Assembly: GCA_944322145.1 (NCBI GenBank)
Contig: CALUNW010000003.1
Span: 186,001-250,000 of the forward strand
From: an uncultured Atopobiaceae bacterium
GTDB taxonomy: Bacteria; Actinomycetota; Coriobacteriia; Coriobacteriales; Atopobiaceae
DNA: 64,000 bases
Reading direction: 5' to 3'
Part shown: one piece after another, positions 1 to 64,000 of the stretch
Layout: each line of letters starts with the position of its first letter
Position numbering within the stretch: the first letter of the stretch is position 1
Position numbers and translations under genes: made by a program
Notes under the pieces: generated by a model
The model's database searches: none
Told to the model about the DNA's origin: nothing
The model's input: only the letters and a program-made list of their open reading frames with translations

Positions 1-252
1 ACGGTCTACGAGGACCGCACCTTCGACTTCGTCTGCAAGACCCCGCCCGCCGCTGAGCTCATCAAGAAGGAGCTCGGCCTCAAGGGCGGCTCCGGCGTCC
101 CCCAGCGCGACAAGGTCGGCCAGCTCTCCCAGGAGCAGCTCACCAAGATCGCCGAGATCAAGATGCCGGACCTCAACGCCAACGACATCGAGGCCGCCAA
201 GAAGATCATCGCCGGCACCGCCCGCTCCATGGGCGTCACCGTCGCCGAGTAA
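1..252 (+). CDS. rplK: 50S ribosomal protein L11, C-terminal part
   Basis: This is the last 83 codons of L11, entering the window in frame at base 1 and ending in TAA at 250-252. The sequence reads through the [18 protein letters not shown] region and the [20 protein letters not shown] helix that binds the GTPase-associated centre of 23S rRNA. L11 with rplA downstream is the standard gene order. The N-terminal domain, which contacts release and elongation factors, lies outside the window. Identity is very clear; only completeness is unknown. Confidence 0.97.
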
Positions 253-264
253 CACCTGCTTTAA

Positions 265-333
265 GTGATGAAAGGGGACAGTCCCTTTTCATCATCAAGG
301 AACTGATGAAAAGGGACTGTCCCCTTTCATCAC
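265..333. repeat. GGGGACAG-type inverted repeat between rplK and rplA
   Basis: Two 30-bp arms (265-294 and 304-333) are perfect reverse complements around a 9-base spacer. Each arm is itself nearly palindromic around GGGGACAGTCCC. It occupies most of the 126-bp gap between rplK and rplA. Similar elements lie at 17461-17536, 19728-19805 and 46831-46945. Such GGGGAC/GTCCCC palindromes resemble REP sequences mobilised by RAYT (Y1 REP-associated) transposases; that link is inference, since no RAYT gene is in the window. In RNA it would fold into a strong hairpin that could tune rplK-rplA read-through. Confidence 0.8.
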
Positions 334-378
334 CGATGTGGGAGGGCGCAAAGCCCGCTGACCACAGGAGGAAAGAAC

Positions 379-1086
379 ATGCCTAAGCACGGAAAGAACT
401 ACAAGGCCGCAGCCGCCAAGGTCGATAGCGCCAAGCTCTACTCCCCGAAGGAGGCCATGGAGCTCGCCAAGGAGCTGTCCCCCGCCAAGTTTGACGAGAC
501 CGTCGAGGTCGCCGTCCGCCTGGGCGTCGACACCCGCAAGGCCGACCAGAACGTCCGCGGCTCCATCGCGCTGCCCCACGGCACCGGCAAGACCGTCCGC
601 GTCGCCGTCTTCGCCGAGGGCGAGAAGGCCCGCGAGGCCGAGGCCGCCGGCGCCGACGTCATCGGCTCCGACGATCTCGTCGCCCAGATCCAGGCCGGCG
701 AGCTGAACTTTGACGCCGCCATCGCCACGCCCAACATGATGGGCAAGGTCGGCCGCCTCGGCAAGATCCTCGGCCCCCGCGGCCTCATGCCCAACCCCAA
801 GCTCGGCACCGTGACCATGGACGTCGCCAAGATGGTCGGCGAGCTCAAGGCCGGCCGCGTCGAGTACCGCGCCGACCGCTACGGCATCTGCCACGTCCCG
901 ATGGGCAAGGTGTCCTTCGACACCCAGAAGCTCGTCGAGAACTACGGCGCGCTCATCAACGAGCTGCTCCGCGTGAAGCCGTCCAGCGCCAAGGGCAAGT
1001 ACGTCAAGTCCGTGGTCATCTCCACCACCATGGGCCCTGGCATCAAGGTCGACTCCACCAAGACGCGCAACCTCATGGAGGAGTAG
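379..1086 (+). CDS. rplA: 50S ribosomal protein L1
   Basis: This 235-residue protein has the normal L1 length. It contains the family block around [20 protein letters not shown] and the C-terminal [20 protein letters not shown] motif. L1 forms the mobile stalk at the E site and, in many bacteria, represses its own operon by binding mRNA. The ATG at 379 is preceded by GGAGGAAAGAAC, a good ribosome binding site. It follows rplK after a large inverted repeat and precedes the separately promoted rplJ-rplL unit. Confidence 0.98.
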
Positions 1087-1122
1087 CAGCGCGTTCTTCT
1101 CGCTTGGAGATTTCTTGAGTGC

Positions 1123-1151
1123 TTGACGGGCGTCTTGCGTCGTGCCACAAT
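1123..1151 (+). promoter_or_regulatory. Promoter of the rplJ-rplL unit, overlapped by a 15-bp inverted repeat
   Basis: TTGACG (1123-1128) and CACAAT (1146-1151) are separated by 17 bases and lie just upstream of the L10 leader. A perfect 15-bp inverted repeat (1125-1139 and 1160-1174, arm GACGGGCGTCTTGCG) overlaps the -35 element and the likely start site. This geometry could be an operator or an early transcript hairpin. The promoter call rests on motif match and position only. Confidence 0.55.
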
Positions 1152-1194
1152 GGCCTATGCGCAAGACGCCCGTCTTGTGTATCACCAGCACGTC

Positions 1195-1310
1195 CGCTGC
1201 CAAAGACAGCCGGTGCCGCAAGGCTCAAAGGGGAAACCCGCCTGCCGAGGTGGTCTCAGAGATTGCATCTTCGAGGACCCCGCTTTGGCCGCGCCAGCGG
1301 GGTCTTCTCA
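1195..1310 (+). promoter_or_regulatory. Ribosomal protein L10 leader (autoregulatory mRNA element)
   Basis: The sequence AAAGACAGCCGGTGCC, an AAAGGGGAAACC block, and then CCTGCCGAGGTGG match the pattern of Gram-positive L10 leaders, which bind the L10(L12)4 complex. A 9-bp stem follows at 1276-1284 and 1296-1304 (GACCCCGCT pairing with AGCGGGGTC), with a short T-rich stretch after it, as expected of an attenuator. Excess L10-L12 would favour premature termination and limit rplJ-rplL. Recognition is from motifs and position directly upstream of rplJ. Confidence 0.85.
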
Positions 1311-1374
1311 TGCGGAAGGCCCGCCTGTCGGCGGTTCGTGCCCGACCGCATCGAAGAGGAGGTGTACAGAACAC

Positions 1375-1896
1375 ATGCCGTCCAAGTCCAATGTCGCTAT
1401 GCTCGAGAAGGTCGCCGGTTCCCTGGAGGCCTCCAGCGGCGTCTTCGTTGTTGACTACCGTGGCCTCTCCGTCAAGGAGACTCAGGAGGTCCGCCGCGCC
1501 CTGCGCGAGGCTGGCGCCGAGATGAAGGTCTACAAGAACAACATCGTCAAGATCGCCCTCGAGAACGCCGGGATGCCCAACATCGACGAGATGCTCGCCG
1601 GCACCTGCGCCTACGTCTTCTATGAGAAGGACCCCGTTGATGCCGCCAAGGTCATCAAGGAGCAGTCCGAGAAGCTCAAGAAGATGGCGTTCGTCGGTGC
1701 CATCGCCGATGGCAAGGCCCTCACGGCAGATGAGGCCAAGGCCTACGCCGACCTGCCCAACCGCGAGCAGCTCATGGCTCAGATCGCTGGTCTCATCAGC
1801 GGCTTCGCGCGCGACATCGCCGTGTGCGTCAAGGAGGTCCCCGCTGGCCTCGCCCGCACCGTCAACGCTGTCTCCGAGCAGAAGCAGGCTGCCTAG
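1375..1896 (+). CDS. rplJ: 50S ribosomal protein L10
   Basis: A 173-residue L10 starting at ATG 1375 after AGGAGG at 1357-1362. The N-terminal rRNA-binding domain contains the VVDYRGLSV and MKVYKNNIVKIAL motifs. The C-terminal helix (LMAQIAGLISG onward) docks L7/L12 dimers. In-frame upstream extension to 1123 is rejected because it would run through the promoter and leader RNA. It is transcribed with rplL and is very likely autoregulated through the leader at 1195-1310. Confidence 0.97.
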   Translation: MPSKSNVAMLEKVAGSLEASSGVFVVDYRGLSVKETQEVRRALREAGAEMKVYKNNIVKIALENAGMPNIDEMLAGTCAYVFYEKDPVDAAKVIKEQSEKLKKMAFVGAIADGKALTADEAKAYADLPNREQLMAQIAGLISGFARDIAVCVKEVPAGLARTVNAVSEQKQAA

Positions 1897-1989
1897 CAGC
1901 GGCGCGGCCTGTCCGCGCACCCCGAGGCGCCCGCCTCACAACACAAGGACAATCCGCGCACGCCGCGCGGGATCGAAAGGAAACCTAAA

Positions 1990-2373
1990 ATGGCTAAGCT
2001 TACCACCGAGGAGATCATCGACGCCCTCAAGGAGATGACCCTTCTTGAGGCCTCCGAGCTCGTCAAGGCTATCGAGGAGACCTTCGGCGTCTCCGCCGCC
2101 GCCCCCGTCGCCGCCGTCGCCGCCGCTCCGGCTGCCGGCGCTGCCGCCGAGGAGGAGGAGAAGACCAACTTCGACGTCGTCCTCGAGTCCTTCGGCGACA
2201 ACAAGATCGCCGTCATCAAGGTTGTCCGTGCTCTGACCAGCCTCGGCCTCAAGGAGGCCAAGGAGGTCGTCGAGGGTGCCCCCAAGGCCGTCCTCGAGGG
2301 CGCCAAGAAGGACGACGCCGAGGCCGCCAAGAAGCAGCTCGAGGAGGCCGGCGCCGTCGTCACCCTCAAGTAA
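1990..2373 (+). CDS. rplL: 50S ribosomal protein L7/L12
   Basis: A 127-residue stalk protein. Residues 1-30 form the dimerisation domain ([27 protein letters not shown]), followed by an Ala/Pro-rich hinge near 35-52. A C-terminal domain with [14 protein letters not shown] recruits translation factors. The start at 1990 has an upstream AAAGGAAACC. It is the last gene of the unit; a terminator hairpin lies at 2412-2443. Confidence 0.98.
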
Positions 2374-2411
2374 GTTTGCTTACTTCGGGTTTACGCGCAC
2401 AGCGCACCTTC

Positions 2412-2443
2412 AAGGGGTCGGACCCACGGGTCCGGCCCCTTTT
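2412..2443 (+). terminator. Terminator after rplL
   Basis: A 13-bp stem (2412-2424 with 2429-2441), based on AAGGGGTCGGACC and its near-perfect complement with one G-U type mismatch, is followed by a short T run. It sits 38 bases after the rplL stop and closes the rplJ-rplL unit ahead of the repeat-rich rpoB upstream region. Confidence 0.75.
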
Positions 2444-2478
2444 CCGTTCGCAGGCGACGTGCTGCCGGTGGGCACTAA

Positions 2479-2650
2479 CGAGTGCGCTCATCGAGTGCGG
2501 GCGATTTTGGCGCGTGATGGCCGCAAGTGCGGGGTTCTTCTCGGCGTATGGCGTCGAGTGCGGGCATCGAGTGCGCTCCGGCCCGCACTTGATGACAGCT
2601 GCCGAGAAGTGCGGGCGGCCTCCCGGCGGCTGGCGAGAAGTGCGGGCGCG
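2479..2650. repeat. GAGTGCGGGC repeat array upstream of rpoB
   Basis: Tandem and inverted copies of GAGTGCG(G/C)(G/T)C, often joined by ATC as in GAGTGCGGGCATCGAGTGCG, fill this stretch. The inverted form is GCCCGCACTT at 2581-2590. Between copies lie TTCTTCTCGGC (2535-2545) and GCCGAGAAG (2601-2609), which are mutually complementary. The same repeat family occurs upstream of rpsL (23738-23884) and upstream of rplE (40241-40410). No plausible gene is present between rplL and rpoB, and the function is unknown. Confidence 0.75.
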
Positions 2651-2714
2651 TCGGCGAGCGGTAGCTCGGCGACGGGGCCCTCCAAAGGGGCACCACCGAA
2701 CCTTCACATCAAGG

Positions 2715-2746
2715 CTCTTCTCGAAATAACATTTGTGCAGGTAGAT
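2715..2746 (+). repeat. Solo GCAGGTAGA core near the rpoB promoter
   Basis: CTCTTCTCG at 2715-2723 is followed by ACATTTGTGCAGGTAGATTG. This contains the 9-base core GCAGGTAGA (2737-2745) with the preceding TTT that characterises the cores of the elements at 10932, 12510, 52824, 60042 and 62456. No clear inverted arms flank it here, so it may be a decayed or different version. It lies about 55 bases upstream of the predicted rpoB promoter. Confidence 0.5.
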
Positions 2747-2798
2747 TGAGTGAGCGGGAGAACATACTCGAAAACGGTACGCAAGTCAAGGCTTTTCG

Positions 2799-2827
2799 TT
2801 GACCGGGAGGGGGTGTTTCGGTAACTT
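2799..2827 (+). promoter_or_regulatory. Candidate rpoB-rpoC promoter
   Basis: TTGACC (2799-2804), a 17-base spacer, and TAACTT (2822-2827) lie about 54 bases before the rpoB start codon. The -10 match is weak. Position after the rplL terminator supports a separate promoter for rpoBC. Confidence 0.45.
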
Positions 2828-2880
2828 ATTACGTTGCGACAATTGCCGCCTTCCACCCTTTTTGAAGGAGGAAAAGCCTG

Positions 2881-6399
<3,519 letters not shown>

Positions 6400-6404
6400 C
6401 GACT

Positions 6405-10832
<4,428 letters not shown>

Positions 10833-10855
10833 TCGCCTCCCCTGCGCACGACTCG

Positions 10856-10894
10856 GGCGCCGGCCCCCGCTGCGGGACCGGCGCCTTTCTTCTT
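10856..10894 (+). terminator. Terminator of the rpoBC operon
   Basis: GGCGCCGG (10856-10863) pairs with CCGGCGCC (10878-10885), with an inner CCCGC/GCGGG stem, followed by TTTCTTCTT. It lies 24 bases beyond the rpoC stop codon and is a strong intrinsic terminator. Confidence 0.85.
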
Positions 10895-10931
10895 GCGGCG
10901 CTGCGCGCGCCCCGCTCGCCGCCCCGCCGCG

Positions 10932-11061
10932 CGAACCTGCGTACGTCTGTACTTTGACGTTGAGTCCTGTCTATAGCTCCCGCGTTTCCGCAGGTAGACG
11001 GGATGGCTGTTCTGTCCACTTTGCCGAGTGCGCGATTAAAGTACAGACATACGCGGGTTCG
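10932..11061 (+). repeat. GCAGGTAGA-core inverted element A
   Basis: Arms of 24 bases (10932-10955 and 11038-11061; 22 of 24 positions complementary) contain TACGTCTGTACTTT and its inverse. The centre holds CGTTTCCGCAGGTAGA (core 10990-10998), then GGCTGTTCT. The core lies 34 bases from the left arm and 39 from the right. Element B (12510-12635) has matching arms and exactly the same distances in the opposite orientation. No gene is visible in the surrounding 10895-11318 gap, and the remainder (11062-11318) shows no further repeat. Confidence 0.8.
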
Positions 11062-11318
11062 TGATGGACGGGCCCGGGGCGCTCGGTGGCCTCTGTCGGC
11101 GACGGGGGCAGCGATTGCCGGCCGCTCATTGGGGGAAATCGACCGTCTGCGAAGGTTTGACGAAACAATCGCCGCCAGGCACTTATCGGCACTTCTGAAG
11201 GCGACAGCGCCGTCTAGCTGCGGCGAGTAAGATGCGCGAAGCTGACGCTAGCTGAATGAGGCGGAGATGTGCCTCGACGGCGTGAGCGCGCGAGCGGCGA
11301 ACGTGCTAGCCTCCGCGC

Positions 11319-12479
11319 ATGGAAGCCATCGTCTGTGACATATCCGCGTTTCGCTACTGGAGGGTCCCTCCGATCGTCCGCCTTCTTGCGGCGGGGTCGA
11401 TTGACGACTCTTTGCTGCAGGACCTCATCGGCGACAAGGATCTAGTCGGGCTCAGAAGGGCATGCTCGAGCCTGCCGCTTGCTCGGGAGTTTGGCGCCGA
11501 GGGCGCTCGCTGGCGCAACGCGGGCACCGAGTCGCGGGCGCTCAGGGAGGTCTCCGACGTGCTTGCCGTGGGGATGGATGCTCCCGTCGACGTGCTTGTT
11601 ACACGTCGCGAACAGAGCCGGCGCGCAACGCTCGTGCGGCCACGGTTCTGGCAATCTGGCGTTCCCGAGTCGTGCGTGACGCGAATCTCCGACGGCGTGG
11701 GGGTGGTCGGCCCAGCGCAGGCGCTGCTTCAGATCGCGTCGCGCGCAAGCCCGGTGCAGACGGTTCTTCTCGCCACGGAGCTCTGCGGAACGTTCTCGGT
11801 CTATGATGCTCCGGAGCGCGTGCGCGAGGTGCTGCAATTGCTCATTGGCGAGGGGCGCCTTCCTCGGCTGGGCGGTTGGTGGCCTTGCCTTGACGAGAAG
11901 GGCCGGCTGACCGATCTTTGGACGAGACGTCCGCTCGTTAGCAAGCAGGGGCTGATAAGGGCGGGCGAGTCCGCGCCGGGCCGTCGCGGAAGGACGCGAC
12001 TGCTGCGGGCGGCCGAGCTGGTGGTGCCCGGGGCTGCGTCGCCGTTTGAGGCGCAGGCAGGGGTCATCCTCGGCTTTTCTCGACGCCTTGGCGGAGAGGG
12101 GCATGCGGGCTTTGCCCATAACCGACGCATCGTGCTCTCGCGCGAGGCGCGGGCGCTTGCGCAGCGGGCGTCGTGCTACTGCGATCTCTATTGGGACGAG
12201 GGGCTGGATCTTGAATGCCAGAGCAAGCTCTCGCACGCAACCGGGGAGGGCTACCTCTCTGACGCCAACCGCGCTGCGGCGCTCGAGCTCATGGGTGTCA
12301 CCGTGCTGCCCGCTACCTATGCTCAGCTGACGACCGAGGAGCGGGTCGAGGCGCTCTCGAAGCTGGTGGCCGAGAAGCGCGGGATTGCCTGGAGACCAAA
12401 GACCGAGCGCGAGCGTGAGGTCGGCAGAAGGCTGCGCGGCGAGGTTCTGCGAAGTTGGGACACCCTGCTTGACGTGTGA
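11319..12479 (+). CDS. Hypothetical protein with AbiEi-like and nuclease-fold-like regions
   Basis: A 386-residue protein not assigned to a named gene. Residues 75-175 (VDVLVTRREQSRR, the GVGVVGPAQALLQIAS segment, LLATELCG) recall AbiEi-type and related actinobacterial proteins. The C-terminal part resembles small restriction-endonuclease folds (DUF559/Vsr-like): SPFEAQ with E244, CYCDLYW with D289, ECQSK (E299 to K303), then DANRAAALELMGVTVLP. This could form a PD-(D/E)XK site, though the last motif is non-standard. Codon use is less extreme than in the neighbours. The gene stands alone between elements A and B, which share arms. Function in defence or toxin-antitoxin biology is a hypothesis only. 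Confidence 0.6.
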   Translation: MEAIVCDISAFRYWRVPPIVRLLAAGSIDDSLLQDLIGDKDLVGLRRACSSLPLAREFGAEGARWRNAGTESRALREVSDVLAVGMDAPVDVLVTRREQSRRATLVRPRFWQSGVPESCVTRISDGVGVVGPAQALLQIASRASPVQTVLLATELCGTFSVYDAPERVREVLQLLIGEGRLPRLGGWWPCLDEKGRLTDLWTRRPLVSKQGLIRAGESAPGRRGRTRLLRAAELVVPGAASPFEAQAGVILGFSRRLGGEGHAGFAHNRRIVLSREARALAQRASCYCDLYWDEGLDLECQSKLSHATGEGYLSDANRAAALELMGVTVLPATYAQLTTEERVEALSKLVAEKRGIAWRPKTEREREVGRRLRGEVLRSWDTLLDV

Positions 12480-12509
12480 GCCGGCGCCCGCCCCGCCCGC
12501 CCCGCTCCA

Positions 12510-12635
12510 AACTCGTCTACGTCTGTACTTTAATTGCGCGCCGGAAGTGCCGAGAAGAACAGCCGACTCTTCTACCTGCTAAAACGTGACGCTCAAAGTT
12601 CAGGCCCGGAAACAAGGTACAGACGTATGCGAGTT
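12510..12635 (-). repeat. GCAGGTAGA-core inverted element B
   Basis: Arms with TACGTCTGTACTTT on the left (12510-12531) and GGTACAGACGTATGCGAGTT on the right (12616-12635) pair with a few mismatches. The core lies on the - strand (TCTACCTGC at 12571-12579) with the AAAACG context equivalent to TTT upstream. GTGCCGAGAAGAACAGCC (12547-12564) corresponds to the GGCTGTTCT block of element A. It is an inverted copy of A on the other side of the gene at 11319-12479, and lies between convergent genes. Confidence 0.8.
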
Positions 12636-12649
12636 CATGGTGAGGCGGC

Positions 12650-13396
12650 TTAGGGCGCCGGGCGCAGGGAGGCCTGCTCGGCCGAGAAGCGTCGGGGGCC
12701 GTGGGGCGTCCCCACGACGACGCGACCCCAGACGTCAACGCCCTCGAGGACCCCTGCGTCCAGCCGCTCGCCGACGGGCGAGAGGGCCACGACCTTCTCG
12801 CCCCGCCAGGCGAGATGCTCCAGGTAGTCGTCGCGGATGCCGGCAAGCGGCTCGATGCCGCCCGCGCCCGCCCAGGAGTCGACACTCGCCACGACGCCGT
12901 CGCGCAGGGCCTCCGCAAGGGCCGAGAAGGACGTTGCGCTCCCCAGCTCCGCCAGGCAGATGGCTCCCAGATTGCGGGGAGAAATTTCCAAATTGATGCC
13001 AATGCCACACACTGCGAAGACATCTCCGGCGCTGCCGCGACCTACCTCGACCAAGATGCCCCCCAGCTTGCGCTCCTGAGCGAGAAGGTCGTTGGGCCAT
13101 TTGAGCTGGACCTCGTTTGAGACGCCCGCAAACCCCAGCCCGTCGAGCGCGCCGAGCCCGCAGGCCGCGGCAAGTCCCGGCAGTCGCGACGGCGCGACGT
13201 CAGGGCGCAGCAAGATCGAAAGATAGAGGTTGCCGAGGGGAGACTCCCAGACATGCCCCCTCCGCCCGCGCCCCGCCGTCTGCCGGCGCGCGGCGACCGC
13301 GGCCCCGTGCGCGCCGCCCTTCTCGGCGAGCTCGCGCACGACGTCGTTGGTGGAGCCCACCTCCTCAAAGATACGAAGCGCGCCCGATGCGCCCAT
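12650..13396 (-). CDS. birA: Biotin--[acetyl-CoA-carboxylase] ligase
   Basis: A 248-residue biotin protein ligase without the N-terminal DNA-binding domain (group I type), so it should not act as a repressor. Motifs are EVGSTND, QTAGRGRRGHVWESP (biotinyl-AMP loop), KWPNDLL and KLGGILVE. The start at 13396 has GAGGAGG upstream on the - strand. It lies divergently beside the fatty acid cluster that encodes its substrate AccB, activating biotin with ATP and attaching it to the AccB lysine. Confidence 0.92.
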   Translation of the reverse strand: MGASGALRIFEEVGSTNDVVRELAEKGGAHGAAVAARRQTAGRGRRGHVWESPLGNLYLSILLRPDVAPSRLPGLAAACGLGALDGLGFAGVSNEVQLKWPNDLLAQERKLGGILVEVGRGSAGDVFAVCGIGINLEISPRNLGAICLAELGSATSFSALAEALRDGVVASVDSWAGAGGIEPLAGIRDDYLEHLAWRGEKVVALSPVGERLDAGVLEGVDVWGRVVVGTPHGPRRFSAEQASLRPAP

Positions 13397-13526
13397 GGGG
13401 CCTCCTCATAACATCGACGAAGACGATTGTATCCGCTGATGCGCATATGGAGGACTCGTGGCAATATTGAGAAGCCCAAGAATGCTGAGCCTCTTTGGCG
13501 CAGCATTGACTAGCCTACGTAGAAGA

Positions 13527-13542
13527 TGTTGACACGTTAACA
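13527..13542. promoter_or_regulatory. Candidate operator upstream of fabH
   Basis: TGTTGACACGTTAACA is an imperfect palindrome (12 of 16 positions symmetric) about 20 bases before the fabH start. Fatty acid clusters are often controlled by MarR- or FapR-like repressors at such sites, but no regulator gene is in the window. The call is only positional. Confidence 0.3.
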
Positions 13543-13560
13543 ACGAGGGAAGGCGGGCAG

Positions 13561-14520
13561 GTGGGATTTCGCATTCTCGGGACGGGCTCGGCGCTTCCGG
13601 CCCGTTCGGTCACCAACGACGATCTCTCCGAGTTCCTTGACACCTCAGACGAGTGGATCTTCCCGCGCACGGGCATCCGCAGCCGTCGCATCTGCACCAC
13701 CGAGTCGCTCGACGAGCTCTCCGTCGAGGCGAGCCGCGTCGCCCTCGAGGCTGCCGGCGTCACGCCCGACCAGCTCGACCTCATCATCTGCTCCACCACG
13801 AGCGGCGACCACCTCATCCCCGCGGAGGCCTGTGCCATCGCCGAGCTGCTCGGCGCGACGTGCCCCGCCTTCGACGTGTCGGCGGCCTGCGCGGGCTTCA
13901 TCTTTGCCCTCGACGTCGCGGACGGCTATTTCGCGCGCGGCCGCGCCGAGCGCGTGCTCGTGGTCGCCGCGGAGAAGATGAGCCGCCTGGTGGACTGGGA
14001 GGACCGCGCGACGTGCGTCCTCTTTGGCGACGGTGCCGCGGCAGCGGTGCTGGGCGCCGGCGACGAGAACCCCCTCGCCATGCGTCTCACGACCGAGCCC
14101 TCCGTGGACATCCTCCACGTGCCCGGCATCGGCGGCACCTCGCCCTACGACCAGACCGAGCGCCCCGCGAGCACCCTCGCGATGGAGGGCCGCCGCGTCT
14201 TCAAGTTTGGCGTGAACGCCATCTGCACCTCCGTGACCGAGCTCGCCAGCGAGGCGGGCGTGGCCGTCGACGACATCGACCACTTCGTGTTCCACCAGGC
14301 AAACGAGCGCATCCTGTCCTCCGCCGTCTCCCGCCTCGGGATCGACGACGCCAAGGTCACCCGCTCGCTCGCGGAGACCGGCAACATCTCGAGCGCCTGC
14401 GTGCCGCTCGCCCTCGACCGGCTCGTCCGCGCCGGAAAGCTCACCCCCGGCCAGCTCGTCGCCCTCGTGGGCTTTGGGGCCGGCCTCGACACGGGCGCCT
14501 GCCTCCTGCGCTGGGAGTAG
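13561..14520 (+). CDS. fabH: 3-oxoacyl-ACP synthase III (KASIII)
   Basis: A 319-residue condensing enzyme that starts FASII by joining an acyl-CoA primer to malonyl-ACP. The Cys-His-Asn triad is visible: C110 in VSAACAGF, H245 in FHQANER and N275 in ETGNISS. The GTG start at 13561 has a GGAAGG/GGCGGG purine stretch upstream. It is the first gene of the fab-acc cluster, separated by 61 bases from acpP. Its primer preference (straight or branched) cannot be read from the sequence. Confidence 0.95.
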   Translation: MGFRILGTGSALPARSVTNDDLSEFLDTSDEWIFPRTGIRSRRICTTESLDELSVEASRVALEAAGVTPDQLDLIICSTTSGDHLIPAEACAIAELLGATCPAFDVSAACAGFIFALDVADGYFARGRAERVLVVAAEKMSRLVDWEDRATCVLFGDGAAAAVLGAGDENPLAMRLTTEPSVDILHVPGIGGTSPYDQTERPASTLAMEGRRVFKFGVNAICTSVTELASEAGVAVDDIDHFVFHQANERILSSAVSRLGIDDAKVTRSLAETGNISSACVPLALDRLVRAGKLTPGQLVALVGFGAGLDTGACLLRWE

Positions 14521-14581
14521 CGCCCCCAACACGTCCATTGGAGCGCCCGCCGGGCGCATGGAAAAAGAAGGAGTACCAACA

Positions 14582-14818
14582 ATGGCAGACCAGAGCACCT
14601 TTGAGCGCGTGTGCGCGATCGTCCGCGAGCAGGGCGGCCTCGACGACGTCGAGCTGACCGCCGAGACCACGCTCGCCGAGGTTGGCCTCGACAGCCTGGC
14701 CACCGTTGAGGCCGTCATGGCCTGCGAGGACGAGTTCGGCATCGAGATCGACGCCGAGTCCAACCCCACCACCATCGGCGAGTTCGTCGAGATGGTCGAC
14801 TCCCTCCTGGAGAACTAG
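14582..14818 (+). CDS. acpP: Acyl carrier protein
   Basis: A 78-residue acidic carrier with the phosphopantetheine site GLDSLATVE (S38). The start at ATG 14582 is set by GAAGGAGTACCAAC; upstream in-frame codons would overlap fabH. It carries growing acyl chains between the enzymes encoded by its neighbours. fabK begins 2 bases after its stop. Confidence 0.95.
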   Translation: MADQSTFERVCAIVREQGGLDDVELTAETTLAEVGLDSLATVEAVMACEDEFGIEIDAESNPTTIGEFVEMVDSLLEN

Positions 14819-14820
14819 CC

Positions 14821-15765
14821 ATGCTGCGCACCCCCATCTGCGACCTCCTCGGCATCGAGAAGCCCGTCTTCCAGGGCGGCATGGCCTGGATCGCCGACGC
14901 CTCCCTGGCGGCGGCGGTCTCCGAGGCGGGCGGCCTGGGCATCATCGCGGCCATGAACGCCAACGCCGACTGGCTGCGCGACCAGATCCACGAGCTGCGC
15001 GAGAAGACCGACAAGCCCTTCGGCGTCAACGTGATGCTCATGAGCCCGTTTGCCGACGAGGTGGCCCAGGTCGTCATCGACGAGCACGTGCCGGTCGTCA
15101 TCACCGGCGCCGGCAACCCGACCAAGTACATGAAGGCCTGGAACGCCGCCGGCATCAAGGTCATCCCCGTGGTGGCCTCCGTCGCCATGGCCAAGCTCGT
15201 CCAGCGCGCCGGCGCCGTCGCCGTCGTGGCCGAGGGCACCGAGTCCGGCGGCCACATCGGCGAGACCACGACGATGGCCCTCGTGCCGCAGGTCGTCGAC
15301 GCGGTGAAGATTCCCGTCATCGCGGCAGGCGGCATTGCCGACGGGCGCGGCGTCGCGGCGGCCTTCATGCTCGGTGCCGTTGGCGTCCAGGTGGGGACGC
15401 GGTTCCTCGTTGCCAATGAGTGCACGGTGTCCGATCAGTACAAGGACATGGTCCTCAAGGCCAACGACATCTCCACGCGCGCGACGGGCCGCTCCACCGG
15501 CCATCCCGTCCGCGCGCTCAAGAACCCGTTCTCCAACAAGTACGCCCAGATGGAGGCCGCGGGCGCGTCCGAGGAGGAGCTCAACGCCCTCGGCACCGGC
15601 GCGCTGCGCAAGGCCGCCAAGGAGGGCGACTACGAGAACGGCAGCTTCCTGTGCGGGCAGATCGCCGGCATGGTGAGGGAGCGCGAGAGCGCGCTCGACA
15701 TCGTGGACGACCTCGTCAACGGGGCCGAGAAGGTCCTGGCAGGAGCGATGCAATGGGTAAGGTAG
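14821..15765 (+). CDS. fabK: Enoyl-ACP reductase II, FMN-dependent
   Basis: A 314-residue flavoprotein of the FabK/nitronate monooxygenase family. Motifs include VFQGGMAWIADASLAAAVS, the ITGAGNP strand and EGTESGGHIGE, then IAAGGIADGRGVAAA for FMN phosphate binding. It catalyses the last reduction of each elongation cycle. No fabI is nearby. FabK-type reductases are not inhibited by triclosan in characterised bacteria. Its end overlaps fabD by 13 bases, suggesting translational coupling. Confidence 0.93.
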   Translation: MLRTPICDLLGIEKPVFQGGMAWIADASLAAAVSEAGGLGIIAAMNANADWLRDQIHELREKTDKPFGVNVMLMSPFADEVAQVVIDEHVPVVITGAGNPTKYMKAWNAAGIKVIPVVASVAMAKLVQRAGAVAVVAEGTESGGHIGETTTMALVPQVVDAVKIPVIAAGGIADGRGVAAAFMLGAVGVQVGTRFLVANECTVSDQYKDMVLKANDISTRATGRSTGHPVRALKNPFSNKYAQMEAAGASEEELNALGTGALRKAAKEGDYENGSFLCGQIAGMVRERESALDIVDDLVNGAEKVLAGAMQWVR

Positions 15766-16688
15766 CCTTTCTCTTCGCCGGCCAGGGCGCCCAGCACCCC
15801 GGCATGTGCGCGGACCTCATCGAGTCCGAGCCCGCGGCCAAGGCGGTCTTCGACGCCGCCGACGCCGTCCGCCCCGGCACCACCGAGCAGTGCCTCTCCG
15901 GCACCAAGGAGGAGCTCTCCCAGACCATCAACACGCAGCCCTGCGTGTTTGCCGCCGACCTCGCCTGCGCGCGTGCCCTGGCCGCGCGTGGCGTGACGCC
16001 GGACGTCGTCGCGGGCTTCTCGCTCGGCGAGGTCGCCGCGCTCACCTTCGCCGGCGCCTACGCCGACGAGCAGGGCTTCGAGCTCGTGTGCCACCGCGCC
16101 GAGCTCATGGCGGACGCGGCCGAGAAGAACCCCGGCGCCATGCGCGCCGTCGTCAAGCTCGACGCCGCCACGGTCGAGCGCCTCGCGGCCGAGGCCGGCG
16201 AGGCCTGGCCGGTCAACTACAACAGCCCTCTGCAGACCGTCGTCGCCGGCACCGCTGAGGCCTGCGAGAAGCTCGATCTTCTCGTCAAGGAGGCCAAGGG
16301 CCGTGCGATGAAGGTCGCCGTCTCCGGCGCCTTCCACAGCCCGTTCATGGCGGAGGCCGAGCGCGGCCTCGCCGCCTACCTGGCAGACGGTCACGCGCCG
16401 GCCGAGCCCTCGGTCCCCGTGCTGGCCAACCGCACCGCAGGCTCCTATCCCGCCGACGAGGCCGGGCGCGTGGAGCTGCTCTCCAGCCAGGTCGCCAACC
16501 CCGTGCAGTGGGTCCGCACCCTCGAGGCCATGGCTGCGATGGGCGTGGACACCTTCATCGAGGTCGGGCCCGGCAAGACCCTCACGGGCCTCGTCACCCG
16601 CACGCTCGAGGGCGTCACCGCGCTGCCGTGCGAGACCGCGGAGCAGCTCGAGGCGGTTCTCGCCGCCCTGTCCGAGAAGGGGGAGTAG
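15753..16688 (+). CDS. fabD: Malonyl-CoA:ACP transacylase
   Basis: A 311-residue transacylase starting at ATG 15753, inside the fabK end, after AGGAGCGATGCA. The nucleophile is in GFSLGE, with LFAGQGAQ near the N-terminus and the AFHSPFM histidine. It moves malonyl from CoA to ACP. Longer in-frame extensions upstream lie within fabK and are rejected. fabG follows after 2 bases. Confidence 0.95.
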   Translation: MGKVAFLFAGQGAQHPGMCADLIESEPAAKAVFDAADAVRPGTTEQCLSGTKEELSQTINTQPCVFAADLACARALAARGVTPDVVAGFSLGEVAALTFAGAYADEQGFELVCHRAELMADAAEKNPGAMRAVVKLDAATVERLAAEAGEAWPVNYNSPLQTVVAGTAEACEKLDLLVKEAKGRAMKVAVSGAFHSPFMAEAERGLAAYLADGHAPAEPSVPVLANRTAGSYPADEAGRVELLSSQVANPVQWVRTLEAMAAMGVDTFIEVGPGKTLTGLVTRTLEGVTALPCETAEQLEAVLAALSEKGE

Positions 16689-16690
16689 CG

Positions 16691-17461
16691 ATGGCCGAGA
16701 AGAACGGCGCGCTCGAGCGCGATGCCTCCCGTCGCGTCGCCCTCGTCACGGGCGCCTCGCGCGGCATCGGCCGCGCGATTGCCGAGGGGCTTGCCGCCGA
16801 CGGCTTCGACCTCGCGCTCGTCTACGCGGGCAACGAGGCTGCCGCCGCCGAGGCCGTCGCGGCCTGCGAGCGGGCGGGCGCTACCGCGCGCGCCTATCGC
16901 TGCGACGTCTCGGACCCCGAGGCCGTCAAGTCCGTCGTCGAGGCGGTCCTCGCGGACTTCGGGGGCGTCTGGGCCCTTGTCAACAACGCGGGCGTCACGC
17001 GCGACGGCCTGCTCGTGCGCATGAGCGACGAGGACTTCTCCCGCGTGATCGACGTCAACCTCAAGGGCGCCTTCCACACCGCGCGCGCCCTCGCGCGCGC
17101 CTTCATGCGCCAGCGCGGCGGCCGCATCGTGAACATGGCCTCCGTCGTGGGCCTCATGGGCAACGCCGGCCAGGCCAACTACGCCGCGTCCAAGGCGGGC
17201 CTGATCGGCCTCACCAAGTCGCTCGCGCGCGAGCTCGCTCCGCGCGGCGTCACGGTGAACGCCATCGCGCCCGGCTTCGTGGAGACGGACATGACGGCCG
17301 TCCTGTCCGAGAGCGTGGTCGAGGGCTACGAGAAGCAGATCCCCCTCGGCCGGCTTGCGAGCGCCGACGAGGTGGCCGCGGTCGCGCGCTTCCTCGTGAG
17401 CGACGCTGCGTCCTACGTGACCGGGGAGGTCATCCGCGTCGACGGCGGCATGGCGATGTAG
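16691..17461 (+). CDS. fabG: 3-oxoacyl-ACP reductase
   Basis: A 256-residue short-chain dehydrogenase. The NADP-binding motif is TGASRGIGRA, followed by NNAG, the catalytic serine in NMASVVG and YAASK. It reduces beta-ketoacyl-ACP. The ATG at 16691 lies 2 bases after the fabD stop, with GGGGGAG as the ribosome binding site. The last base of its stop codon is the first base of the inverted repeat at 17461-17536. Confidence 0.95.
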   Translation: MAEKNGALERDASRRVALVTGASRGIGRAIAEGLAADGFDLALVYAGNEAAAAEAVAACERAGATARAYRCDVSDPEAVKSVVEAVLADFGGVWALVNNAGVTRDGLLVRMSDEDFSRVIDVNLKGAFHTARALARAFMRQRGGRIVNMASVVGLMGNAGQANYAASKAGLIGLTKSLARELAPRGVTVNAIAPGFVETDMTAVLSESVVEGYEKQIPLGRLASADEVAAVARFLVSDAASYVTGEVIRVDGGMAM

Positions 17462-17536
17462 TGATTCAAAAGGGGACAGACCCCTTTTGAATCATATGAG
17501 AATGATCCAAAAGGGGTCTGTCCCCTTTTGAATCAC
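17461..17536. repeat. GGGGACAG-type inverted repeat between fabG and fabF
   Basis: Arms of 34 bases (17461-17494 and 17503-17536) pair with one mismatch around the spacer TATGAGAA. The arm core is CAAAAGGGGACAGACCCC. The element is identical in both arms to the one at 19728-19805, with only the spacer differing. It fills the whole fabG-fabF gap up to the fabF ribosome binding site and could attenuate transcription or stabilise mRNA ends. Confidence 0.85.
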
Positions 17537-17549
17537 GATGGGAGATGAG

Positions 17550-18797
17550 ATGGAACACAGGGTTGCAATCACCGGCATCGGCGCCGTGACGCCGCTCGGC
17601 AACTCCGCCAAGGAGACCTGGGAGGCCATGAAGGCGGGGAAGTGCGGCATCGGCCCCATCACCCACTTCGACACCGAGAACTTCAAGGTCAAGGTCGCGG
17701 CCGAGGTCAAGGGCTTCGACGGCGCCGCCCTTCTCGGCAAGCAGGAGGCGGCGCACCTGGACCTCTTTTCCCAGTACGCGCTCGTCGCCTCCGACGAGGC
17801 CATGGTCGACTCCGGCCTTGACGCCGAGGACGCGATCGACCGCGAGCGCCTAGGCGTCTACGTGGGCTCGGGCGTGGGCGGTATCAACGCCTTCGCCGAC
17901 AACGTCCACGTCATCGCCGACCGCGGCCCGCGCCGCGCCTCTCCCTTCATGATCACGATGATGATCGCCAACATGGCCTCCGGCAACATCGCCATCCGCC
18001 ACAAGGCGCTCGGACCCACCCTGCCCGTCGTGACCGCCTGCGCCACCTCCGCCCACGCCGTGGGCGAGGCCTTCCGCGCCATCAAGCACGGCTACGCCGA
18101 CGCGATCCTGGCCGGCGGCGCCGAGGCCGCGATCATGCCCGACTCCATCGCGGGCTTCACGAGCTGCCGCGCCCTCACCACCAACCCCGACCCGGCCACC
18201 GCGTGCCGCCCGTTCGACGCGGAGCGCAACGGCTTCGTCATGGGCGAGGGCGCCTGCGTGCTCGTCCTCGAGCAGTGGGAGCACGCCGTCGCCCGCGGCG
18301 CGCACATCTACGCCGAGGTCGTGGGCTACGGCAACACCGATGACGCCTACCACATCACGAGCCCGGACCCCGAGGCCGCCGGCATCACGCGCGCCATTCG
18401 CCTCGCGGTCGAGGAGGGCGGCGTCAAGCCCGAGGAGGGCCTCTACATCAACGCCCACGGCACATCGACCAAGCTCAACGACGCCTCCGAGACCCGCGGC
18501 TTCAAGCAGGCCCTCGGCGAGGACGCCGCCCGCGCGGCGCACGTCTCGTCCACCAAGTCCATGACCGGGCACATGATCGGCGCGACCGGTGCCGTCGAGG
18601 CCATGGCCTGCGCGCTCGCGCTCGAGGACGGCGTCGTGCCGCCCACCATCAACTACCACACGCCCGACCCGGAGTGCGACCTCGACTACACCCCCAACGA
18701 GGCCGTCGAGTGTAAGCTCACCTGGGCGCTCTCGACCAACCTCGGGTTCGGCGGACACAACGCGGCGCTCGCCCTGCGCGCCGTCGAGAGGAGCTAG
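17550..18797 (+). CDS. fabF: 3-oxoacyl-ACP synthase II (KASII)
   Basis: A 415-residue elongating condensing enzyme. The nucleophile is in TACATSAHAVGEA, with histidines in NAHGTSTKLND and SMTGHMIGATG. I chose ATG 17550 because GGGAG lies 6 bases upstream. ATG 17538, in frame, has only repeat sequence before it. FabF extends acyl-ACP and helps set membrane fluidity. accB follows after 2 bases. Confidence 0.94.
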   Translation: MEHRVAITGIGAVTPLGNSAKETWEAMKAGKCGIGPITHFDTENFKVKVAAEVKGFDGAALLGKQEAAHLDLFSQYALVASDEAMVDSGLDAEDAIDRERLGVYVGSGVGGINAFADNVHVIADRGPRRASPFMITMMIANMASGNIAIRHKALGPTLPVVTACATSAHAVGEAFRAIKHGYADAILAGGAEAAIMPDSIAGFTSCRALTTNPDPATACRPFDAERNGFVMGEGACVLVLEQWEHAVARGAHIYAEVVGYGNTDDAYHITSPDPEAAGITRAIRLAVEEGGVKPEEGLYINAHGTSTKLNDASETRGFKQALGEDAARAAHVSSTKSMTGHMIGATGAVEAMACALALEDGVVPPTINYHTPDPECDLDYTPNEAVECKLTWALSTNLGFGGHNAALALRAVERS

Positions 18798-18799
18798 CG

Positions 18800-19270
18800 A
18801 TGGACGCTGCCAAGATCTCTGAGATCGCTGACGTCATGAGGAGCCACGGGCTCTCCCGCGTGCGCGTCGAGGAGTCCGACGGGTCGGCCGTCGAGCTCGA
18901 GTGTGGCGCCGTCGCCCCTGCCGCGGCGCCCCTGCCGGTCGCGGCGCCCCTGCCGGTCGCGGCCCCCGCGCCCGCTGCGACCGCTCCGGCCCCCGCTCCC
19001 GCCGCGGAGGCTGACGAGCCCCTGGACATGTCCCACACCACCGCGGTGCGCGCCCCCATGGTCGGCGTCTTCTACGCCGCCCCCGCCCCCGGCGCCGAGC
19101 CCTTCGTGCAGGTGGGCTCCAAGGTCAAGAAGGGCGACACCCTCTGCGTCATCGAGGCCATGAAGGTCATGAACGAGGTCACGGCCGAGCAGGACGGCGA
19201 GATCGTCGACATCTGCGTGAAGGACGGCGACCTCGTCGAGTACGGCTGCTGCCTCATGAAGGTCTACTAG
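18800..19270 (+). CDS. accB: Biotin carboxyl carrier protein of acetyl-CoA carboxylase
   Basis: A 156-residue BCCP. An N-terminal helical segment (MDAAKISEIADVMRSHGLSRV) is followed by an Ala/Pro-rich linker (about residues 37-72, with a repeated APLPVA unit) and a biotinyl domain. The biotin-accepting lysine is K122 in EAMKVMNE. It shuttles carboxyl groups between AccC and AccDA and is the substrate of the nearby BirA. Confidence 0.96.
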   Translation: MDAAKISEIADVMRSHGLSRVRVEESDGSAVELECGAVAPAAAPLPVAAPLPVAAPAPAATAPAPAPAAEADEPLDMSHTTAVRAPMVGVFYAAPAPGAEPFVQVGSKVKKGDTLCVIEAMKVMNEVTAEQDGEIVDICVKDGDLVEYGCCLMKVY

Positions 19271-19302
19271 ATGCGACGAAGGGGCCATCCCTTTGTCACA
19301 TC
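19270..19302. repeat. Short GGGGAC-like hairpin between accB and fabZ
   Basis: Arms GATGCGACGAAGGG (19270-19283) and CCCTTTGTCACATC (19289-19302) pair with two mismatches around GCCAT. It resembles a single unit of the larger inverted repeats in this cluster and begins in the accB stop codon. Confidence 0.55.
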
Positions 19303-19317
19303 GGGAGAGGAACGCAC

Positions 19318-19731
19318 ATGAACAAGGAAGAGCTCAAGGGCCTGCTGCCGCATCGCGAGCCCATGCTCCTTCTCGACGAGGCCGAGGTCGTCGACGGCGA
19401 GGCCCACGGCAAGATCACCATCACCGGGGACGAGTTCTTCGTTCAGGGCCACTTCCCCGGCAACCCCATCGTCCCCGGGGTCATCCAGTGCGAGATGCTC
19501 GCGCAGAACTGCTGCGTCCTTCTCGCCAACGACCTCGCGGCCAAGGGCGCCACGCCCTTCTACACGAGCCTCGACAAGGTCCGCTTCAAGCATCCCGTGC
19601 GTCCCGGCGACACCATCGAGCTCACCTGCCGCATCACCAAGAGCCGCGGGCCCTTCCGCTTTGCCACGGGCGAGGCCCGCGTGAACGGCGAGCTGTGCTG
19701 CCAGGCGGAGATGTCCTTCGCCCTGATGTGA
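19318..19731 (+). CDS. fabZ: 3-hydroxyacyl-ACP dehydratase
   Basis: A 137-residue hotdog-fold dehydratase. LLPHREPMLLLDEAEV opens the protein and the catalytic histidine lies in GHFPGNPIVPGVIQCE. It dehydrates beta-hydroxyacyl-ACP before FabK acts. The ATG at 19318 follows GGGAGAGGAACGCAC. Its TGA stop lies inside the left arm of the inverted repeat at 19728-19805, so the repeat supplies the end of the gene. Confidence 0.94.
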   Translation: MNKEELKGLLPHREPMLLLDEAEVVDGEAHGKITITGDEFFVQGHFPGNPIVPGVIQCEMLAQNCCVLLANDLAAKGATPFYTSLDKVRFKHPVRPGDTIELTCRITKSRGPFRFATGEARVNGELCCQAEMSFALM

Positions 19732-19805
19732 TTCAAAAGGGGACAGACCCCTTTTGAATCATCGAACCCCATGATCCAAAAGGGGTCTGTCCCCTTTTGA
19801 ATCAC
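19728..19805. repeat. GGGGACAG-type inverted repeat between fabZ and accC
   Basis: Arms at 19728-19761 and 19772-19805 are the same as those at 17461-17536, including the single arm-arm difference, but the spacer is TCGAACCCCA. It overlaps the fabZ stop and ends 14 bases before accC. Identity with the upstream copy points to recent duplication or mobilisation. Confidence 0.85.
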
Positions 19806-19819
19806 GCCAGGAGGCGACG

Positions 19820-21149
<1,330 letters not shown>

Positions 21150-21157
<8 letters not shown>

Positions 21158-22871
21158 GCGCGAGAAGAGCGTCAACGCCCTCGAGGGGCCGGTGACCGAG
21201 GTCGCCGCCGAGTTCCCCGAGCGCCACGTCCTCGTCAAGTGCCCGGGCTGCCGGCGCGTCATAGACCAGGACAAGCTCGTCGCCAACCTCGAGGTCTGCC
21301 CCCGCTGCGGGCGCCACCTGCGCGTCTCCGGTCGCAAGCGCATGCGCATGACCGTCGACGCGGGGAGCTTCGAGGAGTGGGACCGCGAGCTCGCCGCCAC
21401 GGACTTCCTCGAGTTCCCGGGCTACGCCGAGAAGCTCGAGGCGGCCCGCGAGACGAGCCACGAGGCCGACGCCGTCATCTGTGGGCGCGGAACGGTCGGC
21501 GGCCACGCGTGCGCGCTGTTCTTCATGAGCGCGGACTTCATGATGGGCTCGATGGGCTCGGTCGTGGGCGAGAAGATCACGCGCGCCTTCGAGCGCGCCA
21601 CCGAGCTCGGCCTGCCGGTCGTGGGCTTCACCGTCTCCGGCGGCGCGCGCATGCAGGAGGGCACGACCTCCCTCATGCAGATGGCCAAGATCTCCGCCGC
21701 CGTGAGGCGCCACTCCGAGGCGGGCCTGCTCTACGTCACCGTGCTCACGGACCCCACCACCGGCGGCGTCACGGCGAGCTTTGCCATGGAGGGCGACGTC
21801 ATCATCGCGGAGCCCGGCGCCCTGGTGGCCTTTGCCGGCCCGCGCGTGATCGAGCAGACCACGCACAAGCGCCTGCCCAACGGCTTCCAGCGCTCGGAGT
21901 TCCTGCTCGAGCACGGCTTCTGCGACCTCATCGTCGAGCGCAGGGACATGAAGGCGACCCTCGCCGAGCTTCTCGCCCTCCACGAGGGCGTCGCGCCGGC
22001 GCCGGGCGCCCCGCACGCGCTCTCCCACGAGGAGCCCCGCGGTCGTCGCGGCGGGCGCCCCAAGCGCGCCCCGGAGCCCGAGAGCGCCTACGACATCGTC
22101 AAGCTCACGCGCTCCACGGACCGCGCGACGGCGCTCGAGCTGCTCGAGCGCGGGCTGGACGGCTTCGTCGAGCTGCACGGCGACCGCCTCTTCGCTGACG
22201 ACGCCGCCATCGTGGCCGGCATCGGCTGGAAGGGCGGCCGCGCCCTCACGGTGATCGCCATCGAGCGCGGCAACACCACCAAGGAGCGCGTGCGCCGCAA
22301 CTTCGGCATGGCGCACCCCGAGGGCTACCGCAAGGCCCAGCGCCTCATGCGCCAGGCCGAGAAGTTCCACCGTCCCGTGCTCTGCCTGGTGGACACCTCG
22401 GGCGCCTACTGCGGCATCGGCGCCGAGGAGCGCGGCCAGGGCGAGGCGATCGCGTCGAGCCTCGTGGAGATGAGCGGCCTCAAGGCCCCCATCGTGAGCG
22501 TCGTGGTGGGCGAGGGCGGCTCCGGCGGCGCGCTGGCGCTGGCCGTTGCGGACCGCGTCTACATGCTCGGGAGCGCCGCGTACTCCGTCGTGAGCCCCGA
22601 GGGCTGCGCCTCGATCCTCTGGAAGGACACCAAGCGCGCCGACGAGGCCGCCGCGGCCCTTCACATCACGGCCGCGGACCTCGAAAAGCTTGGTATCGTG
22701 GACGGGGTCGTGCCCGACCTCGGACTCACGCACGCCGAGATCGCCCATGACCTCATGCGCCAGGTCGAGCTCGCCCTCGCCGAGCTCTCCGGCCTCGCGC
22801 CCGACGAGCTCGTCGCTCGCCGTTACGACAAGTTCCGTGCAATGGGAGGAAACCGCATATGCTCGCGATAG
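21150..22871 (+). CDS. accDA: Acetyl-CoA carboxylase carboxyltransferase, fused beta-alpha subunits
   Basis: A 573-residue protein joining AccD and AccA in one continuous frame. The N-terminal zinc ribbon uses C31, C34, C50 and C53 (CPGCRR, CPRCGR). The AccD crotonase domain (GSMGSVVGEKI, SGGARMQEG) ends near residue 285. A basic and proline-rich linker (about 285-310) leads to the AccA half, with GNTTKERVRRNFGMAHPEGYRK and GEGGSGGALA. It transfers carboxyl from biotin to acetyl-CoA, giving malonyl-CoA for FabD. In many bacteria the subunits are separate. It overlaps degV by 13 bases. Confidence 0.94.
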
Positions 22872-23677
22872 TGACCGACTCCACCTGCGGGCTCACGCGC
22901 GCCGAGGCCGCCGAGCTCGGCGTCACCGTGGTCCCCATGACCTACACCGTCGACGCGACCTGGCACGAGGAGGGCTTCGTCGGCGAGAACGGCGACTACG
23001 CCGAGGCCTTCTCAGGCGGCCACCACGTCGCCACCCACGCGGTGCGCACGTCAGTCTTCGAGCAGGTGTTCCGCGACCTGCTCGGCAAGGGCGACGAGGT
23101 CCTCTGCATCACCATCTCCTCGCGCCTCTCCGGGGCGTTCCGCAGCGCCGAGGACGCCGCGACGCACCTCGCGAGCGACAGCCTCGCGGTTCTCGACTCC
23201 TGGGTCACGGCGGGGGCGCTCGAGTTTCTCGTCCGCCGCGCTCGCACCCTGGCCGACGGCGGCTGCACCCTTGCCGAGGTGGTCGCGGACCTCACGCGTC
23301 TGCGCCAGGACACGCGCATCGTCTTCAGCGTGCCGGACATGGACGCGCTGTCCCGCAGCGGCCGGCTCGGCGCCATCCGTCGCGCCGTGGCGACCAAGCT
23401 CAACCGCTACCCGGTGATGCGCCTGTCCGAGGGCGGCATCGAGAAGATCGAGGACGGGCGCGGCGCCCGCGGGATGGCCGCCGCGATGGCCGAGCAGGTG
23501 CCCTCCGGCACGAGCGACATGGTCATCTGCCACTTCGGCCCGCGTGGGGTCGAGGCGCGCGAGGTGTTTCTCGCCGTGCGCGCCCGCTTCCCGGAGGCCC
23601 GCGTCCGCGTGAAGGACGGCGGGCCGGTCCTCGCCGAGCACCTCGGCCTCGGCGCCGTGGGCCTCGCCTGGGCGTAG
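22859..23677 (+). CDS. DegV family fatty-acid-binding protein
   Basis: A 272-residue DegV/FakB-like protein. LAIVTDSTCGLTRAEAAELGV opens the N-terminal domain, followed by the ITISSRLSGAFRSAEDAA serine motif and the DMDALSRSGRLG segment characteristic of the family. Family members bind fatty acids and, in Firmicutes, present them to the kinase FakA. No fakA is in the window. Overlap with accDA suggests a link between lipid synthesis and exogenous fatty acid handling. Confidence 0.88.
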   Translation: MLAIVTDSTCGLTRAEAAELGVTVVPMTYTVDATWHEEGFVGENGDYAEAFSGGHHVATHAVRTSVFEQVFRDLLGKGDEVLCITISSRLSGAFRSAEDAATHLASDSLAVLDSWVTAGALEFLVRRARTLADGGCTLAEVVADLTRLRQDTRIVFSVPDMDALSRSGRLGAIRRAVATKLNRYPVMRLSEGGIEKIEDGRGARGMAAAMAEQVPSGTSDMVICHFGPRGVEAREVFLAVRARFPEARVRVKDGGPVLAEHLGLGAVGLAWA

Positions 23678-23737
23678 GTGCCGCGAACAAGCTTTGCTGC
23701 CTCGACGGGCGCACTTCTCGCCAACGCGCGAGAGTGC

Positions 23738-23884
23738 GCCCGCACTCATGAGTGCGGGCATCGAGTGCGGGCATAATTGCCGAGAAGAACCATCGAGTGC
23801 GAGGCTCTTCTCGGCATTTGTCGTTGAGTGCGCGCAACAAGTGCGGTCGGGCCCGCACTCATGAGTGCGGGCATCGAGTGCGGG
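23738..23884. repeat. GAGTGCGGGC repeat array upstream of rpsL
   Basis: A 34-base unit, beginning GCCCGCACTCATGAGTGCGG and continuing GCATCGAGTGCGGG, occurs twice without change (23738-23771 and 23851-23884). Between the copies lie TTGCCGAGAAGAAC (23777-23790) and CTCTTCTCGGC (23806-23816), which are mutually complementary. A further GGCGAGAAG/CTTCTCGCC hairpin follows at 23890-23912. The array fills much of the degV-rpsL gap (23678-24076). No coding sequence is supported in the gap. Confidence 0.8.
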
Positions 23885-23959
23885 GGCAGGCGAGAAGAAC
23901 GTCCTTCTCGCCCGCGTGTGCATATCGTGAAGGATGGATACGCCCGGCCCCGTGGCGTT

Positions 23960-23988
23960 TTGACATCAGCCGCGCGGACGCGTAATGT
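23960..23988 (+). promoter_or_regulatory. Promoter of the rpsL-rpsG-fusA-rpsJ operon
   Basis: TTGACA (23960-23965) and TAATGT (23983-23988) are separated by 17 bases, a near-ideal housekeeping promoter. It lies about 90 bases upstream of rpsL, immediately after the GAGTGCGGGC array. Confidence 0.75.
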
Positions 23989-24076
23989 TCAACGTCGCGT
24001 CAATCCGGGGCAGAGGTGCTGCTCGGCCCTTGAATACAACAAACAGGCACGTCGATAGGTATAGAAGGAGAGAACT

Positions 24077-24448
24077 TTGCCTACTATCAACCAGCTCGTT
24101 CGCAACGGGCGCATGACCGTCAAGTCTAAGTCCAAGAACGCAGCCCTGCAGCACAACCCCCAGAAGCGCGGCGTGTGCACCCGCGTCTTCACCACCACCC
24201 CCAAGAAGCCGAACTCCGCCCTCCGCAAGGTCGCCCGTGTGCGCCTCGTCAACGGCATCGAGGTCACGGCCTACATCCCCGGCGAGGGCCACAACCTCCA
24301 GGAGCACTCCATCGTCCTCATCCGCGGCGGCCGCGTGCGTGACCTCCCCGGTGTCCGCTACAAGATCATCCGTGGCGCCTACGACTGCGCCGCCGTGCAG
24401 AACCGCCAGAAGGCGCGCTCCCGCTACGGCACCAAGCGCCCCAAGTAG
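24077..24448 (+). CDS. rpsL: 30S ribosomal protein S12
   Basis: A 123-residue S12 with the decoding-site loops [17 protein letters not shown] and [10 protein letters not shown]; the K43 and K88 equivalents are wild type for streptomycin sensitivity. Translation starts at TTG 24077 after AAGGAGAGAAC. It is the first gene of the str operon, followed by rpsG. Confidence 0.98.
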
Positions 24449-24489
24449 CCCGTCACGTAATCGCACCCAAGATCTGAGGAGATACAAAC

Positions 24490-24963
24490 ATGCCGCGTCG
24501 TGCATCTAAGACTCACCGTCGCGAGATTCAGCCGGATGCTGTCTACAACAACCGCCTCGTGACCCAGCTCATCAACAAGGTCCTCCTCGACGGCAAGAAG
24601 GCCACCGCCGAGCGCGTCGTCTACGGTGCCTTTGACATCGTCGCCGAGAAGTCCGGCGAGGACGCCCTGACCGTCTTCAAGAAGGCCATGGACAACATCC
24701 GCCCGACCCTCGAGGTCAAGCCCAAGCGCGTCGGTGGCGCCACCTACCAGGTGCCCATGGAGGTCAACTCCCGTCGCGCCACCCAGCTCGCCATCCGCTG
24801 GATGGTCAACTTCTCCCGCGCCCGCAAGGAGAAGACCATGGCCGAGCGTCTTGCCAACGAGATCCTCGACGCCTCCAACGGCGTCGGCGCGTCCGTGAAG
24901 CGCCGCGAGGACCTCTTCAAGATGGCCGAGGCCAACCGCGCCTTCTCTCACTACCGCTTCTAG
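24490..24963 (+). CDS. rpsG: 30S ribosomal protein S7
   Basis: A 157-residue S7, an early binder of the 16S 3' major domain and a neighbour of the E site. [16 protein letters not shown] is the usual start and the [16 protein letters not shown] beta-hairpin is intact. GAGGAGATACAAAC precedes the ATG at 24490. It lies between rpsL and fusA. Confidence 0.98.
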
Positions 24964-24987
24964 TCCGCGAGACCGAGGAGAAGCAAC

Positions 24988-27084
<2,097 letters not shown>

Positions 27085-27123
27085 GTCAACGACCACGAGC
27101 CCTAGCTCATTTGGAGGTACACA

Positions 27124-27432
27124 GTGTCAAGCCAGAAGATCAGGATTCGCCTCAAGGGCTACGACCACGAGGTCGTTGATCAGTCCGCGAAGCTCATCGT
27201 CGACACCGCCCAGAAGACCGGTGCCCGCGTGTCCGGCCCCATCCCCCTGCCCACCGAGCGCAACCTCTACACGGTCATCCGCTCGCCGCACAAGGACAAG
27301 GACTCCCGCGAGCAGTTTGAGATGCGCACCCACAAGCGCCTCATCGACATCCTCGACCCCTCGCCCTCCACGGTCGACTCGCTCATGCGCCTCGACCTGC
27401 CGGCCGGCGTCGACATCGAGATCAAGCTCTAA
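27124..27432 (+). CDS. rpsJ: 30S ribosomal protein S10
   Basis: A 102-residue S10 (NusE), starting at GTG 27124 after TTTGGAGGTACACA. It contains [30 protein letters not shown] and the C-terminal [15 protein letters not shown]. Besides its 30S role it joins NusB in antitermination. It is normally the first gene of the S10 operon, but here it ends the str operon and a terminator follows. The stop region carries a 7-base AAGCTCT tandem repeat. Confidence 0.97.
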
Positions 27433-27466
27433 GCTCTAAGCTCTAAGCGCTAACGCACGGTTTGGG

Positions 27467-27504
27467 CGCCCCGACCTTCCAAGGAGGTCGGGGCGTTCTT
27501 CTTT
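27467..27504 (+). terminator. Terminator after rpsJ
   Basis: CGCCCCGACC (27467-27476) pairs with GGTCGGGGCG (27486-27495) and is followed by TTCTTCTTT. It ends the rpsL-rpsJ operon and separates rpsJ from the rest of the S10 genes. Confidence 0.9.
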
Positions 27505-27641
27505 CTCGCCGCCACTTTGGCCCAGCGATGTTCCGTCAGGACGAGGTCTGGTGCCGCCTGGCGTTATGAGCGCGGGTGCGAGCAAGAGGACGACGAGGCA
27601 TGTGATAGGCTGCCGTTGGAAACTGAGTGAATGGGGCAGCC

Positions 27642-29168
27642 ATGAGACGTCCGACTAGGCCGAACGCCGCGTTTGTCCTTCTCGCGCTGTGCGCCCTTCT
27701 TGGCGCCGGGCTTGTTGTGGGGCTTGCGGGATGCAGCGGGCAGGCCGTGTCGGACGCGTCGTCCAAGGAGGCTGCGGAGGTCCCCGATGAGGCCCCCGAG
27801 GTCGAGGGCCGCGCATCTGCCTATGTCGAGTTCGTCGATGACTACCTTTTCTGGGGAGAGGACGAGGAGCTCCGGGTGGCTTCGATCGCGCGTAACGGCG
27901 GGCTCGAGGAGCTTGAGGACGCCGGCGCCTTTGATGACGACGTCCGTCGCCTCGCTGCGCTCGACGGCGTTCTGTACGTTTCCACGGACGGCGGCATCTA
28001 CCGCATGGACGCCAGGGATGATGCGGAGGATGCGGAGCTTCTTGTTGCGCAGGGCGGCATTGAGGACTTTTGGGTGACGTCCCAGGGGATCATCTATCTC
28101 GTGGAGGGCGATTTGTACGGTGCGCCCGTCGACGGCGGCGACGAAGAGGGGCTGATGAGCGGCGTCTGGGACTACGTCGTTGCCGATGGCTCGCTTGTCG
28201 TGCTCGGCGAGGACGGTGCCCTCTTGAGGTGCGGTCTCGACGGTGCCGAGGCGGTCATCGTAGAGGAGGCGCGCGATCGCTACGATGAGTCGCTGCTCCT
28301 CGCGGAGGGCGATGACGTGTATTTGGTCTCAGACAAGCTGCTGGTGCTGCGGGCAGGCGAGGACGCCCTCGAGGACGTGGGGCTCGAGCGGGAGATACGG
28401 GACACGGTCGACGTGGTCATCTACGATGGGGGCGTGCTCTACGAGGCATCCAACGAGAAGCCCTATCGTCATGTTTTTGACGCCGATGCAGCGGGGGATG
28501 AGGAGGTGGACCACTGCCTGTTCCGTGGCAAGCCCTACGGAAGGGTGCGTGACGGCCTCAACTACTACACCATTCTCGGGGATGAGATTCGGGTGACCGA
28601 CGTTCAGAGCCTTGAGTACGAGGACTTCGAGGCCGACGAGCTGCTTGATGGCGACGCTGAGAAGAGCGCGGGAGCCTCGTCGGGCTCCTCCTACGGCTCG
28701 GATGCGTCCACATCTCACGACGACTCTGATGGGGCGGGTTCGACCGCCGGTTATGACATTGCCTCGAACATCACGCTTCGCCTCACAGACGGCCTCGCGC
28801 TTCTCTCCACTGACCACTTTAACCTCTATATGCCTCGAAGCCAGGTCGAGGATGGTCTGTGGCACATCGAGCCCGTCGACTCCACCACCCTCGTCTTTAG
28901 CTACTCGAAGGCTCTGGAGGCGGGCTACGGCGGGAGGGTCTTCACGCTCGAGGCGTTCGACTGGGGGGACAATGCCTACGCGGACATCCCCGCCTCCTTC
29001 GTCGCGGGCCTGAGCGAGGACAAGAAGTACGTCGTCTACCTGGCGACCGACCTTCAGTACGATAGCGGCAGCTCCCTACAGCGTGAGCAGTACGCCGAGA
29101 TGCGGTCCTATGCGGAAAGTCTGGACATGAACTCCAGCGCCAATGGCGGCTCCTTCAATCCGATCTAG
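27642..29168 (+). CDS. Putative lipoprotein with a beta-propeller-like exterior domain
   Basis: A 508-residue protein of unknown function. An N-terminal signal (RRPTRPN then a hydrophobic run) ends in the lipobox LAGC, predicting a lipid-anchored surface protein. The body has repeated units ending in YVSTDGGIYRMD, YLVEGDLYGAPV and VVLGEDGALLRC, reminiscent of DUF5050/TolB-like propeller blades. It is very acidic, with a Ser/Asp-rich linker near residues 345-370 and a C-terminal domain of about 120 residues. ATG 27642 was preferred over GTG 27627 because GGGGC lies close upstream. Codon use is less biased than in the ribosomal genes, and it sits in an insertion that splits the S10 operon. Confidence 0.75.
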   Translation: MRRPTRPNAAFVLLALCALLGAGLVVGLAGCSGQAVSDASSKEAAEVPDEAPEVEGRASAYVEFVDDYLFWGEDEELRVASIARNGGLEELEDAGAFDDDVRRLAALDGVLYVSTDGGIYRMDARDDAEDAELLVAQGGIEDFWVTSQGIIYLVEGDLYGAPVDGGDEEGLMSGVWDYVVADGSLVVLGEDGALLRCGLDGAEAVIVEEARDRYDESLLLAEGDDVYLVSDKLLVLRAGEDALEDVGLEREIRDTVDVVIYDGGVLYEASNEKPYRHVFDADAAGDEEVDHCLFRGKPYGRVRDGLNYYTILGDEIRVTDVQSLEYEDFEADELLDGDAEKSAGASSGSSYGSDASTSHDDSDGAGSTAGYDIASNITLRLTDGLALLSTDHFNLYMPRSQVEDGLWHIEPVDSTTLVFSYSKALEAGYGGRVFTLEAFDWGDNAYADIPASFVAGLSEDKKYVVYLATDLQYDSGSSLQREQYAEMRSYAESLDMNSSANGGSFNPI

Positions 29169-29251
29169 AGATCCCCGTCGTCCAAAGAGACCGGCGTGCT
29201 TCGTCTGGGCGCGACGATTGTTTCACGGGTGGTGCCATGCCACAGCTTGCG

Positions 29252-29281
29252 TTGCATTGCGCTATTCCCGCACGCTAGTAT
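29252..29281 (+). promoter_or_regulatory. Candidate promoter of thrH
   Basis: TTGCAT (29252-29257), an 18-base spacer, and TAGTAT (29276-29281) precede the thrH start by 33 bases. GGCGAGAAGAACGG follows immediately. Confidence 0.4.
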
Positions 29282-29314
29282 GGCGAGAAGAACGGCGTCG
29301 TTGGAGGGTGTCTT

Positions 29315-29914
29315 ATGAACATCGTGTGCCTGGACCTTGAGGGCGTGCTGGTGCCGGAGATCTGGATCGCGTTCGCTGACGAGTCGGGCATCCCCGAGCT
29401 GCGCCGCACCACGCGCGACGAGCCGGACTACGACAAGCTCATGGCGTTTCGTTTGGGCGTCCTGCGCGAGCACGGCCTTGGCCTGCGCCAGATCCAGGAC
29501 GTCATCTCCCGCATCGACCCGCTGCCCGGGGCGCGCGCGTTTCTCGACGCGCTGCGCGAGCGCACGCAGGTCGTCATTCTCTCCGACACGTTCGAGGAGT
29601 TTGCGCGCCCCCTCATGGGCAAGCTCGGCTGGCCCACGCTGATGTGCAACTCGCTCGAGGTGGCGCCGTCCGGCGAGATCGTCCATCACGTCATGCGCTG
29701 CGAGAACTCCAAGCTCACGACCGTCCGCGCGCTCCAGTCCTGCGGCTATGAGACCATCGCTGCGGGCGACTCCTTCAACGACCTTGCCATGATCCGCGCG
29801 AGCAAGGCGGGCTTCCTCTTTAGGAGCACGGTAGCGATCCAGGAGGCCAACCCCGACCTTCCGGCGCTCGAGTCCTACGACGAGCTGCTCGCCGCCATCA
29901 CGGAGGCCCTCTAG
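29315..29914 (+). CDS. thrH: Phosphoserine phosphatase / homoserine phosphotransferase (ThrH-like)
   Basis: A 199-residue HAD-family enzyme with CLDLEGVLVPEIW (nucleophile D7), the LSDTF motif II region and GDSFNDLAMI motif III. These match ThrH, known in Pseudomonas to dephosphorylate phosphoserine and transfer phosphate to homoserine. Which activity dominates here is unknown. It lies 1 base before the phosphatase gene, so the pair is likely co-transcribed. Confidence 0.85.
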   Translation: MNIVCLDLEGVLVPEIWIAFADESGIPELRRTTRDEPDYDKLMAFRLGVLREHGLGLRQIQDVISRIDPLPGARAFLDALRERTQVVILSDTFEEFARPLMGKLGWPTLMCNSLEVAPSGEIVHHVMRCENSKLTTVRALQSCGYETIAAGDSFNDLAMIRASKAGFLFRSTVAIQEANPDLPALESYDELLAAITEAL

Positions 29915-29915
29915 C

Positions 29916-30521
29916 ATGCCGCGTCTCTACATCTTGCGGCACGGTCAGACCGAGTTCAACCTCCAGCACCGCGTGCAGGGCCACTGCGACTCCCCGCTCA
30001 CCGAGCTCGGCGTCGAGCAGGCGCACGCGGCCGGCGCGTGGCTCGCCGACCAGGGGGTGCGCTTTGAGAGGATCTTCTCGTCTCCGCTCGGGCGTGCGCT
30101 CGCCACAGCGGAGATTGTGCGCGAGGAGCTGGCGGCGGCCGGGCTGCCCGCGCCGGAAGTGGAGCCTGTCGACGGCTTGATCGAGCGGAGCTACGGCCCC
30201 TTCGAGGGCGGGCCGGCCTCCGATGTCCCCGCCGAGCTCTGGGATCCCGGCGAGGCGCTCGTGCCGTTTGGCGGGGAGGGCAGCGCCGCCCTGCGCGAGC
30301 GTGTCGTCGGGGCGCTGACGGACCTCATGCTCTCTTCGTGCGCGCAGACGGTGCTCGCGGTGAGCCACGGCTCGGCGACGCTGCAGTTCAAGCGCGCCTG
30401 GGAGCCGCTCGCGCGCTGCCCGCAGGACGTCCACCTCGGTAACTGCTGCGTGCTGGTCTACGAGTTCGATCCCGTGGCGCGCACGTTTGCGTGCGAGCAG
30501 ATCGTGAATCAGGACGTCTAG
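29916..30521 (+). CDS. Histidine phosphatase family protein (phosphoglycerate mutase-like)
   Basis: A 201-residue branch-1 histidine phosphatase. LYILRHGQTEFNLQHRVQGHCDSPLTELG contains the catalytic H9 and RHG motif. The second histidine is in VSHGSA. The protein is too short for the cofactor-dependent glycolytic mutase, so phosphatase activity (for example on a sugar phosphate or cobalamin-pathway phosphate) is more likely. It pairs with thrH. Confidence 0.85.
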   Translation: MPRLYILRHGQTEFNLQHRVQGHCDSPLTELGVEQAHAAGAWLADQGVRFERIFSSPLGRALATAEIVREELAAAGLPAPEVEPVDGLIERSYGPFEGGPASDVPAELWDPGEALVPFGGEGSAALRERVVGALTDLMLSSCAQTVLAVSHGSATLQFKRAWEPLARCPQDVHLGNCCVLVYEFDPVARTFACEQIVNQDV

Positions 30522-30552
30522 CGGCAACGCGTTCTTCTCGCCATGCTGCCGA

Positions 30553-30866
30553 GCTTAAGGATTGCCGCGCATTCCCGGAATCCTTGCCGCGCCGCTTAAA
30601 GATCGCCGCCCATTCGGCGTCCAGGCGGTTCGCCGCTTAAACATCGCCGCCCATTCGGCGTTCGGGCGGTTCGCCGCTTAAACATCGCCGCCCATCCAGA
30701 AAGAAGCGGCGCGCCCCCGGCGGATGCGGCGGATTCCTTAATCAGAAGGGCGCTCCATCCTCGGATGCGCCGCGATCCTTAAGCAGAAGGGCGCCGCATC
30801 CTCGGATAGGACGCGATCCTTAAGCGGAACAGCAGGGACCACCGTAACGCGCGGAACATCCTAAGC
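30553..30866. repeat. Eight-site inverted array with a 41-bp period
   Basis: The site GCTTAA(A/G)(C/G)AT begins at 30553, 30594, 30635 and 30676 on one strand. Its inverse (ATCCTTAAGC or close variants, TTAA at 30738, 30779, 30820 and a diverged copy at 30861) follows on the other. Every neighbouring pair is 41 bases apart, with an unpaired centre around 30700-30720. The outermost copies are the most diverged. 41 bases is close to four helical turns, so sites would face the same side of DNA. No gene is present in 30522-30936, and no spacer diversity suggests CRISPR. Confidence 0.8.
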
Positions 30867-30923
30867 AACCAAGAAGAACCTCGCGCCGCCAATGGATACG
30901 CCCGGCGGCGCGGAAAATGGAGC

Positions 30924-30936
30924 CCCAGCTCAGGGC
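30924..30936. repeat. Left 13-bp direct repeat flanking the IS30-type insertion
   Basis: CCCAGCTCAGGGC abuts the left end of the insertion sequence and recurs at 34003-34015, abutting the right end. It is most simply a target duplication. Most IS30 elements make 2-3 bp duplications, but a few relatives (such as IS1630) are known to make long ones. Confidence 0.7.
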
Positions 30937-31162
30937 GGTTGATTTCCGATCTCAGCCGAACACATTGAGCTGATGGCTCGCTCCCGCAGTTAACCGAACG
31001 CCCCCGCGGCCCCTCTCGGGCCCCGGGGGCGCCATTTTCCCAGTTGAAGGAATGGTGGAGATGTGTTTCGATGGGTCCGGTGGCCATGCCCCGCCCGCCG
31101 CCCGGCACCTCTTCCCAGACTCAGCCGGACGGTCGGTCCGTCTATTCCGTTTTTCTCCTAGG

Positions 31163-32455
31163 CTAGGCCAGCGGGGCATCGCCCCTCTCTGCGCGCGCCC
31201 TCTCGATGAGCCCCGGCGTCAGGTCGAGTTCCCCGATGGGCACGTCCCCCACGCCGTAGGCGTCCAGCAGCGCCGCCGCGTCCTCCCCGAGCATCGCCCT
31301 GAAGGCGCGCGCGGGCGTCGCGAAGCCGAGCGCGCCGCGGGGCTCGGAGTTCACGTGCGACATGGCCAGCGCCAGGTCGGCCGGGACGAGCCGGTCGAAC
31401 CTGATTCCGGCGCCCTTGGGCAGCAGCTTCCTGATCTCGACGTGGTTGCGCTCGCAGGCGCCCTTCTGGTCGCTGCGCCTGGGGTCGCAGTAGAACAGCC
31501 TCGTCTCGCCCGGCCCCTCGCCGAGCAGCGCCGCGATCGCCGCCTCGTCGGAGAACTCGGCGCCGTTGTCGGTGAGGACGGCGCGGAACACGCGGCGCGT
31601 CCCGTCGGCGCCGAGGATGGCCCGGACGCCCCCCAGGGCGTCCGCGACGCACCCGGCGGTCTTCTCCTCCAGCGGCAGCGCGAGCTGGAGCCTGCTGGGG
31701 CGGTGCAGCAGCGTGAGCAGGCAGGCGGAGTCCTCCCGGGCCCCCTCGACGGTGTCCATCTCCCAGGCCGCGGCGCACGCGTCCTCCCCGAGGGCGAGGA
31801 ACGCGGCATGCGACCTGCGGGCGGAGTGGCGGGTCGCCGCCCGGCCCGCGGCGCGCTTCCTCGGCCTGTAGCCGACCTTGCGCCTGAGCTCCATGTTGGT
31901 CATGCCGTCGTAGCCCGCCGAGACCCAGCGGTAGATGGTCGACGGCGACAGGTCCACCGGGCCGCCGTTGCGCGCCGCCATCTGCTCGGGCGACAGCCCC
32001 CGGCGCAGGCAGTCCCTTATCGCCTCCAGCCTGGCCGCCGCGGCGGGCTCGTCGGCGTCTATCCCGCGCCTGGACGAGACGAGGACCGAGTCGGCGCACA
32101 GCTGCGCGGCCCGGGCCTCGTAGAAGACGTGGGGGCGGCGCTTGCAGCCGATCGCGCGGTACCGGCCGCAGCCGTTGCAGCATCGCGGCCACGCCGCCAG
32201 GCGCGGGCAGGCCGCCGACAGGTCGGCGGAGGCGTCCACGCGCTCGCCGCGCCTGGCCTTCGGCGCCGTCACGAACCTGTGCGACGCCACCTCGGCGCTC
32301 ACCGTCGAGGGCGACCTGCCCAGCTCCCTCGCGATCTCCCTGCACGACGCCCTGCGCTCCAGCATCCTCTGGACCGTGTCCCGCTCGTGCCTCGTGAGCC
32401 TTCCGTAGGCCCTCGGGACCGCCCTTGCGGAGCCGCTTTTCTTCTTTCCGGACAT
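31163..32455 (-). CDS. IS30-family transposase (copy 1)
   Basis: A 430-residue transposase. An N-terminal helix-turn-helix (YGRLTRHERDTVQRMLERRA then REIARELGRSPSTVSAEV) binds the IS ends. The DDE catalytic residues are in WEMDTVEG, LTDNGAEFSD and KGACERNHVEIR. GGAGGACGGC places the start at 32455 (MSGKKKSG); an upstream ATG at 32515 lies in a palindrome and lacks a ribosome binding site. A CxxC pair (CCNGCGRYRAIGC) may bind zinc. It is identical to copy 2. Confidence 0.93.
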   Translation of the reverse strand: MSGKKKSGSARAVPRAYGRLTRHERDTVQRMLERRASCREIARELGRSPSTVSAEVASHRFVTAPKARRGERVDASADLSAACPRLAAWPRCCNGCGRYRAIGCKRRPHVFYEARAAQLCADSVLVSSRRGIDADEPAAAARLEAIRDCLRRGLSPEQMAARNGGPVDLSPSTIYRWVSAGYDGMTNMELRRKVGYRPRKRAAGRAATRHSARRSHAAFLALGEDACAAAWEMDTVEGAREDSACLLTLLHRPSRLQLALPLEEKTAGCVADALGGVRAILGADGTRRVFRAVLTDNGAEFSDEAAIAALLGEGPGETRLFYCDPRRSDQKGACERNHVEIRKLLPKGAGIRFDRLVPADLALAMSHVNSEPRGALGFATPARAFRAMLGEDAAALLDAYGVGDVPIGELDLTPGLIERARAERGDAPLA

Positions 32456-32508
32456 GCCGTCCTCCGATCTCCCGGGGCCGGCCGATCCGGCCCTCAGGGT
32501 ATCGGGTT

Positions 32509-32544
32509 CCCACATTCATCCGCACATGTACGGATGAATGTGGG
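32509..32544. promoter_or_regulatory. Perfect palindrome upstream of transposase copy 1
   Basis: CCCACATTCATCCG (32509-32522) and CGGATGAATGTGGG (32531-32544) are exact inverses around CACATGTA. The palindrome lies between the transposase start and the IS right end. It could be a repressor-type site for the transposase or a hairpin that blocks read-in from outside. An identical palindrome precedes copy 2 at 33938-33973. Confidence 0.6.
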
Positions 32545-32573
32545 AGGTGTTCGGATAAAGTTGATAATCAAGG

Positions 32574-34002
32574 TTCCGTTTTTCTCCTAGGCTAGGCCAG
32601 CGGGGCATCGCCCCTCTCTGCGCGCGCCCTCTCGATGAGCCCCGGCGTCAGGTCGAGTTCCCCGATGGGCACGTCCCCCACGCCGTAGGCGTCCAGCAGC
32701 GCCGCCGCGTCCTCCCCGAGCATCGCCCTGAAGGCGCGCGCGGGCGTCGCGAAGCCGAGCGCGCCGCGGGGCTCGGAGTTCACGTGCGACATGGCCAGCG
32801 CCAGGTCGGCCGGGACGAGCCGGTCGAACCTGATTCCGGCGCCCTTGGGCAGCAGCTTCCTGATCTCGACGTGGTTGCGCTCGCAGGCGCCCTTCTGGTC
32901 GCTGCGCCTGGGGTCGCAGTAGAACAGCCTCGTCTCGCCCGGCCCCTCGCCGAGCAGCGCCGCGATCGCCGCCTCGTCGGAGAACTCGGCGCCGTTGTCG
33001 GTGAGGACGGCGCGGAACACGCGGCGCGTCCCGTCGGCGCCGAGGATGGCCCGGACGCCCCCCAGGGCGTCCGCGACGCACCCGGCGGTCTTCTCCTCCA
33101 GCGGCAGCGCGAGCTGGAGCCTGCTGGGGCGGTGCAGCAGCGTGAGCAGGCAGGCGGAGTCCTCCCGGGCCCCCTCGACGGTGTCCATCTCCCAGGCCGC
33201 GGCGCACGCGTCCTCCCCGAGGGCGAGGAACGCGGCATGCGACCTGCGGGCGGAGTGGCGGGTCGCCGCCCGGCCCGCGGCGCGCTTCCTCGGCCTGTAG
33301 CCGACCTTGCGCCTGAGCTCCATGTTGGTCATGCCGTCGTAGCCCGCCGAGACCCAGCGGTAGATGGTCGACGGCGACAGGTCCACCGGGCCGCCGTTGC
33401 GCGCCGCCATCTGCTCGGGCGACAGCCCCCGGCGCAGGCAGTCCCTTATCGCCTCCAGCCTGGCCGCCGCGGCGGGCTCGTCGGCGTCTATCCCGCGCCT
33501 GGACGAGACGAGGACCGAGTCGGCGCACAGCTGCGCGGCCCGGGCCTCGTAGAAGACGTGGGGGCGGCGCTTGCAGCCGATCGCGCGGTACCGGCCGCAG
33601 CCGTTGCAGCATCGCGGCCACGCCGCCAGGCGCGGGCAGGCCGCCGACAGGTCGGCGGAGGCGTCCACGCGCTCGCCGCGCCTGGCCTTCGGCGCCGTCA
33701 CGAACCTGTGCGACGCCACCTCGGCGCTCACCGTCGAGGGCGACCTGCCCAGCTCCCTCGCGATCTCCCTGCACGACGCCCTGCGCTCCAGCATCCTCTG
33801 GACCGTGTCCCGCTCGTGCCTCGTGAGCCTTCCGTAGGCCCTCGGGACCGCCCTTGCGGAGCCGCTTTTCTTCTTTCCGGACATGCCGTCCTCCGATCTC
33901 CCGGGGCCGGCCGATCCGGCCCTCAGGGTATCGGGTTCCCACATTCATCCGCACATGTACGGATGAATGTGGGAGGTGTTCGGATAAAGTTGATAATCAA
34001 GG
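32574..34002 (-). mobile_element. IS30-family insertion sequence, truncated tandem copy
   Basis: A 1429-bp direct duplication of 31145-32573 placed head to tail. It contains the whole transposase gene and the right end but lacks the left 208 bases, including the left terminal inverted repeat. The junction (AATCAAGG then TTCCGTTTTT) places a right end against internal sequence. Its own right end at 34002 abuts the second 13-bp direct repeat. Confidence 0.8.
32592..33884 (-). CDS. IS30-family transposase (copy 2)
   Basis: Identical in length and translated sequence to the gene at 31163-32455, with the same helix-turn-helix and DDE residues and the same start context (GGAGGACGGC before position 33884). 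It could supply transposase in trans, but its own element lacks a left end. The rplC promoter lies just beyond the element. Confidence 0.93.
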   Translation of the reverse strand: MSGKKKSGSARAVPRAYGRLTRHERDTVQRMLERRASCREIARELGRSPSTVSAEVASHRFVTAPKARRGERVDASADLSAACPRLAAWPRCCNGCGRYRAIGCKRRPHVFYEARAAQLCADSVLVSSRRGIDADEPAAAARLEAIRDCLRRGLSPEQMAARNGGPVDLSPSTIYRWVSAGYDGMTNMELRRKVGYRPRKRAAGRAATRHSARRSHAAFLALGEDACAAAWEMDTVEGAREDSACLLTLLHRPSRLQLALPLEEKTAGCVADALGGVRAILGADGTRRVFRAVLTDNGAEFSDEAAIAALLGEGPGETRLFYCDPRRSDQKGACERNHVEIRKLLPKGAGIRFDRLVPADLALAMSHVNSEPRGALGFATPARAFRAMLGEDAAALLDAYGVGDVPIGELDLTPGLIERARAERGDAPLA

Positions 34003-34015
34003 CCCAGCTCAGGGC
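34003..34015. repeat. Right 13-bp direct repeat flanking the IS30-type insertion
   Basis: CCCAGCTCAGGGC, an exact copy of 30924-30936, immediately follows the IS right end. The pair defines the insertion boundaries and shows that the tandem structure behaves as one inserted block. Confidence 0.7.
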
Positions 34016-34037
34016 CCACAAAACTTTTGCGGAGACA

Positions 34038-34066
34038 TTGTGAATTCGCCCGTGCGCGTGTAGACT
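34038..34066 (+). promoter_or_regulatory. Promoter of the rplC-led S10/spc gene series
   Basis: TTGTGA (34038-34043) and TAGACT (34061-34066) are separated by 17 bases. It lies 36 bases from the IS end and about 130 bases before rplC. This leader (34073-34194) may carry autoregulatory structure (GGGGCAACGGGTGCCCC can pair), but I recognise no known motif. Confidence 0.65.
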
Positions 34067-34194
34067 AGACAGGCTGCGCTAATGGGGACAGCTATGTCGA
34101 GCCCCAAAGGAGCAGCAGATACAGGACGTGGTCCGCTGGGGAGGGGCAACGGGTGCCCCACAGGTCCCATGACCACCGAGGGTTAGGAAAGAGC

Positions 34195-34815
34195 ATGGTC
34201 AGCACGATCCTTGGCCGCAAGCTTGGGATGACGCAGATCTGGGACGAGAACGACAACGTCGTGCCCGTCACCGTCATCCAGGCTGGCCCCTGCACTGTCT
34301 CGCAGGTCAAGACGAAGGCGACCGACGGCTATGACGCCGTCCAGATCGGCTTCGGAGACATCTCCGCCAAGCACGTCAACAAGCCCATGGCCGGCCACTT
34401 CAAGGCCGCCGGCGTCGAGCCGATGCGCTACCTGCGCGAGGTCCGCGTCGAGAACGGCGAGGAGCACAAGACCGGCGACGTCGTGACCGTCGCTGACTTT
34501 GCCGACGTCAAGTCCGTCGACGTCATCGGCACCTCCAAGGGCAAGGGCTTCCAGGGCACCGTCAAGCGCTGGAACTTCTCCCGCGGCCCCATGACCCACG
34601 GCTCCCGCAACCAGCGCCGTCCGGGTTCCATCGGCCAGTGCGCCTACCCCGCGCGCGTCCGCAAGGGCCTGCACATGTACGGCCACATGGGCGACGCTCG
34701 CGTGACGGTCAAGAACCTCAAGCTCGTCCGCATCGACGCCGAGCAGAACCTCATGCTCGTCAAGGGCGCTGTCCCCGGCGGCAAGAACGCTCTCGTCCAG
34801 ATCCGCATGGCCTAA
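34195..34815 (+). CDS. rplC: 50S ribosomal protein L3
   Basis: A 206-residue L3 beginning MVSTILGRKLGMTQIW at ATG 34195, preceded by GGGTTAGGAAAGAGC. The extended loop KGKGFQGTVKRWNFSRGPMTHGSRNQRRPGS reaches the peptidyl transferase centre. Here it heads the large ribosomal series because rpsJ has been separated. rplD follows after 37 bases. Confidence 0.98.
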   Translation: MVSTILGRKLGMTQIWDENDNVVPVTVIQAGPCTVSQVKTKATDGYDAVQIGFGDISAKHVNKPMAGHFKAAGVEPMRYLREVRVENGEEHKTGDVVTVADFADVKSVDVIGTSKGKGFQGTVKRWNFSRGPMTHGSRNQRRPGSIGQCAYPARVRKGLHMYGHMGDARVTVKNLKLVRIDAEQNLMLVKGAVPGGKNALVQIRMA

Positions 34816-34852
34816 GTGCCAGGAAAACTCTTAGGCTAACAAGGAGGACAGA

Positions 34853-35479
34853 ATGTCCAAGTACGCAATCAAGAACGTCGAGGGGGCTCAGGTCGCAGAG
34901 GCCGAGCTCGCCGACGGCGTCTTCGGCATCGAGCCGAACATCCCCGTCATCCACCAGTCTGTGGTCGCCATCGAGAGCTGCGCCCGTCAGGGCACCCACT
35001 CCGTGAAGAACCGCCACGAGGTCTCCGGCGGCGGCGTCAAGCCCTATCGTCAGAAGGGCACCGGCCGCGCTCGCCAGGGCTCCATCCGCGCTGGTCAGTG
35101 GACCGGCGGCGGCGTGATCTTCGGGCCCACCCCGCGCAGCCACGCCAAGCGCATCAACAACAAGATGGTCAAGCTGGCCATGCGCTCGGTGCTCTCCGGC
35201 AAGGTCGCCGACGGCGAGCTCGTCCTCGTCGACAGCCTCTCCTTCGAGAAGCCCTCGACCAAGCAGGCCGTGGCCCTTCTCGCCGCTCTCGGCATCTCCG
35301 AGAAGCGCGTGACCGTGGTCGTCTCCGACGATGACGTCAACGCCTATCTCTCCTTCCGCAACCTCAAGAAGGTCAACGTGATCGGCGTTTCCGAGGCCAA
35401 CACCCGCAACCTCATCGACAACGGCGCCCTCGTCATGACCGCCGACATCGCGAAGAAGCTCGAGGAGGTGCTCGCATAA
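34853..35479 (+). CDS. rplD: 50S ribosomal protein L4
   Basis: A 208-residue L4 lining the exit tunnel with its KPYRQKGTGRARQGSIRAGQW loop. The globular part contains LAMRSVLSGKV and VNVIGVSEANTRNLID. In E. coli L4 also represses the S10 operon; whether it does so here is unknown. Its TAA stop overlaps the rplW ATG by one base. Confidence 0.98.
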   Translation: MSKYAIKNVEGAQVAEAELADGVFGIEPNIPVIHQSVVAIESCARQGTHSVKNRHEVSGGGVKPYRQKGTGRARQGSIRAGQWTGGGVIFGPTPRSHAKRINNKMVKLAMRSVLSGKVADGELVLVDSLSFEKPSTKQAVALLAALGISEKRVTVVVSDDDVNAYLSFRNLKKVNVIGVSEANTRNLIDNGALVMTADIAKKLEEVLA

Positions 35480-35784
35480 TGAACTCCGTCTACAACGTGA
35501 TCATCCGCCCGATCGTCTCCGAGCGTTCCTTCGACCTCATGGAGCAGGGCAAGTACACGTTCGAGGTGGCCAAGAACGCTCCCAAGGAGGAGATTGCCGC
35601 CGCCGTTGAGAAGCTCTTCAACGTGCACGTGGTCAAGGTCAACACCATGAACGTCTCCGGCAAGAAGAAGCGCGTCCGCTACCAGAACCCTGGCACCACG
35701 CGCTCCTGGAAGAAGGCCGTCGTGACCCTCGCCGCCGGCGAGACGATCGAGATCTTCGGCAGCCAGCAGCAGGCCGCCGAGTAG
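35479..35784 (+). CDS. rplW: 50S ribosomal protein L23
   Basis: A 101-residue L23 at the tunnel exit, a docking site for trigger factor and SRP. NVIIRPIVSERSFDLMEQGKYTFEV opens the protein, then the loop with VNTMNVSGKKKR. The start overlaps the rplD stop (TAATG), implying coupled translation. A GC-rich hairpin follows before rplB. Confidence 0.97.
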   Translation: MNSVYNVIIRPIVSERSFDLMEQGKYTFEVAKNAPKEEIAAAVEKLFNVHVVKVNTMNVSGKKKRVRYQNPGTTRSWKKAVVTLAAGETIEIFGSQQQAAE

Positions 35785-35796
35785 CTTCGGCACCCC

Positions 35797-35826
35797 GCCC
35801 GCGCCCCCAAAAGGGGCCGGGCTCTT
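35797..35826 (+). terminator. Weak terminator or attenuator between rplW and rplB
   Basis: GCCC/GGGC and GCCCC/GGGGC pairs form a stem around CAAAA, followed by TCTT. The T run is short. In a ribosomal operon it more likely tunes read-through or mRNA processing than ends transcription. Confidence 0.4.
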
Positions 35827-35923
35827 ATGCCGCGCGTGATGGATACGCGCGGTACCGTGGTAATCCGGTGTCGCCCGCCACTCCCTGAGCGGGACGGCCA
35901 ACGGAAAAGAAGGGAAAGAGTCA

Positions 35924-36760
35924 ATGGCAGTCAAGCACCTCAAGCCCACGAGCGCCGGCAGGCGTTTCCAGACGGTCTCGGACTTCTCCGAGATCACCTG
36001 CACCAAGCCCGAGAAGTCCCTTCTCGAGCCCCTGCCCAAGAAGGCCGGCCGCAACAACAACGGCCGTATCACCACCCGTCACCAGGGCGGCGGCAACAAG
36101 CGTCAGTACCGCAAGATCGACTTCAAGCGCCGCATGGACGACGTGCCGGCCAAGGTCGCCACGATCGAGTACGACCCCAACCGCTCCGCTCGCATCGCGC
36201 TGCTGCACTACGCCAACGGCGCCAAGGCCTACATCCTGTGCCCCGAGGGCCTGCACGTCGGTGACGTGGTCCTCTCCGGCACCAAGGACGTCGACATCAA
36301 GCCCGGCAACTGCATGCCGCTCTCCGAGATCCCCGTCGGCACCCTGGTTCACGCCGTCGAGTTCCAGCCCGGCAAGGGCGCCGCTATGGCCCGTGCCGCC
36401 GGCACCTCCGTGCAGCTCATGGGCAAGGACAACGGCTATGCCGTCCTGCGCATGCCCTCCTCCGAGCTTCGCCGCGTCCTTCTTACCTGCCGCGCCACCA
36501 TCGGCGAGGTGGGCAACGCCGAGCACTCCAACATCGTGATCGGCAAGGCCGGCCGCAACCGCTGGAAGGGCGTCCGCCCGACCGTCCGTGGTACCGTCAT
36601 GAACCCGGTCGATCACCCGCACGGCGGCGGCGAGGGCAAGAACCACACCTCCGGCCGTCCGTCCGTGACGCCCTGGGGCAAGCCGACGAAGGGTTACAAG
36701 ACGCGCGACCCGAAGAAGGCCTCCAACCGCCTGATCATCCGTCGCCGCAAGTCCAAGTAG
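35924..36760 (+). CDS. rplB: 50S ribosomal protein L2
   Basis: A 278-residue L2, required for subunit association and peptidyl transferase assembly. [22 protein letters not shown] and the C-terminal [13 protein letters not shown] (with the conserved histidine) are intact. AAGAAGGGAAAGAGTC precedes ATG 35924. A 139-base gap before it holds the hairpin at 35797-35826. Confidence 0.98.
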
Positions 36761-36790
36761 TCGCAACACGAGTAGTAGGAGATAGAAAGC

Positions 36791-37051
36791 ATGAGCAGAA
36801 GTCTCAAGAAGGGCCCGTTCGTGGAGACTCGCCTCCTCGCGCGTGTCGCCGCTCAGAACGAGGCCGGCACCAAGGAGGTCATCAAGACCTGGTCGCGCTC
36901 CTCGACCATCTTCCCCGAGATGGTCGGTCACACGATCGCCGTTCACGACGGCCGCAAGCACGTGCCCGTGTACGTCACCGAGTCCATGGTCGGGCACAAG
37001 CTGGGCGAGTTCGCCCCCACCCGCACCTTCCGTGGTCACAAGGAAAAGTAG
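36791..37051 (+). CDS. rpsS: 30S ribosomal protein S19
   Basis: An 86-residue S19 with [12 protein letters not shown], the [22 protein letters not shown] core and the [14 protein letters not shown] tail that contacts tRNA and S13. GTAGGAGATAGAAAGC supplies the binding site. It sits in the canonical rplB-rpsS-rplV order. Confidence 0.98.
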
Positions 37052-37065
37052 GGTAGGGAGCTAAC

Positions 37066-37425
37066 ATGCCTCAGAACAACACCAACGAGGTCCGCGCGAC
37101 GGCCAAGTACGTCCGCGTCGCCCCTCGCAAGGCTCGCGCCGTCGTCTCGCTGATCCGCAACCTCCCCGTCGAGAAGGCCCTCGAGGTCCTGCAGTTCTCG
37201 ACCCGCGCCGCCTCCGTCGACGTGGCCAAGGTCCTGCGCTCCGCGATCGCCAACGCCGTCAACAACAACGGCCTGCGCGAGGACACGCTCGTCGTCAAGC
37301 TTGCCTACGTTGACGAGGGCCCGACGCTCAAGCGCATTCGTCCGCGCGCCAAGGGCTCCGCTTCTCGCATCAACAAGCGCATGAGCCACATCACCGTCGT
37401 CGTCGCTCCTCGAAAGGAGGCGTAG
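37066..37425 (+). CDS. rplV: 50S ribosomal protein L22
   Basis: A 119-residue L22 whose beta-hairpin ([21 protein letters not shown]) lines the exit tunnel. [19 protein letters not shown] opens the globular domain. GGGAGCTAAC precedes the ATG at 37066. It ends 7 bases before rpsC. Confidence 0.98.
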
Positions 37426-37432
37426 GGAAAGC

Positions 37433-38142
<710 letters not shown>

Positions 38143-38143
<1 letters not shown>

Positions 38144-38568
38144 TGCTCGCACCTAAGCGCGTTCTGCACCGCAAGGTCCAGCGTGGCTCCATGAAGGGTC
38201 ACGCCAAGGGCAACACCGAGCTGCACTTTGGCAGCTACGGCATCCAGGCGCTCGAGGCCCACTGGATCACCAACCGCCAGATCGAGGCCTGCCGTGTCGC
38301 CATGACCCGCTACATGAAGCGTGGCGGCAAGGTCTGGATCACCATCTTCCCGGACAAGCCCATCACCAAGAAGCCGGCCGAGACCCGCATGGGCTCCGGT
38401 AAGGGCAACCCCGAGGAGTGGGTGGCCGTTGTCAAGCCGGGCCGCATCATGTTCGAGATCGACGGCGTCTCCGACGAGGTCGCCCGTGAGGCCCTCCGTC
38501 TCGCTCAGCACAAGCTGCCCATCAAGAGCAAGATCGTCACCCGCACCGAGCAGGACGGGGAGGAATAG
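38143..38568 (+). CDS. rplP: 50S ribosomal protein L16
   Basis: A 141-residue L16 near the A-site tRNA elbow. [19 protein letters not shown] and the [22 protein letters not shown] segment identify it. Translation is coupled to rpsC through a one-base overlap; rpmC follows after 3 bases. Confidence 0.98.
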
Positions 38569-38571
38569 TCA

Positions 38572-38787
38572 ATGAAGTACACCGAGATCAAGGCCATGAG
38601 CGACGACGAGCTCGCCAAGAAGCTTGAGGAGGGCCGCGCTGAGCTCTTCAACCTCCGCTTCCAGATGGCCACGAGCCAGCTCGACAACACGGCTCGCGTC
38701 AAGACCGTCAAGAAGGACATCGCGCGCGTCCTCACCGAGCAGCGCGCCCGTCAGATCGCCGCGGAGAAGTCCGCCGCGCAGAACTAG
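38572..38787 (+). CDS. rpmC: 50S ribosomal protein L29
   Basis: A 71-residue two-helix L29 next to the tunnel exit, with [26 protein letters not shown] and the [14 protein letters not shown] helix. GGGGAGGAATAGTCA precedes the ATG. The order rplP-rpmC-rpsQ is conserved. Confidence 0.97.
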
Positions 38788-38804
38788 ATCGCAGGAGAAT
38801 GACT

Positions 38805-39068
38805 ATGGCTGAGACCACCAGGAACGCTCGTAAGGTCGTCACCGGGACTGTCGTCTCCATCTCCGGCGACAAGTCCATCACGGTCAAGATCGACTACCGC
38901 AAGCGTCACCCCAAGTACGGCAAGATGATGACCATCTCGAAGAAGCTCCACGCCCATGACGAGAAGAACGAGGCCGGCCTCGGCGACACCGTCACCGTCA
39001 TGGAGACCCGCCCGCTGTCCAAGACCAAGCGTTGGCGTCTCGTGGAGATCGTCGAGCGCGCCAAGTAA
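38805..39068 (+). CDS. rpsQ: 30S ribosomal protein S17
   Basis: An 87-residue S17, an early 16S rRNA binder. [26 protein letters not shown] and [20 protein letters not shown] identify it. AGGAG at 38793-38797 is 7 bases from ATG 38805, so this start is preferred to ATG 38799, which is too close. A hairpin-forming gap of 79 bases separates it from rplN. Confidence 0.96.
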
Positions 39069-39147
39069 GTATCAGTGACGAGCCCCGCCCACGTGCGTCG
39101 CACGTGAGGACGCACCTCTGGGTGGGCACACGTTCGGAGGAACACCA

Positions 39148-39516
39148 ATGATTCAGATGGAGACCATGCTCAACGTCGCTGACAACAGCGGCGCCCGACG
39201 CGTCAAGTGCGTCAAGGTCCTCGGTGGCTCCAAGCGTCGTTACGCCGGCCTGGCCGACGTCATCATCGGCGCCGTTCAGGAGGCCACGCCGGGCGGACAG
39301 GTGAAGAAGGGCGACATCGTTCGCTGCGTCATCGTCCGCACCGTCAAGGAGACCCGTCGCAAGGACGGCAGCTACATCAGGTTCGACAACAACGCCTGCG
39401 TCCTGGTCAACAAGGACGGCGAGCCCAAGGGCACCCGTATCTTCGGGCCCGTCGCTCGCGAGCTGCGCGACCACAAGTACATGAAGATCGTCTCGCTCGC
39501 GCCTGAGACGCTCTAG
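39148..39516 (+). CDS. rplN: 50S ribosomal protein L14
   Basis: A 122-residue L14 forming the B8 bridge with 16S rRNA, with [24 protein letters not shown] and the [24 protein letters not shown] segment. CGGAGGAACACCA precedes the ATG. It starts the spc-type block. Confidence 0.98.
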
Positions 39517-39529
39517 GGAGTGAGGACGA

Positions 39530-39847
39530 ATGGCTAAGATGCATGTGAAGAGCGGCGACAAGGTCGTCGTGCTCTCCGGTAAGGACAAGGGCAAGGAGGG
39601 CACCGTCCTCCGCGCCAAGCCCGTCGAGGGCAAGGTTCTCGTCGAGGGCGTCGCCGTGGCCAAGAAGGCCGTGCGCCCCAACGCCCAGAACCAGCAGGGC
39701 GGCATCATCGAGCAGGAGGCCTTCATCGACGCCTCCAACGTGATGGTCGTCTGCCCGACCTGCGGCAAGCCCACCCGCGTTGGCCACGACGTCAACGACG
39801 AGGGCAAGAAGGTCCGCGTCTGCAAGAAGTGCGGCGCCAAGTTCTAG
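39530..39847 (+). CDS. rplX: 50S ribosomal protein L24
   Basis: A 105-residue L24, an assembly initiator with a KOW motif ([20 protein letters not shown]). The C-terminus contains [11 protein letters not shown] and VCKKCGAKF, a four-cysteine set that may bind zinc. rplE normally follows directly, but here a 770-base repeat region intervenes. Confidence 0.97.
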
Positions 39848-39870
39848 GAGCTTGACCGCATCGCGATGGG

Positions 39871-39935
39871 GGAGCCCCCGGTATTCCTTCGAGAAGTGCG
39901 CTTCGCGAAACTTCTCTTTGGAATACCGGGGGCTC
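39871..39935. repeat. Nested inverted repeat after rplX
   Basis: GAGCCCCCGGTATTCC (39872-39887) and GGAATACCGGGGGCTC (39920-39935) are exact inverses. Inside them, GAGAAGTGCG and AAACTTCTC form a second inverted pair around CTTCGCG. In RNA this gives a long two-part hairpin with no T tract, so it may end or process the upstream message. It is the first of three different repeat structures in the 39848-40617 gap. Confidence 0.7.
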
Positions 39936-40000
39936 TCCGCGTTGCGGGCAAAGGGCTCCGACCAGCAGGTTCTTCTCGGTTGTGGGTCTTGGTGTGGACA

Positions 40001-40206
40001 CAAATCCGGATTTGGGTTCTTGGAGAACACAAATCCGGATTTGGGTCCGGAGTGGCGGGCACTTCTCGGCCTGAGGGAGACCTCGAGCTCGCGCGCAAAC
40101 TCCTGCGAGAATCACTTAACTGAGAAGGACAAGCGGATCCGATGGTCGCCACGGATGCGGGCACAAATCTGGATTTGGGTCCGTGCTAAACACAAAAGAC
40201 GATTTG
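40001..40206. repeat. CAAATCCGGATTTG palindrome array
   Basis: The perfect palindrome CAAATCCGGATTTG occurs at 40001-40014 and 40030-40043, and diverged forms occur at 40164-40177 and 40193-40206. Within each pair the copies start 29 bases apart. The two pairs surround a 120-base centre containing ACTTCTCGG (40061-40069) and ACTGAGAAGG. Flanks read CACAAATC and GATTTGGGT at each site. It resembles the other inverted arrays in layout but not in sequence. Confidence 0.75.
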
Positions 40207-40240
40207 GGTTGACGCCGATGCTGGCGCAGCGCGTGGAGAT

Positions 40241-40410
40241 GCCCTCACTCATGAGTGCGCGCGTCGAGTGTGGGCGGATTAGGGCTCTAGATGCTCTGAG
40301 TGCGCCCTTCTTGTTGGCATATTGTATCAAGTGCGCGCATCCAATGCGCGCGGGCCCGCACTGGATGCGCCGCGACGAGAAGTGCGGGCTGAGTGCGCCT
40401 GCCGTCCGGC
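40241..40410. repeat. GAGTGCGGGC repeat array upstream of rplE
   Basis: Direct and inverted copies of GAGTGCG-type sites occur (CTCATGAGTGCGCGCGTCGAG, GGGCCCGCACTGGATGCGCC, GAGAAGTGCGGGCTGAGTGC). They are more diverged than at 23738-23884. This is the third locus of the family; all three lie upstream of core transcription or translation genes. Confidence 0.65.
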
Positions 40411-40459
40411 GCGTATGCCCGGGCGGTTTGTGGACGTCCCGCGCATGTGAACGACGTGC

Positions 40460-40488
40460 TGGAATTTCTGTGTGCAAAGGAATAAACT
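40460..40488 (+). promoter_or_regulatory. Possible promoter ahead of rplE
   Basis: TGGAAT (40460-40465), 17 bases, then TAAACT (40483-40488). The -35 match is poor. A new promoter here would make sense because hairpins and repeats separate rplE from rplX, but evidence is weak. The remaining bases up to 40617 show only the rplE ribosome binding site. Confidence 0.3.
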
Positions 40489-40617
40489 GTTTCCTTGCGT
40501 CTGTAGGTAGGGAGAGTTCTGCCGCGGACGCACGACAAGGCTCCCGGCTCCGCCAAGGTCGGGAGGCACGAGGTCGGAACCCCCGTGCTGAGAACCCCAT
40601 GAGTTAAGGAGAAGAAC

Positions 40618-41178
40618 ATGGCAGACGAGAAGTACACCCCCCGCCTCAAGGAGCAGTATTTCGCCACCGTGCGCGATGAGCTCCAGAAGCAGTTTGGCTA
40701 CAAGAACGTCAACCAGATCCCCAAGATCGAGAAGATCGTCGTGAACATGGGCGTCGGCGAGGCCGCCACGGACGCCAAGGCCATCGACGGCGCCGTCGCT
40801 GACCTGCGCGCCATCACCGGCCAGCAGCCGCTCGTGACCCACGCCCGCAAGTCCATCGCGACCTTCCACCTGCGCGCCGGCATGCCGATCGGCGCCAAGG
40901 TCACCCTGCGCGGCGACCGCATGTGGGAGTTCCTCGATCGCCTCATCTCCATCGCCATTCCGCGCATCCGCGACTTCCGCGGCATCTCCCCGAAGAGCTT
41001 CGACGGTCGTGGCAACTTCTCCATGGGCGTCACCGAGCAGCTCATCTTCCCGGAGATCGACTTCGACAAGATCGACCACACCCGCGGCATGGACATCACC
41101 ATCGTGACCACCGCTCAGACCGACGAGGAGGGCAAGGCGCTGCTCAAGGCCTTCCACTTCCCGTTCAAGGCTGAGTAG
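40618..41178 (+). CDS. rplE: 50S ribosomal protein L5
   Basis: A 186-residue L5 binding 5S r[54 protein letters not shown] and the [11 protein letters not shown] core identify it. TTAAGGAGAAGAAC precedes ATG 40618. It is separated from rplX by a repeat-filled gap that is unusual for this operon. Confidence 0.98.
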
Positions 41179-41239
41179 GTCAAATATCAACCGACTTCCC
41201 GGCGCCGCCGGGGAGCCAGAGTGCACTGAAGGAGGATTT

Positions 41240-41425
41240 GTGGCTAAGACATCGATGATCGTCAAGGCTCAGCGCGAGCCGAAGTTCTCGACGCGCAAGC
41301 AGAACCGCTGCCAGCGTTGTGGGCGTCCCCACTCCGTCTATCGCAAGTTCGGCCTCTGCCGCGTCTGCTTCCGCGAGCTTGCGAGCAAGGGCGAGCTTCC
41401 TGGCGTCCGCAAGGCTAGCTGGTAG
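41240..41425 (+). CDS. rpsZ: 30S ribosomal protein S14 type Z
   Basis: A 61-residue zinc-ribbon S14 with [25 protein letters not shown], using GTG 41240 after GAAGGAGGATTT. The CxxC-CxxC form is the zinc-dependent paralogue found in many Gram-positive bacteria. A CCCGGCG/CGCCGGG-like hairpin lies in the gap before it. Confidence 0.97.
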
Positions 41426-41514
41426 GACGACGGGGCTCTCGCGTCCAGGCGCTTGCGCCATGGGTGCAGGCGAACCGGACACGCAGGTTCATCATTACCG
41501 AAGGAGAATGATCC

Positions 41515-41913
41515 ATGAAGATCACTGATCCCATTTCCGACATGCTGACGCGCATTCGCAACGCCAACGCTGCCAACAAGCCGGAGGTCTCCATGCCTTC
41601 GACCAAGGTGCTCGTTGAGGTTGCCCGCGTCATCTGCGAGGAGGGCTACATCGCAGGCTACGAGGTCGAGGACACGACCCCGCAGAAGACCCTGCACGTC
41701 ACCCTCAAGTACGGCGCCCGTCACGCGAAGGTCATCCGCGGCATCCGTCGCATCTCCAAGCCGGGTCTTCGCATCTACTCCACCGCTGACAAGCTCCCGC
41801 GCGTCCTCGGTGGCCTCGGCACCGCCGTCATTTCCACCTCCAAGGGCATGATGTGCGACCGCGACGCCCGCAAGCAGGGCATCGGCGGCGAGGTCATCGC
41901 CTACATCTGGTAA
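41515..41913 (+). CDS. rpsH: 30S ribosomal protein S8
   Basis: A 132-residue S8. ITDPISDMLTRIRNANAA opens the protein, and the C-terminal VISTSKGMMCDRDARKQGIGGEVIAYIW binds helix 21 of 16S rRNA. In E. coli S8 represses the spc operon. GAAGGAGAATGATCC precedes the ATG. Confidence 0.98.
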   Translation: MKITDPISDMLTRIRNANAANKPEVSMPSTKVLVEVARVICEEGYIAGYEVEDTTPQKTLHVTLKYGARHAKVIRGIRRISKPGLRIYSTADKLPRVLGGLGTAVISTSKGMMCDRDARKQGIGGEVIAYIW

Positions 41914-41941
41914 CTCCCGGCAGGAATGAAAGGAGACTGAC

Positions 41942-42478
41942 GTGTCTCGTATTGGTAAGCAGCCTGTCCAGGTTCCCGCCGGAGTCACTGTGACAGTTGA
42001 GGGCACCACCGTTACCGTCAAGGGCGGCAAGGGCGAGCTGACCCGCACCTTCTCCGACCTCGTCAAGATCGAGGAGGAGGGCGAGGAGCTCCACGTCGTC
42101 CGTGTTGACGAGTCCACCGCGTCCAACGCCCAGCAGGGTCTCACCCGCACCCTTCTCCACAACATGGTCGTGGGCGTCTCCGAGGGCTTCGAGAAGAAGC
42201 TCGAGCTCACCGGCGTCGGCTACCGCGCCACGCTCAAGGGCAAGGACCTCGACCTCTCCCTGGGCTACTCCCACCCCGTGATCTACCCCGCTCCCGAGAA
42301 CATCACGTTCGAGGTGCCCGACAACACGCACATCAACGTCAAGGGCATCTCCAAGGAGCAGGTCGGCCAGGTTGCCGCCGAGATCCGCATGAAGCGCCCG
42401 CCCGAGCCGTACAAGGGCAAGGGCATCCACTACGTGGGCGAGCACATCCGCAGGAAGCTCGGCAAGGCCGCCAAGTAG
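41942..42478 (+). CDS. rplF: 50S ribosomal protein L6
   Basis: A 178-residue L6 with two similar domains: SRIGKQPVQVPAGVTVTVEG at the start, and RMKRPPEPYKGKGIHYVGE at the end, which contacts the sarcin-ricin region. Translation starts at GTG 41942 after AAAGGAGACTGAC. Confidence 0.98.
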   Translation: MSRIGKQPVQVPAGVTVTVEGTTVTVKGGKGELTRTFSDLVKIEEEGEELHVVRVDESTASNAQQGLTRTLLHNMVVGVSEGFEKKLELTGVGYRATLKGKDLDLSLGYSHPVIYPAPENITFEVPDNTHINVKGISKEQVGQVAAEIRMKRPPEPYKGKGIHYVGEHIRRKLGKAAK

Positions 42479-42496
42479 CCTGAGGTAAGGAAAAGA

Positions 42497-42518
42497 CCAT
42501 TACCCCGTCAGGTAATGG
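42497..42518. other. Perfect stem-loop between rplF and rplR
   Basis: CCATTACC (42497-42504) and GGTAATGG (42511-42518) are exact inverses around CCGTCA, within the 58-base rplF-rplR gap. No T tract follows. It could be an mRNA processing or pausing element. Confidence 0.5.
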
Positions 42519-42536
42519 CACGTCTAAGGAGAAGGA

Positions 42537-42905
42537 ATGAACAAGCAGCAGGCGAAGAAGGCCGGCCTCAAGCGCCGCGAGCGCCGCGTCCGCGCCAAGA
42601 TCTTCGGCACCGCTGAGCGTCCGCGCCTCAGCGTGCACCGCACCAACGCCAACATCTACGCTCAGGTCATCGACGATGCCGACGGCAAGACCATCTGCTC
42701 CGCCTCGACGCTCGACCCCGAGTTCCGCGCCACGGGCAAGCTCGGCTCCAACAAGGACGCCGCCACCTTCGTGGGCGAGCTCGTCGGTAAGCGTGCCGTC
42801 GAGAAGGGCGTCACCGAGGTCACCTTCGACCGCGGTGGTCGCATCTATCACGGCCGTGTCAAGGCTCTGGCAGACGGTGCCCGCAGCGCGGGCCTGAAGT
42901 TCTAG
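42537..42905 (+). CDS. rplR: 50S ribosomal protein L18
   Basis: A 122-residue L18 that binds 5S rRNA with L5. The basic N-terminus ([16 protein letters not shown]), [18 protein letters not shown] and [19 protein letters not shown] identify it. AAGGAGAAGGA precedes the ATG at 42537; rpsE follows after 9 bases. Confidence 0.98.
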
Positions 42906-42914
42906 GAGGATTCA

Positions 42915-43436
42915 ATGGCACGAGATCGTAAGCGCCAGCAGGACACGGATCTTCAGGAGCGCGTCGTCTACATCCACCGCGTCTCCAAGACCGTCAAGGG
43001 CGGCCGCCGCATGTCCCTCGTCGCCCTCGTGGCCGTCGGTGACGGCAAGGGCAACGTCGGCCTCGGCATGGGCAAGTCCGCCGAGGTGCCCCTGGCCATC
43101 CAGAAGGGCATCGAGGACGCCAAGAAGAACATGTTCAAGGTGCCCGTCACCGAGCACGGCACCATTCCGCACACCGTCGAGGGCCACTATGGCGCCGGCC
43201 GCGTCCTGATCAAACCGGCCATCGAGGGTACCGGCGTCATCGCCGGCGGCCCGGTGCGTCCGCTCTTCGAGCTCGCTGGCATCACCAACGTGCTCTCCAA
43301 GTCTCTCGGCACCAACAACGCCATGAACATCATCAAGGCCGCCGCCGAGGGCCTCAAGGAGCTCTCCAGCCCCGAGCAGGCCGCCGAGCGTCGCGGCATG
43401 ACCGTCGGCGAGATGTTCTGCGGGAAGGAGAACTAA
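42915..43436 (+). CDS. rpsE: 30S ribosomal protein S5
   Basis: A 173-residue S5 with the double-stranded RNA-binding-like domain ([23 protein letters not shown]) and [27 protein letters not shown]. It influences decoding accuracy and the mRNA entry site. GGAGGATTCA precedes the ATG. Confidence 0.98.
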
Positions 43437-43438
43437 CG

Positions 43439-43624
43439 ATGGCTCAGTCCCTCAAGATCAAGCTCGTGCGCAGCGCCGTGGCCTCCGTCAAGAAGGACCA
43501 GACGGCCACCTGCCGCGCTCTTGGCCTTCGCAAGATCGGCGATGAGGTCGAGCAGCCGGACAACCCGAGCATTCGTGGAATGATCTTCAAGGTCAAGCAC
43601 CTTGTCACCGTGGAAGAGAACTAG
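43439..43624 (+). CDS. rpmD: 50S ribosomal protein L30
   Basis: A 61-residue L30 with KIKLVRSAVASVKKDQTATCRALGLRKIGDEVEQPDNPSIRGMI. It begins 2 bases after rpsE, with GGGAAGGAGAA in the rpsE end as binding site. The rpsE-rpmD-rplO order is canonical. Confidence 0.97.
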   Translation: MAQSLKIKLVRSAVASVKKDQTATCRALGLRKIGDEVEQPDNPSIRGMIFKVKHLVTVEEN

Positions 43625-43633
43625 GAGTCACTC

Positions 43634-44083
43634 ATGCAGCTCAACGATCTGCGTCCCGCGGAGGGCTCGCGCAAGAACCGCAAGCGCATCGGCCGCGGCA
43701 ACTCGTCCGGTCACGGCACCACGGCCGGTCGCGGCACCAAGGGCCAGCTCTCCCGTTCCGGCGGCGGCAAGGGCAAGGGCTTCGAGGGCGGCCAGCAGCC
43801 GCTCGCGATGCGTCTCCCCAAGCTCCCCGGCTTCACCAACCACAACCGCGTCGAGTACGCTCCCGTGAACGTCGCCCGCCTCGAGGTGCTGTTCGCCGAC
43901 GGTGACGTCGTGGACGCCGATGCCCTGGTTGCCAAGGGCGTCATCAAGCACAACTATATTCCCGTGAAGGTCCTCGGCGACGGCGAGCTCACCAAGAAGC
44001 TCACCGTCAAGGTGGACAAGGTCTCCGCCTCTGCCCAGGCTAAGATCGAGGCGGCCGGAGGAAAGGTCGAGCAGGCGTGCTAA
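43634..44083 (+). CDS. rplO: 50S ribosomal protein L15
   Basis: A 149-residue L15 with a glycine- and arginine-rich N-terminal extension ([20 protein letters not shown]) threading the 23S core and a C-terminal globular part. Its last 7 bases overlap the secY start, so SecY synthesis may be coupled. Confidence 0.97.
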
Positions 44084-45354
44084 AGGGAATCGCCAATGCT
44101 TTTCGCATTCCGGAGCTTCGGCAGAAGCTGCTCCTGACGGCGGGCATTCTCCTGCTCTACCGTTTTGGCGCGTATCTGCCCGTTCCGGGTGCGCCGTTCC
44201 AGGATCTTCTCGGCGCCTATCAGTCCGGTCTTTCCTCGAGCGGTGCGATGGCCGTGCTCAACCTCTTCTCAGGTGGCGCGCTTTCCCGCATGTCCGTGTT
44301 CAGCCTCGGAATCATGCCCTACATCACGGCTCAGATCATTCTGCAGCTCCTGCAGGCCGTGATTCCGTCCCTTGGCGAGCTTGCAAAGGAGGGCGAGGCC
44401 GGTCAGCGCAAGATCACGCAGTACACGCGTTACCTCACGATCGGTCTCGCCCTGCTCAACGCCATCGGCTACCTGTTCCTGTTCAGGAGCTATGGCGTGA
44501 GCCTTGCCAATGCCGGCGCGCCCGAGATTCTGCTTGACGTCCTGGTCGTCTTCACCATGGTCGTCGGTGCCCTCATGATCATGTGGCTCGGCGAGATCAT
44601 CACGCAGCGCGGCGTGGGCAACGGCATGTCGCTCATCATCTTCGCGAACATCATGTCCGGTCTGCCCACCTCGCTCATCAGCTCAGTGACCTCTGCGGGC
44701 AACATCATCCTGACGGTCGTGACCCTCGTGGTCATCGTCGCGGTCATCCCGCTCATCGTCTTCGTCGAGCGCGGGCAGCGCCGCATCCCCATCCAGTACG
44801 CCAAGCGCGTCGTGGGTCGCAGGATGATGGGCGGGCAGTCCACCTATCTGCCCATCAAGGTGAACACGGCCGGCGTCGTGCCGATCATCTTTGCCTCGGC
44901 CATCCTGTACCTCCCGGCTCAGCTCGCCGTCTTCTTCCCGAACGTCGACTGGGTGCAGGCCTTTGCCAACGCCCTGTCCTCCGGGTGGATCAACTGGGTG
45001 CTCTCCGTCCTTCTCATCGTCGCCTTCGCGTACTTCTACTCCTCGATGGTCTTCAACCCCACCGAGACCGCGGACCAGCTCCGAAAGCAGGGCGGCTTCA
45101 TCCCCGGCGTGCGCCCCGGCGCCGCGACGGCGGAGTACATCAAGAGCACCATCGACCACGTCACGCTTCCGGGCGCGCTGTTCATGGCCGTGCTCGCGGT
45201 TGTCCCGACCGTCATCTTCTGGTTCACGGGCAACCCGCTCATCCAGGCCTTTGGCGGCACGTCCATCCTTATCATGGTGAGCGTCGCCATGGACACCCTC
45301 TCGTCTATCGAGAGCCAGCTCAAGATGCACAACTACGACGGCTTCTTCAAGTAG
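44077..45354 (+). CDS. secY: Protein translocase subunit SecY
   Basis: A 425-residue ten-helix membrane channel. The N-terminal [21 protein letters not shown] and the plug-region [18 protein letters not shown] are seen, as is the cytosolic loop [17 protein letters not shown] that binds SecA and ribosomes. GTG 44077 lies inside the rplO end, with GGCCGGAGGAAAGG upstream. SecY at the end of spc-type operons is conserved. Confidence 0.98.
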
Positions 45355-45402
45355 GTCGTCGTCGGCAGGACAGGCTCAAGTTAGAGAAAGGCGGTAGGCA
45401 TC

Positions 45403-46029
45403 ATGAACATCGTTCTTCTGGGAGGGCCGGGTGCCGGCAAGGGCACGCAGGCCCAGAAGCTCGTTGCGGAGTTTGGCTTTGCCCACATCTCCACCGGTGA
45501 CCTGCTTCGCGCGGCCATCAAGGAGGGCTCCAAGCTCGGCAAGAAGGCCAAGGGTTACATGGATGCCGGCCAGCTCGTTCCCGATGATCTTGTCATCGAC
45601 CTCGTGAAGGAGCGTCTCGAGGCGGACGATGCCCAGAAGGGCTTCCTCCTCGACGGCTTCCCGCGCAACACCGCGCAGGCCGTCGCCCTCGACTCCGAGC
45701 TCTCTGCCATGAACCGCACGCTCGATGCCGCGCTGCTCGTCTCCGTTGAGCCCGCCGTCATCGTCGAGCGCCTGAGCTCCCGCCGCACCTGCCGCGACTG
45801 CGGCTACACCGCGCCGGCCGGCGTCGACACCTGCCCGCGCTGCGGCGGCGAGATGTATCAGCGTGACGACGACAAGCCTGAGACCATTCAGCACCGTCTT
45901 GATGTCTACGCCACCCAGACCGCTCCGCTCATCGAGTACTACAAGGGTCACTCCATTCTTAAGGAGGTTGACGGAGACCGTCCCGTCGACGAGGTCTATG
46001 CCGACGCCAAGGCTCTCCTCGGTCTATGA
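45403..46029 (+). CDS. adk: Adenylate kinase
   Basis: A 208-residue long-form adenylate kinase that balances ATP, ADP and AMP. The P-loop is LGGPGAGKGTQAQ, with DGFPRN in the AMP-binding region. The lid carries a zinc-type cysteine set, CRDCGY and CPRCGG. Its TGA stop overlaps the map start (ATGA). Confidence 0.97.
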   Translation: MNIVLLGGPGAGKGTQAQKLVAEFGFAHISTGDLLRAAIKEGSKLGKKAKGYMDAGQLVPDDLVIDLVKERLEADDAQKGFLLDGFPRNTAQAVALDSELSAMNRTLDAALLVSVEPAVIVERLSSRRTCRDCGYTAPAGVDTCPRCGGEMYQRDDDKPETIQHRLDVYATQTAPLIEYYKGHSILKEVDGDRPVDEVYADAKALLGL

Positions 46030-46817
46030 TCAACATCAAGACACCTGTTGAGATCGACCAGATGAAGGCCGCCGGGGCTCTGTCCAAGGCGGCCCTTCGT
46101 CGCGCCGGGGCGCTCGTGCGCCCCGGCGCCACCACCAAGGAGATCGACCAGGTCGTCGAGGGCTTCATCCGCCTTCACGGCGCGGTCCCCACGTTCAAGG
46201 GGTATGGGGGATTTCCCGCGAGCATCTGCTCCTCGGTCAACGAGCAGATCGTCCACGGCATTCCCTCTCCCACGACGGTGCTCCAGGACGGCGACATCAT
46301 CTCGATCGACACCGGCGCCACCTATCAGGGCTGGGTCGGTGACAATGCGTGGACCTTCTACGTCGGCGAGCCCTCTGAGTCCTATAAGGCGCTCTGCGAG
46401 TGTACGCGCGACTGCCTCAAGGCCGCCATCGAGCAGGCCGTTCCGGGCAACCACCTCGGTGACATCGGCGCCGCCGTTCAGGAGCTCGCTGAGTCCAACG
46501 GCTACGGCGTGGTTCGCGACTACGTGGGTCACGGCGTCGGCCGCGTCATGCACGAGGATCCCGAGGTCCGCAACTACGGCAAGCGCGGCCGCGGCGTGCG
46601 TCTCCAGGCAGGCATGGTTATCGCCATCGAGCCGATGATCACGATGGGCACCTACGAGTGCGTCACGCTCGCAAACGGCTGGACGGTCGTCACCCGCGAC
46701 GGCCTGCCCGCCGCCCACTACGAGAACACCGTTGCCATCACGGCCGACGGCCCCGTCATCCTCACCGAGGACGAGAAGGGCCCGTGGTGCCCGATGCAGG
46801 GCGGCGTCGAGGAGTAG
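46026..46817 (+). CDS. map: Type I methionine aminopeptidase
   Basis: A 263-residue metalloenzyme removing N-terminal methionine. Metal ligands appear in SIDTGATYQGWVGDNAW (two Asp), the YVGHGVGRVMHEDP histidine, and Glu residues in AIEPMI and HYENTV. ATG 46026 overlaps the adk stop. A very long palindrome follows before infA. Confidence 0.97.
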   Translation: MINIKTPVEIDQMKAAGALSKAALRRAGALVRPGATTKEIDQVVEGFIRLHGAVPTFKGYGGFPASICSSVNEQIVHGIPSPTTVLQDGDIISIDTGATYQGWVGDNAWTFYVGEPSESYKALCECTRDCLKAAIEQAVPGNHLGDIGAAVQELAESNGYGVVRDYVGHGVGRVMHEDPEVRNYGKRGRGVRLQAGMVIAIEPMITMGTYECVTLANGWTVVTRDGLPAAHYENTVAITADGPVILTEDEKGPWCPMQGGVEE

Positions 46818-46830
46818 GCCCTTCAAAAGG

Positions 46831-46945
46831 GCGTGAGACGGTGGGGACAGTGACCCAAATGGGGACAGGATACTTTTGGGACATGCTTTCGATGTCCCAA
46901 AAGTATCCTGTCCCCATTTGGGTCACTGTCCCCACCGTCTCACGC
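46831..46945. repeat. Perfect 54-bp inverted repeat between map and infA
   Basis: Bases 46831-46884 and 46892-46945 are exact reverse complements around a 7-base loop. Each arm carries GGGGACAG twice (GGTGGGGACAG and ATGGGGACAGG), the motif seen at 265-333, 17461-17536 and 19728-19805. Such a perfect long hairpin is expected to be recently formed or actively maintained. It might block read-through into infA, which has its own candidate promoter region around 46985-47010. Confidence 0.9.
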
Positions 46946-47031
46946 TTGTGTGCGTCTGATGCAGCCTGGAACTTCTTGTGAAGTTTAGGTATGATTATTG
47001 GTCGCTGTGGCAGCGTTGAGAGGGAAGAACT

Positions 47032-47250
47032 TTGAGCAAGCAAGATGCTATCGAGCTTGAGGGCAAGGTCGTCGAGCCCCTGCCCAATGCCATGTTCAAC
47101 GTGGAGCTGGAGAACGGCAAGACCATTCTCTGCACCATCTCCGGGAAGATCAGGATGAACTACATCCGCATCCTTCCGGGTGACAAGGTCGTCGTGGAGA
47201 TCTCCCCGTACGACCTCACCAGGGGCCGCATCACCTACCGTTACAAGTAG
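47032..47250 (+). CDS. infA: Translation initiation factor IF-1
   Basis: A 72-residue OB-fold factor with [23 protein letters not shown] and [23 protein letters not shown]. Translation starts at TTG 47032 after GAGAGGGAAGAAC. A TATGAT box at 46990-46995 suggests a promoter after the upstream palindrome, though no clear -35 was found. Confidence 0.97.
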
Positions 47251-47330
47251 GCCCCATTCAGCTTTGGATATTCACGCCAGCGGCTGGGCGAGTAGATAGT
47301 TCGTATCAGCACGATCGGAAGGAAAGACGC

Positions 47331-47444
47331 ATGAAGGTACGTCCTTCGGTCAAGAAGATGTGCGACAAGTGCAAGATCATTCGTCGCCATGGCAAGGTTT
47401 ACGTCATTTGCGATAACCCGCGCCACAAGCAGCGTCAGGGCTAA
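47331..47444 (+). CDS. rpmJ: 50S ribosomal protein L36
   Basis: A 37-residue protein, [15 protein letters not shown] onward, with the zinc set C11, C14, C27 and H32 (C+ type). ATG 47331 follows CGGAAGGAAAGACGC. It ends with TAA at 47442-47444, 14 bases before rpsM. The infA-rpmJ-rpsM-rpsK-rpsD-rpoA-rplQ order is conserved in bacteria. Confidence 0.95.
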
Positions 47445-47458
47445 GGAAGGAGCTTCAG

Positions 47459-47830
47459 TTGGCCCGTATTAACGGCGTCGATCTGCCGCGCGAGAAGCGC
47501 GTTGAGATCGGACTCACCTACGTTTATGGCATCGGCCGCACCAGCGCCACCAAGATCTGCGCTGAGACCGGTGTGAACCCCGACACCCGCGTCAAGGATC
47601 TGACCGAGGATGAGGTCACCAAGATCCGCGACTACATTGATGCCAACTTCACCACCGAGGGCGACCTTCGCCGCGAGGTGAGGCAGAACACCGCCCGTCT
47701 GATGGAGATTGGCTGCTACCGCGGCCTCCGTCACCGCAAGGGCCTTCCTGTCCACGGTCAGCGCACCCACACCAACGCTCGCACCCGCAAGGGCAAGAAG
47801 CGTCAGATCGGTGCCAAGAAGAGGGGCTAG
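47459..47830 (+). CDS. rpsM: 30S ribosomal protein S13
   Basis: A 123-residue S13 of the 30S head, with [25 protein letters not shown] and the C-terminal [27 protein letters not shown] 47459 is the start, with AAGGAAGGAGCTTCA upstream. It contacts P-site tRNA through its tail. Confidence 0.97.
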
Positions 47831-47840
47831 GGAGTAGACA

Positions 47841-48242
47841 ATGCCGCAGAAGAAGAACCAGCGCACCACTCGCGTGCGCCGCTCCGAGCGCAAGAACATC
47901 GCTGTGGGCCAGGCCCACATCAAGAGCACGTTCAACAACACGATCGTCTCGATCACCGACCCCCAGGGCAACGTGATCTCCTGGCAGTCCGGCGGCACCG
48001 TCGGCTTCAAGGGCTCCCGCAAGTCCACGCCGTTCGCCGCCCAGCTCGCCGCCGAGGCCGCTGCCAAGGCGGCCATGGAGCACGGCCTGCACAAGGTCGC
48101 CGTCTTCGTCAAGGGCCCCGGCTCGGGCCGCGAGACGGCCATCCGCTCCCTCCAGGCCGCTGGCCTCGAGGTTTCCGGCATCCAGGACAAGACCCCCATC
48201 GCGCACAACGGTTGCCGTCTGAGCAAGCGTCGCCGCGTGTAG
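47841..48242 (+). CDS. rpsK: 30S ribosomal protein S11
   Basis: A 133-residue S11 with [19 protein letters not shown] and the ending [10 protein letters not shown]. It forms part of the platform near the E-site mRNA. GGGAGTAGACA precedes the ATG at 47841. Confidence 0.98.
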
Positions 48243-48257
48243 CTAGGAGGAATATCA

Positions 48258-48851
48258 ATGGCTATCGATAGGACCCCGGTCCTCAAGAGGTGCCGTCAGC
48301 TCGGCATCGACCCTGTCGTGATGGGCATCAACAAGACCTCTCACCGCGAGCCCAAGCGTCGTCGCCGCCAGGAGAGCGAGTACGGCATCCAGCTCCGCGA
48401 GAAGCAGAAGGCCAAGTTCATCTACGGCGTTCTCGAGAAGCAGTTCCGTGGCTACTACAACCGTGCCATGAAGATCGAGGGCATCACCGGTGACAACCTG
48501 ATGACCCTGCTCGAGTGCCGTCTCGACAACGTCGTCTTCCGCCTCGGCTTTGCCCGCACCCGCAAGGAGGCCCGTCAGACCGTCCGTCACGGCCACATCA
48601 CCGTGAACGGCAAGCGTGTCGACATCCCCTCTTACCAGGTGAAGGCTGGCGACGTCGTGGCCGTGGCCGAGAAGGCTCGCGACCTGCTCCCCATCAAGGA
48701 GGCCCTCATCTCCTCCGAGCACATGGCCGTGCCGGCCTGGCTCGAGGTTGACATCGAGAAGCTCAAGGGCACCGTCCTCCAGCTCCCGACGCGCGATCAG
48801 ATCGACCTCGACATCGACGCGCAGCTGATCGTCGAGCTTTACTCCAAGTAA
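48258..48851 (+). CDS. rpsD: 30S ribosomal protein S4
   Basis: A 197-residue S4 with an S4 RNA-binding domain (DNVVFRLGFARTRKEARQTVRHGHITVNGKRV). In E. coli it regulates the alpha operon and also has antitermination activity. The N-terminus lacks the usual CxxC zinc cluster, having RTPVLKRCRQLGIDPV instead. GCTAGGAGGAATATCA precedes the ATG. Confidence 0.97.
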   Translation: MAIDRTPVLKRCRQLGIDPVVMGINKTSHREPKRRRRQESEYGIQLREKQKAKFIYGVLEKQFRGYYNRAMKIEGITGDNLMTLLECRLDNVVFRLGFARTRKEARQTVRHGHITVNGKRVDIPSYQVKAGDVVAVAEKARDLLPIKEALISSEHMAVPAWLEVDIEKLKGTVLQLPTRDQIDLDIDAQLIVELYSK

Positions 48852-48875
48852 GCCCGACCAGGTTTGGAGGTAGCA

Positions 48876-49817
48876 ATGTCCGAATTCATCCGACCCCAGG
48901 TGTCGGTGGAGGAGATCAACGAGAACCTCGCGCGCGTGAGCGCCGAGCCGCTCGAGCGTGGCTACGGCGACACGCTCGGCAACTCGCTGCGTCGCGTCCT
49001 GCTCTCGTCTCTCTCCGGTGCTGCCGTCGAGGCCATCCAGATCGATGGCGTCCAGCACGAGTTCACCACCGTCGACGGCGTCTACGAGGACGTCACCGAC
49101 ATCGTCCTCAACGTCAAGGGCCTCGTGTTCCGCTCCATGGGCACGGGCGACGAGGCTGAGGCCAGCATCTCGGTCGACGGCCCCATGACCGTCACCGGCG
49201 GAGACTTCGCCATCCCGGCCGAGTTCGAGCTCGTGAACCCCGACCACGTCATCTGCACGCTGGGTGCCGGCGCGCACCTCACCATGAAGATGCGCATCGG
49301 CGTCGGCCGCGGCTACGTGTCCGGCGAGGACAACGAGCGCGAGAGCGACCCGATTGGCATCATCCACGTGGACTCGCTCTATTCCCCCGTGCGTCGCTGC
49401 GCCAAGGCCGTCGAGGCCTGCCGCGTCGGCCGTCACACGGACTACGATCGCCTCGTGCTCGAGATCGAGACCAACGGCTCGATCTCCCCGCGCGACGCCA
49501 TCGTCGAGGCCGCCAACATCATCAACCAGCACATGACCGCGTTCATGGGCCTGGCCGACGAGGACGAGCCGGTCGAGGATGCCTCCATCTTCGCCACGGG
49601 TGCCGTCGAGGACAACGTCGAGCTCGACAAGCAGATCGAGGACCTGGACCTCTCCGTCCGCTCCTACAACTGCCTCAAGCGCGCGGGCATCCACTCCGTG
49701 CGCCAGCTCGTGGAGTTCTCCGAGAACGACCTTCTCAACATCAGAAACTTTGGCGTCAAGTCCATCGAGGAAGTCAAGGACAAGCTCGAGACCATGGGCC
49801 TGTCCCTCAAGGCCTAG
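48876..49817 (+). CDS. rpoA: DNA-directed RNA polymerase subunit alpha
   Basis: A 313-residue alpha subunit. The N-terminal domain has GNSLRRVLLSSLSGAA for dimerisation. The C-terminal domain (about 250-313) keeps the DNA-contact residues R262, N265, G293, K295 and S296, equal to E. coli R265, N268, G296, K298 and S299. TTTGGAGGTAGCA selects ATG 48876 over an upstream in-frame TTG at 48864. The RpoC tail in this window resembles this domain. Confidence 0.98.
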   Translation: MSEFIRPQVSVEEINENLARVSAEPLERGYGDTLGNSLRRVLLSSLSGAAVEAIQIDGVQHEFTTVDGVYEDVTDIVLNVKGLVFRSMGTGDEAEASISVDGPMTVTGGDFAIPAEFELVNPDHVICTLGAGAHLTMKMRIGVGRGYVSGEDNERESDPIGIIHVDSLYSPVRRCAKAVEACRVGRHTDYDRLVLEIETNGSISPRDAIVEAANIINQHMTAFMGLADEDEPVEDASIFATGAVEDNVELDKQIEDLDLSVRSYNCLKRAGIHSVRQLVEFSENDLLNIRNFGVKSIEEVKDKLETMGLSLKA

Positions 49818-49846
49818 GCGCAGCCGGATTTAGGAGAAGCTAGAAA

Positions 49847-50341
49847 ATGCGACACAACAAGAAGAGGGGCATGAAGCTCGGCACCGACGCCAGCCACACC
49901 AAGGCCATGAAGAAGAGCCTCATCCGTGCCCTGTTTGAGAACGACCGCATCAAGACCCTTGACGTTCGCGCCAAGGCCATCCGCCCCGAGGTCGACAAGG
50001 TCATCACCTGGGCCAAGAAGGGCGACATCGCCAGCCGTCGTCTCGCCATCGCCAAGGTGGGCGACAAGGAGCTCGTCCGCGAGGTCTTTGAGAAGGCCGC
50101 TCAGGGCATGTGGGCCGACCGCAACGGTGGCTACACCCGCATCATGAAGCTCGGCCCCCGCAAGGGCGACGCCGCCGAGGTCGTGATCATGGAGCTCGTC
50201 ACCGAGCCTGTCACCCCCAAGGCCGCTCCCAAGGCCAAGGTCACCAAGGTCGCGGCTGCTCCCGTCGAGGAGCCCAAGGCCGAGGAGCCCGCTGCCGAGG
50301 AGGCTCCCGCCGAGGAGACCGCCGAGAAGGACGCCGAGTAG
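49847..50341 (+). CDS. rplQ: 50S ribosomal protein L17 with an acidic C-terminal extension
   Basis: A 164-residue L17. The conserved part (MRHNKKRGMKLGTDASHTKAMKKSLIRALFEND and YTRIMKLGPRKGDAAEVVIMELV) ends near residue 122. An Ala/Pro/Glu-rich tail of about 40 residues follows (VEEPKAEEPAAEEAPAEE), a low-complexity extension seen in some actinobacteria. It ends the series; a terminator follows. Confidence 0.97.
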   Translation: MRHNKKRGMKLGTDASHTKAMKKSLIRALFENDRIKTLDVRAKAIRPEVDKVITWAKKGDIASRRLAIAKVGDKELVREVFEKAAQGMWADRNGGYTRIMKLGPRKGDAAEVVIMELVTEPVTPKAAPKAKVTKVAAAPVEEPKAEEPAAEEAPAEETAEKDAE

Positions 50342-50365
50342 CGCCCAGCTCATAGCGCACGTCTG

Positions 50366-50393
50366 GGGCCCCGGTACTGCCGGGGCCCTTTTT
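50366..50393 (+). terminator. Terminator after rplQ
   Basis: GGGCCCCGG (50366-50374) and CCGGGGCCC (50380-50388) pair perfectly around TACTG, followed by TTTTT. It closes the ribosomal series before the ECF transporter genes. Confidence 0.93.
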
Positions 50394-50457
50394 GGTTTGC
50401 TGATCGTTGACGCTGGCGTCAGGTTGCATTGCCAACTCTGCCGCAGGAGGGAGGGAC

Positions 50458-52026
50458 ATGGTCGAACTGCGTGACGTCAGCTTCTCGTTTGATGGCGAGA
50501 GGAACGTGCTCGACCACGTGTCGCTCTCCCTTGGGCCTGGTGAGCACCTCGTTCTTCTCGGCCGCAACGGGTCGGGGAAGTCCACCCTGGGCAAGCTGCT
50601 CAACGGCTCGCTTCGGCCCAGCCGCGGCTCCGTCTTGTTTGACGGCGACGACGTCTCTGCCGCGCCGCGCGCCGTCCTGGCACGGGCGACCGGCTACGTC
50701 CGCCAGGACCCCCTCACGCAGATCGTGAGCGACCTCTGCTCTGACGAGGTCGCCTTTGGGCCGCGCAACCTCGGCCTGTCGCGCGACGAGGTGCGGCACC
50801 GCGTTGCCGAGGCGCTCGAGACGTGCGGCATCGCGGGGCTCGCGCAGCGGCTGACCAGCGAGCTCTCCGGGGGCCAGCAGCAGCTCCTCGCCCTGGCGGG
50901 GGCGCTCGCCCTGAGGCCCCGCCACCTGGTCCTCGACGAGGCGGAGTCCCATCTCGACCAGGCCGCGCGGTCGCGCATGCGGGCGGTCGTGAGGGGGCTC
51001 GTGGCGGCCGGCGTAGCCGTGCTGGAGATCGCCCACTCCGGGGAGGCGCTGCTCGACGCCACGCGCGTCATCGTGCTCTCGGGGGGCGCCGTCGCCTGGG
51101 AGGGCGCCCCCGAGGACTTCCTGCGCTGTCGGGAGGCCCTGGAGACGTCCGGCCTTGCGGAGGACCCGGTGACGGTGGCGCTGGCGAGTGCTGTCAGCGA
51201 CGGCGCCCCGCTCTCTCGCGCCGGGTTGGTGGAGTCGCTCGCCCCCTATGTCCCGGAGAGCGCCGCGCGCCCCACGCGGGGCGTCGAGGTGTGCCCCCTG
51301 CGCGCCGAGGGCGTCGTGGTGAGCTACGACGGCCTCCCGGTCCTTCGTGGCGTCGGGCTGGACACCGAGGGGCTCACGCTCCTGCTGGGCGCGTCCGGCT
51401 CCGGCAAGACCACCCTCGCGCGCGTTCTCGCCGGCGTGCTCGCTCCTGATGCGGGCGCGGCCACGCTCGGCGGGGCGCCGGTGCGCGCGGGCATGGTAGG
51501 CCTCTCGTTCCAGCGTCCCGAGGACCAGCTCTTCTGCGAGACGGTGCTCGACGACGTCGCCTACGGCCCGCGCGCCCGCGGGGCGGGGGATGACGAGGCC
51601 CGCGAGCTCGCGCGCTCCGCCGCGGCGCGCCTGGGCGTGGGCGAGGAGCTCCTCGGCCGCTCGCCCTTCTCGCTTTCCGGCGGCCAGATGCGCCGTGTTG
51701 CCCTGGCGGGCGTGGTCGCGGCTCGTCCCGGCGCCTATGTCTTTGACGAGCCGAGCGCCGGCCTCGACGCTCCGGGCAGGGCCGAGCTTGCCCGCGTCGT
51801 TCGCATGCTGGTCGACGAGGGGGCGGCCGTCGTCGTGATCACCCATGACGCCGGGGAGTGGCTCGACGTCGCGGACGACGTCGTCTACATCCGCGATGGC
51901 GTCATCGTCGCGACCGCTTCCGCGGCCGACGCGCGCCGCCGACCGGGCCTGTTCGATGCCGCGGGGCTCGAGGCTCCGCTTTTGGTCCGCGCCCGGGCCG
52001 CCCGAGAGGGGGCAACCCATGCGTAG
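50458..52026 (+). CDS. ecfA: ECF transporter ATPase, two ABC domains fused
   Basis: A 522-residue protein with two complete ABC cassettes. The first has Walker A GRNGSGKST, signature LSGGQQQ and Walker B HLVLDEAE. The second has GASGSGKTT, LSGGQMR and AYVFDEPS. In many bacteria EcfA and EcfA' are separate; here they are fused. The start at 50458 follows GGAGGGAGGGAC. With EcfT it energises vitamin or metal S-components, none of which is in the window. It overlaps ecfT by 8 bases. Confidence 0.92.
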   Translation: MVELRDVSFSFDGERNVLDHVSLSLGPGEHLVLLGRNGSGKSTLGKLLNGSLRPSRGSVLFDGDDVSAAPRAVLARATGYVRQDPLTQIVSDLCSDEVAFGPRNLGLSRDEVRHRVAEALETCGIAGLAQRLTSELSGGQQQLLALAGALALRPRHLVLDEAESHLDQAARSRMRAVVRGLVAAGVAVLEIAHSGEALLDATRVIVLSGGAVAWEGAPEDFLRCREALETSGLAEDPVTVALASAVSDGAPLSRAGLVESLAPYVPESAARPTRGVEVCPLRAEGVVVSYDGLPVLRGVGLDTEGLTLLLGASGSGKTTLARVLAGVLAPDAGAATLGGAPVRAGMVGLSFQRPEDQLFCETVLDDVAYGPRARGAGDDEARELARSAAARLGVGEELLGRSPFSLSGGQMRRVALAGVVAARPGAYVFDEPSAGLDAPGRAELARVVRMLVDEGAAVVVITHDAGEWLDVADDVVYIRDGVIVATASAADARRRPGLFDAAGLEAPLLVRARAAREGATHA

Positions 52027-52774
52027 GGTAGCCGCGCCGGGCGCATACGTTCCCGGCGACACGCTCGTGCACCGCGTGGACGCGCGCGTGAAGCTCGTCC
52101 TCCTTGTCCTGGTGACGATCGCGACCTTTGCCGCGAGTGCGCCTAAGGGCCTGTTGGTCGTCCTCGCCGGCCTGACGCTCGTCCTCGTGGCGAGCAGGAC
52201 CTCGCCGCTCACGGTCCTTCGCGGCCTGCGGCCTGCGGCGGTCGTCCTCGCGTTTTCCGTGGTCGCCAATGCCGTGGTGCTGGTGGGCCAGCCCGGCCTC
52301 TCGGCGGACGGCCTCTCGCGCAGCGTCACCGCCGTGGCGAGGATCGTCCTGCTGGTGGGGTTTGCCCTCGCGCTCTCCGCCACGACCATGCCCACGGCAG
52401 TTGCGACCGCGCTCTCCCAGCTCATGGCCCCGCTTTCGCGCGTGGGCGTTCCCGTGGGGGGCATCGCGACAGCCGCGTCGGTCGCCCTGCGCTTCATCCC
52501 CCTCACGATGGACGAGGTCGAGCGCATCCGCTGCGCCCAGCGGGCGCGCGGCGCCGTACTCGGCGGGTCGCTCGTGGCCACGCTGCGCGGGTGGGGCCAG
52601 GTGCTCGTCCCGCTGGTCGTGGCGCTGCTGCGGCGCGCCGACGACCTGGCCGACGCCATGTGCGACCGCTGCTACACCGGCGAGCAGACGAGCATGGCGG
52701 AGCCGTTGAGCCCGCGTGACTGGGCGGCGCTTGCCGTGGGCGCGGCCTGGGCGCTGGCGGCCGCGCTGGTGTGA
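52019..52774 (+). CDS. ecfT: ECF transporter transmembrane subunit EcfT
   Basis: A 251-residue membrane protein with about five hydrophobic helices. Two short Ala-Arg-Gly-type coupling motifs are expected in EcfT; here RFIPLTMDEVERIRCAQRARG carries one, and LLRRADDLADAMCDRCYTG the second in modified form. It bridges the ATPases to S-components. ATG 52019 overlaps the ecfA stop. The rplQ-ecfA-ecfT-truA order is widely conserved in Gram-positives. Confidence 0.9.
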   Translation: MRRVAAPGAYVPGDTLVHRVDARVKLVLLVLVTIATFAASAPKGLLVVLAGLTLVLVASRTSPLTVLRGLRPAAVVLAFSVVANAVVLVGQPGLSADGLSRSVTAVARIVLLVGFALALSATTMPTAVATALSQLMAPLSRVGVPVGGIATAASVALRFIPLTMDEVERIRCAQRARGAVLGGSLVATLRGWGQVLVPLVVALLRRADDLADAMCDRCYTGEQTSMAEPLSPRDWAALAVGAAWALAAALV

Positions 52775-52823
52775 CGGCGCCCCGGCCTTGCCGGCGCCGG
52801 CCCCGACCCCGTCCGCCGCACCG

Positions 52824-52939
52824 GAGAAATGTACGACCTTCGCGCCCTTCTCGCCTGGCGAGAAGAGCAAGGCGCCGTATCTACCTGCGAAAACATTGCA
52901 TCCGCTGTATCGGCCTCCGGACATGGTCGTACATTTCTC
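52824..52939 (-). repeat. GCAGGTAGA-core inverted element C
   Basis: Perfect 15-base arms GAGAAATGTACGACC (52824-52838) and its inverse (52925-52939). The core is on the - strand, TCTACCTGCGAAAAC at 52880-52894, with 41 bases to the left arm and 36 to the right. CTTCTCGCCTGGCGAGAAG at 52848-52866 is a further palindrome within the element. It lies between ecfT and truA. Confidence 0.8.
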
Positions 52940-52998
52940 GCCCAACCATCGCGCCGGTCCCGGGCGTGCTACCCTTACGTGGAGCAGAAAGGACCCCC

Positions 52999-53799
52999 AT
53001 GCACGAAGGCGCCACCCTTGTCATACGCCTCGGCTACCGCGGCGCGGGCTTCGCGGGCTTTGCCGAGCAGCCCGGCGGCGCGCGCACCGTTGCCGGCGAG
53101 CTGCGTCGCGCCCTCGAGACCGCCCTGCGCCGCCCCTGCGAGCTCACGTGCGCCGGCCGCACCGACGCCGGGGTCCACGCCATCGCGCAGTACGTGAGCG
53201 TCCCCGTCTCGTCGGACGAGAAGGACGCGCTCTCGGGCACGCGCCTCATGCGCAGCCTCGTGGCGCTCACGCCCGACGACCTCTCGGTGCAGGCGCTCTA
53301 CCGCGCGCCAGCGGGCTTCTCGGCGCGCTTTGACGCCCTTGCGCGCAGCTATCGCTACCGCATCGCGGCCTCCGACGCCCGCCCGGTCCTCGCCTGGGAC
53401 CACGCCTGGTGGTACCGCGGCGCGCTGGATGCGGACGTCATGGACGCCGCCGCCCAGGCCCTGGCGGGGGAGCACGACTTCAAGAGCTTCTGCAAGGCCG
53501 TCTCGGCCGAGGGCAAGCCCACCTGCCGCTGCGTGTCACGCCTCTCCGTGAGCCGCGTGACGGAGGCGGGCGAGGAGCTCGTGGCCATCGACGTCACGGG
53601 CAACGCCTTCCTGCACAACATGGTGCGCACCATCGCGGGCACGCTCGTGGAGGTGGGGCGCGGCCACCGCGACGCCGCCTGGGTCGCCCGGGTGCTCGAG
53701 GCTCGCGACCGCACCGCGGCGGGGCCGTGCGCGCCGGCGAAAGGCCTCACGTTCGTCGGGGTAGAATATCCCGAAAACTCTCTGACGCCCTGGGAGTGA
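52999..53799 (+). CDS. truA: tRNA pseudouridine synthase A
   Basis: A 266-residue enzyme modifying U38-40 of tRNA anticodon stems. The catalytic aspartate D56 is in CAGRTDAGVHA. Further motifs are SARFDALARSYRYRI and FLHNMVRTIAGTLVEVG. The start at ATG 52999 follows GCAGAAAGGACCCCC; longer frames would run through element C. It is normally co-transcribed with ecfT. Confidence 0.94.
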   Translation: MHEGATLVIRLGYRGAGFAGFAEQPGGARTVAGELRRALETALRRPCELTCAGRTDAGVHAIAQYVSVPVSSDEKDALSGTRLMRSLVALTPDDLSVQALYRAPAGFSARFDALARSYRYRIAASDARPVLAWDHAWWYRGALDADVMDAAAQALAGEHDFKSFCKAVSAEGKPTCRCVSRLSVSRVTEAGEELVAIDVTGNAFLHNMVRTIAGTLVEVGRGHRDAAWVARVLEARDRTAAGPCAPAKGLTFVGVEYPENSLTPWE

Positions 53800-53823
53800 G
53801 GGCGCGCAACCGAAGGAAGCACC

Positions 53824-54723
53824 TTGGAGCTGTTCATGCACGTTCTCGAGCACAGCGTGGGCGACACGCTGCGGCTCGTCCCGTTTCTGTTTGTGACCTA
53901 CCTCGCGATGGAGGCGCTCGAGCACGCCAGCGCCGACCGCGTCCAGGCCGTCGTGGAGCGCTCCGGCAAGGCGGGGCCCGCCGTGGGCGCGCTGCTGGGC
54001 GCCATTCCCCAGTGCGGCTTCTCCGCGATGGCGGCGACGCTCTACGCGGGCCGCGTGGTCACGGTCGGCACGCTCGTCGCCGTGATCCTCTCCACCTCGG
54101 ACGAGATGATCCCCGTCTTCCTGGCGCACGGGGAGCCCGCCGGCCGCATGCTCGCGATCATGGCCGCTAAGGTCGTCGTGGGCGTGGCGGTGGGCTTTGC
54201 CGTCGACGTCGCGCTGCGCCTCCTGCGCCGCGCGGGGGACGGCCACGTCCACATCCACGAGCTCTGCGAGCGCGCCCACTGCCACTGCGACGACGATGAC
54301 GCCGGGCACGACCACGGGCACGGCCGCTGGGCCATCGTGCGCTCCGCCGCCGTCCACACCGTCCAGGTGGGTGCCTGGATCCTTGTCATCACCTTTGCGT
54401 TTGGCCTCGTCATCGAGCTGGTCGGGGTCGACGCCCTCGCCACCGCCGTCGCCAACCACCCCGTGCGCGCCACCTTCCTCTCCGCGCTCGTGGGACTGAT
54501 TCCCAACTGCGGGGCCAGCGTCGCCATCACGGAGCTCTACCTCGAGGGCGCGCTTGCGACGGGCCCCATGCTCGCCGGGCTTCTCGCCTCGGGCGGCGTG
54601 GGCCTGCTCGTGCTCTGGCGCACCAACGCCGACCTGCGCCAGAACGCCGTCATCACGCTGTTTGTCTACGCCGTGGCGGTTGTCGTGGGCCTTGTGTCCG
54701 GCTCCTTGGGTATCCTGTTCTAA
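53824..54723 (+). CDS. Membrane permease, putative manganese exporter / arsenic-efflux-like family
   Basis: A 299-residue protein with two similar halves of hydrophobic helices. Each half has a signature, GAIPQCGFSAMAATLYAGR and GLIPNCGASVAITELYLEG, with a conserved Cys. The central loop is His/Asp-rich (HVHIHE, HCHCDDDDAGHDHGHGR), suggesting metal binding. I recognise it as a metal-permease-like family annotated as putative manganese transporter or arsenic efflux protein. Substrate is unproven, and no riboswitch was seen upstream. It probably starts at TTG 53824 after GAAGGAAG; ATG 53836 is the alternative. Confidence 0.7.
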   Translation: MELFMHVLEHSVGDTLRLVPFLFVTYLAMEALEHASADRVQAVVERSGKAGPAVGALLGAIPQCGFSAMAATLYAGRVVTVGTLVAVILSTSDEMIPVFLAHGEPAGRMLAIMAAKVVVGVAVGFAVDVALRLLRRAGDGHVHIHELCERAHCHCDDDDAGHDHGHGRWAIVRSAAVHTVQVGAWILVITFAFGLVIELVGVDALATAVANHPVRATFLSALVGLIPNCGASVAITELYLEGALATGPMLAGLLASGGVGLLVLWRTNADLRQNAVITLFVYAVAVVVGLVSGSLGILF

Positions 54724-54756
54724 GACATCCGTCCGACCGCAAAGGGGGAGGCCGTC

Positions 54757-55539
54757 ATGCTGAGGAAGCGCGAGAGGTTCGAGCGCAGCGACGTCCCGCG
54801 GGACACCCCGTACCGTAACGTCATCGGGGGCGTCGTGTGCGTCCTGGTCCTTGCTGCCGTCGTCGCCGTGGTTCTGTTCGTCTGGAACCGCGTGAAGCTC
54901 GAGAGCAACCTGGGCGACAAGGACATCTCGGACGCCCTCTCCGCGCAGGCGGCGCAGGCGACCCCGGAGGCCGCGGGCTACGTTGCCTCGGGCGACGAGT
55001 TTGAGAGCGTCGTGCTCTTCACTGCAGACGGCCTGGATGCCGTGGGGCCCTCGCTGGCGTCCGCGCGCATCCTCACCATAAACCGCACGCAGGGGACCGC
55101 CGCGCTGGTCACCGTGCCCGTTGACGCGAAGGTCGACTCCGAGACCCCTGCCACGCTCGCGGAGGCGTACGCGAGCCAGGGATACGCCGCGTGCGTGGGC
55201 CACCTCTCCTCGGCGACGGGAGTGACCTTCGACCACGTGGTCGTGGCGACGGAGGACGTGCTCGACGAGGCGGCGGCGATCGCCGGGTCGGGAATCACCG
55301 ACGTGGTGAGCCAGGCCTCCGAGCTGCTCTCCAAGATTCGCACGGACATGGACGCCGCCGAGCTGATGTCGCTTGCGGAGGCGCTCTCCGCCGTGGGCGC
55401 CAACCTCGTCTCCTCGGAGGCGGTCCTGGTGCCCGAGGCGGTGACGGACGAGGCGGGCAACCCCGTGGAGACGGGCGCGCAGCTGATCGAGCGCTCCCAG
55501 CTCTGCGTTGCCCTGGGGCTGCTGGTGTCCGCCGCATAG
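54757..55539 (+). CDS. Membrane-anchored LCP (LytR-CpsA-Psr)-like protein, degenerate
   Basis: A 260-residue protein with one N-terminal membrane helix (about residues 25-47, VIGGVVCVLVLAAVVAVVLF) and an exterior domain. ARILTINRTQGTAALVTVPVDAKVD, then TLAEAYASQGYAACVGHLSSATGVTFDHVVV, follows the LCP fold order. LCP proteins attach glycans to peptidoglycan using conserved arginines, but the usual SIPRD arginine is Val here and the domain is short. It may be a non-catalytic LCP relative. It sits upstream of a glycosyltransferase, which fits a cell-envelope role. Confidence 0.6.
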   Translation: MLRKRERFERSDVPRDTPYRNVIGGVVCVLVLAAVVAVVLFVWNRVKLESNLGDKDISDALSAQAAQATPEAAGYVASGDEFESVVLFTADGLDAVGPSLASARILTINRTQGTAALVTVPVDAKVDSETPATLAEAYASQGYAACVGHLSSATGVTFDHVVVATEDVLDEAAAIAGSGITDVVSQASELLSKIRTDMDAAELMSLAEALSAVGANLVSSEAVLVPEAVTDEAGNPVETGAQLIERSQLCVALGLLVSAA

Positions 55540-55658
55540 GCGCACTGTGCTCATTTTGCAAGGGCCCCCCGGAACGCCGTGCGACGCCGTGCGCGCTGAT
55601 ACCCTAGGAGACGTGACGATTCGTACGTTTTCCGGGCAGGGCGGAAGGACGCGGGGCA

Positions 55659-56729
55659 GTGTCGCACTACACGCCGACAGCACCAACGGTCTCCATTCTC
55701 ATGGCGTCCCATGACGCGGAGAAGACCGTGCGCCGCTGCGTCGAGAGCCTCCAGGGCCAGACGCTTTCCAACTTCGAGCTCATCGTCGTGGACAGGGGCT
55801 CGACGGACGACACCGTCCGCCAGCTCGAGGCGCTCTCCGAGCGCGACATGCGCATCTCCGTGGCGCGCGCGGAGGCCTGCTCCCAGCCGGAGGCGCTGGA
55901 CCTGGCGCTCAGGCGCGCCCGGGGCACGTACGTCCTCGTCGTGGACGATGACGGCTGGGCCGACAAGACGATGCTCGCGGACCTCGTCCACGCGGCGGAG
56001 GACGGGGCGCTCGACCTCGTCATAGGCGGATTCTCCCTCACTGTTGTCACGGGGGACGGGAGGTCGTCAGAGACGACGGCGTCCGCCGACGGCGAGACCT
56101 TTGCCACGCAGCACGACTTTCGCTCGGCCGCATGGAGGCTGTTCGCCGATGGCCAGCTCCTGCCGACCTGCGCCAAGCTCTTCTCGCGCCGCCTCATCGA
56201 GGAGCGCGACGTGACGTTTGCTCCCGGCGGGCGGTACGGCCACGCCTTCGTTCTGGGGTTCCTGCGCGACGTCGAGCGCGTGGGCGTGCTCGGCGGCTGC
56301 TGCTACCATGTCGCGCGCCAGCTTGCCGGCTCCCGCGGCAGCTCGCGCGTCCAGCAGGGGTATCGCCGACTCGAGGACGAGCACTCCGCTCTTCTCGACC
56401 TCTATCGCCACTGGGGCCTCGAGGGCGACGCTGCGAGCATGGAGATGCTCCAGAGCCGCTACGTCGAGCAGCTCGCCGGGTGCATCGAGGTCGTGTGCGG
56501 CAGGAGGAGCCGCGTCCCCTCGGGAGACCAGCGCCGCATCGTCGCCGAGATGATCGACACCGACCGCGCCCAGGTCGCCGCGAGCGTCGCCCATCCCCGG
56601 AGCAACGCGGTGCGCGCCCTGCTGGCGCCCATTCGCGCGCGCAACGCCGCCATCGTCTGCGTCCAGACGCAGCTGCTCTCGCTGCTGAGCCCCGGCATCG
56701 CCGACGTGACGCCCGATCTCTTCGTGTGA
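55659..56729 (+). CDS. Family 2 glycosyltransferase
   Basis: A 356-residue GT-A fold enzyme. The N-terminal VSILMASHDAEKTVRRCVESLQGQT and VDRGSTDDT match GT2 enzymes, and VLVVDDDGWAD supplies the DxD metal site. The C-terminal half is Arg-rich and lacks obvious membrane helices. It starts at GTG 55659. The acceptor and sugar are unknown. It is encoded between the LCP-like protein and the glycyl radical enzyme. Confidence 0.8.
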   Translation: MSHYTPTAPTVSILMASHDAEKTVRRCVESLQGQTLSNFELIVVDRGSTDDTVRQLEALSERDMRISVARAEACSQPEALDLALRRARGTYVLVVDDDGWADKTMLADLVHAAEDGALDLVIGGFSLTVVTGDGRSSETTASADGETFATQHDFRSAAWRLFADGQLLPTCAKLFSRRLIEERDVTFAPGGRYGHAFVLGFLRDVERVGVLGGCCYHVARQLAGSRGSSRVQQGYRRLEDEHSALLDLYRHWGLEGDAASMEMLQSRYVEQLAGCIEVVCGRRSRVPSGDQRRIVAEMIDTDRAQVAASVAHPRSNAVRALLAPIRARNAAIVCVQTQLLSLLSPGIADVTPDLFV

Positions 56730-56774
56730 CGGGCCGCCCGCCGCACCGTGCCCAGCGACGACCAAGGGAGGACC

Positions 56775-59111
56775 ATGCTCACGCCCCGCACCCAGCGCAT
56801 CAAGGACGGCCTCTTCGCGCGCCCGCGCCAGATCTCGCTCGAGCGCGCGCTGCTCTACCGCGAGAGCTACCTCCAGACGGAGGGCGAGCCGCCGGTCATG
56901 CGCCGCGCGAGGGCCTTCGCGCACCTTCTTCGGAACCACCAGATCGTGCTCGATGGGGACGACCTGCTCGCCGGCAACCGCACGCCCACGCCGCGCGCCG
57001 GCGTGCTCTCCCCGGAGATGTCCCCCTACTGGATCATGGACGAGCTCGACCAGTTCCCGGTGCGCCCGCAGGACACCTTCGAGATGAGCGAGAAGGACAA
57101 GCGCACGTACCGCGAGGTGCTCTACCCCTTCTGGGCCGGTCGGAGCCTCAATGACTGGTACCAGGCCCACCGTCCCGCGGACGTGGCGGCGGCCGAGGCC
57201 GAGCGCGTGTTTGCCGTGGCACAGACCGACAAGGGCCAGGGCCACATCATCGCCGACATCCCCGAGGTGCTGGACCGCGGCCTTGGCGCGCTGCTCGCCG
57301 ACGTCGAGGCACGGCGCGCCGCCTGCCCGGGCAACGACTTCCTGCGCGCGTCGGCCCTCTGCGTCGAGGCGCTCATCGCCTACGTGCGACGCTACGAGGG
57401 CGTCGTGCGCGCCGCGGCCGAGGGGCGCGCGCCCGAGGACGCCCATGCGGACGTGGCGCTTCCGGACACGCCGGGGCGCGCGGCGGAGCTGGCGCGCCTG
57501 GCCGACGTGCTCGCCCACGTGGCCACCGAGCCCTGCCGCGACCTCTACGACGCCCTGCAGCTGACGTGGCTCGTCTGCGTGGCTCTGCAGCACGAGTCCA
57601 ACGCGAGCTCCATCAGCCTGGGCCGCATGGACCAGTACCTCCTGCCGTACTGGCGCGCGAGCGTGGCGGCCGGCGCGAGCGAGGCAGAGGTCCGCGAGCT
57701 GCTGCAGTGCTTCTACCTCAAGACCAACACCATCGTCTTTGTGCGCTCCACCGAGAGCGCCCGCTTCTTCGCGGGCTTCCCCACGGGCTACAACCTCGTG
57801 GTGGGCGGCGTGGACGCCGCGGGCGGAGACGCCACGAGCGAGCTATCCGAGCTGCTGCTCGACCTCCAGAAGGACACGCGCCTGCCCCAGCCCAACCTGA
57901 GCGTGCGCCTGCACGCCGGCACGCCCGACGCGCTGCTGCGAAAGGCCGCCGAGGTCATCCGTCTGGGCGACGGCCTGCCGCAGTGCTTCGGCGACGAGGT
58001 CAACGTGGAGTCCTTCGTGCGCCGCGGGGTGAGCCTCGCCGACGCGCGCGACTATGCGGTGGTGGGCTGCGTGGAGCTCTCCATCCCCGGCCGCATGTAC
58101 GGCCTGCACGACATCTGCATGTTCAACATGATGCGCTGCCTGGAGCTGGCCATGACGGGCCACCCCGAGGGCTTTGCAAGCTACGAGGACCTCGAGGCGG
58201 AGGTCGCGCGCACGATCGACCACTACGTCGCGCTCATGGTGCGCGGCTGCAACGTCTGCGACGAGGCGCACCGCGAGACCTCGCCCACGCCGCTGCTCTC
58301 CACGCTCGTGCACGACTCCCTCGAGCGCGGCGCGGACATCACGGCCGGCGGGGCGCGCTACAACCCCTCCGGCGTCCAGGGCGTGGGCACCGCCAACCTC
58401 GCCGACTCGCTGTACGCCGTCAAGAAGGCCGTCTTCGAGGAGGGGGCGCTCTCCTGGGGCGAGCTGCTCGCGATGCTCGCGCGCGACTGGTCCGGCCCGG
58501 GCGACGAGGTCTGGCGCCAGCGCCTCATCAACCGCTACGCCAAGTACGGCAACGACGTCGACGAGGTGGACCAGATCGGCAGGCGCTTCCTCGCCCACTA
58601 CGGCCAGGAGGTCGAGAAGTACGAGAACCCCCGCGGCGGGCACTTCCAGCCGGGCAGCTACACCGTGTCGGCCCACATCCCGCTCGGGGCAGCGGTGGGC
58701 GCCACGCCGGACGGCCGCCACGCCGGCGAGCAGCTGGCCGACGGCGGCCTCTCGCCGATGGTGGGGCGCGACAAGAACGGCCCCACCGCGAGCCTGCTCT
58801 CCGTCTCCAAGCTCGAGAACGTGCGCGACACCAACGGCTCCCTGCTCAACGTCAAGTTCTCGCCGTCTGCGCTGGAAGGCGAGGCGGGCCTCGCGCGCCT
58901 GGTGGCGTACCTGCGCAGCTTCTGCCGCCTGGGCATCCAGCACATCCAGTTCAACGTGGTCGACCGCGCCACGCTGATCGACGCGCAGGAGCACCCGGAG
59001 AACCACCGCGACCTCGTGGTGCGCGTGGCGGGCTACTCCGCGATGTTCGTCGAGCTCGCGCGCGCCATCCAGGACGACATCATCAACCGCACCGAGCACA
59101 CCCTGGGCTGA
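56775..59111 (+). CDS. Glycyl radical enzyme (PflD/dehydratase-type, substrate unknown)
   Basis: A 778-residue glycyl radical enzyme. The thiyl-radical cysteine is C432 in GCVELSIPG and the glycyl radical residue is G753 in RVAGYSA. A single cysteine followed by V-E, rather than the Cys-Cys of pyruvate formate-lyase, groups it with dehydratase, decarboxylase or C-N lyase types. The N-terminal EGEPPVMRRARAF and LLAGNRTPTPRAG blocks are typical. GGGAGGACC selects ATG 56775. Its activase follows after 2 bases. No shell proteins, amino acid reductase or transporter lie nearby to indicate a substrate. Oxygen-sensitive, so an anaerobe is expected. Confidence 0.88.
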   Translation: MLTPRTQRIKDGLFARPRQISLERALLYRESYLQTEGEPPVMRRARAFAHLLRNHQIVLDGDDLLAGNRTPTPRAGVLSPEMSPYWIMDELDQFPVRPQDTFEMSEKDKRTYREVLYPFWAGRSLNDWYQAHRPADVAAAEAERVFAVAQTDKGQGHIIADIPEVLDRGLGALLADVEARRAACPGNDFLRASALCVEALIAYVRRYEGVVRAAAEGRAPEDAHADVALPDTPGRAAELARLADVLAHVATEPCRDLYDALQLTWLVCVALQHESNASSISLGRMDQYLLPYWRASVAAGASEAEVRELLQCFYLKTNTIVFVRSTESARFFAGFPTGYNLVVGGVDAAGGDATSELSELLLDLQKDTRLPQPNLSVRLHAGTPDALLRKAAEVIRLGDGLPQCFGDEVNVESFVRRGVSLADARDYAVVGCVELSIPGRMYGLHDICMFNMMRCLELAMTGHPEGFASYEDLEAEVARTIDHYVALMVRGCNVCDEAHRETSPTPLLSTLVHDSLERGADITAGGARYNPSGVQGVGTANLADSLYAVKKAVFEEGALSWGELLAMLARDWSGPGDEVWRQRLINRYAKYGNDVDEVDQIGRRFLAHYGQEVEKYENPRGGHFQPGSYTVSAHIPLGAAVGATPDGRHAGEQLADGGLSPMVGRDKNGPTASLLSVSKLENVRDTNGSLLNVKFSPSALEGEAGLARLVAYLRSFCRLGIQHIQFNVVDRATLIDAQEHPENHRDLVVRVAGYSAMFVELARAIQDDIINRTEHTLG

Positions 59112-59113
59112 GC

Positions 59114-59986
59114 ATGGCAGCGTCGTCGGCTCAGGGCGCCTCTCCCGTCGCCACGGTCACCAACGTCCAGCGCTTCTCGCTGCACGACGGGGGCGGCATC
59201 CGCACGGTCGTCTTCCTCAAGGGCTGCCCCTTCCGCTGCCCGTGGTGCTGCAACCCCGAGAACCTCTCGACCGAGCCGGAGGTCTCGCTCAGGGAGCGCC
59301 TCTGCATCCACTGCTCGCCGCGCCCGGGCGGCGGGCCCTGCGCCACCGCGCCCGAGGACTGCCCCACGGGGGCCAAGGAGCTTCTCGGCCGCTCGCGCAC
59401 CGTCGACGACCTGGTGGCGGAGGTCGAGCGCGACCGCGCCTTCTACGAGGAGAGCGGCGGCGGGGTGACGGTCTCCGGCGGGGAGTGCCTGCTGCGGCAG
59501 GACTTCCTGTGCGCCTTCCTCGAGGCGTGCCGCGCCGCGGGCCTCTCCACGGCCGTCGAGACCACGCTCGCGCTGCCGCTCGCGGACCCCGCGCGCCTCG
59601 TCGCGGCCTGCGACGTCCTTCTCGTTGACTTCAAGATCGCCGACCGCATAAAGAGCCTCGAGCTCACGGGGATCGACCCGGACGTGCGCGACGCCAACCT
59701 CCGCGACGTCCAGGACCTGGGCGCCCGCGTGGTCGCGCGCATGCCGATCATCCCCGGCTTCACGGACGACGCGGCCTGCGTGGCCGCCAACGTCGCGCGC
59801 ATCGCCGAGCTGGGCCTGCGCCGCGTGGACGTGCTGCCGTTCCACCAGCTGGGGGAGGGCAAGTACGACTCGCTCGGGCGCGACTACGCGCTGCGCGGCG
59901 TGCCCCAGCTCTCCGATGCCGACGTCGCGGGCGTGGTCGCGCGCTGCGAGGCCGCCGGGCTCGACGCCGTGGTGCGCGGGGAGTAG
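59114..59986 (+). CDS. Glycyl radical enzyme activating protein (radical SAM)
   Basis: A 290-residue radical SAM activase that abstracts hydrogen from G753 of the preceding enzyme. The cluster motif is C38-P-F-R-C42-P-W-C45, followed by the GGVTVSGGECL SAM region. A short insert carries four more cysteines (CIHC, GPC, DCP) with spacing looser than the usual ferredoxin-like CX2CX2CX3C inserts, so one extra 4Fe-4S cluster is possible. ATG 59114 lies 2 bases after the enzyme stop. An element of the GCAGGTAGA family follows. Confidence 0.88.
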   Translation: MAASSAQGASPVATVTNVQRFSLHDGGGIRTVVFLKGCPFRCPWCCNPENLSTEPEVSLRERLCIHCSPRPGGGPCATAPEDCPTGAKELLGRSRTVDDLVAEVERDRAFYEESGGGVTVSGGECLLRQDFLCAFLEACRAAGLSTAVETTLALPLADPARLVAACDVLLVDFKIADRIKSLELTGIDPDVRDANLRDVQDLGARVVARMPIIPGFTDDAACVAANVARIAELGLRRVDVLPFHQLGEGKYDSLGRDYALRGVPQLSDADVAGVVARCEAAGLDAVVRGE

Positions 59987-60041
59987 CGGGCGGCGCGGTC
60001 CCTGGTCCTTCTCGCCCCCGCGCCCTTCTCGTCCGGCGCTT

Positions 60042-60182
60042 GAGGGTATGTACACCCCGCCTTTAGGGTATGTACACCCGCCGGTTTTGGGTTGATTGCA
60101 AACGCGCAGGTAGATGAGCTGCCGAGAAGAACGAGCTGGCCGGGCAGTGTACATACCCTCAGGGGGCGGTGTACATACCCTC
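60042..60182 (+). repeat. GCAGGTAGA-core inverted element D
   Basis: Each arm carries two copies of GGGTATGTACACC 22 bases apart (left starting at 60044 and 60066; right inverted, GTGTACATACCC at 60147 and 60169). The core GCAGGTAGA is at 60106-60114, 27 bases from the left arm and 32 from the right, followed by CTGCCGAGAAGAACG. Element E (62456-62595) has the same arms, period and orientation. D lies between convergent genes. Confidence 0.85.
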
Positions 60183-60210
60183 AAAAGGGGGCCGCCCTTC
60201 TCACCCGGCG

Positions 60211-61329
60211 CTACACGCGGCCGCCGCGCCGACGGCGGCGCAGCGTCTCCAGCGCAAACGAGAGCCCTCCCGTGCGCACGCGGTAGGCGGCCTCGCGCGC
60301 GAGGCGGGCGTAGTAGGGGATGCCGCCCGTGCGCGGGGGCTCCAGCCCGCGGACGCGCGCGAACAGGCGCTTGCCGGCCGGGCTGATGAGGGCGCTCCTG
60401 AACACGAGGGTCGCGTCGAGGCGCTCCATCGAGTCCTTGATCAGGTCGCGCACCTCGGGCGCGTCCTCGCCGACGGCGTTCGCGGTGATGAGGGCGTAGT
60501 TGACGCCGCGCAGGGCGAGCGCGTCGAGCACGCGGCTGTCGTCCACGCCGGCGAGCGCCGCGGCGTCCATCATGTCGTTCCAGCGCTCGAGCGGCACGCG
60601 CGGGGAGCGAGCGGCGAAGCTCTCCGCCTCGTCGAGGTCGCGCTCGCGGTAGCAGTAGCCGGGCTGGTCGATGTAGACGATGCGGTCGGTGCGGCAGAGC
60701 GTGTCCACGAGGAAGGGGTTGTCCGCCCACCCCGCCCCCGGGACCTCGACGAAGCGGATGCCCTTCTCGACGAGGTACCCGCGCCGGTAGAGCGCCGACC
60801 AGATGGCGGGGTGGTGCAGCATCAGCTCGATACCGTCCCCGACGGCGAAGGGCTGCGAGTCGGGGCAGACGCGCCCCTGGTAGGGGCAGCTCACGCGCGT
60901 GGGCGTCCCGCCGTCCCTGCCGGGGAAGACGCGCCAGTAGGGCGCCTTCACCACGTCCACGCCCGCGGTGCCCCCGTAGCACGCGGCGCAGGTGAGGAGC
61001 CCCCCGATCCAGCCGGGCTCAACGACGTCGTCCGGCTCCACGAGGGCGATCCACGACCCGCGCGCAACCGCGATGCCGCGGTTGCAGGAGGCGCCGTACC
61101 CCTCGTTGGGCTTCTCGATGATCACGTAGCGAGCGTCGCGCGCCGCGTGCTCGCGCGCGATCGCGGCCGAGCCGTCGGTGGCGCCGTCGATCACGCAGAC
61201 GATCTCGAGCTCGCGGTGCGTCTGGGACTCCACGCTGCGCAGGCACTCGTCGAGGGTCGCCTCCACGTTGAAGATGGGGATGACAACGGAGACGAGGTCA
61301 TGCTCGGTGGGTGTGGAGGTGCTGCTCAT
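60211..61329 (-). CDS. Family 2 glycosyltransferase (EpsJ/wall-teichoic type)
   Basis: A 372-residue enzyme starting at ATG 61329 on the - strand. VSVVIPIFNVEATLDECLRS and VCVIDGATDGS are GT2 nucleotide-sugar motifs; ALVEPDDVVE supplies the acidic metal site. CAACYG and GYGASCNRG follow. The C-terminal tail is strongly basic (RRRRRGGRV), likely cytosolic and membrane-associated. It is divergent from the enzyme at 61417. Acceptor unknown; the pair lies between elements D and E. Confidence 0.82.
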   Translation of the reverse strand: MSSTSTPTEHDLVSVVIPIFNVEATLDECLRSVESQTHRELEIVCVIDGATDGSAAIAREHAARDARYVIIEKPNEGYGASCNRGIAVARGSWIALVEPDDVVEPGWIGGLLTCAACYGGTAGVDVVKAPYWRVFPGRDGGTPTRVSCPYQGRVCPDSQPFAVGDGIELMLHHPAIWSALYRRGYLVEKGIRFVEVPGAGWADNPFLVDTLCRTDRIVYIDQPGYCYRERDLDEAESFAARSPRVPLERWNDMMDAAALAGVDDSRVLDALALRGVNYALITANAVGEDAPEVRDLIKDSMERLDATLVFRSALISPAGKRLFARVRGLEPPRTGGIPYYARLAREAAYRVRTGGLSFALETLRRRRRGGRV

Positions 61330-61342
61330 GTGTCCCCTGTCT

Positions 61343-61370
61343 TTGGGCTGGCGTGGACGTACCCTATACT
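61343..61370 (+). promoter_or_regulatory. Promoter of the glycosyltransferase at 61417
   Basis: TTGGGC (61343-61348), 16 bases, then TATACT (61365-61370), about 47 bases before the start codon. The divergent gene starts at 61329, so its own promoter must overlap this segment on the other strand; I see no clear match for it. Confidence 0.55.
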
Positions 61371-61416
61371 ATACGGCGATGCCTCGCGGCGGCGTGCGAC
61401 CATGGAGGGAGTGAGG

Positions 61417-62409
61417 ATGAGGCGCCTGGCCATCGTGATCGTGACCTATAAGCGTCAGGGGCTCCTCGCCGAGCTCTTCGACTCCATCCTCGAGCTCACC
61501 ACGGCTCCGTGGCGCGTCGTCGTGGTGGACAACGAGAACTCGGGCGAGACCGCGCGTCTGGTGGCGGGCTTTGCCGAGCGCCTGGACGCGCAGTGGCCGC
61601 CCGCAGACGACGACCCGGACGCCGAGGGCGGGCCCTCGCGCGTGGTCTACGACCCCATGGAGGAGAACACCGGCGGCTCCGGCGGCTTCTCCGAGGGCGT
61701 GCGCCGGGCCTTCGAGCTGGGCGCGGAGTGGTTCTGGGTCATGGACGACGACGTGGCGGTGCTCCCGGACGGCCTTGAGACGCTCGAGCGCTGGAGCGGC
61801 GAGGCGGACGCCATCATGGGCCAGCGTCGCGACTTCGACGACGGCCACTTCTTCTGGCAGCACCGCTTCTGGCCGCGGCTGGCCATCTACAACCCCTTCT
61901 CGCGCGACGGCTGGCGTCCCGGCGAGCGCTACAAGCTCTGCAACGCGCTGTGCTTCGAGGGCGGGTGCTTCTCGCGCCGGGTGGTCGAGAAGATCGGTCT
62001 GCCCGACGCCCGCTTCTTCATCTACCTGGACGACGCCCTCTACGGCTACCTGGCGAGCAAGGTGGGGCCGGTCATCTACGTGCCCGACTACGTGCTCTCC
62101 CGCCGCCGGGAGGTGGCCAACAAGGAGATCGGCTCGGTGCGCCAGCTCAACTCCACGTCCGACATGACGCGCTACTACATCACGCGCAACCGCGGCTACC
62201 TGGCGCGCTACTTCATGCTGTACGGCGACTACTCCGCGCTCGGCTTTGCCGTGGGGACCGCGCTCACCTTTGCCAAGGAGGCCCTGCGCCTGCTGATCGT
62301 GGACCGCGACCACCTCGGGAGCGGCATGGCGCGCCTCGTCGCCGGTCACCGCGACGCGCGCGCCATCCTGCACGACCCCACCTGGGAGCCCATGCCGCCG
62401 CTGGCGTAG
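61417..62409 (+). CDS. Galactofuranosyltransferase-like GT2 enzyme
   Basis: A 330-residue enzyme with LAIVIVTYKRQGLLAELFDSI, VVVVDNENSGET, the ENTGGSGGFSEGVRRA motif and WFWVMDDDVAVLPDGLE. These match the GlfT2/rhamnosyl-type branch of GT2, which uses UDP-galactofuranose in characterised members. GGAGGGAGTGAGG selects ATG 61417 over the upstream in-frame ATG 61402. No UDP-galactopyranose mutase gene is in the window. A surface polysaccharide role is inferred. Confidence 0.82.
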   Translation: MRRLAIVIVTYKRQGLLAELFDSILELTTAPWRVVVVDNENSGETARLVAGFAERLDAQWPPADDDPDAEGGPSRVVYDPMEENTGGSGGFSEGVRRAFELGAEWFWVMDDDVAVLPDGLETLERWSGEADAIMGQRRDFDDGHFFWQHRFWPRLAIYNPFSRDGWRPGERYKLCNALCFEGGCFSRRVVEKIGLPDARFFIYLDDALYGYLASKVGPVIYVPDYVLSRRREVANKEIGSVRQLNSTSDMTRYYITRNRGYLARYFMLYGDYSALGFAVGTALTFAKEALRLLIVDRDHLGSGMARLVAGHRDARAILHDPTWEPMPPLA

Positions 62410-62455
62410 CGCGTCGCGGGCGCGCGCCCTTCTCGGCCGCGCTTTGGCGGGTCTC

Positions 62456-62595
62456 GAGGGTATGTACACCCCGCCTCGAGGGTATGTACACCGTCCGATT
62501 TGAGGCCATCGGCATTTCCGCAGGTAGAAGCATTGGCGATAAGAACGTGGCATCCCGCCGAGTGTACATATCCTCAGGGTGGGGTGTACATACCC
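62456..62595 (+). repeat. GCAGGTAGA-core inverted element E
   Basis: Left arm copies of GGGTATGTACACC start at 62458 and 62480; right inverted copies (GTGTACATA) start at 62562 and 62584, each pair 22 bases apart. The core is at 62520-62528, preceded by GGCATTTCC, with 27 bases to the left arm and 33 to the right, followed by GGCGATAAGAACG. Its layout equals that of element D. Confidence 0.85.
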
Positions 62596-62682
62596 GGTAG
62601 AGCGGGGGCGGGCCGGACCTCCCGTGGTGTAAGGCGTACAATAAAGAGCTGCCGAGAAGACCATGGAGAGGGGAGCGGGCCC

Positions 62683-63984
62683 GTGGCCGAGAAACGCGAC
62701 TTCCTAGACGACCTCATCGACCTGCAGAGCGACTGGCGGGCGCTCTCCGACCTGCCGTGCTCTATGGTGAGCTCGCTCGTGGACGACCCCGAGAACCGCA
62801 AGGTCTTCAACCCGGCGGACTACAAGGAGAAGCCCTTCGCCAACTCCAACCGCTGCCTGCGCGTGGCCGCCGACCGCGAGGACGTGTGCTCGCGCTGTCT
62901 CGACGTCTGCCCGGTCACCAACGCGCTCAGGATCCACAAGAAGTCGGTCATCATCGGCGACGAGTGCCGCAAGTGCGGCCTGTGCGCCGCGGTGTGCCCC
63001 ACGGAGACCTTCTCCACGCGCCAGCACACGCCGCGCCAGCTCTACGACAAGATCGCACGCGCCGCGTCCGCCTACGAGCAGTGCTATGTCACGTGCACCC
63101 GCGCGCTCAAGCGCCTGCCCAAGGGCAACGAGGTGGTCCTCGCGTGCGTGGGATCGGTGCCGCGCGACCTGTGGTTCTCCCTCATGGCGGACTACAACAA
63201 CATCAGCATCTACCTGCCCGTGGGCATCTGCGACCGCTGCCGCACCACCACCGGCGAGGAGGTCTACTCCGACGCCATCGCCACGGCGGAGGAGTGGGCC
63301 GACGCGGGCATGGGCCTCGAGGTCGACGAGGCCGCGATGACCCACGAGCTCACGCGCGCCTACAAGCGCAGCCAGTTTGTGAGCGGTGCCCTCCACTCGG
63401 CGGAGCGCCTGGTCACGCGGACCAACCCCGCCCTCGCGGGCGCCCAGGCCGTGGCGAAGAAGATCTCGGACCACAGCAAGCGCCTCGACCAGATCCAGCG
63501 CGACCTCGAGGCGGCGGTCGGCGCCAAGACCTCTAGCAACCGCCAGCGCTACCTCACGCAGGGCCGCAAGCTCATGATGGGCGCGCTCCAGCGCGACGAG
63601 GGCCTCGCGGACTTCGTGAAGCTCGAGGTCCCCGTGTGCGACTCGAGCCTGTGCACCATGTGCGGCGAGTGCGCCAAGGCGTGCACCACGCATGCCATCG
63701 ACGTGGACAAGCGCGGCAACGTCACGGTCAAGAGCGCCTACTGCGTGAGCTGCGGCGCCTGCGTGACCGTGTGCGAGGACGGTGCGCTCGTCATGGAGCC
63801 GATGGACGTGCGCGAGCTCGTGGTGCCGGACAAGCTCGCCGAGGAGGTCAGGCGCAGGAAGGCGCAGGCCAAGGCAAAGGCCGAGGAGTACAAGGAGCTG
63901 GGCAAGCAGCAGCTCGGCCGCGTGGCCGACGTCCTGGAGAAGCTCGACGACGGCTCCGGCGACGCCGGGGACCAGAAGCAGTAA
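62683..63984 (+). CDS. Four-motif 4Fe-4S binding protein, function unknown
   Basis: A 433-residue protein with two pairs of ferredoxin-like cysteine motifs. The N-terminal pair is CSRCLDVCP and CRKCGLCAAVCP; the C-terminal pair is CTMCGECAKAC and CVSCGACVTVC. Two further cysteine groups (CYVTC, CDRCR) lie between. The middle and tail are charged and helical, with a Lys/Glu-rich end. It has no signal peptide or membrane segment, so it is likely a cytosolic electron carrier or sensor. GTG 62683 was chosen for its frame and GGAGAGGGGAGCGGG upstream. The next gene has a strong binding site 4 bases later, suggesting an operon. Confidence 0.75.
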   Translation: MAEKRDFLDDLIDLQSDWRALSDLPCSMVSSLVDDPENRKVFNPADYKEKPFANSNRCLRVAADREDVCSRCLDVCPVTNALRIHKKSVIIGDECRKCGLCAAVCPTETFSTRQHTPRQLYDKIARAASAYEQCYVTCTRALKRLPKGNEVVLACVGSVPRDLWFSLMADYNNISIYLPVGICDRCRTTTGEEVYSDAIATAEEWADAGMGLEVDEAAMTHELTRAYKRSQFVSGALHSAERLVTRTNPALAGAQAVAKKISDHSKRLDQIQRDLEAAVGAKTSSNRQRYLTQGRKLMMGALQRDEGLADFVKLEVPVCDSSLCTMCGECAKACTTHAIDVDKRGNVTVKSAYCVSCGACVTVCEDGALVMEPMDVRELVVPDKLAEEVRRRKAQAKAKAEEYKELGKQQLGRVADVLEKLDDGSGDAGDQKQ

Positions 63985-63994
63985 GGAGAAGAAC

Positions 63995-64000
63995 GTGTCG
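63995..64000 (+). CDS. Start of a further gene, cut by the window edge
   Basis: GTGTCG follows AAGGAGAAGAAC directly after the previous stop, a typical start region in this genome (compare AAGGAGAAGAACATG at rplE). Only two codons are present, so nothing can be said of its product. Confidence 0.4.

Follow-up and report, generated by a model that had tools for sequence, protein, structure and literature searches.

Dispersed, helically phased site arrays and a probable nuclease-like partner protein in Olsenella-like gut bacteria

The array of GCTTAA-type sites found in the ribosomal S10 region of this GC-rich genome belongs to a family of mirror-image arrays, phased by helical turns, that lie between the genes of Olsenella-like gut bacteria. 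In our judgement these arrays are probably dispersed sets of phased sites served by a dedicated nuclease-like protein, the copy described here being one that survived the loss of the gene. The sequence analysed (hereafter the window) is a stretch of 64,000 nucleotides, G000:C3:186001-250000; G000 denotes the window's genome and G006 its sister genome, and the relatives compared are Olsenella/Atopobiaceae records of the same genus.

An earlier note on the window had described four direct and four inverted sites on a strict 41-bp period. Direct reading of the sequence bears this out: the forward GCTTAA are found at 30553, 30594, 30635 and 30676, the inverted TTAA at 30738, 30779 and 30820, followed by a diverged CTAAGC copy (CTAA at 30861), and the period is exact at every step. 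The unit is longer than that note saw, with ca. 24 conserved bp (GCTTAAnnATyGCsgCCCATCCGG) and 17 variable bp (Table 1). The array is no chance product: GCTTAANNATNNNNNCCCATCC with at most 3 mismatches gives 7 matches in the window, all in the array, where 0.42 are expected, and 7 matches were reached in 0 of 100 shuffles. The exact core occurs in its own 2.4-Mb genome at the window locus and one other only; an Rfam search of the window returned no match. The array sits between the histidine phosphatase gene and two identical tandem IS30-like copies (31145-32573 and 32574-34002), a perfect tandem of 1429-bp units, 100% identical, that fills part of the space between the array and rplC. At 27433-34153, genes for a putative lipoprotein, a HAD-like protein and the phosphatase split rpsJ from rplC, which are normally adjacent in the S10 operon, and the phosphatase-rplC neighbourhood is found again in relatives. 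There the sequence 3' of the phosphatase gene (L031-L050) carries other palindromic repeats: GTGCGG arrays, GTGCAAAGGGGACAGTCACTTTCGCAC pairs, and TGACAAAGGTGACAGGG pairs. As different repeat families thus occupy the same position in different species, one site is reused by many of them.

Table 1. Positions in the window of the array units, the nuclease-like paralogue and associated repeats.
Feature	Position	Strand	Remark
Mirror repeat pair upstream of the window paralogue	10942..11048		TACGTCTGTACTTT ... GTACAGAC
Paralogue of the nuclease-like family, 386 aa	11319..12479	+	own repeats on both sides
Mirror repeat pair downstream of the window paralogue	12518..12624		matches the upstream pair
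Histidine phosphatase (His_Phos_1) gene	29916..30521	+	window array just 3' of it
Forward unit 1, 24-bp conserved part	30553..30576	+	PWM score 19.7
Forward unit 2	30594..30617	+	PWM score 32.5
Forward unit 3	30635..30658	+	PWM score 29.5
Forward unit 4	30676..30699	+	PWM score 29.4
Array centre	30700..30719		20 bp between arms; 67 bp from outer G to outer G
Inverted unit 1	30720..30743	-	PWM score 20.7
Inverted unit 2	30761..30784	-	PWM score 31.5
Inverted unit 3	30802..30825	-	PWM score 33.0
Inverted unit 4, degenerate	30843..30866	-	GCTTAGGATGTTCCGCGCGTTACG; under PWM threshold
Dispersed array of the second family	60044..60180		GGGTATGTACAC; 22-bp steps, forward then inverted

The sister genome has the window array at the corresponding position (99% over 415 bp), together with dozens of dispersed intergenic arrays of the same plan. 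The genome-wide count proposed in the earlier note, taken as GCTTAA pairs 41 bp apart, amounts to 6 in G000 and 179 in G006, with 15 in G001, 12 in G019, and 8 in G027; the backwards control yields at most 1 per genome (0 in G000, 1 in G006). The note had named dispersed copies with variable periods as a sign of ordinary slippage: the copies are dispersed, but their period is invariant. With a weight matrix trained on G006 and matrices for two other dialects of the unit, 61 arrays with 496 units were called. In these, 354 of the 376 same-strand steps measure 41 bp (the rest 40, 42, 52, 81-82, and 153), and 56 arrays show the forward-then-inverted layout. The centre distances are 57, 67-68, 77-78, 87-89, 98-99 and 109 bp, plus 151 and 172, and are quantised at ca. 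10.5 bp (vector strength R=0.96, reached by 0 of 20,000 uniform simulations); the set of distinct centre values alone gives the same result. The 17-bp spacers are near-random in sequence and carry almost no information. Together, the 41-bp steps and the quantised centres point to proteins that would touch each other along one face of the duplex, centre included. The earlier note's idea of proteins assembled cooperatively along one face of the DNA thereby gains strong support, from a period that is fixed across diverged species and from the spacing of the centres. Its other suggestions fared worse. A partition site or replication origin is expected once or a few times per genome, close to a change of skew; with dozens of dispersed arrays in the sister genome and GC skew, which the note had wished to see checked, unchanged at the locus, neither is supported, and nor is a silencer. 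The nested hairpin is taken up below.

Across species the motif of 24-25 bp combines a constant GCTTA box with a dialect box, and the period persists. The outer box, (Y)GCTTA(A/G)nnAT, is common to the species and the inner box is specific to each: RTCCGG in G006, G000 and G018; RTGGCA in G019 and G008; RTTGGAG in G001, G027 and G011; and CATCGCA in G010. CCATCCGG is an example of the species-variable box that stands beside the conserved YGCTTAAnnAT, and the contrast between dialects is illustrated by TTATGGCA in G019 versus CATCCGG in G006. The gap between mfd and glgX holds arrays in both of these genomes, in different dialects, so whole sets of sites have changed together. Apart from the nuclease-like gene described next, the genes beside arrays (ABC transporters, mfd, glgX and others) show no recurrence across loci except for common families.

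In G006 a gene of 362 aa (C2:9853-10938) is enclosed by two arrays; in G001 the gene at 4425-5534 lies between the arrays C7:3555-4359 and 5865-6498, and in G019 and G027 the cognate gene adjoins an array. The homologues of the G006 protein (60% in G019, 52% in G001, 53% in G027) each have arrays of their own dialect beside them. The likely partner of the arrays is this protein of ca. 360 aa with a C-terminal Vsr-like nuclease domain, a predicted binder of the sites. It belongs to a large paralogous set, with 5-15 paralogues detected per genome. When the upstream and downstream 600-bp flanks of 44 family members were aligned (cut-off score >=40), matching repeats on both sides were found for 24/44 family genes and 1/203 other genes (Fisher 3e-20); with a common GAGAAG motif masked the numbers are still 22/44 and 1/203. 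Each flanked paralogue has its own repeat, which in the cases tested is also scattered through the genome, the clearest periods being near whole helical turns (41, 42, 30, and 22 bp), and about one quarter of the members have no clear flanking repeats. G010 and G018 hold a few arrays, without a close cognate gene; G022, G007 and others hold a 50-57% homologue and GCTTAA arrays are absent, the homologues of G022 and G007 being flanked by repeats of other sequence. Of 120 genomes from the order Coriobacteriales, 92 have family homologues, representing 48 of 66 genera. In other genera, flanking repeats are shared in 5 of 16 tested genes versus 0.4% of cross-gene controls; the gene-repeat arrangement thus extends beyond the genus, yet is less general there.

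No Pfam family covers the whole protein, and its N-terminal ca. 180 aa are unmatched. The C-terminal region matches MTES_1575 in 15 of 38 members (Pfam scan; best 4e-6, below the curated cutoff) and DUF559 in 6 of 38, with only L324 above the cutoff in individual Pfam scans. The family profile gives a weak match in the PDB (E 0.031) to 3r3p, the intron endonuclease I-Bth0305I. The residues SPxE, D, H and D are nearly invariant: among the aligned members E181 is conserved in 98%, D225 in 100%, H246 in 98%, and D255 in 88%. Both the sequence match and the E/D/H/D pattern are those of the Vsr-like/EDxHD nuclease superfamily. An AlphaFold2 model from a 2-sequence alignment reached a pLDDT of 42, too low for the fold to be read from it.

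The window's genome offers a view of what becomes of the arrays. In G000 the nearest homologue of the 41-bp cognate reaches no more than 40%, so a close one seems to be missing, with the uncertainty that an assembly ca. 95% complete brings. Six array loci of G006 can be compared in G000: gpm (the window locus) and L128/L124 keep arrays, and of the remaining four, two are degenerate relics and two are without an array. Most G000 arrays are relics. The matrix score is 28.0 for the window array and 28.9 in G006, and 21 for the two other G000 arrays; between the two genomes the window array differs at 5/367 positions and the adjacent genes at 57/1709 (p=0.04). The simplest reading is that the 41-bp system has been lost from G000 and that the window array survives; it could be retained for another reason.

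A second repeat family shows the same link between gene and repeat. The G000 gene L313 (G000:C5:144259-145206) has AGGGTATGTACAC on its flanks, and the window array with 22-bp steps belongs to the family of this repeat. The four genomes whose protein is 81-100% identical hold 109, 78, 66, and 56 exact copies of it; in 27 other genomes (protein <=73% identical) the median is 0 and the maximum 19, kinship being ignored. In this one family tested, and with that proviso, repeat abundance correlates with the cognate gene.

Other repeats were met along the way. Counted on both strands, almost every genome of the genus has ca. 120-530 exact copies of the 13-mer GSCGAGAAGAACS, with 319 in G000 and only 27 in G026; other genera mostly have 0-13 (G038 42), and the backwards control gives 0-3. 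The 13-mer is enriched intergenically and often found in or close to the middle or the border of various mirror arrays, and its window positions include 12552, 23782, 23892, 29285, 30531 (reverse complement), and 60124. In G006 an IS481-family element lies in array units with CTTAAG on both sides (L113:5810-6880 and several contig ends). It was considered as an autonomous partner of the arrays and rejected, being an insertion into the CTTAAG of a unit and having different ends. As several G006 contigs end at arrays, with ends of IS481-family or other insertion sequences, the arrays are insertion hot spots. A genome-wide scan for triple GCTTAA sets a lower bound to the taxonomic range of the matches; those listed outside the Atopobiaceae (Mammaliicoccus sciuri, Tannerella, Bacillus, others) resemble minisatellites or chance matches selected by the pattern, and the 24+17 plan is absent on inspection. 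Mammaliicoccus sciuri NCTC 12103 (L152, L164, L166, L168, others) has 41-bp tandem arrays at many dispersed places, built from a well-conserved unit that starts with GCTTAA and contains AATAAAGCCAAGAGAT, apparently unrelated to the phased arrays. The viral scan matched a single contig, also unrelated.

In the explanation we propose, the locus is a dispersed intergenic copy of an array of bipartite ca. 24-bp sites, spaced at ca. four helical turns along the duplex, with several units facing one way and several the other, so that both arms point to a short centre. A dedicated protein of ca. 360 aa with a C-terminal Vsr/EDxHD-type nuclease-like domain would, most likely, bind these sites cooperatively. 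Binding would both regulate the protein's own gene and maintain or spread the arrays, either through DNA nicking or cleavage followed by repair or through bridging of arrays. The window copy would be a survivor in a lineage that lost the gene. Binding, cleavage and mobility of the arrays are predictions; the loci compared showed neither a clean empty site nor a duplicated target.

Among the alternatives, the one that deserves most attention, unlikely as we consider it, is that a host architectural or regulatory protein binds the arrays (in the nucleoid, in insulation, or in termination at gene 3' ends) and that the nuclease-like genes merely lie in repeat-rich gaps. Every array is intergenic, convergent gene pairs are favoured (14/42 versus 32/172 intergenic gaps) and divergent ones under-used (4/42 versus 34/172), helical phasing would suit any cooperative DNA binder, and the window array has changed slightly less than the genes beside it. 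Such a protein would not explain why repeats match their own paralogue specifically, why dialect and copy number go with the gene, or why a close sister species has lost or decayed arrays with no apparent harm. Less probable again is that the arrays are the ends of non-autonomous miniature or foldback elements moved by a conventional transposase. Foldback elements do have arms made of subrepeats, and the arrays are dispersed, intergenic, mirror-symmetric and present or absent between close species; but there are no conserved termini beyond the unit, the outer flanks share no common terminus, and no target duplication is seen. Moreover, units inside one genome are strongly diverged, arrays are ancestral at several orthologous loci (the gpm locus in G000/G006; L124/L128; L127/L112), the orthologous G000 sites are relics or unrelated sequence, and the IS481-family element inside arrays only inserted into a unit.

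The hairpin that the earlier note had offered, in the form of a functional RNA or single-stranded DNA structure such as a long terminator or a REP-like palindrome, we regard as very improbable. The strand does give a better fold than shuffled sequence (z -3.2 as DNA, -4.6 as RNA), as expected of any inverted arrangement, but the spacers are not complementary across the arms (0.366 paired versus 0.365 unpaired), and variable positions are no more alike in equidistant units (0.553) than in same-arm units (0.585). With spacers that are nearly free of information and do not pair between the arms, a functional hairpin is unlikely, and the helical quantisation of the centre would be meaningless for one. 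We give hardly any credence to ordinary tandem-repeat slippage with an accidental mirror layout. Orthologous arrays do vary in unit number by 41-bp steps, so slippage or recombination adds and removes units; this process alone would neither keep the 41-bp period across diverged dialects in spite of the near-random spacers nor yield the forward-then-inverted plan in nearly all arrays. Phased arrays with a dedicated nuclease-like protein remain our preferred explanation.

We lean, with less assurance, towards a wider view: that the Coriobacteriales harbour a large new class of Vsr/EDxHD-type proteins, selfish or domesticated, each of which would recognise its own phased array, with several systems per genome and dialects that turn over with the protein. 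As far as the literature searched shows, the repeat-plus-gene systems known from bacteria involve HUH transposases; here an unrelated nuclease-type family appears to have arrived at a like arrangement through phased arrays of double-stranded DNA, with several systems side by side in a genome that differ in recognition sequence. This would offer a function for a widespread, almost unannotated protein family, account for a large part of the repeats between genes in these gut bacteria, and supply natural pairs of protein and DNA site for work on the evolution of DNA recognition.

In the openly accessible literature searched, no published description of such a gene-array system was found, and the nuclease-like gene with its phased arrays looks like a previously undescribed gene-plus-dispersed-repeat system. 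It resembles several known ones in part. EDxHD homing endonucleases share the order E, D, H, D, and one of them, I-Bth0305I, is the weak match of the nuclease region mentioned above; that enzyme binds a very long target (ca. 60 bp) as a dimer (PMC3943268). Unlike it, the present family is not encoded by introns or inteins and shows no sign of homing, and comes with several paralogues per genome and large multi-site arrays. The C-terminal domain of many members matches the Pfam models of DUF559 and of MTES_1575, a Vsr-type REase (PMC3710099), whereas the N-terminal ca. 180 aa match neither and a single individually scanned member passes the cutoff (for DUF559); no association of either family with repeats was found in the literature searched. 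BIMEs, known binding sites of several proteins, likewise lie between genes and consist of repeats at regular spacing, in both orientations (PMC2817692), but the strict head-to-tail then inverted layout, the fixed helical period and the non-palindromic unit set our arrays apart. The closest parallel in organisation is the REPtron, a TnpA_REP (RAYT) gene with its cognate REP repeats (PMC8266576, PMC2817692): in both, a gene is flanked by its own repeats, these are dispersed genome-wide in extragenic space, their abundance tends to follow the gene, and composite arrangements (BIMEs) occur. The components differ. The protein is of Vsr-like nuclease type and not an HUH/Y1 transposase (no Y1_Tnp in Pfam scans of 38 members), with 5-15 detectable paralogues in each genome examined; and in place of a palindrome of 20-40 nt with a GTAG/CGTC tag that forms single-stranded hairpins, the unit is asymmetric (GCTTAAnnAT...RTCCGG), a bipartite duplex site phased by helical turns. 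As neither the protein nor the DNA site fits the definition of a REPtron, the system would work like one without being one.
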